Part shown: positions 1 to 64,000 of the stretch, in pieces
Layout: each line of letters starts with the position of its first letter
How positions within the stretch are numbered: the stretch's first letter is position 1
NCBI GenBank assembly: GCA_902602515.1
Contig: CACKRG010000002.1
Location: forward strand, 1-64,000
Source of the DNA: an uncultured Alphaproteobacteria bacterium
GTDB taxonomy: Bacteria; Pseudomonadota; Alphaproteobacteria; HIMB59; GCA-002718135
Direction of reading: 5' to 3'
Length of the DNA: 64,000 nucleotides
Notes under the pieces: model-generated
What the model was told of the DNA's origin: nothing
Seen by the model: the letters and a program-made list of their open reading frames with translations, nothing else
Databases searched by the model: none
Program-made: the position numbers and the translations under genes

Positions 1-309
1 GAAGTAATCTTAATTTCAAGTTCATTAATATCATTTTCAGATTTTGATATTACTGGTTTTATTATTGATAGGTTTTGGTTTAAATTTATTACATATAATT
101 TTGAACTATTATTATTTATATTAGGTTTGATTGTTATTTTTTGTTGTCCAAATTCAAATCAATTTTTAAGAATTTATAAAGATAATATTATGCTACGAAA
201 ACCATTTAATGTTTTTTTTAATATAAGCTTAGGATTGCTATTAGGCTTGTCCATAATTTTGATAATTAAATCGAAAAATATAGAGCCTTTTATTTATTTT
301 ATATTTTAA
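1..309 (+). CDS. MBOAT family O-acyltransferase, C-terminal fragment (5' truncated by window)
   Basis: Frame 1 is open from base 1 to the stop at 309 (EVILISSSLISFSDFDITGF...EPFIYFIF*); hydrophobic C-terminus with FIYF-type ending typical of MBOAT/AlgI proteins; followed by an SGNH-like partner gene. Confidence 0.6.
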   Translation, partial: EVILISSSLISFSDFDITGFIIDRFWFKFITYNFELLLFILGLIVIFCCPNSNQFLRIYKDNIMLRKPFNVFFNISLGLLLGLSIILIIKSKNIEPFIYFIF

Positions 310-1364
310 TGAGATCTATATTAACAATCTTAGCAAGCTGTTTTTGTTTTTTGTCAATTTTATATATTTTTGTTTATTTGATAGATCCTAATCAGGATAA
401 TACATATTCATATGATTTTAAATATAGCTTTGGCGGTGGTTATGGCCTCTATACAAAGTTAAAAACAAAACTGAAAAATCAACCATCTGAGCTAATCTTT
501 GGATCTTCAAGATCAAGGTTAATTTCAAACAAAGTTTTGAAATCTAAAAATCAAATCCTAAATATGCATATACTATATGGGAATCCAATTGGTATATATG
601 ATTTTCTAATCAGTCTTAATGATAAACAAATTGAGAATATAAAAAAAGTATACGTACTTTTAGATACGCATGTATTTTGTGGTAGTAATGGTATTAATAA
701 ATATTTTGAGAGCAGTCTTACTAAAAGAACTCTAGATCAAATTCAAACCTTTGACTTAAGTAAGCTTATAAAAGCTTATAGAAAGTTAATAATTAATTTA
801 ATGCCAAAGTATACTTTTGAGGAAAATTATGTACCGCCATTTTATGTTTCGCATAATGGCGAAACAGTTTTTGTTAAGACACCTGAATGGGATGGAATTA
901 ATCAAGAGGGATTACATTCTGTACATTTTAGCTTAGAAACAATTAAACATTTAAAATTAATTGATTCGTGGATGGTAGCAAATAAAAAGAAGATAATTTA
1001 TTTTACGCCCCCACACACATTAAATGATTTTATTGCTCATGCAGACATGGGTTATTTAAACAGATTAATCATACAAAGAATTGAAATTCTTAAAAATTTA
1101 AATGGTTTTTATGATTTTTCTTTAGTTCCAGAACTCATGAAAGATAATAGTTTATGGGAAGATAGTTTTCATTTAAATAAAAAGGGACTTGATTATCTTT
1201 TTAACAAAATAAATTGGGATGAATATTATGTTGAAGATAAGGAATATATAAATGCTACTCAAAACAAAATAAATAAATTTAATATTAAATATAATTTATC
1301 TGAGGAACTATCTTATGAAAATTTTCAACGTATTTATAATGATAGTGAATGTAATTCTAATTAA
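309..1364 (+). CDS. SGNH/AlgX-like membrane-anchored putative O-acetyltransferase partner protein
   Basis: N-terminal TM/signal anchor; FGSSRSRL block I-like motif; C-terminal DSFHLNKKG (DxxH-like) block; abuts the MBOAT gene. Confidence 0.5.
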   Translation: MRSILTILASCFCFLSILYIFVYLIDPNQDNTYSYDFKYSFGGGYGLYTKLKTKLKNQPSELIFGSSRSRLISNKVLKSKNQILNMHILYGNPIGIYDFLISLNDKQIENIKKVYVLLDTHVFCGSNGINKYFESSLTKRTLDQIQTFDLSKLIKAYRKLIINLMPKYTFEENYVPPFYVSHNGETVFVKTPEWDGINQEGLHSVHFSLETIKHLKLIDSWMVANKKKIIYFTPPHTLNDFIAHADMGYLNRLIIQRIEILKNLNGFYDFSLVPELMKDNSLWEDSFHLNKKGLDYLFNKINWDEYYVEDKEYINATQNKINKFNIKYNLSEELSYENFQRIYNDSECNSN

Positions 1365-1405
1365 AATTATAGACCTATATAAAGATTTTTAATAATAACT
1401 TAAAA

Positions 1406-2275
1406 ATGAAAATATTATTACTAGGTATTTTATTAATTTGTCTTAATGGGTTTACAGGATCTACTTTTGATGCAATTACTAAATTTTTAAGTCTTAATAA
1501 TTATAAATGGTATCATTATTATAGTGTAGGCCTAACAATAGCTGTTATTACTTTATTAATATTTTTAAAATTTCAAGGCGGAATAATAAAACATATTATA
1601 TTGGAAAAAAATCAATACTATTTTTTACCGTTACTAAGAGGTTTACAATTTGCTTTTATTACACCAATAATATTTTATTCGTTAAAGTATATGCCAATAA
1701 ATATTTTTACTATATTATTAATGACAACACCTTTCTTTCTAATAATTTTTGCAAAATTTATTTTAAATGAAAGGCTTAATTTTATAAGTTGGATTGCTAT
1801 TATTGTAGGTTTTATTGGAGTTTTAATAGTGCTGAAGCCTATAAATGTAAGTATAGATATTTATGTTCTTCTTGTTTTATTAGTTGCTATAACTAATGCT
1901 CTAAGCTTTACAGTAGTAAATAAATATTCTTATATTGCTACGACTTATGGGTTTACTTTATATGGTATTGTTCCAGCTACTTTGATTTCTTATTTATTTT
2001 TTTTTATAGACCCAATATTACCTTCAGGAAAGGAATTTTTATTTTTTGCTAGTTCAGGAATTGTAGTAATGATTTCTGCTTGGGCGTTCACGGCAGCTTA
2101 TCATATAGCTGGTAAATATAGCAGTATAATAAGTCCATTTATTTTTTTACAAATATTGTGGGGCTCATTGTATGGTATTATTTTTTTTTCTGAAAAAATT
2201 AGCACTTTGTCAATTATAGGAATTTTTATAATAATAGCATCTGGATCAATTGCAATTTATAATAGAAATAAATAA
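1406..2275 (+). CDS. DMT family (EamA-like) transporter
   Basis: About 10 predicted TM segments, two EamA-like halves, e.g. 'LNERLNFISWIAIIVGFIGVLIVLKP'. Confidence 0.8.
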   Translation: MKILLLGILLICLNGFTGSTFDAITKFLSLNNYKWYHYYSVGLTIAVITLLIFLKFQGGIIKHIILEKNQYYFLPLLRGLQFAFITPIIFYSLKYMPINIFTILLMTTPFFLIIFAKFILNERLNFISWIAIIVGFIGVLIVLKPINVSIDIYVLLVLLVAITNALSFTVVNKYSYIATTYGFTLYGIVPATLISYLFFFIDPILPSGKEFLFFASSGIVVMISAWAFTAAYHIAGKYSSIISPFIFLQILWGSLYGIIFFSEKISTLSIIGIFIIIASGSIAIYNRNK

Positions 2276-2347
2276 TAATATAAACTTAAAAATTAAAGCC
2301 CATAGACTAAACGATAAAAACCAAGTAATACAGTAAAAAACTAATAT

Positions 2348-2432
2348 GGGAGTATGGCGGAACTGGTAGACGCGCCGGATTCAAAATCCGGTCATTTCGG
2401 TGGTGTGGGTTCGATTCCCTCTACTCCTACCA
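2348..2432 (+). tRNA. tRNA-Leu (anticodon CAA), CCA encoded
   Basis: Acceptor GGGAGTA/TACTCCT, anticodon loop TTCAAAA, long variable arm, GGTTCGATTCC T arm, terminal CCA. Confidence 0.93.
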
Positions 2433-2462
2433 ATTATTTATGTTTTAAAAAAGAATGAAAAA

Positions 2463-3047
2463 ATGAGTATTTTTAGAAAATTATATGATTGGACACTAGA
2501 TCAATCATCAAAAAAATATGCTACGTGGTTTTTAGCATTCATATCATTTATTGAGAGTTCATTCTTTCCAATACCACCAGATATAATTTTGATACCAATA
2601 ATAATAGCAAAAAGAACGAAGGCTTTTATGTTAGCTTTTATTTGCACAGTTTCTTCTGTTATTGGTGGTTTGTTTGGATATCTAATTGGTTTCGCGTTAT
2701 TTAATAGCATAGGGATAGTCCTAGTTAATTTCTACAATATGCAAAAGTATATTAGTGACTTAACAGAGTACTACAATAACTATGGTGTGTGGTTTGTTTT
2801 GATAGCTGGTTTTACTCCTTTACCATTTAAAGTTATTACCATTGCAAGTGGGTTGTTTCAGTTGAACTTAGTTGTTTTTTTAGTTTGCTCTTTGATCTCA
2901 AGAGGTTGTAGGTTTTATTTGATTGCTACACTCTTGTATTTTTTTGGTGAGTCAATAAAGAATTTTATTGATAGATATTTTAATATTTTAACAGTATTAT
3001 TTTTTATACTTTTAATTAGCGGTATATTTATTTTGAAATATATATGA
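2463..3047 (+). CDS. DedA/YqaA family membrane protein
   Basis: Start placed at MSIFRKLYDW inside ORF 2400..3047, which otherwise runs into the tRNA; 'ESSFFPIPPDIILIP' and 'AGFTPLPFKVITIASG' motifs. Confidence 0.85.
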   Translation: MSIFRKLYDWTLDQSSKKYATWFLAFISFIESSFFPIPPDIILIPIIIAKRTKAFMLAFICTVSSVIGGLFGYLIGFALFNSIGIVLVNFYNMQKYISDLTEYYNNYGVWFVLIAGFTPLPFKVITIASGLFQLNLVVFLVCSLISRGCRFYLIATLLYFFGESIKNFIDRYFNILTVLFFILLISGIFILKYI

Positions 3048-3541
3048 TTTTAAGAAATTGGCATTTATTACTTTTATTAATTAGTTCAATATCAATAATA
3101 TCTGCTTTAGTTGCTGAATATGTTTTTAATCTTCAGCCTTGTGAATTGTGCCTTAAACAAAGACATCCATATTATTTTTTGATACTAATATGTTTATTAC
3201 TTATATTTTTTCAAAATAATTATAAATTGTTAAGTTACGTTTCAATTCAGATTGCAATAATATACGGGCTATTCTATGCAATTTGGCATGTAGGAGTCGA
3301 GAATAATCTTTTAAAAGGTCCTGCTGGGTGCTCATCTGGTTTAGAGCTTTCAAAAGATACTGGTGACTTAAAAGAACAAATATTATCCCAACAGGTTATA
3401 AGTTGTGATGATGTAGTTTGGAACTTATTTGGCCTATCTGCTGCTTCAATAAATACAATAGTTATGCTATTTATTTTTTTTATTAACGCTATATATATAA
3501 TTAAATATTATGGCTTTAAAAAAGAAAAAAAAATCATCTAA
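3044..3541 (+). CDS. Disulfide bond formation protein B family
   Basis: Four-TM protein with 'CELCLKQRHPYY' CxxC motif; overlaps upstream gene by 4 bp. Confidence 0.88.
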   Translation: MILRNWHLLLLLISSISIISALVAEYVFNLQPCELCLKQRHPYYFLILICLLLIFFQNNYKLLSYVSIQIAIIYGLFYAIWHVGVENNLLKGPAGCSSGLELSKDTGDLKEQILSQQVISCDDVVWNLFGLSAASINTIVMLFIFFINAIYIIKYYGFKKEKKII

Positions 3542-4082
3542 GAAAAAAACGCGTTCATCAAAAAAAACAGATCGTGATACACTTGAGGAAATAATTCGAG
3601 TGGATCATGCTGGCGAATATGGTGCAACAAGAATATATGATGGTCAAATAGCAATTTTTGGAAAAAATTCAAAAATTGGTAAAACTATTCAGCACATGGC
3701 AGACCAAGAACAAGAACATATTAACAAATTTAATGAACTAATCCTTGAGCACAGGGTAAGGCCAACCGCTCTTCTTCCAATTTGGAATATTGCTGGATTT
3801 GCACTAGGAGCCTCGACTGCACTTCTTGGTGAAAAAGCTGCTATGGCTTGTACAGTTGCCGTTGAAAAGGTAATAGGAGATCATTATCAAGAACAATTAG
3901 GCCTATTAGAGGATGATCATAAAGAATTGAAAAATACTATTTCTAAATTTAGAGATGACGAAATGGAACACCACGACATAGGTATTGATCATGATGCAGA
4001 AAATGCTCCTGGATATAAAATAATGTCTAAAGCAATAGAATTTGGATGCAAGACAGCTATTGCGATTTCAAAAAAGATCTAG
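3510..4082 (+). CDS. coq7: Demethoxyubiquinone hydroxylase (Coq7 family)
   Basis: 'RVDHAGEYGATRIYDGQ', 'EQEHINKF', 'DEMEHHDIG' diiron motifs. Confidence 0.93.
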   Translation: MALKKKKKSSKKKTRSSKKTDRDTLEEIIRVDHAGEYGATRIYDGQIAIFGKNSKIGKTIQHMADQEQEHINKFNELILEHRVRPTALLPIWNIAGFALGASTALLGEKAAMACTVAVEKVIGDHYQEQLGLLEDDHKELKNTISKFRDDEMEHHDIGIDHDAENAPGYKIMSKAIEFGCKTAIAISKKI

Positions 4083-4633
4083 TTTTCTAGTTCAGTATCC
4101 CAATATAAGTAATCCCTCCAAGTCTCATGAAGAAAATTCGGTGGAAAGTTTCTTCCATTGTTTTGGAGTTGAATAGATGTTGGCCTAATTGGCTTTTTAA
4201 TTAATTTCATTTCTGTATTTTGAATTAATTTCCTGCCTTTTTTAAGATTACAAGAAGTACATGCAGAAACAACATTTTCCCATGTAGTTTTTCCATTTAA
4301 ACATTTAGGAATTAAGTGATCAAATGTTAATTCACTAGCAGGATAACGTTCTGTACAATATTGACATGTAAAATTATCTCTAAGGAAAACATTGAATCTT
4401 GTAAATGCTGGTTTCCTCTGTGGTGTTACATAATCTTTTAAAGCAATTACACTAGGTAGTTTGAAAGCTGTATTAGGTGAACGTACTTCTTTGTCATAAC
4501 TCTCAATTACTGAGACTCTCTCTAAAAAAACTGCTTTAATTGCATCTTGCCATGAGCAAAGTGAGAGTGGATAGTAAGAAAGTGGTCTAAAATCTGCATT
4601 AAGCACTAGTGCTGGATTTTGAATTGCACTCAT
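4079..4633 (-). CDS. HNH endonuclease family protein
   Basis: 'FTCQYC...LTFDHLIPKCLNGKTTWENVVSACTSCNLKKG' HNH motif with zinc-binding cysteines. Confidence 0.9.
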   Translation of the reverse strand: MSAIQNPALVLNADFRPLSYYPLSLCSWQDAIKAVFLERVSVIESYDKEVRSPNTAFKLPSVIALKDYVTPQRKPAFTRFNVFLRDNFTCQYCTERYPASELTFDHLIPKCLNGKTTWENVVSACTSCNLKKGRKLIQNTEMKLIKKPIRPTSIQLQNNGRNFPPNFLHETWRDYLYWDTELEN

Positions 4634-4696
4634 TTAGTTTATACTAACCCATGTCATAATATTCATATAGTACTATAATATTATGATTCGATTACT

Positions 4697-5401
4697 TTAA
4701 ATATTTTTTTTTATAAAATCCTGAAATAATTTGATTGTATCTGGTGACATTGTGTGAGTATCTTCTTTAATCAGATGAGACTCAAAATTATGATTATCTT
4801 TTTTTAAAATATCTATAGACTGATTGAAATTTGAAATTGGAAGCACATCATCTTTTGAACCGTGTGATATAAATATTGGCGTTTGTTGAAAAATAAAATT
4901 TGGGGTTTCATTTTTTTTTATTATTCTTGAAGATATAATGCCCATGCCACCTAATTTAGATTTTAATGATCTTCCTAATTCAAAAGCCATTATACCACCC
5001 TGTGAAAACCCCATCACAAAACAATCTTTCATTTCCAATTTTAAATTTTCCAAAATTAGCGAAATTGTATTATTTATTTTTAATACATTTTCTCTAATAA
5101 TTTTATTTATCACATCATATTCTTTTGGACCTGCGTCAGATATATAAACTCCATTTATATAAAGATCGAACCATTGGTATCCCATTGGATTACCTGGCAT
5201 AATACTTGGAGCATTTAGAGCTACATAGTGCATTCCCCACTCATCTAAATCTAGAGGTTCAGCTAAATGAACAAAATTTGCAGCATTGTCACCATATCCA
5301 TGGAGCATAATCATTACTTTTTTTGGATTGTCGTGTTTAGATATTGCAGGACCTGATAAAATATTATCCATAAAAACCTTATGTATGAATTCTTGCTTCA
5401 A
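4697..5401 (-). CDS. Phospholipase/carboxylesterase family alpha/beta hydrolase
   Basis: 'MLHGYGDNAANF', 'GFSQGGIMAFELG', 'ISHGSKDDVLP' motifs. Confidence 0.85.
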   Translation of the reverse strand: MKQEFIHKVFMDNILSGPAISKHDNPKKVMIMLHGYGDNAANFVHLAEPLDLDEWGMHYVALNAPSIMPGNPMGYQWFDLYINGVYISDAGPKEYDVINKIIRENVLKINNTISLILENLKLEMKDCFVMGFSQGGIMAFELGRSLKSKLGGMGIISSRIIKKNETPNFIFQQTPIFISHGSKDDVLPISNFNQSIDILKKDNHNFESHLIKEDTHTMSPDTIKLFQDFIKKNI

Positions 5402-5429
5402 TCAAGAAAAGTTTTATATAGGTAATTAT

Positions 5430-5624
5430 ATGAGTTCTATGCAGATAATCCTAGTTTTATTTATGCTAGCTACGCTTGCAGTAGTTGTAATTGGTGTAAT
5501 TGCAATGGCTGTAAATGGTAAATTAAATAAAAATCATAGTAATAAATTAATGAGATTAAGAGTTTTATTTCAAGCTATAGCCATACTTGTATTTGTAATT
5601 ATGATTTGGTTGGCCAGAAATTAG
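5430..5624 (+). CDS. Twin transmembrane protein (HIG1-domain-like)
   Basis: 64-aa protein MSSMQIILVLFMLATL...RLRVLFQAIAILVFVIMIWLARN; two TMs flanking an RLRVLFQ motif. The start at 5430 avoids antisense overlap present in the longer ORF 5286..5624. Confidence 0.8.
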   Translation: MSSMQIILVLFMLATLAVVVIGVIAMAVNGKLNKNHSNKLMRLRVLFQAIAILVFVIMIWLARN

Positions 5625-5679
5625 TAATTAAGAGACTAGCAAATAACTCAATTATTTAGTATATAATTAAGTCATTGTT

Positions 5680-5862
5680 ATGGGCATTCACTTTAATCAT
5701 AAATCTAAAGCGGGAGACCGCAAAATGCAAAAAGAGCTTAAGCTTAAAATGAAAGCAGAAGAGCGTAAAAGGAAGCGTGAAGAACAGGAACGTCTTAAAC
5801 AAGAAGAAGAAATGCGAAAATTAGAAGAGCTTACAAGACCCGATAGTAAAGAAACAAAGTAG
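5680..5862 (+). CDS. Small charged coiled-coil hypothetical protein
   Basis: 60-aa Lys/Glu-rich ORF in an intergenic slot between well-supported genes. Confidence 0.55.
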   Translation: MGIHFNHKSKAGDRKMQKELKLKMKAEERKRKREEQERLKQEEEMRKLEELTRPDSKETK

Positions 5863-5870
5863 TCCTAGTT

Positions 5871-6683
5871 TTAGTTGATTGGATCCTTTTCAAGTATAAA
5901 TTTCTTTAGAATTTCTAAAGTTTGATCTGCCTCTTCTAAAAGCATCATGTGGCCACAATTCTCAATTATATGTACTTCTGAACCTTTGATCATATCAGCA
6001 AGCTTTTTACCATCTTTCAAACGACACATCCGATCTTGTGCACCTAATATTGATATAGTTGGCAAATCTAATTTTTTTGCGATCTCTGGTCCATTTTTGT
6101 AATTATCACATGCTCTAAAATCCACACCTAAAGTATCTTTGATTTCTTTATTTTGAACGATCATTGATCCAACATTTAGGTGATACAAACCTGGAACTGG
6201 ATGACCTCCAAAATGTCCTGCTGGTCCATGTGCAAAATCCATCATTAGATCGACAGCCTTAGGGTTACTTTCTTCAGCAAGACTTAATAATTCTGGATTC
6301 ATAGGAATTGCAGATGCTCCGCCCATAAGAGTTAATGTTTTTATTTTTTCAGGATGTTGCGCAACACATTCCATAGTTACAAGACAGCCTTGAGAGTGTC
6401 CTACGAGAGACGCTTGCTTACATCCAACTGCTTCAATTACATCACCAATCCAGTCACCCATTTCCTCAATTGTTTTTAAACTTTCACCAGATGATAAACC
6501 ATGACCAGGTAGATCAACTGCTAAAACACTGTATCCCCGAAAAGCAAAATACCTTGTTTGAAGAACCCAAACCATATGACTCAAACCACTTCCGTGAACA
6601 AAAACAATTAATGGTTTATTTTTATCAAAAGGTCTGCCTCCAGTGGAGGCAAACGTATCAATACCTCTTACTTTAAATTTCAT
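5871..6683 (-). CDS. Alpha/beta hydrolase
   Basis: 'VFVHGSGLSHMVW', 'VGHSQGCLVT', 'NCGHMMLLE' motifs. Confidence 0.88.
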   Translation of the reverse strand: MKFKVRGIDTFASTGGRPFDKNKPLIVFVHGSGLSHMVWVLQTRYFAFRGYSVLAVDLPGHGLSSGESLKTIEEMGDWIGDVIEAVGCKQASLVGHSQGCLVTMECVAQHPEKIKTLTLMGGASAIPMNPELLSLAEESNPKAVDLMMDFAHGPAGHFGGHPVPGLYHLNVGSMIVQNKEIKDTLGVDFRACDNYKNGPEIAKKLDLPTISILGAQDRMCRLKDGKKLADMIKGSEVHIIENCGHMMLLEEADQTLEILKKFILEKDPIN

Positions 6684-7994
6684 TTATTTGTTTGCAACTA
6701 ATCGAGGTTTTTTTGCTGCTCTAAATCCATCTTCAAAATCATTTACAATATCTTCGAAGTCTTCTAGACCAACAGAAAGTCTAATCATGTCATGAGATAA
6801 TCCAGCAAATTTCAGAGTAGCCTCATCCATTTGAGAGTGCGTTGCTGATGCTGGGTGTATAACTAGTGTTCTCGCATCACCAACATTTGCTAAATGTGAT
6901 GCAAGTTTTACATTGTTAATAAATGCAGCTCCAGCCTCCTTGCCACCTTTAATTCCAAACGCAATCATTGAGCCAGTACCCTTAGGCAGAATCTTTTCCG
7001 CAAGTTCTTTATCTGGATGTCCAGGAGCACTAGCGTGTGATACCCAAGCTACACTTTCATGATTTGATAAATACTCAACCATTTTTAAAGCATTGGAACA
7101 ATGCTTTTCCATACGTAGAGAGAGAGTTTCTATACCATGTAAAATATTCCATGCATTTTGTGGAGCTAAACATGGTCCCATGTCTCTCATCCCTTCAGCT
7201 CTTGCCATCATTGTAAAAGCTGTTGGACCAAATTCTTCTGCAAATGATAATCCATGATAGCCTTCATACGGTTCAGTCATAGAAGGAAATTTATCATTTT
7301 GCATCCAATCAAAAGTTCCACCTTCAACTAATATACCTGCCATAGAAGAACCATTACCGCTCATCCATTTAGTTAGTGAGTGCACTACAAGATCTGCCCC
7401 GTGTTCAAAAGGTCTACACAAATAAGGAGTTTGATAAGTGCTATCAATAATTAATGGAATACCTGCTTCTTTTGCTATTTTAGAAACCTCTGGCATGTTC
7501 ATTAATTCATTACCTGGATTACCAACAAGTTCACCAAAAATACCTTTAGTATTTGGTTGAATTGCTTTTTTGAAACCTTCAGTATCTCTCGGTTTTACAA
7601 AAGTTGTTTTAATACCAAACTTAGGAAGTGTTAATCTAAATAAATTTACCGTTCCTCCATATAGCTGTGAGGACACTACCATATGATCACCAGCATTACA
7701 CAAAGTCATAATAGTTAAAAATATTGCACTCATTCCAGAAGCAGTTGCAAGAGCAGCTGTTCCACCTTCTAATGCACAAACTCTTTCCTCTAGAACTTGA
7801 ACAGTAGGATTAGACATACGACTATAGATGTGACCACCTCTTTCTAAATTAAAAAGTGCTGCAGCATGATCAACGTCATCAAACATATATGAGGTAGTCT
7901 GATAAATTGGAATTTGTCTTGAGCCAGCGTTTTTACTTGGTTGATAACCAGCATGTAGACTTAGTGTGTCAAATTTATAAGTTTTTGGATCCAT
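6684..7994 (-). CDS. metY: O-acetylhomoserine sulfhydrylase / aminocarboxypropyltransferase
   Basis: Cys/Met metabolism PLP enzyme; 'TLSLHAGYQP...IYQTTSYMFDDVDHAAALFNL' and 'DLVVHSLTKWMSGNG' PLP lysine motif. Confidence 0.9.
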   Translation of the reverse strand: MDPKTYKFDTLSLHAGYQPSKNAGSRQIPIYQTTSYMFDDVDHAAALFNLERGGHIYSRMSNPTVQVLEERVCALEGGTAALATASGMSAIFLTIMTLCNAGDHMVVSSQLYGGTVNLFRLTLPKFGIKTTFVKPRDTEGFKKAIQPNTKGIFGELVGNPGNELMNMPEVSKIAKEAGIPLIIDSTYQTPYLCRPFEHGADLVVHSLTKWMSGNGSSMAGILVEGGTFDWMQNDKFPSMTEPYEGYHGLSFAEEFGPTAFTMMARAEGMRDMGPCLAPQNAWNILHGIETLSLRMEKHCSNALKMVEYLSNHESVAWVSHASAPGHPDKELAEKILPKGTGSMIAFGIKGGKEAGAAFINNVKLASHLANVGDARTLVIHPASATHSQMDEATLKFAGLSHDMIRLSVGLEDFEDIVNDFEDGFRAAKKPRLVANK

Positions 7995-9626
7995 TTATAA
8001 CTCCTTTGCTTTTGTTCTTAATTCAAACTTTTGTATTTTCCCAGTTGAAGTTTTTGGTAATTCACCAAAGATTACATGCTTTGGTCTTTTAAATCCAGCC
8101 ATATTTTCTTTACAAAACTGAATTATATCGTCTTCTGTGGCATTTTTTCCTGGTGCTAATTCTACAAAAGCACAAGGTGTTTCCCCCCATTTCTCATCTG
8201 GTCTCGCGACTACTGCAACCAAGGAAACAGCTGGGTGTTTTGCAACAACATTTTCCACTTCCACAGATGAAATATTTTCTCCACCAGATATAATAATATC
8301 TTTAGATCTATCTTTTATTTGAATATATCCATCAGGATAGACAACAGCTAAATCACCAGAATGAAACCATCCCTTTTTCATGGATGTTTCAGTTGCCTCT
8401 TTATTTTTATAATATCCTTTCATTACAACATTACCTCGAATTAAAATCTCCCCCATAGTTTCTCCATCCATCGGAACTCTTTCATAGGTCTCTGGATCTG
8501 CAACACAAACTTCTTCAGTATTTGGATAACGAACACCTTGTCTTGCTTTAATATCAGCTCTTTTAGATTTTGATTGTGATTCCCATTCTTCATTCCAAGC
8601 ACATTGAAGAATATGGCCGTATGTTTCGGTTAAACCGTATACATGCATAACTTCAAAACCTAAGTTATCCATCTTTTCAAGAATTGCGCTTGTTGGTGGA
8701 GCTCCAGCAGTAAGTACATATACTTTATGATTTATTTCTTTTTTATCTTTTTCATCAGCATTGGCAATCAAACTTAAAACTATAGGAGCACCTCCAAAAT
8801 GTGTTACTTTGTATTTATCTATTAAGTTATAAATATCTTTTGCAACAATGTACCTGCAGCAAATAATCTTTGCATGTATTAAAGCAGCTGTCCAAGGGTA
8901 TCCCCATCCATTACAGTGGAACATTGGAACTGTATAAAGAAATGTTAATTTATTGGGCATGTTCCATGCAGTAACACTTCCAGTAGACATTAAGTATGAT
9001 CCACGGTGGTGATAAACAACACCTTTTGGCTTACCAGTTGTGCCTGATGTGTAGCTTAATGAGATTGCCTGCCATTCATCTTCAGGTAAAGACCAATTAT
9101 AATTATCATCACCTGTTTGTAGAAATTCTTCATATGTCATTTCTCCAATTTGTTCACCTTCACCATCTTTAAAAATTGCTTGATCATCATGAATATCTAT
9201 AATTGGAATATTCCTTCCATATATTTGTAAAGCTTTCTTCATTGTAGGTGAAAATTGAGTATCAGTTATTAGAAGTTTTGCATCACTATGGTTTAAAATA
9301 TATGCAATTGTTTCTGCATCAAGTCTGGTGTTTATTGTATTAATAACACCACCAGTCATTGGAATGGAATAATGTGCTTCAAATAATTCCGGAGTATTTG
9401 CAGCTATGATTGAAACGGTACTTCCTTTTGTAATTCCTTTTTTTGCTAAAGCACTAGCAAACTTGGTACATCGGTTATAGGTTTCAAGCCAAGTGTAGCT
9501 CCTATTTCCATAAACTAAAGAGTCATAGTTTGGATAAATATCTTTTACCCTAGTTATAAAACTTAATGGTGATAATGGAACAAAATTGGCTGAATTTTTA
9601 TCTAAGTTTGTATCAAAATTACTCAT
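7995..9626 (-). CDS. Acyl-CoA synthetase (AMP-binding; MCFA-CoA ligase/DmdB-like)
   Basis: 'SLSYTSGTTGKPKGVVYHHRG', 'VPMFHCNGWGYPW', 'HSGDLAVVYPDGYIQIKDRSKDIIISGGENIS', C-terminal 'KTSTGKIQK'. Confidence 0.9.
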   Translation of the reverse strand: MSNFDTNLDKNSANFVPLSPLSFITRVKDIYPNYDSLVYGNRSYTWLETYNRCTKFASALAKKGITKGSTVSIIAANTPELFEAHYSIPMTGGVINTINTRLDAETIAYILNHSDAKLLITDTQFSPTMKKALQIYGRNIPIIDIHDDQAIFKDGEGEQIGEMTYEEFLQTGDDNYNWSLPEDEWQAISLSYTSGTTGKPKGVVYHHRGSYLMSTGSVTAWNMPNKLTFLYTVPMFHCNGWGYPWTAALIHAKIICCRYIVAKDIYNLIDKYKVTHFGGAPIVLSLIANADEKDKKEINHKVYVLTAGAPPTSAILEKMDNLGFEVMHVYGLTETYGHILQCAWNEEWESQSKSKRADIKARQGVRYPNTEEVCVADPETYERVPMDGETMGEILIRGNVVMKGYYKNKEATETSMKKGWFHSGDLAVVYPDGYIQIKDRSKDIIISGGENISSVEVENVVAKHPAVSLVAVVARPDEKWGETPCAFVELAPGKNATEDDIIQFCKENMAGFKRPKHVIFGELPKTSTGKIQKFELRTKAKEL

Positions 9627-9664
9627 CTGCCTCCTATAAGCATCAAATACTACAAGAAATTAAT

Positions 9665-11899
9665 TTAATTTACTAATGGTTTTCCGGTTTCAAGTGTATG
9701 TTTTATTCGCTCTTGAGTTTTAGGCATCTGGATAAGTCTCATGAAAGCTTCTAATTCGAGATTATAAAGATCATCTTCACTTAATTCATTATCAATATTT
9801 GTATTTCCACCACTAAGTACAAAAGCAATTTGTTTACCTACCTCTAATCCATGGTCTAGAATTTTATTTTCATTATAAAGTGCTTCAAGCTTTTCGAACA
9901 TTTTATCTCTGACAGCACTACCACCTAAATTGAATTTAGGTTGAGAGGGTTTTTGATATTTGCCCTCAATGCTACTTAATAAGTCAATGGCTGTTCTTAA
10001 CTGTCTGTCTCTATTTATTACTACTTTATCTTTTTCTAGAAAGAATTGATTTGGCAAAGCCTCATTTGGTGAGGTAGCTGTAATTGCATAACCTATAAGA
10101 TCAAAAACCTTCATAGACGCGTATTCAGAATTTTCCTTTCCTTCCGGAGTTTGTAGCCAACGCCACAACATTTCTTTACAACCTCCACCAGCAGGAATAA
10201 GCCCAACTAAAGATTCAACTAGTCCAAGAACAACATTTGTATGAGCAACGTTATAATCACAATGCAATACAACTTCAAAACCACCGCCAATAGCAAGCCC
10301 TGATGGTGCAGCAATAAAAGGCCTATCAGCATATTTTATTGTTTTACAGGTTTGTTGGAAATCAAGTATAAATTTTTCAATTTTAGACCATTCATTATTT
10401 TTAGCAAATTCCATTACATAATTTAAATTTACACCAGCAGAAAATTGCATTGCATCATTAATTACAATTGTGCTTTTATTATTTTGAGCAGCCTGTTTCA
10501 AAGCTAACATAGAGTCAGTATCTAAAGCGTTTGCCTTAGTAGTAAATTCAACAACCTGATATGATGAAGCATTTTTAACATTAGCAGAAGGGTTCTCAAA
10601 AGATTTTTGCAAATTTAACGATCTTAAATTATCAATACTAGAATCTAAATATCCAGGTCTTTTATTAAATTCAAAAATTCCATCTAAATCTTTAAAGAAA
10701 TTAATATCAGTGTTTTGATCAATAAAATTTTTTGTATCAATATTGGAAAGCATTTCAAAAGGACCAACAGTCCAATTAAAGCCTAATCTAAGTGCATCAT
10801 CTATGTCTATATATTTTGAAGATACTTCAGGGATTAGATATGCGGCATACCTAATTACTTTTGTTAGAATTGATTTTGCATATTCACCGTATTTGTCTTT
10901 TCTTTGAATGAGTTTGTTTATGTCAATTTTATCTCCGATACCTAAATTAATTTTCTCACTTGGGTGATACTCGCCAGTTTCTAAATTAATAGCTTCAAGA
11001 ATTTTTTTACCTTCAGATTTATACATTCTATAAAAACCACCCTTACCTTTTCTTCCTGTATACCCAGTTTCAATAAGTTTTGTGACTAATGGAATTTCTT
11101 GTGCAACTTCGTAAAAAGGATCTTCTTTTGGAAGTTCTTTGATAAAACTTTTTAATACATCAGCCATCAAATCAATACCGATTAAATCGTATAGCCCAAA
11201 AATTCCAGTCTTGGGAATACCCATAGGTCTTCCAAATACTGCATCAGCTTCTTCAATTGATATCTTCATTTTAAAAGCTTCAGTCATAGCAACTTGCATT
11301 GCATAAACTCCAATTCTGTTTCCGATAAATCCTGGAGTATCGTTACAAATAATTACACCTTTACCAAGTTTTTCATCACAAAATTGTTTTAATAAATTTA
11401 TTTTTTCTATGTCATTAACTTCTTCAGTTACTATCTCAAGCAATGCCATATAACGAACAGGATTAAAAAAGTGTGTAATACAAAAATTTTTTTTCATTTC
11501 ATTAGACATATTTGCAGATAATATTTTCAGTGGAATTGTAGATGTATTAGATGAAATTATAGAATTGTTCTTTCTTGTAGTCTGAATTTTATCATAAATA
11601 TTATGTTTAATATCTATTCTCTCAACAACAGCCTCCACAACCCAATCAGCTTCCGCAACTTCATTAAAATCGTCTTCAATATTTCCTGTCTTAATTAATT
11701 CTGATTTATTATTTTCTACTAAAAGTGGAGGTCGTGATTTTAGAATTCTTTGTTTAGCATTTTCTGTAATTTGATTTCTATTTCCTTCTTTAGATGGTAA
11801 ATCTAGAAGTGTTACATCTATATCTGCATTTGCAATTTGGGCAGCAATTCCACTTCCCATCGTGCCCGATCCTATAACTACTACTTTTTTAATATCCAT
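9665..11899 (-). CDS. Bifunctional 3-hydroxyacyl-CoA dehydrogenase (N-term) / enoyl-CoA hydratase-like (C-term), FadN-type order
   Basis: N-terminal Rossmann 'VVVIGSGTMGSGIAAQIA', 'HFFNPVRYMALLEIV', 'NDTPGFIGNRIG'; C-terminal crotonase-like 'AAPSGLAIGGGFEVVLHCD...LVGLIPAGGGCKEML'. Confidence 0.9.
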   Translation of the reverse strand: MDIKKVVVIGSGTMGSGIAAQIANADIDVTLLDLPSKEGNRNQITENAKQRILKSRPPLLVENNKSELIKTGNIEDDFNEVAEADWVVEAVVERIDIKHNIYDKIQTTRKNNSIISSNTSTIPLKILSANMSNEMKKNFCITHFFNPVRYMALLEIVTEEVNDIEKINLLKQFCDEKLGKGVIICNDTPGFIGNRIGVYAMQVAMTEAFKMKISIEEADAVFGRPMGIPKTGIFGLYDLIGIDLMADVLKSFIKELPKEDPFYEVAQEIPLVTKLIETGYTGRKGKGGFYRMYKSEGKKILEAINLETGEYHPSEKINLGIGDKIDINKLIQRKDKYGEYAKSILTKVIRYAAYLIPEVSSKYIDIDDALRLGFNWTVGPFEMLSNIDTKNFIDQNTDINFFKDLDGIFEFNKRPGYLDSSIDNLRSLNLQKSFENPSANVKNASSYQVVEFTTKANALDTDSMLALKQAAQNNKSTIVINDAMQFSAGVNLNYVMEFAKNNEWSKIEKFILDFQQTCKTIKYADRPFIAAPSGLAIGGGFEVVLHCDYNVAHTNVVLGLVESLVGLIPAGGGCKEMLWRWLQTPEGKENSEYASMKVFDLIGYAITATSPNEALPNQFFLEKDKVVINRDRQLRTAIDLLSSIEGKYQKPSQPKFNLGGSAVRDKMFEKLEALYNENKILDHGLEVGKQIAFVLSGGNTNIDNELSEDDLYNLELEAFMRLIQMPKTQERIKHTLETGKPLVN

Positions 11900-12003
11900 A
11901 AAAATTCAATAAATCTCAGTTTATATAAGAAAATTTTACTGTGTAAAAATAATTTAAGCATAAGGGTGGAAATTAATATAAATATCTCTTATAGGCGCGC
12001 AAA

Positions 12004-13389
12004 ATGAAAAAAAATCCTTCAAGAAATGTCCATTTTTCAAAAGGACCAAGTGATCTTTTAGATACTATCAATAGCTCTATAGATATTGATCAGCGCTTAT
12101 ATAGAGAAGATATTATGGGTTCCATTGCTCATGCAAAAATGCTTGGTAAGCAAAAAATAATAAATAAAAAAGAACAGACAAAATTGGTTACCGGGCTTAA
12201 AGAAATTCAAAAGGATATAGAAAAGAATAAAGTTGTTTTTTCAAAAAAATTAGAAGATATTCATATGAATATAGAAAGTTTATTGTTTAAGAAGATTGGA
12301 AAAGTGGCAGGAAAACTTCATACTGCAAGGTCTAGAAATGATCAGGTTGTTACAGATTTAAAATTATGGATTAAAAGTGAATCTAAAGTGTTAGATAACG
12401 AATTAAAATTTTTTCAAAAAACACTTTTAAATATTTCTAAAGAAAATGTAGACACAGTAATGCCAGGCTATACTCATTTACAAATTGCCCAGCCAATTAC
12501 CTTAGCGCATCATTTATTAGCTTATGTTGAAATGATAGGCAGGGACAGATCTAGACTTAAAGATTGTTTATATAGATTAGATGAGAACCCATTAGGTTCT
12601 GCGGCATTAGCTGGGACATCATTTCCAATAGATAGAAAATTTACAACTAAGCAATTAGGTTTTAGAGAGCCTACTAAAAATGCAATGGATAGTGTTTCAG
12701 ATAGGGACTTTGTAATTGAATTTATATTCGTTTTATCACTTATTGGTGTACATTTATCAAGAATTGCTGAAGAAATCGTTTTGTGGTCAAGTCAACATTT
12801 TGATTTTATAAAACTGCCAGACGAACTTTCGACAGGAAGCTCAATTATGCCTCAAAAGAAAAATCCTGATGGGGCTGAACTAGTTAGAGGTAAATCAAAT
12901 TTAATAATTAGTAATTTAATGGCAATGCTAAATATTGTTAAAAACTTGCCATTGTCTTACAGTAAAGATTTGCAGGATGATAAAAGTCTAATATTTAATT
13001 CTTACGATAATTTAATACTGTGCTTAAGAGTTATTAATGAAATATTATATAAATCTAATTTTAACAAAACAAAAATGAGAGAATTAGTTGATAAATCTAA
13101 TGCGACTGCAACTGATTTTACAAATTGGCTTGTACAAAGTTTAGGATATTCATTCAGAGATGCTTATAAATTGACAGGTAGAATTGTATTATATTGTTCA
13201 AAAAAGAAAATAAACATCGATTCACTCTCGCTTAAAGAATTGCAAAAATTTGATATAAAAATTACAACATCAGCAAAAAAAGTATTATCATCAGTAAATA
13301 GTGTAAATAGTAAATCAAGTTTTGGGGGTACTTCTCCTAAAAATGCTAAGAAAATTATTCAATTTGCTATAAAAAAATACTTAAAATAA
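12004..13389 (+). CDS. argH: Argininosuccinate lyase
   Basis: 'GSSIMPQKKNPDGAELVRGK' signature; 'LHTARSRNDQV'. Confidence 0.96.
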   Translation: MKKNPSRNVHFSKGPSDLLDTINSSIDIDQRLYREDIMGSIAHAKMLGKQKIINKKEQTKLVTGLKEIQKDIEKNKVVFSKKLEDIHMNIESLLFKKIGKVAGKLHTARSRNDQVVTDLKLWIKSESKVLDNELKFFQKTLLNISKENVDTVMPGYTHLQIAQPITLAHHLLAYVEMIGRDRSRLKDCLYRLDENPLGSAALAGTSFPIDRKFTTKQLGFREPTKNAMDSVSDRDFVIEFIFVLSLIGVHLSRIAEEIVLWSSQHFDFIKLPDELSTGSSIMPQKKNPDGAELVRGKSNLIISNLMAMLNIVKNLPLSYSKDLQDDKSLIFNSYDNLILCLRVINEILYKSNFNKTKMRELVDKSNATATDFTNWLVQSLGYSFRDAYKLTGRIVLYCSKKKINIDSLSLKELQKFDIKITTSAKKVLSSVNSVNSKSSFGGTSPKNAKKIIQFAIKKYLK

Positions 13390-13574
13390 TGAAACATATT
13401 TTTATAATAATAATACTGTTAAGTCTTTATGGGTGTGGAAAAGTAGGTCCTTTAAGTTTACCAGAAAATCAAGTAGATAAATCAGTAATTACATATCCTT
13501 GTGACGAGACTTGTTTAGAAAGATTAGAAGAAGAAAAAAAACGTCAAAAATCAGTAGTAATTGAAAGTCAATAA
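13389..13574 (+). CDS. Small lipoprotein (LptM/YifL-like)
   Basis: Lipobox 'LLSLYGCGKVGPLSLPE'; located directly upstream of lysA, a familiar context. Confidence 0.8.
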   Translation: MKHIFIIIILLSLYGCGKVGPLSLPENQVDKSVITYPCDETCLERLEEEKKRQKSVVIESQ

Positions 13575-14816
13575 ATGCTTAAATTTGTTAAAAACACTCC
13601 TTTTATTGAGGACACGTCTTTGAATGATATTTTAAGAGTCTGTAAAACACCTTTCTATATATATTCTCAAGAAATGATAAATCAAAAAGTAAACTATACA
13701 AAAAAAATATTAGGAAATAATATTTTCTTTTCTGTAAAGTCTAATTCTAATCAAGCTGTATTAAAATTAATGCAAAATTTAGGCTTAGGTGCTGATGTTG
13801 TATCAATAGGTGAACTAAAAAGATCATTAACAGCAGGTTTTGATCCTAATAAAATAATTTTTGAAGGTGTTGGAAAATCAAAAGATGATTTATTGTATGC
13901 TATTCAAAAAAATATTCGTTTGATAAATACTGAGTCCTTAGAAGAAATTAAATTACTAGAAAAATTAGCTAAAGAGAAAAAAAAGAAAATTAATATTGGT
14001 GTTAGATTGAACCCAAATATAGATGGAGATACAATAAATAAAATTTCAACAGGAAAAAAAACTGATAAATTTGGAATAGAAATTAATGATATAAATTATA
14101 TAATTAATCTTATCAAAAATTCACCTAGTTTAAATTTAATTAGTATAAGTTGTCATATTGGAAGTCAAATTAGTAAAATTGATGCTTATAAAAACACCTT
14201 TGCAGAAATGAAAAAAGCTGCAGATAAATTTGTAAATGCTGGTGTAGAAATTAAGCATGTTGATTTAGGTGGAGGATTTCATGTAAAATATAAAGAGGGA
14301 GATCCTAACTTTGAAATTCAGGATGTAAAAAGGGAATTAGATATATGTTTTGGTAAATCAAAATACGATATATCTTTTGAACCTGGTAGATATTTAACAG
14401 CTGAATCAGGTATGCTTATTACTTCTATAATAACAAAAAAACAAAATGGTGGTATAAATTATTTAATTGTTGATGCCGGAATGCATACGTTAATTCGTCC
14501 TGCTATGTATAATGCATACCATGAGATTGAGGCGATAAATAACAAATCTAAAAATAAAATATCATATGCAATTGCTGGACCTATTTGTGAAAGTTCCGAT
14601 GTTTTTCAAAAAGATATAAAGTTATCTGAACAATCAATTGGTGATATACTATTAATTAAAAATGCTGGTGCTTATGGTAAAGTAATGTCTTCAAATTATA
14701 ACACTAGAGAATTACCTGCAGAGATTTTAGTAAATAAAGATGTATTTGCAGTAATTTATTCTCCGCAGAAAATTGAAAAATATATTGATGAAGATATAAC
14801 ACCTAGCTGGTTATAA
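13575..14816 (+). CDS. lysA: Diaminopimelate decarboxylase
   Basis: 'FFSVKSNSNQAVLKL', 'VDLGGGFHVKY', 'FEPGRYLTAESG', 'GPICESSDVF'. Confidence 0.96.
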   Translation: MLKFVKNTPFIEDTSLNDILRVCKTPFYIYSQEMINQKVNYTKKILGNNIFFSVKSNSNQAVLKLMQNLGLGADVVSIGELKRSLTAGFDPNKIIFEGVGKSKDDLLYAIQKNIRLINTESLEEIKLLEKLAKEKKKKINIGVRLNPNIDGDTINKISTGKKTDKFGIEINDINYIINLIKNSPSLNLISISCHIGSQISKIDAYKNTFAEMKKAADKFVNAGVEIKHVDLGGGFHVKYKEGDPNFEIQDVKRELDICFGKSKYDISFEPGRYLTAESGMLITSIITKKQNGGINYLIVDAGMHTLIRPAMYNAYHEIEAINNKSKNKISYAIAGPICESSDVFQKDIKLSEQSIGDILLIKNAGAYGKVMSSNYNTRELPAEILVNKDVFAVIYSPQKIEKYIDEDITPSWL

Positions 14817-15260
14817 TTAGTTTAAAATATCGTGAATAATTTTTGCTAAGTCTGAAATTATTAAGTTAAGATTAAAAAAAAATTCCATAACAAAATACTC
14901 AATTAATACAAAAGTATTATTTCCGTAGGATCTAGAAATCCAAATAAAAGAAAAAAAACAAATTATTAAAAATATTACAATTAGTGAATTTCTAATACTT
15001 GGTTTTTCTTCCTTAACTATTGTACTAGGTAAGTTCTTAATTGCTTGATTTTTTTTCTGATTTTTATTGTTATCATAAATTATTCCACTTTCGTGGTTTT
15101 TCTTATTTGACGAAGGAACTGCGGACAGTCCCTCTTGCTTACTCAGTTCTTGAAACCACTGATGACCACAATTAGCGCATTCAACCATTCGACCGTTAGG
15201 TTTCAAATCTGCAGAATTTATGAGGTATTTAAAATCACAACTTGAGCAAACAATGAACAT
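14817..15260 (-). CDS. MJ0042-type zinc-ribbon domain protein with C-terminal TM
   Basis: 'CSSCDFKYLI...ADLKPNGRMVECANCGHQW' and a hydrophobic segment. Confidence 0.8.
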   Translation of the reverse strand: MFIVCSSCDFKYLINSADLKPNGRMVECANCGHQWFQELSKQEGLSAVPSSNKKNHESGIIYDNNKNQKKNQAIKNLPSTIVKEEKPSIRNSLIVIFLIICFFSFIWISRSYGNNTFVLIEYFVMEFFFNLNLIISDLAKIIHDILN

Positions 15261-15310
15261 AAATTATATATAGATTAGTCAGCCTAGTATATAAAACAAA
15301 ATTATAGAGT

Positions 15311-16018
15311 ATGTTAATTTTAAAAAGTATAATTTTTTATATTTTGTTAACCATTTGGACTGTGTCTATGGGTATAATATGTTTACCCTTTCTTATTTTG
15401 CCAAGAAATTTACTGAAATATCCAATTAAACTCTGGATAAAAATTATTTTTGTTTTTCTTGATATAATTTGTAACATTAAACATAAGATTGATGGTTTAG
15501 AAAATATACCAAATGAAAGTATTTTAGTTGCTTCTAAACACCAATCTGCTTTTGAGACTTTTGCATTGTTTTACTATTTAAACGAATGTTTTTTTGTACA
15601 CAAAAGAGAATTATTCTACATCCCAATTTTTGGACAGTATTTATTTAAAGCTAATATGGTTGCAATAGATAGGGCAGGTGGAACAAAATCTATGCGAAAG
15701 ATGTTACATAAAGTTCAGTCTAGATTATCATCTGGTTCTTCTATTATAATATTTCCAGAAGGTACTAGAAAGCTACCTGGTAGCAAGCCAGATTATAAAA
15801 CTGGATTTATTGGAATTTACCAACATACCAAGAGAAAAATTCTCCCTGTGGCAGTAAACTCAGGTTTATGCTGGCCTAAACGTTCTTGGATTTTAAAAAG
15901 TGGGCTGATCACTATTAAATTTTTACCAGTAATTAATAAAGGTTTAGGTAAAAAGGTTATATTAAACGAAGTTAAAAAAAGAATAGAAACTGCTTCAAAT
16001 TTGTTATTAAATAATTAA
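15311..16018 (+). CDS. plsC: 1-acyl-sn-glycerol-3-phosphate acyltransferase
   Basis: 'ASKHQSAFET' (HX4D/E-like) and 'IIIFPEGTRKLPG' motifs. Confidence 0.9.
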   Translation: MLILKSIIFYILLTIWTVSMGIICLPFLILPRNLLKYPIKLWIKIIFVFLDIICNIKHKIDGLENIPNESILVASKHQSAFETFALFYYLNECFFVHKRELFYIPIFGQYLFKANMVAIDRAGGTKSMRKMLHKVQSRLSSGSSIIIFPEGTRKLPGSKPDYKTGFIGIYQHTKRKILPVAVNSGLCWPKRSWILKSGLITIKFLPVINKGLGKKVILNEVKKRIETASNLLLNN

Positions 16019-16926
16019 TTCTTTTCAGTAGGATCAAAGGTTCCTGCTTGACCAATATCTTCGATAATTTTTCTAATTTCTTTTGATTTATTAAATTTTT
16101 CTTCCAAATATTTTAGATCATTATTCCTTATAGCTTTTTGATAGGTAAGTAAGTCTTCACTGAAACGTCCCAGCATTTCCAAAACAGCTTCTTTATTTTT
16201 TGCATAAACATCTCGCCACATTACTGGATCACTTCCAGCCAACCTTGTAAAATCTCTAAAACCCGCAGCTGAATATTTAATTACTTCATCTTTCATTTGT
16301 GTCTCGAGCTCAGTTGCAGTTCCAACTACAGAGTATGCAATAAGCTGTGGAATATGAGAAGTCATCGCCAATACTCTATCATGACGTTTTGGTTCCATGA
16401 TTTCTATTGTCATTCCAAAAGATTTCCAAATATTTGAAATTGATTTAGTTAAGTTATCATTTGAGTCTATTGGGGTCAAAATACAATATCTATTCTCAAA
16501 TAACTTAGCAAATCCATATTCTGGTCCACTTTTTTCTAATCCAGCAATAGGGTGGGCTGGAACAAATAAAATATTTTTGTTATTAACAGATTGTTTAAAG
16601 TCTTTAATTACACTTAATTTCGTTGAACCAACATCTGTTAAAAACGTTTCTTTAGTAATGTAAGTATTTAACTGATCGAATATATTTTTGTATGAGCTTA
16701 AGGGAGTACAAATAAAAATAATGTCAAATTGATCCTTATATTGATTTAAATCATTTTCTATTTTATCAACAAGATTTAGATTTCTAGAGGTATTTATTAC
16801 TTTATTATCTTTATCAAGAGCAAAAATTTTATTTGATAATTTTTTTTCTTTTAAAATTCTTGCTATTGAAGATCCTATTAATCCCATGCCAATAATTAAT
16901 ACAGACTCATAAGTTATTTTAGACAT
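16015..16926 (-). CDS. tyrA: Prephenate/cyclohexadienyl dehydrogenase
   Basis: 'VLIIGMGLIGSSIARIL', 'VPAHPIAGLEKSGPEYG'; next to hisC-type aminotransferase. Confidence 0.9.
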   Translation of the reverse strand: MSKITYESVLIIGMGLIGSSIARILKEKKLSNKIFALDKDNKVINTSRNLNLVDKIENDLNQYKDQFDIIFICTPLSSYKNIFDQLNTYITKETFLTDVGSTKLSVIKDFKQSVNNKNILFVPAHPIAGLEKSGPEYGFAKLFENRYCILTPIDSNDNLTKSISNIWKSFGMTIEIMEPKRHDRVLAMTSHIPQLIAYSVVGTATELETQMKDEVIKYSAAGFRDFTRLAGSDPVMWRDVYAKNKEAVLEMLGRFSEDLLTYQKAIRNNDLKYLEEKFNKSKEIRKIIEDIGQAGTFDPTEKN

Positions 16927-18271
16927 ATAATTTCTTTAAGCTTTCAACTGTTATTTTCATTTCTTCTTTAGTGCCAATACTAATTCTAAGAAAATTTGGA
17001 AGATTATAACTATTTAATTGTCTTATAATTATTCCATCATTCATTAAATGATTACTAATTTTTTCAGCCTCATCCAATGAAGTTTCAATTAAGGTAAAAT
17101 TTCCCTCAGTTTGTCTTGTTTTAATATTTAAGAGTTTAAGCTCGTTTTCAAACCAACTTTTTATTTCATTATTTAATTTAACTGAATTTATAATATGCTC
17201 TTTATCCTCTAGAGCTTTAATAGCCAAAGATTGAGAAATAGTTGTTGTATTAAAAGGTGGTTTAATTTTATTAATTATATCTGCTATTTTTTGACTAGTA
17301 TAGCACCAGCCAACTCTTAAAGCTGCAAGACCATATGTTTTTGAAAATGTTCTTGTTAAAATAATATTTTCATACTGATCAGTTAAACTAAATCCTTTGT
17401 CATAATCATCTTTTTGTACATACTCGACATATGCACCATCTACGACAACTATAATATTTTTAGAAATACTATTCATTAGTTTTACAAGTTGATCTCTAGA
17501 TAAATAAGTTCCAGTGGGATTATTTGGTGATGCAATATAAATTACTTTGGTGGCTTCATTTATTTGTTCAATGAGATGCTTAATATTTATATTAAAATTC
17601 TCATCTTCCTTAATTTTTTTTGGAACTGCACCTACTACTTTACTTACAATTGAATACATCTCAAAACCATGTTTAGCATGTAATATTTCATCACCATCTT
17701 GACAAAATGCCAAAGCAGCAAACAATAAAACTTCGTCTGAACCAGAACCTAAAATAATTCTATTACTTTTGATTGAAAAATTTTTAGCTATTACTTTTCG
17801 TAGTGATGATCCATCAATTTCTGGATATCTGTGTAAATCATGATTAATATTTTTCATATCTAAGAATTTAACCACCTTTGGGGAAGGTCCATAGGGATTC
17901 TCATTAGAAGAAAGTTTTATAACTCTTTTATTGTTATTATTTAATTTTGCCTTACCGCCTTTATATGCATTAATATTTTCTATAGATCTTTTTGATTGAA
18001 TATTTTCCTGAGTTAATTTTTGAAGTTTTTCAGAGGATTGAAAAATTTCTCTCCAAAGTCTAACTATAGTATCCTTTGGATAAGAGCCTTTGAATTTATC
18101 ACATAACCTGTCTAGAATTTTTTGTTCTCTGGCTAAATCAATAACTGAATTATCTTTTTTTTGTTTTCCAATTTCTAGGACTATTTTTGAACGATCAGAT
18201 AGTAAAGATAATATATCATCATCAATTTTATTAATTTTATGTCTTAAATTCTCTAATTCATCATTTTTCAT
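16919..18271 (-). CDS. hisC: Fusion: AroQ-type chorismate mutase (N-term ~90 aa) + HisC-like histidinol-phosphate/aromatic aminotransferase
   Basis: N-term 'LENLRHKINKIDDDILSLLSDRSKIVLEIGKQK...IVRLWREIF' (AroQ fold); from ~residue 115 'IKLSSNENPYGPSPKV', 'YIASPNNPTGTYLS', 'TRTFSKTYGLAALRVGW' (PLP aminotransferase). Confidence 0.88.
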   Translation of the reverse strand: MKNDELENLRHKINKIDDDILSLLSDRSKIVLEIGKQKKDNSVIDLAREQKILDRLCDKFKGSYPKDTIVRLWREIFQSSEKLQKLTQENIQSKRSIENINAYKGGKAKLNNNNKRVIKLSSNENPYGPSPKVVKFLDMKNINHDLHRYPEIDGSSLRKVIAKNFSIKSNRIILGSGSDEVLLFAALAFCQDGDEILHAKHGFEMYSIVSKVVGAVPKKIKEDENFNINIKHLIEQINEATKVIYIASPNNPTGTYLSRDQLVKLMNSISKNIIVVVDGAYVEYVQKDDYDKGFSLTDQYENIILTRTFSKTYGLAALRVGWCYTSQKIADIINKIKPPFNTTTISQSLAIKALEDKEHIINSVKLNNEIKSWFENELKLLNIKTRQTEGNFTLIETSLDEAEKISNHLMNDGIIIRQLNSYNLPNFLRISIGTKEEMKITVESLKKLYV

Positions 18272-18384
18272 AATTTTGAAAGTTTCTTACAAATTATCTT
18301 ACAATAAATCAAAATAAAGTAGTATTTAATTTAAAAAATGACGATTTATTGACTTAAAGCAATATATAAATATAAGGCAAATTA

Positions 18385-18432
18385 TCACCGATTTGAAACA
18401 GCTTGCGGGTGGAGCAATAATCAGCTAAAGCG
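18385..18432 (+). promoter_or_regulatory. SAM-II-class riboswitch candidate upstream of metX
   Basis: Conserved blocks GATTTG (18390-18395), CTTGC (18402-18406), AGCTAAA (18423-18429); P1-like helix TCACC (18385-18389)/GGTGG (18408-18412); 48 nt before the metX ATG. Confidence 0.75.
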
Positions 18433-18479
18433 TTCACACTCCTCCTTCATTCTTTCAAATAGTGTTAGACTAAAAAGAT

Positions 18480-19628
18480 ATGAAAACAAAATTTACTACC
18501 GATACAAAACTTGAAAGTGAAATAGCATATTTCGAAAATATTGATTTAAAACTTGAATCTGGAGATATCCTTAGTGGTTTTAAACTAGCATTCAAAACAT
18601 ATGGCAAATTAAATACTGATAAAACTAATGCTATTCTTGTTTGCCATGCTTTAACTGGAGATCAATATGTTGCGGGGAATAATCCCATTACTGGGAGAGA
18701 AGGTTGGTGGTCTAGAATGGTTGGGCCTAATAAACCAATTGATACAAACAAATTTTTTGTAATTTGCTCAAATGTACTTGGCGGTTGTGCTGGCTCAACT
18801 GGTCCTAAAGAGTTACAAAATGGAAGTGATGTTGCATATGGTGGTAATTTTCCTTCCGTAACAATAAAAGATATGGTGAAGGCTCAATCTTTATTGATTG
18901 AAAGTTTAAATATAGAGAAGTTATTTTCTGTCATTGGTGGTTCGATGGGAGCAATGCAAGCACTTCAATGGGCAATCGATTTTCCAGATAAAATTTTAAA
19001 TATAATTCATATTGCGGGTGCTTTAAAACATTCGGCTCAAAATATTGCATTTCATGAAGTTGGGCGACAGGCAATAATGAGTGATCCTATTTGGAAAAAT
19101 GGAAAGTATTTTGAAAATAATGAAGTGCCAGAAAGAGGTCTGTCAGTAGCAAGAATGATTGCACATATCACATATTTATCTGAAAATGCGATGCATAGAA
19201 AATTTGGAAGAAAACTTCAATCAAGAGATATTATTTCTTTTGGATTTGATGCTGATTTTCAAGTTGAGAGTTATCTGAGATATCAAGGTAAATCATTTGT
19301 TGAAAGATTTGATGCAAATTCATATCTTTATTTAACAAGGGCTATGGATTATTTTGATCATGATGAAACATTTAGAAAAAATATTGAGTTTAGTCATAAT
19401 CCAAATAACCATTTAAAATATTTAATTATCTCATTTACCTCGGATTGGTTATTCCCTACAATAGAAAGTAAAATGATTGTAAATCAATTAAATTCTCTAT
19501 CAAGAGAAGTAAGCTTTCTAGAAATTGATACTGATAAAGGACATGATAGTTTTTTATTAGAGGAACCACAGTTAGATGATGTAATAAAAGGTTTCCTAAC
19601 AAACAACTTTGCGAAGATAGATGAATAA
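18480..19628 (+). CDS. metX: Homoserine O-acetyltransferase
   Basis: 'CHALTGDQYVAG', 'GGSMGAMQALQWAIDFP', 'DKGHDSFLLE'. Confidence 0.95.
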   Translation: MKTKFTTDTKLESEIAYFENIDLKLESGDILSGFKLAFKTYGKLNTDKTNAILVCHALTGDQYVAGNNPITGREGWWSRMVGPNKPIDTNKFFVICSNVLGGCAGSTGPKELQNGSDVAYGGNFPSVTIKDMVKAQSLLIESLNIEKLFSVIGGSMGAMQALQWAIDFPDKILNIIHIAGALKHSAQNIAFHEVGRQAIMSDPIWKNGKYFENNEVPERGLSVARMIAHITYLSENAMHRKFGRKLQSRDIISFGFDADFQVESYLRYQGKSFVERFDANSYLYLTRAMDYFDHDETFRKNIEFSHNPNNHLKYLIISFTSDWLFPTIESKMIVNQLNSLSREVSFLEIDTDKGHDSFLLEEPQLDDVIKGFLTNNFAKIDE

Positions 19629-20304
19629 AATTAATAGCATAAGAAAAGATTGGTCTCTTATTGAAACACTTATCGCACAAGATAGAAAAATCCTAGATAT
19701 TGGATGTGGTGATGGCGGTCTTATGGAACAATTAGAAAATAATCGTAATGCGATAACTCATGGCATTGAATTAAATAGAGATCTAGCTGCAAATGCTATA
19801 GCAAGAGGTTTCAATGTTATAAATGGAAATGCCGAGTTAGATTTGTCCCAATATTCAAATAATAGTTTTGATTATGTAATTTTAAGTCAAACTTTACAAG
19901 CAATGATGAAACCCAAAGATATTCTGTCTGAATTATTAAGAATAGGATCAAAAGCAATAGTTTCTTTTCCTAACTTTGGACATTGGAAAATAAGATTACA
20001 GCTTTTAATATCTGGAAAAATGCCAGTAACAGAAAGTTTACCTTATACATGGTATGACACACCTAACATTCATTTTTTTACAATTAAGGATTTTTTGAAT
20101 TTGTGTAATGAAATGAATATTGTGATTGAAAAAAGTATTGGATTAACATCAAAAGGTAAGCAATTTGATATAAGTGAATCAATTAATGGAGTTAATTTTT
20201 TCACTCACGAAGCTATCTTTTTATTAAGTTATAAAAATTTTGAACCAATAAAAATTAAGTCATCAAAAAAAGTTTTTGCAAAAAATTCTGTTATTGCAAA
20301 TTAG
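19621..20304 (+). CDS. metW: Methionine biosynthesis protein MetW
   Basis: 'ILDIGCGDGGLMEQLE', 'SQTLQAMMKP', 'VSFPNFGHWKIRLQLL'; overlaps metX. Confidence 0.95.
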   Translation: MNKINSIRKDWSLIETLIAQDRKILDIGCGDGGLMEQLENNRNAITHGIELNRDLAANAIARGFNVINGNAELDLSQYSNNSFDYVILSQTLQAMMKPKDILSELLRIGSKAIVSFPNFGHWKIRLQLLISGKMPVTESLPYTWYDTPNIHFFTIKDFLNLCNEMNIVIEKSIGLTSKGKQFDISESINGVNFFTHEAIFLLSYKNFEPIKIKSSKKVFAKNSVIAN

Positions 20305-20311
20305 TTATTAA

Positions 20312-21064
20312 ATGAAAGTTAAAATTATAAGTCAATTAAAAGATAACTACTCTTTTGTTGTATATAATGACACGCTTAAGGGCTGTGTTATTGATCCTGC
20401 TGATAGTAATCCTATATTAAGTTTTGCTCTTGAAAACAATTTAACCATAGAAGATATATTTATTACACATCATCATAAAGATCACACATCAGGTGTAAAA
20501 GGAATACTGAATGCATTTCCAGAAGTTAATATACACTCTCCAAGTGCTCAGATTGAAAATACAAGATTCGTTTTACGTGATGGAGATGAAGTCAACTCCT
20601 GCTTAAATACATTTAGAATAATTAAAACACCTGGGCATACATTAGATCATATAATTTACTATGATGAAAACAATGGTGTTTTATTTTGTGGTGATACACT
20701 GTTCAGACTTGGTTGTGGTCGTGTGTTTGAAGGAACATTGATTGAAATGTTTAACAGTTTAAAAAAAATCAATGAGTTAGATAAAAACACAATTATTTAT
20801 TGTGGTCATGAATATACAATAAGCAATTTAAATTTTCTTGAGAAAACACTCAAAAAAGAAAGTGCTTATTTGACAGTTAGAAACAAAATTAATGATGATT
20901 TAAATAATAAAGGAAAATCCGTACCTTTTTTATTAGAAGATGAAAAACAATATAACTTATTCCTGAATCAAAATTCAAAATTAGGTACTATAATTAAGAA
21001 AGAGCTAGGTTTTACAGACTTTGAATTGTTTGCTTATTTGCGAAAAGCAAAGGATAGCTTTTAA
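20312..21064 (+). CDS. gloB: Hydroxyacylglutathione hydrolase
   Basis: 'ITHHHKDHTSG' metallo-beta-lactamase motif, 'TPGHTLDHIIYY', 'FCGDTLFRLGCGRVFEGT'. Confidence 0.95.
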   Translation: MKVKIISQLKDNYSFVVYNDTLKGCVIDPADSNPILSFALENNLTIEDIFITHHHKDHTSGVKGILNAFPEVNIHSPSAQIENTRFVLRDGDEVNSCLNTFRIIKTPGHTLDHIIYYDENNGVLFCGDTLFRLGCGRVFEGTLIEMFNSLKKINELDKNTIIYCGHEYTISNLNFLEKTLKKESAYLTVRNKINDDLNNKGKSVPFLLEDEKQYNLFLNQNSKLGTIIKKELGFTDFELFAYLRKAKDSF

Positions 21065-21144
21065 GGTCTTTATTTCCAGTATTTACACCATATTTTTAAT
21101 TTGACTATTCACATAGTTCACTATAAACCCCGCCATCAAAAGAT

Positions 21145-21666
21145 ATGTTAGCAATTTTCAAAACTGGTGGAAAACAATACTCTGCAAGAGCTGGTCAGAT
21201 ACTTAAAGTAGAAAAACTTGAGGGATCCAAAGGTGATAAAGTGTCTATTACTGATGTATTAGCGATCAGTGATCAAAGCACAAATAGCTTAGGAGAGCCA
21301 TTACTAAAAGATGCTTCAATTGAAGCAAAAATTGTTGATCAAATCAGAGATAAAAAAATAATAGTTTTTAAAAAAAGAAAAAGACAAAATTACAGACTAA
21401 CACAAGGTCATAGACAATATCTAACTGTATTAAGAATAGAATCAATTTCTTATGGTGGAAAAAAGTCAACTGCTGAACCTGAAACAAAAAAAGTTAAAAA
21501 AACTGAAACTAAAGTTACTAAAGAAAAAATTGAGTCTAAAGAGGTAAAAGTTGCAAAAAATAAGACAGTTGCAAAAAAAACAGTAAATAAAGCTTCACCT
21601 ACTAAGAAAAAATCAGTAAAGAAGACTGTAAAAAAATCTGTTAAAACTAAAAAAGAAGATAAATAA
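21145..21666 (+). CDS. rplU: 50S ribosomal protein L21 with Lys-rich C-terminal extension
   Basis: '[27 protein letters not shown]...[16 protein letters not shown]', followed by ~65-aa Lys/Thr-rich tail. Confidence 0.96.
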
Positions 21667-21923
21667 TGGCAACGAAAAAAGCAGGTGGTAGTTCTAGGAA
21701 TGGAAGAGACTCGGCGGGTCGAAGACTTGGAGTTAAGAAATTTGGCGGTGAAAACGTAATAGCAGGAAACATTATTATTAGGCAACGAGGCACAAAGTTT
21801 CATCCTGGTGATAATGTTGGCATAGGTAAAGATCACACAATATTTGCTACAATAAATGGAAAAGTAGCTTTTAAAAAAACAAGAGTAAGAACTTTTGTAT
21901 CAGTTGTTCCCACAGAACAATAA
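21666..21923 (+). CDS. rpmA: 50S ribosomal protein L27
   Basis: '[29 protein letters not shown]'. Confidence 0.97.
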
Positions 21924-21937
21924 TCCCAATTAATTAA

Positions 21938-24031
<2,094 letters not shown>

Positions 24032-24035
<4 letters not shown>

Positions 24036-25285
24036 GTATTGAAAATAATATTATTGAATTAGGCAAGAGAGCAAAATCTGCCTCTCTAAATATGAAAGTC
24101 TGTGGCAGTGATCAAAAAAATCTTGCTTTAACAAAACTCACTAAAAATTTAGATAAAAACAGAAATAAAATTCTCGAAGCAAATAAAATAGATTTAGAAA
24201 ATGGAGAAAAAAAATCTTTAGCTAAGCCTTTAATAAATAGACTTACATTAACTGAAAAATCTATTGATGGATTGATTACATCAATTGAAGATATAATCGA
24301 AATACCAGATCCAATTGGTATTACATTAGAAAAATGGGAAAGACCTAATGGTTTGCAGTTCCGTAAAATTTCAACACCACTTGGTGTTTTAGGGGTGATA
24401 TATGAATCGAGACCGAACGTCACTGTTGATGCGTCTTGTCTTTCGATAAAATCTGGTAATTGTATAATTTTAAGAGGTGGTAGTGATAGTTTTTATTCTT
24501 CTAAGGAATTAGTAAATAATATTACAAACGCTTTCACGGAAGCTGGTCTCCCTGAACATTGTGTACAAATGATCAATACACCTGAACGAGAAGCAGTTGA
24601 TCATTTACTTAGCATGAGAGATTATGTTGACGTAATTATTCCTCGCGGAGGAAAAGGGCTAATTGAAAAAATTAATTCAACAAGTAAGATACCAGTAATA
24701 AAACATTTAGATGGTATATGTCATGTATATGTTGATAAAAATGCTGATCTAAATATTGCAGAAAAAGTAGTTTTTAATAGTAAAATGAGGCGTCCTGAAA
24801 TTTGTGGTGCAGCAGAAACTCTTTTAATCGATGAAGAAATAAAAGATCAAGCTATGAGAATATTGAAGCCTTTAAAAGAAGTAAATTGTGAAATTAGAGG
24901 AGATGAATATATTAAATCATTAGATAATGATTTTAAAAGTGCTGACGAAGAAGACTGGTCATTAGAATATTTAGATAAAATACTATCAGTAAAAATTGTA
25001 TCAGGAGTTGAAGATGCAATTAAACATATAAATAATTATTCTTCAGGACATACTGAGAGTATAATTACAAATAGTGAAGATACATTTGCAACATTTTATA
25101 ACAAAATTGATAGCGCCATAATTCTAAAAAACGCCTCTACACAATTTGCCGATGGAGGTGAATTTGGTTTTGGTGCAGAAATAGGAATATCAACAGATAA
25201 AATACATGTTAGAGGGCCAGTAGGAACTAAACATTTAACTACATTTAAATATGTTGTTAATGGTAATGGCCAAGAAAGACCTTAG
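24032..25285 (+). CDS. proA: Glutamate-5-semialdehyde dehydrogenase
   Basis: 'PLGVLGVIYESRPNVTVDASCLSIKSGNCIILRGGSD'. Confidence 0.96.
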
Positions 25286-25867
25286 TTGAAAAAAATTGGT
25301 TTGCTTGGTGGTTCATTTGACCCTCCACACAAAGGACATTTATTTATATCTCTTGAAGCTAAAAGAATTATTAAGCTAGATGAAGTTTGGTGGCTTGTTA
25401 CTCCTCAAAATCCATTAAAGATTGATAAGCCTGCTACTTATCTTGAGCGCATGAATAATTGTAAGAAAATTACAAGAAATTTTCCAATAAAAATTAAAGA
25501 AATAGAAAAGAAAATCAAATCTGACTATTCATACAAGACAGTCAATTATATTAAAAATCATTATAAAAATATTAAATTTTTTTGGTTGATGGGTGCAGAC
25601 AATTTAATTTACTTACATAAATGGGAAAAATGGGAAAAAATATTTAATAACATGTCTATTGTTATTTTTAGAAGACATGGATATAATAATAATGCATTGA
25701 AAAGTATTGCATCACAAAAATTCAAAAATAATAAAGTAAAAACACCTAGAATTAATTTATTTGAATTTAATAAGGTGCCGTCTTGGTTATTTATTGACAA
25801 TAAAGAAATAAAAATTTCTTCAACTGAAATTAGAAACCAAAGGAAAAAATTTAGAGGTGAAAATTAG
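25286..25867 (+). CDS. nadD: Nicotinate-nucleotide adenylyltransferase (TTG start)
   Basis: 'IGLLGGSFDPPHKGHL', 'WWLVTPQNPLK', 'ISSTEIRN'; TTG immediately after proA stop. Confidence 0.93.
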   Translation: MKKIGLLGGSFDPPHKGHLFISLEAKRIIKLDEVWWLVTPQNPLKIDKPATYLERMNNCKKITRNFPIKIKEIEKKIKSDYSYKTVNYIKNHYKNIKFFWLMGADNLIYLHKWEKWEKIFNNMSIVIFRRHGYNNNALKSIASQKFKNNKVKTPRINLFEFNKVPSWLFIDNKEIKISSTEIRNQRKKFRGEN

Positions 25868-26213
25868 TACTTTATCAATATCAAACACGATTTTATCTAT
25901 TTTAGATGATGCAAAAGCTGAAAATCTTAAAATTATAAACTTAGAAAATAAGTCATCTATTGCTGATAGTTTTATCATTGCCACTTGTAGATCTACTAAA
26001 CATGTGGACTCAACAGCAGATGAACTAATTAAGAGCTTAAAGAAAATCGGCATAAAATGTCCTGATCCTGAAGGAAGACCGCAGTGTGATTGGATAATAG
26101 TAGATACTGGTTCGATAGTTGTACATTTGTTTAGACAGGAGACAAGAGATCTCTATAATTTAGAAAAATTATGGGAGTTAAGCTTTGATAATTCAAAAAC
26201 AAAACTAGCTTAA
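25857..26213 (+). CDS. rsfS: Ribosome silencing factor RsfS (GTG start)
   Basis: 'KAENLKIINLENKSSIADSFIIATCRSTKHVDSTAD', 'CDWIIVDTGSIVVHLF'. Confidence 0.93.
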   Translation: MKISTLSISNTILSILDDAKAENLKIINLENKSSIADSFIIATCRSTKHVDSTADELIKSLKKIGIKCPDPEGRPQCDWIIVDTGSIVVHLFRQETRDLYNLEKLWELSFDNSKTKLA

Positions 26214-26217
26214 TGTT

Positions 26218-27510
26218 ATGAAATTAAATAAAATAATAAAAAATATTTCAATATTATTTATTTTTTTATATCCATTCTCTTTAAATGCCTCAAGTAATGA
26301 AGAAGAAAAATATAGATATCTAGATTTATTTGGACAAGTTTTTGATCGTGTACGTTCATCTTATGTTGAAGAAGTTAGTGATAAAGAATTAATTGAAAAA
26401 GCTATTGACGGAATGTTGTCAGGTTTAGATCCTCACTCAGGATATATGAATGAGGAAATATGGCAAGAGATGCAATTAGATACCAAGGGTAAATTTGGTG
26501 GTCTAGGTATTGAAATTACGATGGAAGAAGGTTTTGTAAAAATAATTTCACCAATTGAAGATACACCAGCTTATAAGGCAGGATTATTAGCAGGTGACTT
26601 TATAATACAAATTGATGAAACTCCTGTGTTTGGACTAACCTTAAATGAAGCTGTAGAGTTAATGCGTGGAGAAAAAGGACAGCCAATAATTGTAACAATT
26701 TCAAGAGAGGGGGCTGAGCCATTTGATGTTGAAATAATTAGAGATTATATAAATATTAGGTCAGTAAAAAGTGAAATCATAGATGATATTGGATATTTAA
26801 GAATAACATCTTTTAATGAACAAACTGAGAAGGGTTTAATTGAAGCAATAAAAGAAATTCAATCTACTACCAATAATCCTAAAGGTTATGTTTTAGATGT
26901 AAGATCAAATCCAGGTGGATTACTTTCACAAGCTGTAAAAGTCACAGATATTTTTCTAGAAAGGGGAGAAATAGTTTCAACAAGAGGTAGAGATAAAAAA
27001 GACATAAAAAGATACAGAGCAAAACAAAATGATAAGACTCTTGGAAAACCACTTGTTGTAATAATTGATGGAGGCTCAGCCTCAGCCTCAGAAATAGTTG
27101 CAGGTGCCTTGCAAGACCATAAAAGAGCAATAGTAGTTGGCACACAATCATTTGGAAAGGGCTCAGTTCAAACTATTATGCCATTTCAAGTAAACAATAG
27201 TGAAAATTTAACTGGAATTAGACTAACAACTGCTAGATATTACACACCATCTGGAAAATCAATACAAGGAAAGGGTATTACTCCAGATATAATTATAGAA
27301 CAAGGTGAGTTTGAGTCTTTTGATTTTAAAACATTGTCAGAGGCAGATCTTAAAGATTCTTTAGATAGTGGACAAACAAATGTAAACCAAGATGAAGATT
27401 CTAAAAAAATGTTAACAGAATTTGAGAAAAGATTAGAGATTGACTATCAACTTCAAAGAGCAATTGATTTAGTTAAGGGAATTAGTTTATATAACTTGAG
27501 AGATAATTAA
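26218..27510 (+). CDS. ctpA: S41 family C-terminal processing peptidase
   Basis: Signal peptide, PDZ domain, 'VLDVRSNPGGLLSQAVKV' and 'IDGGSASASEIVAGALQDHKRAIVVGTQSFGKGSVQ'. Confidence 0.95.
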   Translation: MKLNKIIKNISILFIFLYPFSLNASSNEEEKYRYLDLFGQVFDRVRSSYVEEVSDKELIEKAIDGMLSGLDPHSGYMNEEIWQEMQLDTKGKFGGLGIEITMEEGFVKIISPIEDTPAYKAGLLAGDFIIQIDETPVFGLTLNEAVELMRGEKGQPIIVTISREGAEPFDVEIIRDYINIRSVKSEIIDDIGYLRITSFNEQTEKGLIEAIKEIQSTTNNPKGYVLDVRSNPGGLLSQAVKVTDIFLERGEIVSTRGRDKKDIKRYRAKQNDKTLGKPLVVIIDGGSASASEIVAGALQDHKRAIVVGTQSFGKGSVQTIMPFQVNNSENLTGIRLTTARYYTPSGKSIQGKGITPDIIIEQGEFESFDFKTLSEADLKDSLDSGQTNVNQDEDSKKMLTEFEKRLEIDYQLQRAIDLVKGISLYNLRDN

Positions 27511-27511
27511 G

Positions 27512-28219
27512 ATGGAGCCAGAGGAAATAACAAAAAAAATAAAACCTATTGTAAGGTCAAATAAAAATTTTTCAAAAATATTTTGTATTGGAGCAAATAA
27601 AACAGGCACAACCTCTTTAGCAGCTACATTAGAAATATATGGATACTCAATACCAAATCAATTAAATCAGGAAATGGAAATATCTAAACAAACTTATTTG
27701 GGAAATTTTGCCCCTTTAAATGAATTCGTAAATAAGTATGATGCATTTCAGGATTTGCCTTTTTCAATTGATAATTATTATATTGTGGCAGATACTTTAT
27801 ATCCTAATAGTAAATTTATTCTTACAGAAAGAGATCCTGAAGATTGGTACAATTCAATGATTAGATATGATCAAAAAAAATATAATATTGAAGATTTAAA
27901 AAATATAAAAGAAGAAGAAATCAACGATAAATTTCATTATTTATTTGAAGGTTATAGAAAAATGACAATGCAAAAATATATTGCAGAAGTAAATAATAAC
28001 AAGATACTTTTTAATTGGAAACTACTTTACGACAAAGACACTTATATAAATTATTATATACAAAGAAATAATGAAATTAAAAAATATTTTTATAATAGAA
28101 ATAATAATTTTTTAATTTTAGATTTAAAAAAAGAAAAAGATACAGAAAGTTTATGTAATTTTTTAAATATTCCAACAAAATATAAATTTAATTTTCCCCA
28201 TTTAAATAAATCAATCTAA
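27512..28219 (+). CDS. Sulfotransferase family protein
   Basis: PAPS P-loop-like 'FCIGANKTGTTSLAATLEIYGY' and 3'-phosphate-binding-like 'FILTERDPEDWYNSM'. Confidence 0.75.
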   Translation: MEPEEITKKIKPIVRSNKNFSKIFCIGANKTGTTSLAATLEIYGYSIPNQLNQEMEISKQTYLGNFAPLNEFVNKYDAFQDLPFSIDNYYIVADTLYPNSKFILTERDPEDWYNSMIRYDQKKYNIEDLKNIKEEEINDKFHYLFEGYRKMTMQKYIAEVNNNKILFNWKLLYDKDTYINYYIQRNNEIKKYFYNRNNNFLILDLKKEKDTESLCNFLNIPTKYKFNFPHLNKSI

Positions 28220-28221
28220 CA

Positions 28222-28692
28222 ATGGAAAACAGATACAGAAAATGTGTTGGAATGATGATCTTAAATCGCGATAATAAGATATTAGTTGGTAAAAGAATGG
28301 ATCACCCAAGTGGGCATTGGCAAATGCCTCAAGGTGGTATTGATGAAAATGAAAATCCAGAGGAAGCTGTTTGGCGTGAAATGTATGAAGAAATAGGAAC
28401 AAAAAATGCGAAAATGATAAAAAAATCAAATCATTGGATTAATTATGAGATTCCCTCTGAAACTTTAAAAACACTTCCATGGGGTCATAAGTTCATGGGT
28501 CAGACACAAAAGTGGTTTGCATTTCGTTTTGAAGGTTTAGACGAAGAAATAAACGTTAGTACAGAAAACCCAGAGTTTAGTGAATGGAGATGGTCTAATC
28601 ATAATCTTTTAGTTGAAAATATTGTTCCATTTAAACGAAATACATACAAAAAAATATTAGATGAGTTTAAAGATTTATTTGTAAATAAATGA
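28222..28692 (+). CDS. rppH: RNA pyrophosphohydrolase (Nudix)
   Basis: 'YRKCVGMMILNRDNKILVGKR', Nudix box 'GGIDENENPEEAVWREMYEEIG'. Confidence 0.95.
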   Translation: MENRYRKCVGMMILNRDNKILVGKRMDHPSGHWQMPQGGIDENENPEEAVWREMYEEIGTKNAKMIKKSNHWINYEIPSETLKTLPWGHKFMGQTQKWFAFRFEGLDEEINVSTENPEFSEWRWSNHNLLVENIVPFKRNTYKKILDEFKDLFVNK

Positions 28693-31295
28693 ATGCATCA
28701 AAATTTATAGTATCCTATAAATATATTGATAGTAAAATATTAGATAAAAAAATAATATGGAGTTTAAATTATCTTAAAAAAATCTCTTCAAGATATAATA
28801 TAAAAATTGCACTAAATAAAAAAATTACAAATGTAAAAAAAAATATTATTTTTTTATTTAATGATGAAAATATATTAAAAAAAAATTTCAATCTAAAAGT
28901 TAATTTAACTAAAAAAAATGAGTCTTTTGCTATAATCCCTTATAATAAAATAATACTAATATATGCAAATGATAGTAGAGGTTTTATTTATTCTATTACT
29001 GAACTTGCAGATATAATTAAATATTCAAAAAATAATAAACTAATCTTAGAGAAAGAAATTATTGAGTCAGCCGAAACTAAAATTAGATCAATATCAAAAT
29101 GTTTTGAGAGCATAGATGAGGATAAAGCATGGTTTTATAATAAAAAATCTTGGGATGATTATCTGACTTTATTAATATCTGAACGATTCAATAGATTTAC
29201 TCTTACATTAGGCATGCAGTATAATTATCCATACGGAAATGAATTTATTAAAGACGTTTATTTATATTTACCATATCCTTTTATTGTACAACCAAAAGGT
29301 TATAAAATTAAATTATCAAAATTTTCAAAAAAAGAACGAAAAAAAAATTTGAATATTATTCAATATATTTCAAAAGAAGCAGAGAAGAGAGGTTTAGAGT
29401 TTCAATTGGCAATATGGACACAAAGATATGATTTTGATGAAGTCCCAAATGCAAACTTTCAGATTTTAAATTATCCAAAAGGTCTTAATTATGCAAAATA
29501 TTGTAGAGATTCTTTATCATTAATATTAAAAAAATGTCCAAGCATTACAGGTATAACCCTAAGAGTTCATGTTGAGTGTGGAATACCTGAAAAAGATTAT
29601 TCTTTTTGGAAAATATATTTTGAAGCAATTAAAAACTGCGGTCGTAAAATAAATCTCGACCTCCATGCAAAAGGTATTGATGATAAATTAATTAATATTG
29701 CTTTAAAATATAGCAAAAGTTTATCAATTTCACCAAAGTATATTTCAGAACATATGGGACTCCCATATCATCAAGCATCAATTCGAAAACAAGAATTTCC
29801 ACCAAGACGAACCGTAAATAAAAAATGGACTTTCAGTGAAGGTTCAAGAAAGTTTTTAAGATATAGTTATGGTGATCTTCTAAAAGAAAATAGAAAATAT
29901 AATATTTTATTTCGGATATGGCCTGGAACTCAAAGGATACTTCTTTGGGCTGATCATGAATTAGCATCTGGATATGGAAAATTATCTACTTTTTGTGGTT
30001 CATTAGGGACAGAACTTTGTGAGCCACTTTCATTTAAAGGCAGAATGGGTACTGGTATCAAAGGGGGTAGATTTAATTATAAAGTAACCAAACTTAGAAC
30101 AAAATATGATTGGGAGAAATACATTTATAATTACAGGATCTGGGGAAGATTAAATTATAATCCAAATACTAACGAAGAGACATATCTAAGGTATTTAAAT
30201 TATTATTTTAGTAAAGATTATAAAAATATTTCAAATGCACTTGCAAATGCAAGCAGAGTATTGCCATTTATTACACTTGTGCATGGTGTTTCAGCATCTA
30301 ATAACTCATATTGGCCAGAAATTTATGAAAATATGAGTATAGTAAAAAAAGGTCCATGGTTACCATACAGTTACGATCTTCACAAATATAGTAGATTTGG
30401 TATGGCAACTAGCTGTGATCCACAATTAATAATGTCACCTAAAAATTTAGCTGATCTTCTGTATAAAAAAAAATCGATAAATAAATACTCACCTTTATCA
30501 ATGGTTGTTTGGCTTAATAAATTCTCAAAAAATGCCAAAAAATATTTATTAAAAGCTAAAAGTAAAAACAATCTGAAAAACAATTCAATATTTTTAAGAA
30601 TCTATATTGATGTAATTATACAATCTGCGATTGGCAAATTTTTTACTTATAAATTTAAATCATCAATACTTTGGGAATACTATTTACTAACAAAATGTAA
30701 AAAGGTAGGAGATAAAGCACTAACAAATTACATTAAAGCAAAAAATTCATGGGAAGAAGCAGCAATCATATCAAAGAAATATTATTTACCTGATCTTAGT
30801 TATGGTCCACAAAGCTGGTTAAGAGGGAGATGGGATGATAGATTACCGGCTATAGTTGAAGATATTAATACTATGAAAAAATATCTTTTAAAAAATAATA
30901 AGCTAGTAAAGACATTAAAAAGTAATTTAAAAGTAATCAATGATATTGAAAACTGGAAAGCAGATCAAAATATATTAATCAATCACTTACCACCAAAGAA
31001 TTTTAAAAGGGGGGAGACCATCTATTTATCTTTTAAACTCAATAAAGAAAATAACTTACCTGCCTATCTTCATTACAGAGAAGTAAATCAATCTAAAAAG
31101 TGGGTTAAGAAGAAATTAATAAAAACGAATGGATATTATAAATCAAAAATATCTAAAACATTTACTGAAACGATTTACCCAATTCAGTATTATTTTGAAT
31201 TTACTGGGCAATTTTATTCTAGTTTTTCTCCTGGGTTTAATAATTATTTATCTAACCAACCCTATTATTTAATAAGACAGAAAGGAATTGTTTAA
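28689..31295 (+). CDS. Large uncharacterised protein, possible glycoside-hydrolase-like (GH20/GH67-like N-terminal fold)
   Basis: 868 aa, no signal peptide; 'YANDSRGFIYSITELADIIKYS' resembles N-terminal domains of GH20/GH67-type enzymes; TIM-barrel-like central region ('FNRFTLTLGMQYNYPYG', 'GITLRVHVECGIPEKDY', 'FRIWPGTQRILLWADHELASGYGKL'). ATGA overlap with rppH. Confidence 0.45.
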   Translation: MNASKFIVSYKYIDSKILDKKIIWSLNYLKKISSRYNIKIALNKKITNVKKNIIFLFNDENILKKNFNLKVNLTKKNESFAIIPYNKIILIYANDSRGFIYSITELADIIKYSKNNKLILEKEIIESAETKIRSISKCFESIDEDKAWFYNKKSWDDYLTLLISERFNRFTLTLGMQYNYPYGNEFIKDVYLYLPYPFIVQPKGYKIKLSKFSKKERKKNLNIIQYISKEAEKRGLEFQLAIWTQRYDFDEVPNANFQILNYPKGLNYAKYCRDSLSLILKKCPSITGITLRVHVECGIPEKDYSFWKIYFEAIKNCGRKINLDLHAKGIDDKLINIALKYSKSLSISPKYISEHMGLPYHQASIRKQEFPPRRTVNKKWTFSEGSRKFLRYSYGDLLKENRKYNILFRIWPGTQRILLWADHELASGYGKLSTFCGSLGTELCEPLSFKGRMGTGIKGGRFNYKVTKLRTKYDWEKYIYNYRIWGRLNYNPNTNEETYLRYLNYYFSKDYKNISNALANASRVLPFITLVHGVSASNNSYWPEIYENMSIVKKGPWLPYSYDLHKYSRFGMATSCDPQLIMSPKNLADLLYKKKSINKYSPLSMVVWLNKFSKNAKKYLLKAKSKNNLKNNSIFLRIYIDVIIQSAIGKFFTYKFKSSILWEYYLLTKCKKVGDKALTNYIKAKNSWEEAAIISKKYYLPDLSYGPQSWLRGRWDDRLPAIVEDINTMKKYLLKNNKLVKTLKSNLKVINDIENWKADQNILINHLPPKNFKRGETIYLSFKLNKENNLPAYLHYREVNQSKKWVKKKLIKTNGYYKSKISKTFTETIYPIQYYFEFTGQFYSSFSPGFNNYLSNQPYYLIRQKGIV

Positions 31296-31301
31296 ATAGA
31301 T

Positions 31302-31699
31302 TTAAATCTTATTATAAAAGGTGAAATTTATTGCATCTAATTTAGCTTTAGCAATTAATAGTTGTTCATTAGCTTTAATTTCATTTTGAGACTCTAATTG
31401 TTGTATCTCTTTTTCTACTAAAGACTTTTCTAAGGAACTTAACTCCTCAACACTTTCAGCTAACACTATGCATTTTTCTGGATTAATTTCTGCAAATCCA
31501 CCAGATACAAAAAATGATTTTAGCAAATTTTTATCTTCACCATAAACCATTACTCTGCCTGGCCTTAATGAAGACATTACTTTGCTATGCCCTGGAAGAA
31601 TACCAAGATCGCCATCTTTTCCAGGAACTATTATCATCCCAACCTCATCATTAAATATAAGGTTTTCAGGAGATACTAAATCAAAAGAAATTTTTGCCA

Positions 31700-31700
<1 letters not shown>
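31302..31700 (-). CDS. atpC: ATP synthase F1 epsilon subunit
   Basis: 'DLVSPENLIFNDEVGMIIVPGKDGDLGILPGHSKVMSSLRPG'. Confidence 0.95.
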
Positions 31701-34025
<2,325 letters not shown>

Positions 34026-34028
34026 AAG

Positions 34029-35564
34029 TTAGTTGCTTGCAAACTTTCCAACCATTTCGTCTAAAATTGATTTTAGTTTATCATCATTTTCTTTAGATAA
34101 TTCTTTTTCATTGGCAATATCATCTAATAAATCACTATGCTTAGTTCTAATTTCATTTAATACTTCAGCTTCAAACTTAACTACATCACCTACCGCAACT
34201 TTATCAAGATATCCACGTACTCCAGCATAAATAGATACTACTTGCTCTGAAACTGTTAGTGGCGAATATTGACCTTGTTTTAAGATTTCAACTAGTCTTG
34301 CACCACGATCAAGTAATTGTTTAGTTGAAGCATCTAAGTCTGACGCAAATTGAGCAAAAGCAGCCATTTCACGGTATTGAGCTAGTTCTAATTTTACGGG
34401 ACCGGCAATTTTTTTCATTGCTTTTGTTTGTGCTGCAGAACCAACACGACTTACAGAAAGACCTACGTTAATCGCAGGACGAATTCCAGCAAAAAATAAA
34501 TTTGTTTCTAAAAATATTTGCCCATCTGTTATAGAAATAACATTTGTTGGAATGTAAGCAGATAAATCTCCAGCTTGAGTTTCAATAATTGGAAGAGCAG
34601 TTAAACTCCCACCTCCATGCTCATCACTCATTTTGGCAGCTCTTTCTAAAAGACGACTATGAATATAAAATACATCCCCAGGATATGCTTCACGTCCCGG
34701 AGGTCTTCTTAGTAATAAAGACATCTGTCTATAGGCAACAGCTTGCTTAGATAAATCATCATAAACGATTAATGCATGCATGCCATTATCTCTAAAATAC
34801 TCACCCATGGTACAACCAGTATAAGCTGATAAAAATTGAAGTGGAGCAGGTTCTGATGCAGTTGCAGATACAACAATTGTATATTCCATAGCACCATTAT
34901 CTTCTAATGTTTTAACAATTTGTGCTACCGTAGATCTTTTTTGACCAATCGCGACATAAATACAATATAATTTTTCTTTTTCATTATCTGATTGATTAAC
35001 AGTTTTCTGATTTAGTATTGTATCAATAGCAACAGCTGTTTTTCCTGTCTGTCTATCACCAATAATTAATTCACGCTGTCCTCTTCCAACAGGTACAAGA
35101 GCATCAAGTGCTTTAATTCCTGTCTGCATAGGCTCTGATACACTTTGACGTGGAATAATACCTGGTGCCTTTAATTCAATTCTCCTTTTTTCAGAGGATT
35201 GAATAGGGCCTTTACCATCAATGGGGTTTCCTAAACCATCAACAACTCTACCTAACAATTCTTTTCCGACAGGAACATCAACAATTTCTCCTGTACGTTT
35301 AACAGTATCACCTTCTTTAATTCCAGTATCATCACCGAAGATTGAAACACCGACGTTATCCATTTCAAGGTTGAGGGCCATACCTTTAATGCCGCCTGGA
35401 AATTCTACCATCTCTCCAGCTTGTACTTGATCGAGACCATACACACGTGCAATACCGTCTCCGACACTTAATACCGTTCCAACCTCAGCAACATCTGCCT
35501 TAGTTTCAAAATTAGCTATTTGGTCTTTAATTACAGACGATATTTCTGCTGCTTTAATTTCCAT
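34029..35564 (-). CDS. atpA: ATP synthase F1 alpha subunit
   Basis: '[28 protein letters not shown]'. Confidence 0.99.
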
Positions 35565-36121
35565 TATGCCCCCTTCATTGCAATTTTTATTTTATTAATT
35601 TTATTTGCTATAGATGTATCAATCATTTTGGAACCAACCTTAACAATTAATCCACCAATAATTTCTTTATCAACATCAAAATTTAAAGAAAGTTTTTCAC
35701 CTAAAGATTTTTTAAGTTGATTTGTAATATTATTTTTTTCATCATCTGATAATTCATTTGCTGATGTTATATCAGCACTAATATCACCTCTTTTTTCTGA
35801 GTTTATTTTTTTAAATTGTAAAATAATAGATAAGATGTTTGCAATTCTTTTATTGTTATCAAGAACTTTGAAAAATGTAATTGTTAGTTTATTTAGATTT
35901 GCTTTTGAAAAAAGCTTCAATAAAATGTTAAGTTTTTCATCTGAATTTACTAACGGACTTTTAATAACTTGTCTCAATTCTGAACTTTCCTTTAAAGCTT
36001 TTTCAACTAGTTCAAAATCATTCAAAACATCGTCAATACAATTTTTTTCGGAAGCAAGATCATATAAAGCTTCCCCATACCTTTCAGAAATCAGGTCTCC
36101 TGATAATGTATTAGATGACAT
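35564..36121 (-). CDS. atpH: ATP synthase F1 delta subunit
   Basis: '[21 protein letters not shown]', '[33 protein letters not shown]'. Confidence 0.93.
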
Positions 36122-36239
36122 ATTTAAAATTCATAAGAAGTTTCGAAGTAGGCTAATAACACATCAGAAAAAGTAGGTAAACTGTCAGTTTGTGCGTCAA
36201 ATGAGTTAAATCGAGGATATTTTTAAAAATGTGGGTAAA

Positions 36240-38195
36240 TTACATGAATGAATAGGGATCGACATCAATAATTAACTTTATTGAAGAAGGCAACTTGGCC
36301 TTTTCTAGTATTTTCTTTGTTAATTTATTAAGATTTTTTCTACTATTGCCCTTCAATAATATTCTGTATCGATATTGGCCTCTTAATAAAGAAATTGGAG
36401 CTTCAACAGGTCCTAGGATTTTTATATTTTCATTATTTCGATCTTGCCGAACTAGTATTTCAGAATGTTTAAGTGCTAAAGCTTTTGTATGGCTAGAAAT
36501 AATGATTGAAGTCATAAATCCAAAGGGAGGAATATTAAAATTCTTTCTCTCTTTTAAAGCTTTTTCAATAAAAGCTTCTCTTTCTCGAAGTTGAATGGAT
36601 TTAATTATTTCTTGATCTGGAAAATATGTTTGAAGAAAAACTTTACCAATTTTTTTTCCTCTACCAGCTCTACCTCCAACTTGCTGAAGTAGGTTAAAAG
36701 TTTTTTCTATTGCTCTTGGATCTCCACCAAATAAACCTGCGTCTGCATCAACTATTCCTACTAATGACAAATTTGGAAAATCATATCCTTTTGCCATAAT
36801 TTGTGTAGCTACAATTATATCTATATCTTTGTTGTTTATATCAGTAATAAATTCTTTAATTTTATTTGGTGTGTTAACGTTGTCGCTAGACATGATGGAA
36901 ATATTTTTCCCAGGAAAGAATTCTTTTAACTCCTCTGCAACTCTCTCAACTCCAGGACCAACAAATTTTATACTATCTTTTTCATTACATTGAGGACAAT
37001 CTAAATTTAATTTTTTTATAGTTCCACATTGATGGCACAAAAAAATTTTTTTGTGTTGATGCATAACCATCCATGATGAACATTGATCACATTCATATCT
37101 GAATCCACAACTGTTACATAAGGTTAATGGAGAGTATCCTCTACGATTTAAAAAAATAAGAGTTTGTTCCTTATTTTCTAAGCACTGAGAAATAGAATCT
37201 ATAATTGATTGTGATATCCATTTATCTTTATCAAGTTTATTTTTATTTAAATCAATTATAGAAATTTCAGGTAATGGAGTTCCAGAAAATTGTTTTGATA
37301 AATAGACTTGATCATATTTTTTAATTTTAACATTATTTATTGTTTCTAAAGACGGCGTTGCTGAAGCTAATAATATAAAATTTTTTTCAATTTTAGCTCT
37401 TACAACTGCAAGATCTCTTGCTTGGTATCGTATATTGTCCTCTTGTTTATAACTAGAATCATGTTCTTCATCGACAACAATTAATCCTAAGTTTGTAAAA
37501 GGAAGAAATAAACTTGATCGAGCACCAATAACAATGGCCGGATCGCCTGCAAAACATTGATGCCAAATTTTTTGCCTATTTTTTTTTGTAATTTTAGAAT
37601 GCCACAAACAAACTTCCATTCCAAAACGTTTCTTTACTCTTGTCTCTAATTGCGGTGTTAAGCTAATTTCTGGAACCATTATTAGTATTTGTTTTTTTTC
37701 TTTTAAAAATTTATCTATTATTTCAAAATATACTTCAGTTTTACCAGAGCCTGTTACCCCTTCTAATAAAACAGGTTTGTTTGATTTATTAAATGATTGG
37801 GTTATTTCTTTAAATGAATGTTCTTGCTCTTCACTTAAGGACACTAAAGCAGGTTCGGTATTATTGAAGCTATCTAATTTTTCTTTGTCAAATTCTACTA
37901 TATCATTGTTAATAAGAAATAATTTTAAAACTGCTCCTAGTGGAGCTAAAGTGTAACTTGCGATCCAGTTTATGAAATCGATTGAAGAATTCTGAAGGAT
38001 AAGATCATTACAAATTTTTGTAACCTCTTTAATTTCGTATCCAGGATTTTTAACATTCTTCTTCCAAATAATTCCAGCTTCTATTTTTTTTCCAAATGGC
38101 ACTAAGACTATTTGACCAATTTCAAGTTGCTCATTTGTTGAAGAATAAGTGAAAACTTTATCGAAAGGTCTTGTTACTACTACATCGTACAACAT
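36240..38195 (-). CDS. priA: Primosomal protein N' (replication restart helicase PriA)
   Basis: 'LLEGVTGSGKTEVYFEIID', 'VVDEEHDSSYKQED', zinc-binding cysteines, 'GPGVERVAEELKEFFPG'. Start placed at MLYDVVVTRPFDKVFTY rather than the ORF start 38255. Confidence 0.95.
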   Translation of the reverse strand: MLYDVVVTRPFDKVFTYSSTNEQLEIGQIVLVPFGKKIEAGIIWKKNVKNPGYEIKEVTKICNDLILQNSSIDFINWIASYTLAPLGAVLKLFLINNDIVEFDKEKLDSFNNTEPALVSLSEEQEHSFKEITQSFNKSNKPVLLEGVTGSGKTEVYFEIIDKFLKEKKQILIMVPEISLTPQLETRVKKRFGMEVCLWHSKITKKNRQKIWHQCFAGDPAIVIGARSSLFLPFTNLGLIVVDEEHDSSYKQEDNIRYQARDLAVVRAKIEKNFILLASATPSLETINNVKIKKYDQVYLSKQFSGTPLPEISIIDLNKNKLDKDKWISQSIIDSISQCLENKEQTLIFLNRRGYSPLTLCNSCGFRYECDQCSSWMVMHQHKKIFLCHQCGTIKKLNLDCPQCNEKDSIKFVGPGVERVAEELKEFFPGKNISIMSSDNVNTPNKIKEFITDINNKDIDIIVATQIMAKGYDFPNLSLVGIVDADAGLFGGDPRAIEKTFNLLQQVGGRAGRGKKIGKVFLQTYFPDQEIIKSIQLREREAFIEKALKERKNFNIPPFGFMTSIIISSHTKALALKHSEILVRQDRNNENIKILGPVEAPISLLRGQYRYRILLKGNSRKNLNKLTKKILEKAKLPSSIKLIIDVDPYSFM

Positions 38196-38235
38196 TAAAT
38201 TTATGTATTTTTTATATGTTAACTTTCTAAATAAC

Positions 38236-38252
38236 TTGTATATGGTATACAA
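38236..38252. promoter_or_regulatory. Perfect inverted repeat TTGTATA-TGG-TATACAA in the priA/fsa divergent region
   Basis: 7-bp perfect dyad ending 6 nt before the fsa ATG. Confidence 0.45.
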
Positions 38253-38258
38253 CAAACA

Positions 38259-38918
38259 ATGAAATTTTTTATAGATACTGCTGAAATACCTCAGATTGAA
38301 GAGTTAATGCCTAGTGGATTAATAGACGGTGTTACTACAAACCCATCTCTAATTGCAAAAAGTGGTAAAGATATGGGAGAAACCATTAAAACAATTTGCT
38401 CTATAGTATCTGGTCCAGTAAGTGCAGAAGTGACAGCAACGGAATATGATAAAATGCTTGAAGAAGGTGAATACTTAGCATCATTAGCTAAGAATGTTGC
38501 TGTAAAAGTTCCTCTTACACCTGCTGGTCTTCAGACATGCAAAGCTCTTAGAGAAAAAGATATCATGGTAAATGTAACGTTGTGTTTTAGTGCTGCTCAA
38601 GCATTACTAGCAGCTAAGGTTGGTGCAACATTTATTTCTCCATTTGTGGGAAGACTCGATGATATTGGTGAAAAAGGTATGGATCTAATTTCAGATATAG
38701 TAATAATGTATGAAAATTATGGATTTGATACGGAAGTATTAGTTGCTTCGGTAAGAAATACTCAACATCTTATTGATGCAGCTGTGATTGGTGCCCATGT
38801 TTCAACTCTACCACCTAAAGTTATTCACGAATTATATAAACATCCTCTCACAGATAAAGGGCTGAAAGCATTTCTTGATGATTGGGCAAAAACAGGACAG
38901 CAAATCTTGCCAAAATAA
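38259..38918 (+). CDS. fsa: Fructose-6-phosphate aldolase/transaldolase-like
   Basis: '[36 protein letters not shown]', '[32 protein letters not shown]'. Confidence 0.94.
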
Positions 38919-38923
38919 TCATC

Positions 38924-39586
38924 ATGGCGCATGGAGATGAAATTAGTGAAAAACAAATAATAAATTTTTTAAAAAAAAATAAAAATTTTTTTATTAAAAA
39001 TTCAGAATTAGTTAATGAACTAAATTTTCCAACCGTAGATAATAGTTCTGATAAGGTTGTTGATTTAGAAGCTTATAGATATAAAAAAATATCGCAACAA
39101 AATATAGATCTACAAAATCAAATGACAAAAGTACTACTTGCAGGAAAAAGTCATTTAAATGCTCAAAAAAGAATTCTAAAATCTACAATTAGAATTCTAA
39201 ATGTAAAAAGTTTACAAAAATTAATAAGCTTAATTAAAAATGATCTTAAAACAATTTTAGGTTGTGATGAAATGAATTGTTTTGTTACAAATGAAAATAT
39301 TAGAGCAGAAAACTTATCACAATTGGATATTAAAATTGCAAATAGTTATTTTAAAAACAAAATGGTTACAAATTTAAATCAAAATCCTAAAGGTTTACTT
39401 TTATTTTTTCCTAATAAATCAGCAACGATAAAATCATATATTTTATTAAAAGTTAAATTTCGTGAAGATAGTCTAATATTGGCTATGGGATCAAAGGATA
39501 AAAATAAATTCACAGTTGATATGCAAACTGATCTTGTTGAGTACTTAATTAAAATTATAGAAGTAAATTTATTAAGTATTAAATGA
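38924..39586 (+). CDS. DUF484 family protein
   Basis: 'ISEKQIINFLKKNKNFFIKNSELVNELNFP' N-terminus and GAF-like C-terminal part; ATG at 38924 just downstream of fsa. Confidence 0.82.
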   Translation: MAHGDEISEKQIINFLKKNKNFFIKNSELVNELNFPTVDNSSDKVVDLEAYRYKKISQQNIDLQNQMTKVLLAGKSHLNAQKRILKSTIRILNVKSLQKLISLIKNDLKTILGCDEMNCFVTNENIRAENLSQLDIKIANSYFKNKMVTNLNQNPKGLLLFFPNKSATIKSYILLKVKFREDSLILAMGSKDKNKFTVDMQTDLVEYLIKIIEVNLLSIK

Positions 39587-39598
39587 AAGGAAGGTAAA

Positions 39599-39802
39599 AT
39601 GAAAGGTTATAGATTTATTACAGATGATGACACTGTTGATTTTTGCCAAAGAGTAACAGAGGCACTCTCTAATGGGTGGAAATTACATGGTGAACCAAAA
39701 ATGACTTTTGATCATAAAAGAAAAGTTATGAGGTGCGGTCAAGCAGTTGTAAAACAATCATCAAAAAAATACAAAAAAGGAATGGATCTAGCTAAAATTT
39801 AA
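39599..39802 (+). CDS. DUF1737-like small protein
   Basis: 'MKGYRFITDDDTVDFCQRVTEALSNGWKLHGEP'; strong GGAAGG RBS upstream. Confidence 0.8.
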   Translation: MKGYRFITDDDTVDFCQRVTEALSNGWKLHGEPKMTFDHKRKVMRCGQAVVKQSSKKYKKGMDLAKI

Positions 39803-41196
39803 ATATGAATTGCTCTACCATCTACACTTAAAGCTGCTTCTTTTACTGCTTCACTAGTTGTCGGATGAGCATGACATACTCTAGCAATATCTTCTGCACT
39901 ACCACCGAATTCTATTGTCGTGACAATTTCAGCGATCAACTGTCCAGCATCATGACCGATTATATGAGCACCTAAAATTTCATCTGTTTGTTTATCAACC
40001 AAAATTTTAACAAATCCTTCTGATGCGGAGGTAGTTAAGGCACGGCCATTTGCCATAAAAGGAAATTTTCCAACCTTGAAGTCTTTCTTTTCTTGCTTGA
40101 GTTGTTCCTCTGTTTTTCCAACTGATGCTATCTCTGGATTGGTATAAACAATCGCTGGTATAGCGTCGTAGTTTATATGAGGTTTTTGACCGTTTATAAA
40201 TTCAACACAAGCCACTCCTTCTTCTTCAGCTTTGTGTGCTAGCATTGGTCCTGGAGCTACATCGCCAATTGCGTAGATTCCTTCAACAGAAGTTTGAAAA
40301 TTATCTTTAATTTCAATGGATTTTTTTGCGGTTAATTTAATACCTATTTTTTCGAGACCCAGTCCCTCTGTGTTTGGTTTTCTTCCTACTGACATTAAAA
40401 CTATTTCGAAGTTTTCTTTTATTTTCTTTTTATCTGATGTTTCCATCTCAACATCTACACCAGACTTACCAGATTTTGCAGAACTAACTTTATGAGATAA
40501 TTTAAATTCTAATCCTTGTTTAGTTAACATTTTCATAAACTCTTTTGCAATTTCACCATCCATAGTTGGAACAATTCTGTCAAGAGCTTCAACAACTGTT
40601 ACCTTTGAGCCTAATCTACTCCATACTGATCCCATCTCTAGTCCAATATATCCACCACCTATAACTAGGAGTGATTTTGGTATTTTAGATAGAGAAAGAG
40701 CACCTGTTGAAGATACTATTTGTTTTTCATCAACAGGAATATTTGGTATCTCAATCGAAGATGATCCTGTTGCGATAATAAAATTTTTAGCACTGGCAGT
40801 AATTTCATTTTTTCCATTTGTAATAGAAATAGTATTTTTATCTACAAATGAAGCCATGCCAGGAATATGCGTTATTTTATTTTTCTTAAATAAAAAACCG
40901 ATCCCTGTTGTAAGTTTTTTTACAATCTTAGTTTTGCGATCCATCAAAACATTTAGGTCTAAATCTATCTTTGATGTTTTTATGCCATGCTCTTCAGCAT
41001 GATTTGAAATTTCAACAAATTTTTCAGATGAATTTAATAATGCTTTAGAAGGTATGCATCCAATGTTCAAACAAGTTCCACCAAGTGATGGCTCTTTTTC
41101 TATACAAGCAACCTTCATTCCAAGTTGAGCTGCTCTGATTGCAGCTACATATCCGCCAGGTCCCGCACCAATTACTATTAAATCAAAATCTTCCAT
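39799..41196 (-). CDS. lpdA: Dihydrolipoyl dehydrogenase
   Basis: 'LIVIGAGPGGYVAAIRAAQLG', 'GGTCLNIGCIPSKALL'. Confidence 0.97.
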   Translation of the reverse strand: MEDFDLIVIGAGPGGYVAAIRAAQLGMKVACIEKEPSLGGTCLNIGCIPSKALLNSSEKFVEISNHAEEHGIKTSKIDLDLNVLMDRKTKIVKKLTTGIGFLFKKNKITHIPGMASFVDKNTISITNGKNEITASAKNFIIATGSSSIEIPNIPVDEKQIVSSTGALSLSKIPKSLLVIGGGYIGLEMGSVWSRLGSKVTVVEALDRIVPTMDGEIAKEFMKMLTKQGLEFKLSHKVSSAKSGKSGVDVEMETSDKKKIKENFEIVLMSVGRKPNTEGLGLEKIGIKLTAKKSIEIKDNFQTSVEGIYAIGDVAPGPMLAHKAEEEGVACVEFINGQKPHINYDAIPAIVYTNPEIASVGKTEEQLKQEKKDFKVGKFPFMANGRALTTSASEGFVKILVDKQTDEILGAHIIGHDAGQLIAEIVTTIEFGGSAEDIARVCHAHPTTSEAVKEAALSVDGRAIHI

Positions 41197-41197
41197 T

Positions 41198-42379
41198 TTA
41201 TATTCCTAATACTAATTCGGATGGATCTTCTAGAAGTTCTTTCACTTTCACTAAAAATCCAACACTTTCTTTTCCATCAATAATTCTGTGATCATAACTT
41301 AATGCAACATACATCATTGGCCTAATTACTATTTCATCATTTACAACTACTGCTCTTTTTTGAATATTATGCATCCCTAAAATTCCAGATTGAGGTCTAT
41401 TGATTATTGGGGTGCTGAGCATTGATCCGTAAACGCCACCATTTGAAATTGTAAAAGTTCCACCAGTCAAATCATCCATGGTCAGCGTTCCATCTTTGGC
41501 TTTTGTACTAAGATCAATAATTTTAGTTTCTATTTCTCCAAAACTCAATTGATTGGCGTCTTTAAGTATTGGTACGACTAATCCTTTTTCAGTTCCAACA
41601 GCTATACCTATATCAAAATGATTTTTATAAATTATATTTTCATCTTTAATTTCAGCATTCACAGCTGGATACTCTTGTAAACTTTTTACTACCGCTTTTA
41701 CAAAAAAAGACATGAAACCTAATTTGACCTCATACCGACTTTGAAATTCTTGGTTTTTTGATTTTCTAATTTCCATAACTTTGGACATATCAATTTCATT
41801 GAAAGTCGTAAGTATGGCTGCTGTATTTTGAGCCTCCTTTAAACGTTTAGATATTGTCTGTCTGATTTTAGACATTTTAACAACTTCTTCTCTTTCACCT
41901 TTGTTAGTGGTTTTTTTATTTGAAGAAGAAAGATGAGAAACTACATCTTCTTTATTAATTCTGCCATCAGAACGAGATGAGGTGACATATTCAAGTTTAA
42001 TATTATTTTCTTCAGCAATTTTTCTTGCAGATGGTGAAGATTTGGCAGGCGAAGATTTTGTTTCAACCTTAACTGCTTTTACTTCTTCTTTTATTTTTTC
42101 TTCTTTAGTTTCAGTTTTTTTAGGACTTGGTGTTTTACCTTTTGATTCATCTAAGATTCCTAAAATACCACCAATTTCAACGTCAGCGCCTTCAGAAACT
42201 TTTATTTCTTTTAGGGAGCCTGCATGAGGTGCTGGTACTTCAACTGTAATTTTGTCAGTCTCAATTTCAACTAAAGGTTCATCTGCTTCAAAATTATCGC
42301 CTATTTTCTTAAGCCATTTTGAAACAGTTGCTTCCGTAATTGACTCTCCAAGTGTTGGAACTATTAATTCAGTGCTCAT
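41198..42379 (-). CDS. sucB: 2-oxoglutarate dehydrogenase E2 (dihydrolipoyl succinyltransferase)
   Basis: Lipoyl domain '[15 protein letters not shown]'; '[29 protein letters not shown]', '[16 protein letters not shown]'. Confidence 0.97.
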
Positions 42380-42410
42380 TATTTAAATGCTTAATAACAT
42401 TTACGTCAAT

Positions 42411-45314
42411 TTATTCAATTGGCAGATTAGTCTTTAATTTTGTTGAAATACCTGCCCAAGATTTGATAATTTTGCTAATCGAATCTTCAGTTGCCATTTT
42501 TATAATAGTTTCTTGGTTACTTAAGTGTCTTTCTAAAGAACCAGCGGCAGGAGACGCAGCTGGACTTCTACCAACATAGAATATTTTTTCTTGTTTAACT
42601 TTGGCTTCCTGCATAACACTTTCCAATCTACCTTTCACAAAACCCCAGGCACCCATATTTTTTGGCTCTTCTTGTGCCCAGATAATTTCAGCATCCGTAT
42701 AATGTTTTAATTCATCTCTAAAGTTTTCATAAGGAAATGGATAAATCTGCTCCAATCTTATTATGGAGAGATTTTTAATTTTATTTTTTGCTATGTGATC
42801 TGCAAGTTCAAAATATATTTTACCAGAGCAAATGATTAATCTTTTATTTTTCCTTTTTTCTTTAAAAGATAATTTATCAGTAAGAATTCTATGGAAAGTT
42901 GATCCATTAATATAATCCTCAATATTAGAAACATTAGATTTATGTCTAAGTGTAGATTTTGGTGTAAATATAATTAGAGGTTTCCTAAAGTTTCTATGTA
43001 GTTGCCTTCTTAAAACATGAAAATAATTAGCAGGACTTGTGCAATTAACAATTTGCATATTATCTTCCGCACACATCTGTAAAAATCTTTCTAATCTTCC
43101 ACTTGTATGCTCAGGACCTTGGCCCTCATGTCCGTGAGGAAGAAGCATCGTTAAACCAGACATTCTAAGCCATTTTCTTTCTCCAGAACTAATGAATTGA
43201 TCAATCATAATTTGTGCGCCATTTGCAAAATCACCAAACTGTGCTTCCCATATAACAAGTGTCTTAGGATCAACTTGTGAATATCCATATTCAAAACCAA
43301 GAACACCAAACTCAGATAAAAAACTATCTATAATTTCAAAATAACCTTGCTTGTTTTGAAAGTGTCTTAATGGAACAAAACGATTTTCGTTTTCTTGATC
43401 GTATAGAACACCATGTCTATGACTAAATGTTCCTCTTCCAACATCTTGTCCAGATATTCGAACACCGTATCCCTCATCAAGAAGTGTTGCTAAAGCTAAA
43501 CTTTCAGAGGTTGCCCAATCAATACCTTTTCCGTTGATGACACTTGTTAATCGATCCCCATAAATTTTTTTTATTCTTCTATGAGCATTAAAATCTGCAG
43601 GTATTTCATGAATTTTCTTAGCAATGTTAATTAATGTTTTTTCTTTTACTGATGTTTTTCCTCTTCTTGCATCAAATGTTGCAGTAGATAAACCTGTCCA
43701 AGTTCCCTCTAACCAATCTACTTTATTTGGTTTATAATTTTTAGTTGATTCAAATTCTTTATCTAAAAAATTTTTAAAAGAATCTACAATATCTCTAGAT
43801 TCTTCTTCTGAAAGAGTATTATTCTCAATTAATTTTTTTTCATATTTTTTTCTTGTAGTAATTTGTTTTTTGATAGCCTTATACATTAGTGGCTGAGTAA
43901 AAGAAGGTTCATCAGCTTCGTTATGTCCTGATCTTCTGTAGCAAAACATATCTACAACAACATCGACTTTAAATTTATTTCTAAATTCTGTTGCAAGTCT
44001 ACAAACATGAACTACTGCTTCTGGGTCATCGCCATTAACATGAAATATTGGTGCCTGAACCATTTTTGCAATTTCAGTACAATAAGGTGCTGATCGTCCA
44101 TATTGTGGCATAGTTGTAAAACCTATCTGATTGTTAATTACAAAATGAATGGTACCACCTGTTTTAAAACCTCTTAATTGTGACATAGCAAATGTTTCAG
44201 CCACAACTCCTTGTCCAGCTATTGCTGCATCTCCATGAATTAATAAACCTATAACTTTATCTGTTGTTTTATCTTTAGCTAAAGTTTGTTTAGCTCTTAC
44301 TTTTCCTACCACAACTGGGTTAACTGCTTCTAAATGTGATGGGTTAGAAGTGAGCGATAAATGAATTTTCTTTTTTTCAAATTCACGATCAGTAGAAACT
44401 CCTAAATGATATTTTACATCACCCGAACCTAGTACCTCATTTGGATCGTTTAAAGATCCTTGGAATTTTGATAATATTTTTTTGTAAGGCATTTCCAAAA
44501 CACTTGATAGAAGTGTTAGTCTCCCTCGATGAGCTGTTCCAATAATAATATCTTCAATTCCAGACAAACATGCCTGTTTAACAATTTGCTCTATCCCAGG
44601 TATCATCGCTTCACCACCTTCGATACCGTATCTCTTTGTACCTAAAAACTTTTTATCTAAAAACTGCTCAAATAGTTCTGATTCAACTAATCTTTTATAG
44701 ATTGCTTTTTTTCCCTCATTTGTAAAATTTGTTTTATTTCTTACTTCTTCAATTCTTTCTTGGACCCATTGTTTTTGATCAGCTTGTTGTATGTGTAAAA
44801 ATTCAACACCAATTGAAGCAGAATAAGTTTCTTTTAATATTTTAATAATATTTTTTAATTTACCTTTTTCTAAACCCAAACTTCCATCAATGAATATTTC
44901 TTTTTCTAAATCTGATTCAATGAAACCATAGCTTTTATAATCTAATTCTTGAGGATACTCTCTTTCAGATATTCCTAAAGGATCAAGATCTGCAATTAGA
45001 TGTCCATTAATTCTAAAAGCTCTAATTAATCTTAATGCTCTAATTGAATCTAAAGTTGAAATTCTAAATTCCTCAGAATTATAATTCGTATTTGATTTTA
45101 TGACCTTGGTTATGTAATTTTTATCTATTATACTTGATGGACGTTCTTTCCATTCTGGTCCTCCAAAATCTTTAAGAACAGAGTAGTCATCTTCATTTAA
45201 ATTATTAAAAAAATCTTTCCAAGTTGTATCTACACTTTCAGGGTCATTTCTAAATTTAGAATATAGTTCGGCTACATATGGAGCATTAGCACTATTTAAG
45301 AAAGTATCATTCAT
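42411..45314 (-). CDS. sucA: 2-oxoglutarate dehydrogenase E1
   Basis: 'NAPYVAELYSKFRNDPESVD', 'IIGTAHRGRLTLLSSVL', 'LLPHGHEGQGPEHTSGRLERFLQ'. Confidence 0.98.
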   Translation of the reverse strand: MNDTFLNSANAPYVAELYSKFRNDPESVDTTWKDFFNNLNEDDYSVLKDFGGPEWKERPSSIIDKNYITKVIKSNTNYNSEEFRISTLDSIRALRLIRAFRINGHLIADLDPLGISEREYPQELDYKSYGFIESDLEKEIFIDGSLGLEKGKLKNIIKILKETYSASIGVEFLHIQQADQKQWVQERIEEVRNKTNFTNEGKKAIYKRLVESELFEQFLDKKFLGTKRYGIEGGEAMIPGIEQIVKQACLSGIEDIIIGTAHRGRLTLLSSVLEMPYKKILSKFQGSLNDPNEVLGSGDVKYHLGVSTDREFEKKKIHLSLTSNPSHLEAVNPVVVGKVRAKQTLAKDKTTDKVIGLLIHGDAAIAGQGVVAETFAMSQLRGFKTGGTIHFVINNQIGFTTMPQYGRSAPYCTEIAKMVQAPIFHVNGDDPEAVVHVCRLATEFRNKFKVDVVVDMFCYRRSGHNEADEPSFTQPLMYKAIKKQITTRKKYEKKLIENNTLSEEESRDIVDSFKNFLDKEFESTKNYKPNKVDWLEGTWTGLSTATFDARRGKTSVKEKTLINIAKKIHEIPADFNAHRRIKKIYGDRLTSVINGKGIDWATSESLALATLLDEGYGVRISGQDVGRGTFSHRHGVLYDQENENRFVPLRHFQNKQGYFEIIDSFLSEFGVLGFEYGYSQVDPKTLVIWEAQFGDFANGAQIMIDQFISSGERKWLRMSGLTMLLPHGHEGQGPEHTSGRLERFLQMCAEDNMQIVNCTSPANYFHVLRRQLHRNFRKPLIIFTPKSTLRHKSNVSNIEDYINGSTFHRILTDKLSFKEKRKNKRLIICSGKIYFELADHIAKNKIKNLSIIRLEQIYPFPYENFRDELKHYTDAEIIWAQEEPKNMGAWGFVKGRLESVMQEAKVKQEKIFYVGRSPAASPAAGSLERHLSNQETIIKMATEDSISKIIKSWAGISTKLKTNLPIE

Positions 45315-45365
45315 AGATTTCTACTAAACTAAAACTATTTCGCATAACAATCATACTAATGGAAA

Positions 45366-46250
45366 CTAATTATTCCCATTTTGCATTGCTAATTTCATAG
45401 TTTTTCCCAATGATGCCGGGGATTTTGATACCAAAACTCCAGCATTTTCTAAAGATTTAATTTTGGAATGTGCTGTACCTTTTGAGCCTGAAACGATAGC
45501 ACCTGCATGACCCATACGTTTTCCTTTAGGAGCAGATTGTCCAGCTATAAATGCTGAAACTGGTTTTTTTCTTTTTGAATTTGAAATAAATTCTGCCGCA
45601 TTTTCTTCCTCCTCGCCACCAATTTCACCTATCATTAATATTCCCTCGGTCTCATCGTCTTCTAAAAATAACTTTATACAATCTACAAAATCCATTCCAT
45701 GTATTGGGTCTCCACCAATACCAACACATGTTGATTGACCTAATCCTACCTCTGTTGTTTGTGCAACAGCTTCATAAGTTAATGTTCCTGATCTACTCAC
45801 TATACCTATTTTACCTTTTTTATGGATGAAACCAGGCATGATACCAATCTTGCATTCGGAAGGTGTTATTAAACCTGGGCAGTTTGGCCCAATCAAATAT
45901 GTTTTATTGTTAATAATTCTTTTTTTTATATCAATCATATCTAAGACTGGAATACCTTCTGTAATGCATACAATTAATTCAATGTTTGCATCTAAAGCTT
46001 CGTGGATTGCTTTAGCAGCAAACTTAGCAGGCACATAAATGACTGTTGCGTTTGCTTCAGTTTGTTTAACTGCATCAGCAACGGTATTAAACACCGGTAA
46101 ATTTAAATGGGTCTGCCCTCCTTTACCAGGCGTTACACCACCTACAAGGTTTGTACCATATGCTATAGCTTGTTCAGAATGATATGTTCCTTGTGAACCG
46201 GTAAAGCCTTGGCAAATAAGTCTTGTATTTTTATTAACTAAAATTGACAC
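45366..46250 (-). CDS. sucD: Succinate-CoA ligase alpha subunit
   Basis: '[23 protein letters not shown]', '[11 protein letters not shown]', '[14 protein letters not shown]'. Confidence 0.98.
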
Positions 46251-47434
46251 TATTCTGATAACTCCACAGCTTTCTGAGCTGCATTTGAAAAATCGTCAAT
46301 TGAAATTAATCCTAATGATGAATTATTTATAATGTCTCTTCCCTCTTTAGAATTTGTTCCTTGAAAACGTACAACAACAGGAAGTTTAAAATCTAATTCT
46401 TTAATTGCATCAATGATGCCATTAGCGATCATATCACAATGGATGATTCCTCCGAAAATATTTATGAAGACAGATTTTACATTTTTATCTGATTGAATAA
46501 TTTTGAAAGCCTTAATGGCTCTTTCTTTATTTGCTGTACCACCTAAATCTAAAAAATTGGCTGGCTCCATTCCAAATTGTTTAATAATATCCATAGTTGC
46601 CATAGCTAGACCAGCTCCGTTAACCATGCAGCCTATTTTTCCATCTAATTTAATGTAAATCATATCGTTTTCAGAAGCTTCAAGTTCTAAATCATTTTCT
46701 TCTGAAGTATCTTTTAATTTTTCAATGTCAGCCTGTCTATACAGAGCATTATCGTCAATATTAATTTTAGCATCTAAAAGAATTAGTTTTTCATCTTTTG
46801 TCACAACAAGAGGATTAATTTCAATTAAAGAAGCATCTATTTCGACATAGGCCTTACATAAATTTGAAACAATTTCTTTAAATTGGTTAAACTCATTAAT
46901 AGAAAAATTTAATTTATTTTGAAGACTATCACTAATTGTAAAATCTTCTAAGTTATCAAAATAAACATATTGAATTCTTTCTGGTGTTTTCTCAGCTACA
47001 TCTTCTATGTCTACACCACCAGCATCAGATACCATCATCATTAATTTTGATTGATTCCTATCAAGAAGAATACTTAAATAATATTCCCTTTCAATGTCAC
47101 ATCCAGCTTCTAAATAAATTCTATTTACTAACTTTCCCTCATTACCTGTTTGTTTTGTAATCAATATGTTACCCATCATTCCTTTTGCAATTTTTTGTGC
47201 ATCATCAATTGATTCTGTTATTTGTACTCCACCTTTTGTATTAAATGGTTTTAAAAATTTCCCTGCTCCTCTTCCTCCAGCATGTATCTGTGATTTGATA
47301 ACCCAAGGTGGTCCTTTTATATTTTGTAAATCTTTTTCTAAATCATCAACATTTTCAATGTAACTTTTGCCTTCAAGTATAGGTAGATTGTACTTTCTTA
47401 GTAGATCTTTGGCTTGGTATTCATGCAAATTCAT
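46250..47434 (-). CDS. sucC: Succinate-CoA ligase beta subunit
   Basis: '[19 protein letters not shown]', '[17 protein letters not shown]'. Confidence 0.98.
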
Positions 47435-47475
47435 TTTGATAAAAAGGTAATAGTTAGATTAGATGAAAAATACAA

Positions 47476-48438
<963 letters not shown>

Positions 48439-48456
48439 TTAAGTTTTATACTTTAA

Positions 48457-49245
48457 TTACAATTCTGTAACAATAGCCTTTTTAAGTCCAGCAATTTCTT
48501 TGGCTGGATTTAGACCTTTAGGACAAGACCTAGTACAATTCATTATTGAATGACATCTATAAAGTTTTAATGAATCATTTATTGCTTTTAATCTCTCTTT
48601 TCTTTCTGAGTCTCTAGAGTCACTTACCCATCTTGCTGCTTGTAAAAGGACTGCAGGTCCTAGATATTCATCTCCATTCCACCAATAACTTGGACAAGAA
48701 GTAGTGCAGCAAAAACATAATACACACTCCCATTTACCATCTAGTTTTTCTCTATCTTTTGGTGATTGTTTTTTTTCGTCTACTGAGTTTTTTTCTTCAT
48801 TTGTTTTTTCACGCTGCAACCAAGGTTTAATGGAAGCTAGTTGCTCATAAGCTTTGCTAAGATCTGGAACTAAATCTTTTACTACACGCATATGTGGAAG
48901 AGGGTAAATTTTTATTTCATTCTTAACATCAGACATACTTTTCAAACATGCTAATGTGTTAACACCATCAATATTCATAGCACAGGAACCACAAACTCCT
49001 TCTCTGCAAGATCTTCTAAATGTTAAAGTTGGATCAATTTCGTTTTTTATTTTCATAAGTGCGTCTAATACCATTGGGCCACACTTTTCTTGATCTATCT
49101 CATAATTATCTATCCTAGGATTTTTATCATCTTCGGGATCCCATCTGTAGATTGCAAGTTTCTTTGGATCTTTTGCAGGTTCTTTTAGTTGGTGAGTTTT
49201 CCCTTTAGTTATTTTTGAATTTGCAGGAAGTGTAAACTGAGCCAT
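48457..49245 (-). CDS. sdhB: Succinate dehydrogenase iron-sulfur subunit
   Basis: '[19 protein letters not shown]', '[17 protein letters not shown]', '[17 protein letters not shown]'. Confidence 0.98.
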
Positions 49246-51038
49246 TAGTAAACTCTTCTTTTAGGTGGTATTGGTTGAACATGATTAGTTAGAGTATTCA
49301 TATGAACACCTCTGGAACCCATACTCACATCTCCTTTATCGTTTAACCAGGCTAAAGAATGAACTAACCAATTATTATCATCTCTTTCTTTATAATCTTC
49401 TCTTGCATGTGCACCTCTACTTTCAGTTCGATTTAACGCAGAATGAAGAGTTACTTTTGATTGAACCATTAAATTTTGTAATTCTAAAGCTTCAACTAAG
49501 TCTGTATTAAAAATTAATGATTTGTCTTTAATATCTATATCATCCATAGAGCTTTCGACTTTTGAAAATTCTTCAATACCTTTTGATATGAGATCATGAG
49601 TTCTAAATACTGCACATTTTTGCTGCATTATATGTTGCATGGAAGTGCGAAGTTCTCCAGTTGTTGAGTTTCCTTTGCTGTTTCTAATCTTATCAAATCG
49701 CTCAATAATATTATCTGTTTTTGATTTACTAATTTCAATTTTTTTAGAATTTGGTTTTACTTTTTCTTTACATGTTAGACTAGCTGCTTTGCCAAAAACA
49801 ACAAGATCGATTAATGAATTTGTTCCTAATCTATTAGCACCGTGTACAGAAACACATGCAGCCTCACCGACAGCCATTAAACCTTCACATATATTATCTG
49901 GATTTTCATTTGTTGGCCTTAAAACTTCAGTTCTATAATTTGTCGGTATTCCACCCATATTATAATGAACTGTTGGAAGAACTGGTATTGGATCTTTAGT
50001 TAGATCAACTCCGGCAAATATTTTTGCAGTTTCTGATATACCTGGTAATCTTTTATGTAATGTATCAGCATCAATGTGCTCAAGATGAAGTAGCACATGA
50101 TCGGCATTATCTCCACAGCCTCTATTTTCACTAATTTCAATAGTCATTGCTCGGCTTACTACATCCCTTGATGCTAGATCTTTTGCATTTGGAGCATATC
50201 TTTCCATAAATCTCTCACCATCACTATTAGTTAAATATCCACCTTCTCCTCTTGCTCCCTCAGTGATTAACACTCCTGCACCGTAAACTCCTGTTGGATG
50301 GAACTGAATAAATTCCATATCAGAAAGAGGTAGGTTTTGTCTTAAAGCCATTGCACTACCGTCACCAGTACAAATATGAGCACTCGTGGATGAGAAGTAA
50401 GCTCTTCCATATCCACCAGTAGCTAGAATTGTTTGATGAGATAAAAATCGATGGATTGATCCATCCTCTAAACACCATGTTACCACACCAATGCAATTAC
50501 CTTGATCATCAGAAATTAAATCTAAAACAAAATATTCAATATAAAATTCTACATTATTTTTAAGTGATTGCTGATAAAGTGTATGGAGTAAAGCATGTCC
50601 CGTTCTATCAGCTGCTGCACAAGCTCTCATAGCAGGAGCTCCCTCGCCATTATTGGTTAAGTGTCCGCCAAAAGGTCTTTGATAGATCTTGCCATCATCT
50701 GTTCTACTAAAAGGCATGCCATATTCTTCAAGTTCAATTACTGCTTCAGGGGCTTTAGAACATAAGTATTCAATTGCATCTTGATCACCAAGCCAGTCGG
50801 AACCCTTAACTGTATCATACATGTGCCACTTCCAATTATCTTCACCCATATTACCTAGTGCTGCTCCAATTCCACCTTGTGCTGCAACAGTATGACTTCT
50901 TGTTGGAAACACTTTTGATATACAGGCTGTTTTTAATCCGGCTTCTGCACATCCAAGGGTAGCTCTCAGTCCTGACCCGCCAGCTCCGACAACTACAACG
51001 TCATAATGGTGATCAATAATTTTGTATGAATTAGTCAT
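49245..51038 (-). CDS. sdhA: Succinate dehydrogenase flavoprotein subunit
   Basis: '[50 protein letters not shown]'. Confidence 0.99.
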
Positions 51039-51368
51039 TTAAAACACCATTCTCACTAAATTTACAGTAATTAAAATCATGATAAAATAAATAAGATAAT
51101 TAATTGATACTTTAATAAATTTGGCTGTCTTTTTCGATGTGACATAATCTTCAATAATTGTTTGCAGTCCTAATTTTGAATGCAGAAGCATAGATTGCAT
51201 CATCACAAAAAATAAGGATGCATTAACATAGGATTGAAAAAAAATTTCTATTTCAGAATAAGTCATCTTTGATAATGATATTGCAGAGTATATAAACCAA
51301 AACGTCAATGGTATTAAAATTGAAGCAGTAATTCTTTGGGTTAACCATTTAAAAGCATAATTTTTCAT
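51039..51368 (-). CDS. sdhD: Succinate dehydrogenase membrane anchor subunit
   Basis: 3-TM protein between sdhC and sdhA; 'WLTQRITASILIPLTFWFI'. Confidence 0.9.
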   Translation of the reverse strand: MKNYAFKWLTQRITASILIPLTFWFIYSAISLSKMTYSEIEIFFQSYVNASLFFVMMQSMLLHSKLGLQTIIEDYVTSKKTAKFIKVSINYLIYFIMILITVNLVRMVF

Positions 51369-51745
51369 GCGAAGTACCAGACAACTAAACTAGAAATTAA
51401 AGTTAAACATATAACAGCATAACCCGATTTATATACTTGAGATAATTCCATTCCAATACCGAATGACCAATATAATTTTCTACATCCATTAAATAAATGG
51501 TAAAAAATACCAACAGTCCAAATCATTAGAACTAGTTTAAACAAAATACTCTTAGAGAGAGTTTCAAAATAAATATAAAATTCGGGACCAAAACTAATTA
51601 AAAAAAACCAAATTGAAATTAATAGCGCACCCACACTTAACCCTATTCCAGATATCCTATGAAAAATTGAAAATACTGCTGTAAGTACTCTTTTGTGAAT
51701 AGATAGGTGAGGTGATAATGGTCTATTATCAGTCATTTTTTTCAT
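51365..51745 (-). CDS. sdhC: Succinate dehydrogenase cytochrome b556 subunit
   Basis: 'NRPLSPHLSIHKRVLTAVFSIFHRISGIGLSVG', 'FYHLFNGCRKLYW'. Confidence 0.94.
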   Translation of the reverse strand: MKKMTDNRPLSPHLSIHKRVLTAVFSIFHRISGIGLSVGALLISIWFFLISFGPEFYIYFETLSKSILFKLVLMIWTVGIFYHLFNGCRKLYWSFGIGMELSQVYKSGYAVICLTLISSLVVWYFA

Positions 51746-51853
51746 TTTTTTTATGTTTCATAAGTAAGTATTTTTCTTCAAATTTCAAAATATTAATGGT
51801 TTAGTTATTTTTTCTTACTATCACGGAAGTTTGTAAAATGTTGATAAAAAGTG

Positions 51854-51893
51854 CCAAATTTTATGAAAATCATCCAAATTTAATGCCAAATTT
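51854..51893. repeat. Three direct copies of CCAAATTT upstream of sdhC
   Basis: CCAAATTT at 51854-51861, 51874-51881 and 51886-51893. Confidence 0.4.
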
Positions 51894-51936
51894 AACTAAA
51901 AATCTTGAATTTTAAATAGATAGATATTACTCTTAA

Positions 51937-52090
51937 TAAGCCGGATAATACTCGTTTCTTAGCTTCGGAGGAACGCCAAGAATTTTAATTATCTTACCCG
52001 CCGTTTGATAATTAATTGAGTTTCTTATTCTAGAGAGGTGTCTGCCAAGGTGCAAAACTAGTTTTAGAGTCCGGCCTACTCTAAATTTTT
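51937..52090 (+). ncRNA. Putative rod-like structured small RNA of unknown family
   Basis: Nested helices on one axis: GCCGGA 51940-51945/TCCGGC 52070-52075; CTcGTTT/AAACtAG; CTTcGG/CCAAG; ACGCC/GGTGT; AGAAT/ATTCT; TTAATTATC 51985-51993/GATAATTAA 52007-52015; ends in an intrinsic terminator. No convincing CDS in the region. Confidence 0.6.
52063..52090 (+). terminator. Intrinsic terminator hairpin TTTAGAGT-ccggcct-ACTCTAAA-TTTTT
   Basis: 8-bp perfect inverted repeat followed by a T5 run on the + strand; overlaps the stop codon of the convergent hydrolase gene. Confidence 0.65.
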
Positions 52091-53062
52091 ATTAAAAAAA
52101 TCTTCCATCTTTTTAGAGTATACTTCTGGAAATTTAAACATAGCATCCACATGATAGGAGTCTTCAGCTAACCAAAACTCAGCATTAATATTATTTTGAT
52201 TTGTGTATTCCTTAAAATAATTAAAATGTCTTGTTAATACTCTAGTATCTAAATCACCGTGAGTAAAAAAATAGAATTGTTTATCTGATAATTTTTTAGC
52301 TGGAGATAGTTGCCTTGGGTCTATTCCAGTTAAAATTCTTCCAGCAAAACTTACAGCTGGTCCAAATTCTATGGCAAGGCCATACCTTGCTATTTCATCT
52401 TTTAAAATCATATTGAATTCAGCAAGAGGGCTGTCAGCCCAAATTGCTTGTATCTGTGGCTCTGCATTTGCTGCAAAAATAGATGTACTAGCTCCAAGAG
52501 AAATTCCATGAAGGCCTATACTAGTAGACTTGAAACCAATTTGTTTTAAAAAGTCGAATGCACCAAGAATATCATTATACGACTTTAATCCTAAATCATC
52601 GTAACTGCTCACAGTATCACTTTGACCATAGTTTCTTAAATCTATTGTGAGAACATTAAAATTTTTATTAACTAAAAAACTTGTAATAATGTTAGACTCA
52701 GACTTACATTTACCATTTGGGCTTATACCATGTGTAACGATTATTATCGGTCTATTAGGAAAATAATTAAACAACCATCCATTAATCTTAATATCGGAGT
52801 CACGAGATTGAAAATACACATCTTGCCATTCATCTAAATAGTATTCTTTAAAGTTAAAGTTTTCTCTTACTAATTGCTGTGCCAAAATAGAATATTCATG
52901 TGAGTCAACTTTAGTGCTCCACGAATTTGGAAGAGATCCTTCATGTAAACCACATGTTGGATCTATTTTTAAAATTTGATAGGCCACATAGAAACCTATG
53001 GTAAAATAAAGTAATACTAATAAAACTATTGCACTAATAAAAATTCTAATAATGTATTTCAT
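52076..53062 (-). CDS. Alpha/beta hydrolase, membrane-anchored
   Basis: N-terminal TM; 'IIVTHGISPNGKCKSESN', 'GLHGISLGASTSIFAA', 'FFTHGDLDTRV'. Confidence 0.85.
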   Translation of the reverse strand: MKYIIRIFISAIVLLVLLYFTIGFYVAYQILKIDPTCGLHEGSLPNSWSTKVDSHEYSILAQQLVRENFNFKEYYLDEWQDVYFQSRDSDIKINGWLFNYFPNRPIIIVTHGISPNGKCKSESNIITSFLVNKNFNVLTIDLRNYGQSDTVSSYDDLGLKSYNDILGAFDFLKQIGFKSTSIGLHGISLGASTSIFAANAEPQIQAIWADSPLAEFNMILKDEIARYGLAIEFGPAVSFAGRILTGIDPRQLSPAKKLSDKQFYFFTHGDLDTRVLTRHFNYFKEYTNQNNINAEFWLAEDSYHVDAMFKFPEVYSKKMEDFFNKNLE

Positions 53063-54099
53063 TAATCTGGTTTCACAATTGTCATTTCATATAGTCTGCT
53101 AGCGGTTCTTTTGAATTCTTCAGCAAGATTAGTAATACTATTTAAAGAATTAATAGGCTTAGATGCCAATATAACTATTGAACAATTATTCTGATAAAGC
53201 ATATCAATTAAGCTTATAAATCTGCGGCAGGAATCTTTTTTTTCTTGATTAAACTCTGGAACATTATTTAGAAAAATTAATCTAAATTTTTTTGCTATAT
53301 TATCATAATCTAAATGACTTAAATTATCTTCACAAATTTTATCAAAGTCTGTCATTAATATATTTGATGAACATTTATTAAATATAATTTCTCTACTATT
53401 AGATTTTACACTTATGGTTGTAATATGTGAATTGTCTACAAACCGATTAAAAAGCTTGTTAAATTCATCATTTGTTTCTTGATTAATAGGAGTAAAGTAT
53501 GTTTTTGATTGATTAAGTGTCTCCCTCCTATAGTCTGTATTAATATTGATATTGATAATTTCATAATTTTTTTTTATTATATCAATAAAAGGCAAGAAGT
53601 CATTTCTTTGGAGTCCATCTTTATACAAATCATCAGGATGAAAATTTGATGAAATAATCAAAAATATTTTATATTTTGATAAAAAGAAAAAAATTTTTTT
53701 AATAATTAATGCATCTACAATGTTAAAAATATGCATTTCATCAACAAAAAGTATTTTAAATTTTTTCCCCAAATTTTTTATATAATCTTCAATTGCTTCA
53801 TCTTTACTTGATGAATCTTTAATAACTCTATGAATCTCTATCATTAAATTATTAAAATGGATTTTGGTACCCACTTTTGAATTTTGATAGAAAAGATTTA
53901 AAAGAAATGTTTTTCCTGTGCCAACTTTTCCATATAGATAGATACCATTCTTTTTACTACTGTTTGAGAAAAGATTGTTTTTTTTATTTTTATTCCAAAT
54001 ATTATCAATTTTTTTTAATACATCTAATTGTGATCGATTTGATTTAATAAAATTATTTTCGACAAAACTATTGTATTGATCAATAACAGTAAACGACAT
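53062..54099 (-). CDS. zapE: Cell division protein ZapE (AFG1-like ATPase)
   Basis: 'GIYLYGKVGTGKTFLLNLFYQ', 'ILFVDEMHIFNIVDALIIKKIF', 'DYRRETL', 'EFKRTASRLYEM'. Confidence 0.92.
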   Translation of the reverse strand: MSFTVIDQYNSFVENNFIKSNRSQLDVLKKIDNIWNKNKKNNLFSNSSKKNGIYLYGKVGTGKTFLLNLFYQNSKVGTKIHFNNLMIEIHRVIKDSSSKDEAIEDYIKNLGKKFKILFVDEMHIFNIVDALIIKKIFFFLSKYKIFLIISSNFHPDDLYKDGLQRNDFLPFIDIIKKNYEIINININTDYRRETLNQSKTYFTPINQETNDEFNKLFNRFVDNSHITTISVKSNSREIIFNKCSSNILMTDFDKICEDNLSHLDYDNIAKKFRLIFLNNVPEFNQEKKDSCRRFISLIDMLYQNNCSIVILASKPINSLNSITNLAEEFKRTASRLYEMTIVKPD

Positions 54100-54251
54100 T
54101 ATTTTTTACCCAAAAAAGAGGATAGCTTTTTTAATGTTTCATTTTCTGAATTTGAAATTTTATTCATTTCTTTCTTTTTTTTAAGTCTTTTATATTCTTT
54201 TAAAAGAAAAGTTAAACTTTCTGATATATCTTTTGTTGTATCCTTAATCAT
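54099..54251 (-). CDS. Small 50-aa Lys-rich ORF between MFS gene and zapE
   Basis: Read from the minus strand: MIKDTTKDISESLTFLLKEYKRLKKKKEMNKISNSENETLKKLSSFLGKK*; ATGATTAA overlap with upstream MFS stop and TAATG overlap with zapE start. Confidence 0.6.
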   Translation of the reverse strand: MIKDTTKDISESLTFLLKEYKRLKKKKEMNKISNSENETLKKLSSFLGKK

Positions 54252-55434
54252 TTATATTTAGAGCGATTGGTAAAATAGTTGCAACTATAATTATAAATAA
54301 AGAAACAAATGAAATTAATCCAATACCAAAACCCCAATCAATTATATAACCAAAGATAACTGGAGATAAAGCACTAGCCAGTACACCAATTGCATGAAAA
54401 AGGGCTTTTACTGTACCTAAACTTTCTAATCCAAATAGTTCAGCCCATAGTGAGCCAATGAAAGGAGCTGTAATTCCAAGATTAAAACCATAAAGAGACA
54501 TATATAATAGTAGAAAGAAATAACTATCTAGCCAAATTAAAATTAGTAATCCAAAAAAAATTGGAAACAAAATGAATAATATTGCTTTTTTTGGATTTAG
54601 TAGATCTATTAGTGGGCCTCCTAAAAGCAGACCAAAAATAGAAAAACCACCTAAAAAAATAAATCCTACACCTAACATTTCTATAGTCCATCCTTTTTGA
54701 GTGAAAATAAAAATTTGATGAAACATTAAACCTGTGCCTATAAAAGAAAAAGCAGTTGTAATTGGAAGATAAATTAAGAAATTTTTATTTTTAATTACAT
54801 CAATAGTTTTCCATTTTTTACTATCTTTATTAATTGATTCTTTAAATTTTTCTTGTCTTGAGCTTTGATTGTTTAACGTAAAATATAAAACTGGTAAAAA
54901 GATTAACAAACTTAAAGAGCATAATAACCAGATTTGCTTGAAGTTAAAATAATAGTTTAAATAAATTACTAAAAAAGGTAGAAACATCACTCCTAACATT
55001 CCTCCAAGATTTCCAATAGATATAGCCTTGCCTCTATCTTTTCCAAAATATCTTGTCATTGTTGTTATTCCGGCATGATTCATTGCTCCTTGACCAAAAA
55101 ACCTTAATGAAAAAATTATTAAAAAAAGATAAATCACACTTGGTGGTAAAATATAAATTGCTAAACATGAAATAAACAATCCTAGAGTCACTAACAAAGA
55201 ATAAATTCTTAAATCAATGAAATCGATAAGTTTAGCAAAATTTATAAGCAATAATGAGCTTAATGTAGTGGACAATGCATATATTAAACCAAATTGGCCA
55301 TCTGTAAGAGAGTAAAGATTTTTTATATCATCATTAAAAAGTGCAATAAAAAATGTTTGACCATAACTAGCAAAAAAAATTATTAAAAATCCATAAATTA
55401 GTAGTTTTGGATCATGAAAGAAAAATTTTCTCAT
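54244..55434 (-). CDS. MFS transporter
   Basis: About 12 TM; 'RYFGKDRGKAISIGNLGGMLGVMFLPFL'. Confidence 0.87.
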   Translation of the reverse strand: MRKFFFHDPKLLIYGFLIIFFASYGQTFFIALFNDDIKNLYSLTDGQFGLIYALSTTLSSLLLINFAKLIDFIDLRIYSLLVTLGLFISCLAIYILPPSVIYLFLIIFSLRFFGQGAMNHAGITTMTRYFGKDRGKAISIGNLGGMLGVMFLPFLVIYLNYYFNFKQIWLLCSLSLLIFLPVLYFTLNNQSSRQEKFKESINKDSKKWKTIDVIKNKNFLIYLPITTAFSFIGTGLMFHQIFIFTQKGWTIEMLGVGFIFLGGFSIFGLLLGGPLIDLLNPKKAILFILFPIFFGLLILIWLDSYFFLLLYMSLYGFNLGITAPFIGSLWAELFGLESLGTVKALFHAIGVLASALSPVIFGYIIDWGFGIGLISFVSLFIIIVATILPIALNIND

Positions 55435-56111
55435 TTTTTATCCAAGTCTTTTTTAACTTTAATTAGTAAATTAACCATTTTAATTTTGTTTATCCTTCCT
55501 GTATTTACATTTCTAGGACTAGGGTGATAGCTGCCAATCAATACTTTATTGTCTGGAAGCTTGTTTTTACTTCCGTGACCAAAAATATAGTCTTTGTTTT
55601 TTATATCATAATTTTGTTTGTAGTAATTTATACAAGCATCATGTGCGATTTTACCTAAAGCTAATATAGTTGAGGTATTTGTTAATAGATTAATTTCTTT
55701 ATTAAAAAATTTAAAACAAGTTTTAAGCTCTGATGAAGTAGGTTTATCTCCTGGAGGAACACATTTTAGAGCTGTAGTTAGGTATAGATTTTTCAGAACA
55801 AGACCGTCATTTTTATTTATTGAAATTGGTTGATTACAAAAACCAGCTTCAAATAAACATTTAAATAGAAAGTCTGCCGACCTATCCCCAGTAAAAACTC
55901 TTCCTGTTCTATTACCGCCATGAGCTGCAGGAGCTAAGCCAACCATTAAAAGTTTAGCCTTTTGATCTCCATAACCTGTTATGGGTCTGCCCCAATATAT
56001 TTCATTTTTATATTGTTTTCTTTTTTCAGTAGCAATTTTTTCTCTAAAATTAACAAGACGGGTACATTGCTGGCAATCTACTATTGATTTATTTAATTTA
56101 CTTAATGTCAT
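55431..56111 (-). CDS. Uracil-DNA glycosylase family protein (type 5/UdgB-like)
   Basis: 'MVGLAPAAHGGNRTGRVFTGDRSADFLF', four-Cys Fe-S cluster pattern 'CQQCTRL', 'GSYHPSPRNVNTGR'. Confidence 0.9.
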   Translation of the reverse strand: MTLSKLNKSIVDCQQCTRLVNFREKIATEKRKQYKNEIYWGRPITGYGDQKAKLLMVGLAPAAHGGNRTGRVFTGDRSADFLFKCLFEAGFCNQPISINKNDGLVLKNLYLTTALKCVPPGDKPTSSELKTCFKFFNKEINLLTNTSTILALGKIAHDACINYYKQNYDIKNKDYIFGHGSKNKLPDNKVLIGSYHPSPRNVNTGRINKIKMVNLLIKVKKDLDKK

Positions 56112-56141
56112 AAGGAAAATATTTATTTATATTACACCAAT

Positions 56142-56705
56142 ATGATTAATGAAAGAGCTAAAGCAATCTTAGATTTTTGTTTTATTGATACAAAACAGGA
56201 GCAATGGTTCATAAAGGATGAAAATTTTGATTTAAAATTAAAAGAATTGTTTATTTCAGATTACAATAAGGCGATTATCAATGAATATGATGAATGGCAA
56301 GATAACCCAGAAGAATGTGTAGCCTTAGTTTTAATTCTTGATCAATTATCCAGAAATTTTTTTAGAGGTAGTTCTCAAGCATACGATCAGGATTATAAAT
56401 GTAGATTAATTGTAAATGAGGCAGTTGATAGGGGATATTTGGAAGAAATGGATATGGAAAAAATACATTTTTTATTATTACCTCTTATTCATAGTGAGGA
56501 TTTAAGTGATCATATATTTGGCCACAAATTAGTAGATACATATTTAAAAAATCATAAAGAATATAAAAAAATTAAAAAAGCATGGAATGATCATACCATA
56601 GCAATTAAAAAATTTGGAAGATACCCTCATCGAAATAAATCTCTAAATAGAGTTTCTACAAAAGAGGAAGAATTATTTTTGAAACAACCTAATAGTTCGT
56701 GGTAA
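56142..56705 (+). CDS. DUF924 family protein
   Basis: 'ILDFCFIDTKQEQWF', 'LILDQLSRNFFRGSSQAYDQD', 'FGRYPHRNKSLNR'. Confidence 0.92.
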   Translation: MINERAKAILDFCFIDTKQEQWFIKDENFDLKLKELFISDYNKAIINEYDEWQDNPEECVALVLILDQLSRNFFRGSSQAYDQDYKCRLIVNEAVDRGYLEEMDMEKIHFLLLPLIHSEDLSDHIFGHKLVDTYLKNHKEYKKIKKAWNDHTIAIKKFGRYPHRNKSLNRVSTKEEELFLKQPNSSW

Positions 56706-56720
56706 TAATCATTAATTATA

Positions 56721-56795
56721 GGTCTCGTGGTGAAATGGATATCACACGTGTCTTCGGAACATGGATTTGGGGTTCGAGTCCCTACGAGACCACCA
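56721..56795 (+). tRNA. tRNA-Arg (anticodon TCG), CCA encoded
   Basis: Acceptor GGTCTCG/CGAGACC, anticodon stem CGTGT/ACATG with loop CTTCGGA, T arm TGGGG-TTCGAGT-CCCTA, terminal CCA. Confidence 0.92.
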
Positions 56796-56796
56796 A

Positions 56797-57840
56797 TTAA
56801 ATAGTTATTTTTTCTGAGTACTTTGAAATTACTAGCTCAGCAATTTGAACAGCATTAAGTGCTGCTCCTTTACGCAAATTATCTGAGACTACCCATAAAT
56901 TCAAACCATTATCTATTGATTGATCATTTCTTATTCTACTAATATAAACTTTATCCTCTCCAGCAATTTCAACAGGAGTCACATAACCTTCGTCTTTTCG
57001 ATGATCAATTACTGAAATACCTTCAGAGTTAGATAATATTTCGTTAGCTTCTTTTTCATCTAATGGCGAGTCAAACTCTAAATTTATAGCTTCAGAATGA
57101 CCGATAAAAACAGCTGTTCTAACACAGGTTGCTGAAACATTAATTCCCTCGTCTAGAATTTTTTTAGTTTCATCAATCATTTTTTGCTCTTCTTCTGTAT
57201 TACCATTTTCTAAAAAAGCTCCAATGTGTGGAATGGCATTAAAAGCAATTTGTTTTGTAAACTTTTCTTTTTTTAATTCTTGGTTTGCATAAACATTTTG
57301 AGTCTGATTAAATAATTCATCCATGCCTGTTTTACCTGCTCCAGAAACAGCTTGATATGTTGATACAACAACTCTGTTTATAATTGCTTTTTCATGTAGT
57401 GGTTTTAATGCAATAACCATTTGTATAGTTGAACAGTTAGGATTTGAAATAATATTAGTTCTGTTTTCATCATCAAAAAATTCATCAAGTGCATTAGCGT
57501 TTACTTCAGGCACGATTAAAGGAATATTTTGTTGCATTCGAAAATGAGAGGTATTGTCTATAACAATACATCCTGATTTAGCTGCTTTTGGTGCATATTC
57601 TGCAGAAATTTTACCACCAGGTGAAAATAAACCAATGTGAGCTTTTGAAAAATCAAATTCTGATAAGTCTTCTACAACAATTTCTTTATCTTTAAACTCT
57701 ACTTTTTTGCCTTTTGATTTTGACGATGCAAGTAAATATAAATTGTCTATTGGAAAATCCCTTTGCTCTAATATTTGAACTATTTCTGTTCCTACCGCAC
57801 CTGTTGCTCCTGCTACTGCTATATTGTATTTTTGAGTCAT
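56797..57840 (-). CDS. asd: Aspartate-semialdehyde dehydrogenase
   Basis: 'YNIAVAGATGAVGTEIVQILEQRDFP', 'IISNPNCSTIQMV', 'STYQAVSGAGKTGMDEL'. Confidence 0.97.
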   Translation of the reverse strand: MTQKYNIAVAGATGAVGTEIVQILEQRDFPIDNLYLLASSKSKGKKVEFKDKEIVVEDLSEFDFSKAHIGLFSPGGKISAEYAPKAAKSGCIVIDNTSHFRMQQNIPLIVPEVNANALDEFFDDENRTNIISNPNCSTIQMVIALKPLHEKAIINRVVVSTYQAVSGAGKTGMDELFNQTQNVYANQELKKEKFTKQIAFNAIPHIGAFLENGNTEEEQKMIDETKKILDEGINVSATCVRTAVFIGHSEAINLEFDSPLDEKEANEILSNSEGISVIDHRKDEGYVTPVEIAGEDKVYISRIRNDQSIDNGLNLWVVSDNLRKGAALNAVQIAELVISKYSEKITI

Positions 57841-58953
57841 TTAATTTCCAGATAGAATTTTTAATTCTTCAATAACAGCATTGCCCATTTCTTGAGTAGA
57901 GATAATTCTTTCTGCTCCATCTTTTATATCAGCTGTTCTTAAACCTTTTAGTAATACATTCTGTACAGCTTTCTCAACCATTTGACTATCTTCTTGCATA
58001 TCAAAACTATATTTCAACATCATAGCAAAACTCATGATCATTGCTAAAGGATTTGCTTTAGATTGACCAGCTATGTCTGGTGCACTACCATGAACGGGCT
58101 CATACATTGCTGCTCTAGTTCCATTTTCTTTAACTGGTCCAAGAGCTGCTGAAGGGAGCATTCCTAAAGATCCTGTTAGCATAGCTGCAGTATCACTTAA
58201 AAGATCACCAAATAAGTTATCTGTAAGAATGACATCAAATTGTTTTGGATAACGAACTAATTGCATTGCACAATTATCTGCAAGCATGTGTTCTAAATTA
58301 ACATCAGAATATTCCTTTTTGTGTAAATCTGTTACGGTTTGTTTCCAAAATAAACCTGTCTCCATTACATTTGATTTTTCTACTGATGTAACTTTATTAT
58401 TACGCAACTTTGATAAATCAAATGCCACTCGTGAAACTCTATTAACTTCAGATGTAGTATACAGTTGAGTATCAACTGCCTTACTTTCAGTCTCACTAAT
58501 TTTTGATATACCTCTTGGTTGTCCAAAATATACACCGCTTGTTAATTCTCTAATTATCAAAATATCTAATCCTTTAACAAGATCAGGTTTTAAGGATGAT
58601 GAATTTGAAAGAGCATCTAAAACAACAGCTGGTCTGAGATTAGCAAAGAGATCAAGGTCTTTTCTTAATCTTAATAAAGCTGCCTCAGGTCTTTTATCTC
58701 TTTCTACATTATCCCATTTAGCACCTCCTACCGCACCAAATAATACTGCATCACAATCCAAAGCTACCTGCATTGTTTCATCACTTATAGAATTACCTTC
58801 TTTATCGTATGCTGTACCACCAACTAATCTTTCAGAAATATCAAAAGATATAGATTTAGTCTTTTCCATCCAATCAATTATTTTTAATACCTCAGCCATA
58901 ACTTCATTGCCGATTCCATCACCAGGTAAAATTAAAATTTTTTTATTACTCAT
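57841..58953 (-). CDS. leuB: 3-isopropylmalate dehydrogenase
   Basis: '[16 protein letters not shown]', '[28 protein letters not shown]', '[15 protein letters not shown]'. Confidence 0.97.
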
Positions 58954-58959
58954 TTTTGA

Positions 58960-59562
58960 CTACACTATCCAAGGTTGGATATTGTGTATTTTTTCTTCGT
59001 GAACATCAATTTTTTTATTTTTTTGGAGCGTCAAACCAATATCATCCAAACCTTGTAGCAAACATTTTTTTCGAAATGCATCAATTTCAAATTTTATTGT
59101 TTTATCATTTTGATAAGTGATTTTTTGATTTTCTAAATCAACTGAAACATCATTTTTATTTTCTGCTTCATTCATTAATATATCTACATTTTGTTGATCT
59201 AACTTAATTGGCAGAATTCCATTTTTAAAACAATTATTATAGAAAATATCTGCGAAGCTTGGTGCAATTATTGACTTAAAACCAAAATCTAAAAGTGACC
59301 ATGGCGCATGCTCTCTACTTGATCCACAACCAAAATTTGCCCCAGCAATTAAAATTTTTGAAGTTTTATAAGGATCCCAGTTAAGAACAAAATCATTCTT
59401 TATGTTACCTTGAATATCGTATCTTAATTCATGAAATAAGTTTTTTCCTAAACCAGATCTCTTTATTGTTTTCAAAAATTGTTTTGGAATAATCATATCG
59501 GTATCGACATTAATCATTGGTAGTGGCGCAGGGATACCAATTATTGTTTTAAATGATTCCAT
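58960..59562 (-). CDS. leuD: 3-isopropylmalate dehydratase small subunit
   Basis: '[16 protein letters not shown]', '[46 protein letters not shown]'. Confidence 0.97.
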
Positions 59563-60966
59563 TTATAAATCCTCTACTGTTGCAAAAAAACCTTTGATTG
59601 CAGATGCAGCAGCTATTGCAGGGCTAACAAGATGTGTTCTACCTTCTCTACCTTGTCTACCTTCAAAATTTCTATTTGATGTTGATGCACATCTTTCTTG
59701 TGGTTTTAGTTGGTCTGGATTCATAGCTAAACACATGGAACAACCTGGCTCTCTCCAATCAAATCCTGCTTCAATAAAAATTTTATCTAAACCTTCTTCT
59801 TCAGCTTGTTTTTTAACTAGACCTGAACCAGGAACGATCATTGAGTCTACAGAAACTTTTTTTCCTTCTACAACTTTAGCAACTTCTCTTAAATCCTCAA
59901 TTCTTCCATTAGTGCAAGAACCAATAAACACTTTGTCAATTTTAATTTTTTGTATTTCTTGTTTGGGTTCTAAGCCCATATATTCAAGAGAACGTTCCAT
60001 AGCCTTCTTTCTATTTGGATTAGTCTCTTCTAGAGGATTTGGTACTATACCATTTATAGCAACAACGTCTTGTGGGCTTGTGCCCCATGTAATTTGTGGT
60101 GAAATATCTTCAGCATTAATTAAAATTTCTTCATCATATTTTGCGCCCTCATCAGATGGAAGAGATTTCCAAAATTCTACCGCTTTATCCCAATTATCCC
60201 CTGATGGAGCGTACGGTCTACCTTTAATGTATTCAAAAGTTTTTTCGTCAGGAGCGATTAAACCAGCTCTAGCACCTGCTTCAATACTCATATTACAGAT
60301 TGTCATTCTTCCTTCCATAGAAAGAGAGGAAATTGCATTACCAGCATATTCAATAACATAACCAGTTCCACCAGCTGTTCCTATTTTTCCTATTATATGA
60401 AGAATAATATCTTTTGCTGTAACACCTAAGTTTAACTTACCTTCAACAGAAATTAGCATATTCTTTGCAGGCTTTTGAATTAAGGTCTGAGTAGCTAATA
60501 CATGCTCAACTTCACTTGTGCCAATACCAAAAGCTAATGCACCAAATGCTCCGTGTGTTGCTGTATGGCTATCGCCACAAACTATTGTCATACCTGGCTG
60601 AGTAATGCCTTGTTCTGGTCCAACTATATGAACTATACCTTGTCTGCTATCTAATAATGGAAAAAGTGTAACATCAAAATCTTTGCAATTTTTTTCTAGT
60701 GTTTCAACCTGAATTCTACTTTCTTTATTTTCTATACCTTTAGATCTATCTGAGGTTGGAACATTGTGATCAGCTACAGCAAAAGTACTTTCAGGCCTTC
60801 TAACTTTACGATTATTGTTTCTTAAACCTTCAAAGGCTTGAGGGCTTGTAACTTCATGAACAAGATGTCTATCGATATATATAAGACAAGTTCCATCTTC
60901 TTGTCTATCGACAATATGATGTTCCCAAATTTTATCAAAAAGAGTTTTAGGATTATTTATTGTCAT
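59563..60966 (-). CDS. leuC: 3-isopropylmalate dehydratase large subunit
   Basis: '[12 protein letters not shown]', '[34 protein letters not shown]', '[11 protein letters not shown]'. Confidence 0.98.
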
Positions 60967-61522
60967 CCGATTTATTTTCGGCTGCTTTTTCCTCTTCTTT
61001 AATAGATTCCTCTGCAGCTTCTGCTTTAGATTCTTCTGCTGGTTTGGTTTCTACCTCTTCAGCTTTTGGTTCCTCTGCAGCATTTGTATCTGTATCTGCG
61101 GTTTTTGTTTCCTTTACAGGTGGAGCATCCTCTATATATTCATATTGGTCAGCTTCGTCACCCCTATCTTTATCTGCGATCCTTGCTTTCTTTCCAGATA
61201 ATTCTCTAAGATAATATAGCTTGGCTCTTCTAACATCACCTTTTCTAACAACTTCAATTTTTTCTACTAGTGGACTGAATAAAGGGAATACTCTTTCCAC
61301 ACCCTCTCCATGAGATATTTTTCTCACAGTAAAGTTAGAGTTTACTGAGTTATTTTTTCTTGCAATACAAATACCTTCAAATGCTTGAAGTCTCGACTTA
61401 CTTCCCTCTGTAATTCTTACAGTAACTTTTAGAGTATCACCTGGACGAAAAGCAGGAACTCTTTTTTTTGAAGTTAACTTTTCAATTTGTTGTTTTTCAA
61501 ATGTCTCTAATAAATTACTCAT
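60953..61522 (-). CDS. rplS: 50S ribosomal protein L19 with acidic C-terminal extension
   Basis: '[32 protein letters not shown]', '[20 protein letters not shown]'-type core; Glu/Ala/Lys-rich tail. Confidence 0.96.
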
Positions 61523-61523
61523 T

Positions 61524-62222
61524 TTATTTTTCCTTTTTAAAAAGATCTGGTCTTAATTCTTTAGTTTTTTCAACCGATTTTTCTTTTCTCCATTTATCAA
61601 TTTTTTCATGATGACCTGATGTTAAAACATCTGGTACTTCATGTTTATTTCCCTGAATATCTTCCCAGGTTTGCGGTCTGGTATAATGAGGATATTCAAG
61701 TAGATTATTAGAAAAAGATTCTTCTAATAAACTTTGTGGATGCCCTAATACTCCAGGAATGAGACGAATACAACCTTCAACTAATACCTGAGCAGCAATC
61801 TCGCCCCCAGATAGGACGTAATCGCCAATACTTATTTCCTGAAAACCAAGAATTTCTATAGCTCTTTGGTCAACCCCCTCAAATCTACCGCATAAAATAA
61901 GCATTTCATCATGTTTTGATAAATTATTAAGTTTGGCTTGAGATAATTTCTGGCCTGATGGTGTTAGAAAAATTTTGCAATAATTATCGGTTTTGAACGT
62001 GATTGAATTTAATGCTTTTTCTATCACATCTGGACGAATAACCATTCCAGGGCCTCCCCCAAAAGGTTCATCATCTACACTTCCTCTTTTATCAATTCCA
62101 AAATTATGTAGATTGACTATCTCGAGAGAAAATTTTTTATTGTTTAATGCATTTCCAATTACAGAATATCCTAATGAGCCAGGAAACATCTCAGGATAAC
62201 AGGTTAAAATTACTACTTTCAT
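61524..62222 (-). CDS. trmD: tRNA (guanine-N1)-methyltransferase
   Basis: Start placed at [18 protein letters not shown]; '[16 protein letters not shown]', '[14 protein letters not shown]', '[13 protein letters not shown]'. Confidence 0.96.
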
Positions 62223-62223
62223 A

Positions 62224-62730
62224 TTAATCAAGAATACCAGGTATTGGATCAGCAATAATTTCTTTTTTAATAATATTAACTGATAAAATATTTGTTTTAT
62301 CAAAAGGTATAAGAGTGAGTTTGGTATTATATTTGACTTCTAATAAATCACCTGCTCCAAAATTTTGAACACTTATAACTTTTCCAATACTAGTATTGTC
62401 TTTCAAGAAAATCATGCATTCTATTAGGTCGTTTATGAAAAACTCATTATCTTTTGTTTTTGGGAAAAATTTCTTATTTGAAAAAATTTTTTGACCTTTA
62501 AGCTCTAAAACATCTTCTCTAGAAAAGTATTTTTCAACTTGAACAACACACTTATTATTTTTAAATAAAATATTTTTAAAATTCCAAGCAACTGAACCAT
62601 CAAAATTATAATAGTTTTTTAGATTTTTAAAAGCTTCAAACGAGGTAGTCATCATATTAACTTTTATTTCACCTTTTAATCCTACAGGAGATCCAAACTG
62701 ACCAACAAGCATAATATCTTTTTTACTCAA
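62224..62730 (-). CDS. rimM: Ribosome maturation factor RimM
   Basis: 'VGQFGSPVGLKGEIKVNMMT', 'DLIECMIFLKDNTSIGKVISVQNFGAGDLLEV'; between trmD and rpsP. Confidence 0.93.
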   Translation of the reverse strand: MSKKDIMLVGQFGSPVGLKGEIKVNMMTTSFEAFKNLKNYYNFDGSVAWNFKNILFKNNKCVVQVEKYFSREDVLELKGQKIFSNKKFFPKTKDNEFFINDLIECMIFLKDNTSIGKVISVQNFGAGDLLEVKYNTKLTLIPFDKTNILSVNIIKKEIIADPIPGILD

Positions 62731-62744
62731 AGCAAAAATTAATT

Positions 62745-63485
62745 TTATTCTTTTTTAGCTTCTGCTTCTTCTGCTTTTGGTTCTTCAGCAGGTTGAGTAT
62801 CTTCAGCTGGCTTTGCTTCTGCTTCTTCTGCTTTTGGTTCTTCAGCAGGTTGAGTATCTTCAGCTGGCTTTGCTTCTGCTTCTTCTGCTTTTGGTTCTTC
62901 AGCAGGTTGAGTATCTTCAGCTGGCTTTGCTTCTGCTTCTTCTGCTTTTGGTTCTTCAGCAGGTTGAGTATCTTCAGCTGGCTTTGCTTCTGCTTCTTCT
63001 GCTTTTGGTTCTTCAGCAGGTTGAGTATCTTCAGCTGGCTTTGCTTCTGCTTCTTCTGCTTTTGGTTCTTCAGCAGGTTGAGTATCTTCAGCTGGCTTTG
63101 CTTCTGCTTCTTCTGCTTTTGGTTCTTCTGATGCAGCTTTTGCAGCTTCTTCTTTTTCTTTAGCTGCAGCTAAACGTTCCTGTGCTTTTTTCTTAGGTAG
63201 ATGTTTTTTTGTTTTTTCAGTAATAACTGGTTTTTCCATCACACCAAGATTGCTAAGAAAAATAGAAATTCTATCTGAGGGTTTTGCTCCTTTTGCAATC
63301 CATTCTTTAGCTTTGTCTAAGTCCATTTTAACTCTATCAGCACTATCCTTGGGAAGCATTGGGTTATAAGTTCCAATTTGATCTATAAATTTTCCATCTC
63401 TGGCTCTTCTAGAATCAGCAACTACTATTCTATAAAATGGTCTTTTCTTAGCACCACCTCTTGATAATCTTATTCTTACTGGCAT
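62745..63485 (-). CDS. rpsP: 30S ribosomal protein S16 with long repetitive acidic C-terminal extension
   Basis: '[43 protein letters not shown]' core; tail of ([19 protein letters not shown])x6. Confidence 0.96.
62758..63128. repeat. Perfect 57-bp tandem repeat, 6 full copies plus a 29-bp partial, within rpsP
   Basis: Unit GCTTCTGCTTCTTCTGCTTTTGGTTCTTCAGCAGGTTGAGTATCTTCAGCTGGCTTT repeated without visible mismatch from 62758 to 63099, partial to 63128. Confidence 0.97.
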
Positions 63486-63497
63486 TTTATTTCCTTT

Positions 63498-64000
63498 CTA
63501 ATTAATGTTTGGAGGAAGATTTCCTTGTAATTTTTGCATTAAATCACTGGGAATTCCTCCTTTGCCCATTGATTTCATTCTCTTCATCATTTTTTGTGAT
63601 TGGAGAAACTGTTTTAATAACCTGTTAACGTCTTGAACTTTTGTTCCAGATCCTTTTGAAATTCTAATCTTACGTGAAGCCTTTATTATATCTGGATCAG
63701 CTCTTTCTTTTTTTGTCATTGAATTGATTATAGCTATTTGTTTATCAATCATTGAATTAGAAATTTTATTTTCTGCCATTAACTTCTGTGCCTTTGAAAT
63801 ACCTGGCATCATAGAAAGTAAACCGGAGACTCCACCCATTTTACCCATTTGCTTTAATTGATTGGCAAAATCTTCAAGATCAAATTTTCCTTTAGCGATC
63901 TTTTTTGCCATATCTTCCATTTCTTTTTTATCAATATTTTCAGCTGCTTTTTCGACAAGAGATACAATGTCTCCCATGCCTAAGATTCTTTGTGCAATTC
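63498..64000 (-). CDS. ffh: Signal recognition particle protein Ffh, C-terminal part (gene continues beyond window)
   Basis: M-domain: 'IAQRILGMGDIVSLVEKA', 'KMGGVSGLLSMMPGI', 'IINSMTKKERADPDII', 'RKIRISKGSGTKVQDVNRLLKQFLQ'; frame open to base 64000. Confidence 0.96.
   Translation of the reverse strand, partial: IAQRILGMGDIVSLVEKAAENIDKKEMEDMAKKIAKGKFDLEDFANQLKQMGKMGGVSGLLSMMPGISKAQKLMAENKISNSMIDKQIAIINSMTKKERADPDIIKASRKIRISKGSGTKVQDVNRLLKQFLQSQKMMKRMKSMGKGGIPSDLMQKLQGNLPPNIN

Follow-up and report, generated by a model that had tools for sequence, protein, structure and literature searches.

The best-described relatives of the metX leader analyzed here are the SAM-II RNAs covered by the Rfam model RF00521 (SAM_alpha), among them that of Pelagibacteraceae metX (SAR11_0217, PMC2704228). 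Located in a 64,000-nucleotide stretch of DNA, referred to as the window, the leader has in common with these RNAs the core CCGAUUUGA..CAGCUUGCGGG..CAGCUAAAGCG, an H-type pseudoknot formed by P1 and P2, and the metX context. It differs from them in P1, which is UCACC/GGUGG (4 to 5 pairs) instead of GCGCC/GGCGC. Unlike the terminator-ended SAM-II RNAs of alphaproteobacteria, it has no intrinsic terminator, a predicted AU-rich alternative hairpin, and a 47-nucleotide spacer to the AUG. Translational control is not foreign to the class. It has been proposed for the Sargasso Sea metX SAM-II RNA, as far as the discussion in PMC6061858 goes, and the Sinorhizobium (S.) meliloti metA leader is a translational SAM-II riboswitch (PMC9373788). 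These two RNAs resemble the present leader in their aptamer and in the control proposed for them. However, their Shine-Dalgarno (SD) sequence lies in or directly beside P2, whereas the start region is found here 40 to 50 nucleotides downstream, and an antisequestor hairpin together with a sequestor of its own is predicted to bridge this distance. SAM-V riboswitches (RF01826; metY and bhmT of "Ca. Pelagibacter ubique") show the same ligand-binding core and triplex fold but differ in P2, spacing, and expression platform, and their model gave no match here. The solved SAM-V structure can be superposed on SAM-II (PMC6061858).

The leaders described in this study are new, diverged members of the known SAM-II class with an unusual platform. 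In the literature searched, most subscription papers lying outside it, we came across no description of SAM-II elements for the AEGEAN-169/HIMB59-type lineage, to which we take the window to belong. Its order consists of streamlined marine alphaproteobacteria. Across this whole order of abundant marine bacteria, a SAM riboswitch goes unreported by current Rfam annotation, so that the regulation of methionine synthesis is invisible in standard pipelines.

The metX leader and its gene context

An initial annotation, made from the sequence alone, had placed a SAM-II-class riboswitch candidate between hisC and metX on account of three blocks in the metX leader. All three were read directly: GATTTG at 18390-18395, CTTGC at 18402-18406, and AGCTAAA at 18423-18429. 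The pattern GATTTG-N2..8-GCTTGC-N8..30-GCTAAA occurred a single time in the 64-kb window and in 0 of 100 dinucleotide shuffles. The 5-bp P1 helix with one G-U pair that had been proposed is present as well (TCACC with GGTGG, the G-U pair being U18385.G18412), and the flanking genes had been named correctly, with hisC divergent and metX followed by metW (Table 1). As is usual for SAM-II, the element stands upstream of methionine/SAM genes (metX-metW), and the same applies to the metX leaders of relatives.

Table 1. Positions of the leader elements and genes in the window
Feature	Position	Strand	Sequence	Basis or remark
Promoter-like element	18349..18376	+	TTGACT - 16 nt - TATAAG	Read in sequence; putative
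SAM-II aptamer, H-type pseudoknot	18385..18432	+		Sole significant genome match of R1 and R2; conserved in the order's metX leaders
P1 5' strand	18385..18389	+	UCACC	Pairs with 18408-18412; P1 covariation between lineages
L1	18390..18395	+	GAUUUG	Putative major-groove third strand of triplex, by homology (PMC6061858)
P2 5' strand	18399..18406	+	CAGCUUGC	Alignment and pairing analysis
P1 3' strand	18408..18412	+	GGUGG	Alignment and covariation
P2 3' strand	18424..18432	+	GCUAAAGCG	GCUAAA invariant in 26-core alignment; mapping from PMC6061858
Anti-aptamer strand	18439..18464	+	CUCCUCCUUCAUUCUUUCAAAUAGUG	Predicted partner of 18386-18414 without SAM
Start-codon sequestering strand	18446..18455	+	UUCAUUCUUU	Predicted pairing with 18474-18484 when aptamer is occupied
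UUCAU	18447-18451	+	UUCAU	Within sequestering strand
Putative antisequestor segment	18453-18460	+	UUUCAAAU	Inside anti-aptamer strand
Translation start region	18474..18484	+	AAAGAUAUGAA	Weak SD-like AAAGA; metX AUG (18480)
metX	18480..19628	+		Homoserine O-acetyltransferase, putative regulated gene; NF001209, 509 bits (cutoff 331)
metW	from 19621	+		Overlaps metX end; TIGR02081, 235 bits (cutoff 189.5)

The hisC-type aminotransferase gene (16919-18271, minus strand) encodes a fused N-terminal type II chorismate mutase domain and adjoins a prephenate dehydrogenase gene; its product may be an aromatic-pathway aminotransferase rather than one specific for histidinol phosphate. Elsewhere in the window, an Rfam match to the Rickettsia sRNA Rp_sR47 (62.1 bits, 27055-27178, minus strand) lies antisense within a carboxy-terminal-protease-like gene (26218-27510, plus strand). 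It is probably conserved coding sequence and not an sRNA.

Covariance model searches and aptamer class

A stock Rfam scan of the window and its relatives, in gathering and E-value modes, yielded nothing significant, and the eleven relatives gave zero Rfam matches. At the metX leader, RF00521 reached 12.3 bits against a gathering cutoff of 36 (E of 2.7 per genome), and the SAM-V model RF01826 produced no match with E up to 10, either in 451 nucleotides or in the whole genome. The initial annotation had named a significant hit with one of these two models as its own check, and taken literally this outcome speaks against it. The RF00521 cutoff, however, sets a limit for detection; it does not describe the structure of the SAM-II class. 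Of the order's other SAM-II-like loci, several score below it too, at 23 to 30 bits, and at least one sister-genus leader that does carry a terminator (L222) is unlisted by RF00521. What the miss shows is that the stock model lacks sensitivity for this lineage; it is no evidence against the site. Chance resemblance could be argued from the 12.3 bits and from the five chance sites in the genome that outscore the metX leader with RF00521. Set against it are the conservation throughout the order, the covariation of P1, the 0 of 100 shuffles, and the R2 search described below; its probability is negligible, and we count it as already refuted.

The homology of the aptamer was shown by comparison. 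Among the metX leaders examined, those of the window's genus and those of a sister family (only 62% MetX identity) had the arrangement CACC-GAUUUG-n-(C)AGCUUGC-GGGUG-n-CAGCUAAAGCG. A covariance model built from 20 of the order's new leaders (R1) matched 123 of 162 genomes of the order, many of which are incomplete, and detected no second copy in the window's genome. Outside the order, it returned loci in many alphaproteobacterial families with E values of 5e-11 to 1e-7. Five of the 15 best of these outside loci (L198, L205, L207, L208, and L210) passed the RF00521 cutoff at a coincident position, all with the identical core string CCGAUUUGA..CAGCUUGCGGG..CAGCUAAAGCG. SAM-II RNAs of Pelagibacteraceae were scored weakly by R1 (16 bits and below), and the reverse test was therefore made with a second model, R2, whose seven source sequences were SAM-II RNAs above the RF00521 cutoff from other alphaproteobacteria, with zero from the window's order. 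In the 1.43-Mb genome, the sole significant site of R2 was window positions 18375-18446, with 37.6 bits and an E value of 1.1e-10; the next site had an E value of 0.57. The core matched base by base in the R2 alignment. R2 also recovered the other leaders of the order and those of Pelagibacteraceae, whose metX leaders are canonical SAM-II RNAs nearly always followed by a terminator. Its placement in front of metX is common to both families of the order and to Pelagibacteraceae. Taken together, the near-invariant core, the R2 match, and the P1 covariation outweigh the Rfam failure: judged by these comparisons, the SAM-II aptamer is real, and it would be expected to bind SAM. The match of a SAM-II-derived model thus bears out the initial reading of the site as a SAM-II/SAM-V-type aptamer.

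That reading had left the class as either II or V. SAM-V RNAs have the GAUUUG/UUGC/AGCUAAA core and the fold in common with the present leader (PMC6061858, PMC2704228) and are typical of marine alphaproteobacteria, yet RF01826 did not match the site. SAM-V, moreover, is described as having the AUG within about ten nucleotides and as without the final 3' pairing element (PMC2704228), whereas in this leader 47 nucleotides separate G18432 from A18480 and P2 is extendable. Finally, CAGCUUGC...GCUAAAGCG recurs without any difference in SAM-II RNAs above the RF00521 cutoff. On these sequence grounds, the class is SAM-II and not SAM-V, for which we see a very small likelihood. The predicted ligand is independent of this choice because both classes share fold and binding core (PMC6061858, PMC2704228).

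Additional SAM-II-like elements were noticed in the order, with 31 to 40 bits for R1 and 23 to 30 bits, below the cutoff, for RF00521 (L212 and L214 in G036 and G151; L213, L215, and L218 in G036, G151, and G165). The genes that follow them, named by eye from translations, encode a rhodanese-type sulfurtransferase and a betaine-homocysteine methyltransferase-like protein. SAM-II-like elements of the sister family (L219, L220, L226, L227, L230, and L231) precede short open reading frames, MAKQDIKIYKVKSKEDYIRQREKD... and MPMKKLTLKEIRE..., of unknown function. Outside the order, locus L197 of genome G264 (1348-1531, minus strand) shows a possible tandem of SAM-II (28.5 bits) and then SAM-V (34.9 bits). 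Both scores are just under the Rfam cutoffs (41 for SAM-V), and the arrangement resembles the bhmT tandem of "Ca. P. ubique."

Architecture of the aptamer

Pairing was evaluated in an alignment (A2) of 26 SAM-II cores from HIMB59-type bacteria, Pelagibacteraceae, and other alphaproteobacteria. In P1, 98% of the cells were paired, and changes on both sides were observed at four of the five pairs. The structure score of 0.23, compared with 0.12 in shuffles, was reached by 0 of 500 shuffles, and the whole structure stood above all 500 in pairing and covariation and above every slid register. Pairing of P2 is complete in the window's order. Its four inner pairs never vary and, being invariant, are uninformative for or against the helix, while the outer pairs 21-52 and 22-51 (alignment numbering) were paired in 17 of 26 cores.

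The pseudoknot consists of GCUUGC against GCUAAAGC. If its homology to the solved SAM-V structure (PMC6061858) is followed, its inner P2 pairs would be C18406-G18424, G18405-C18425, U18404-A18427, and U18403-A18428, with a possible extension by C18402-G18430, G18401-C18431, and C18399-G18432. U18426 and A18429 would then face the ligand, corresponding to U47 and A50, which hold SAM in metY SAM-V (PMC6061858). The pseudoknot suggested initially (GCTT 18401-18404 with AAGC 18428-18431) was placed at the right position, but by the same homology its register is off by one inside the ligand site.

In all 26 sequences, the SAM-contacting nucleotides (UUU of L1, UUGC, and GCUAAA) were invariant; within L1, the invariance covers AUUU, and GAUUUG is found in every HIMB59-type leader. 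Since the support for the aptamer is sequence conservation and P1 is short, at 4 to 5 pairs, the leaders could also be pictured as a conserved metX element of aptamer ancestry that has lost SAM binding or responds to another ligand. Against this, all SAM-contacting nucleotides of the solved relatives are kept throughout two families whose MetX proteins are about 60% identical, and metX is a SAM-pathway gene. We assign a small likelihood to such a loss or change of ligand.

Expression platform

In every metX leader of the genus, a TATTGAC block and an AT-rich -10 region stand at a constant distance from the aptamer. The promoter-like element of the window was skipped by a simple promoter scanner, which requires T at the last -10 position. 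As read from the sequence, transcription probably starts around 18383-18385, where P1 has its first base; the RNA would probably begin with the aptamer because only a few bases separate the end of the promoter-like element from P1 and because the placement of this element is conserved. No intrinsic terminator was present in the window's leader or in 25 representative leaders of the order, as judged by reading of the sequences and by a crude script that missed some obvious terminators in other alphaproteobacteria. The leader accordingly lacks the intrinsic terminator after the aptamer that marks the terminating subtype of SAM-II. Two sister genera of the same family, G163 and G168 (L222 and L223), possess a strong terminator, and the MetX tree is compatible with its being either ancestral or regained.

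When leaders were folded to just before the start region, one long hairpin was predicted in nearly every case: the downstream leader is its one strand, the aptamer's 5' half together with the P1 3' strand is the other, and CAGCUAAAGCG is left in the loop. The free fold of the window (leader plus first codons, -19.4 kcal/mol) pairs 18386-18414 with 18439-18464. Relative to shuffles of the downstream part only, the hairpin was significant in 19 of 25 leaders (p<0.05; mean z of -2.7). Duplex energies between the aptamer 5' half and the downstream leader agreed (mean z of -2.1), and the excess complementarity gave Fisher p-values of 4e-11 for hairpin stability and 8e-8 for duplex energy in a reduced set of 14 representatives, combined values that are indicative because the representatives are related. 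In one clade, the register of the alternative helix paired 85% of cells versus 28 to 47% when slid. Covariation within this helix was weak (33 of 500 shuffles), as expected where one strand is fixed by ligand binding. The predicted antisequestor hairpin is well supported by these calculations.

The SAM-bound state was only approximated, by blocking the aptamer in the fold, apart from any pseudoknot energy. Under this constraint, 18446-18455 paired with 18474-18484 across the AUG, and the predicted accessibility of the window's start region decreased from 0.88 to 0.26, compared with a drop of 0.03 ± 0.06 in shuffled controls. A decrease was predicted for most of about 30 close relatives and was missing in some, for example L070 and L091, for which zero change was predicted. 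The mean change across the 25 leaders was only 0.06, and more distant leaders differed. Pairing between the downstream leader and the start region did not exceed that of shuffles in the reduced set (p = 0.18), which leaves a uniform start-sequestration rule for all leaders unsupported. For this reason, the start-codon step is claimed for the window's own lineage only, where the folding model makes sequestration likely.

Under the mechanism we propose, the transcript would begin approximately where P1 does. At low SAM concentrations, the 5' half of the aptamer, made up of both P1 strands, L1, and the P2 5' strand, would pair with 18439-18464 in one long hairpin, holding CAGCUAAAGCG in the loop; the start region would be single-stranded, allowing metX to be translated. 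Upon SAM binding, L1, P2, and P1 would form the triplex pseudoknot and free the downstream strand, from which UUCAUUCUUU would pair over AAAGAUAUGAA, AUG included, and turn translation off. The main rival is a SAM-II riboswitch with a transcription-level platform, in which SAM would break the long hairpin and expose the C-rich, weakly structured stretch 18433-18460 to Rho-dependent termination, or in which termination would occur inside metX. Terminator control is the common SAM-II mode, encountered in G163, G168, and Pelagibacteraceae, and a C-rich patch directly 3' of the aptamer, perhaps the remnant of a terminator 5' arm, is kept in nearly all leaders; the alternative hairpin also has stronger support over the set of leaders than does the start-codon step. 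Given the absence of an intrinsic terminator from the window and the 25 leaders checked, we nevertheless judge this platform unlikely. It appears fairly probable that metX(-metW) is under the control of a SAM-II riboswitch that probably works as an OFF switch of translation, for which we infer SAM binding, the direction of regulation, and the start-codon step.

Within the order, the SAM-II aptamer may have stayed fixed while its platform changed, with repeated loss (or gain) of the terminator, whose place was taken by a long antisequestor hairpin together with a start-codon sequestor. This would be a distal translational mechanism undescribed for SAM-II, and we regard the case for it as evenly balanced. 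The leaders with and without a terminator represent a natural series for the rewiring of one aptamer to a new platform. In Pelagibacteraceae leaders L105 to L121, AGCUAAA of the aptamer has a complement, UUUAGCU, located in loop and stem of the downstream terminator, and an antiterminator pairing between the two is plausible.
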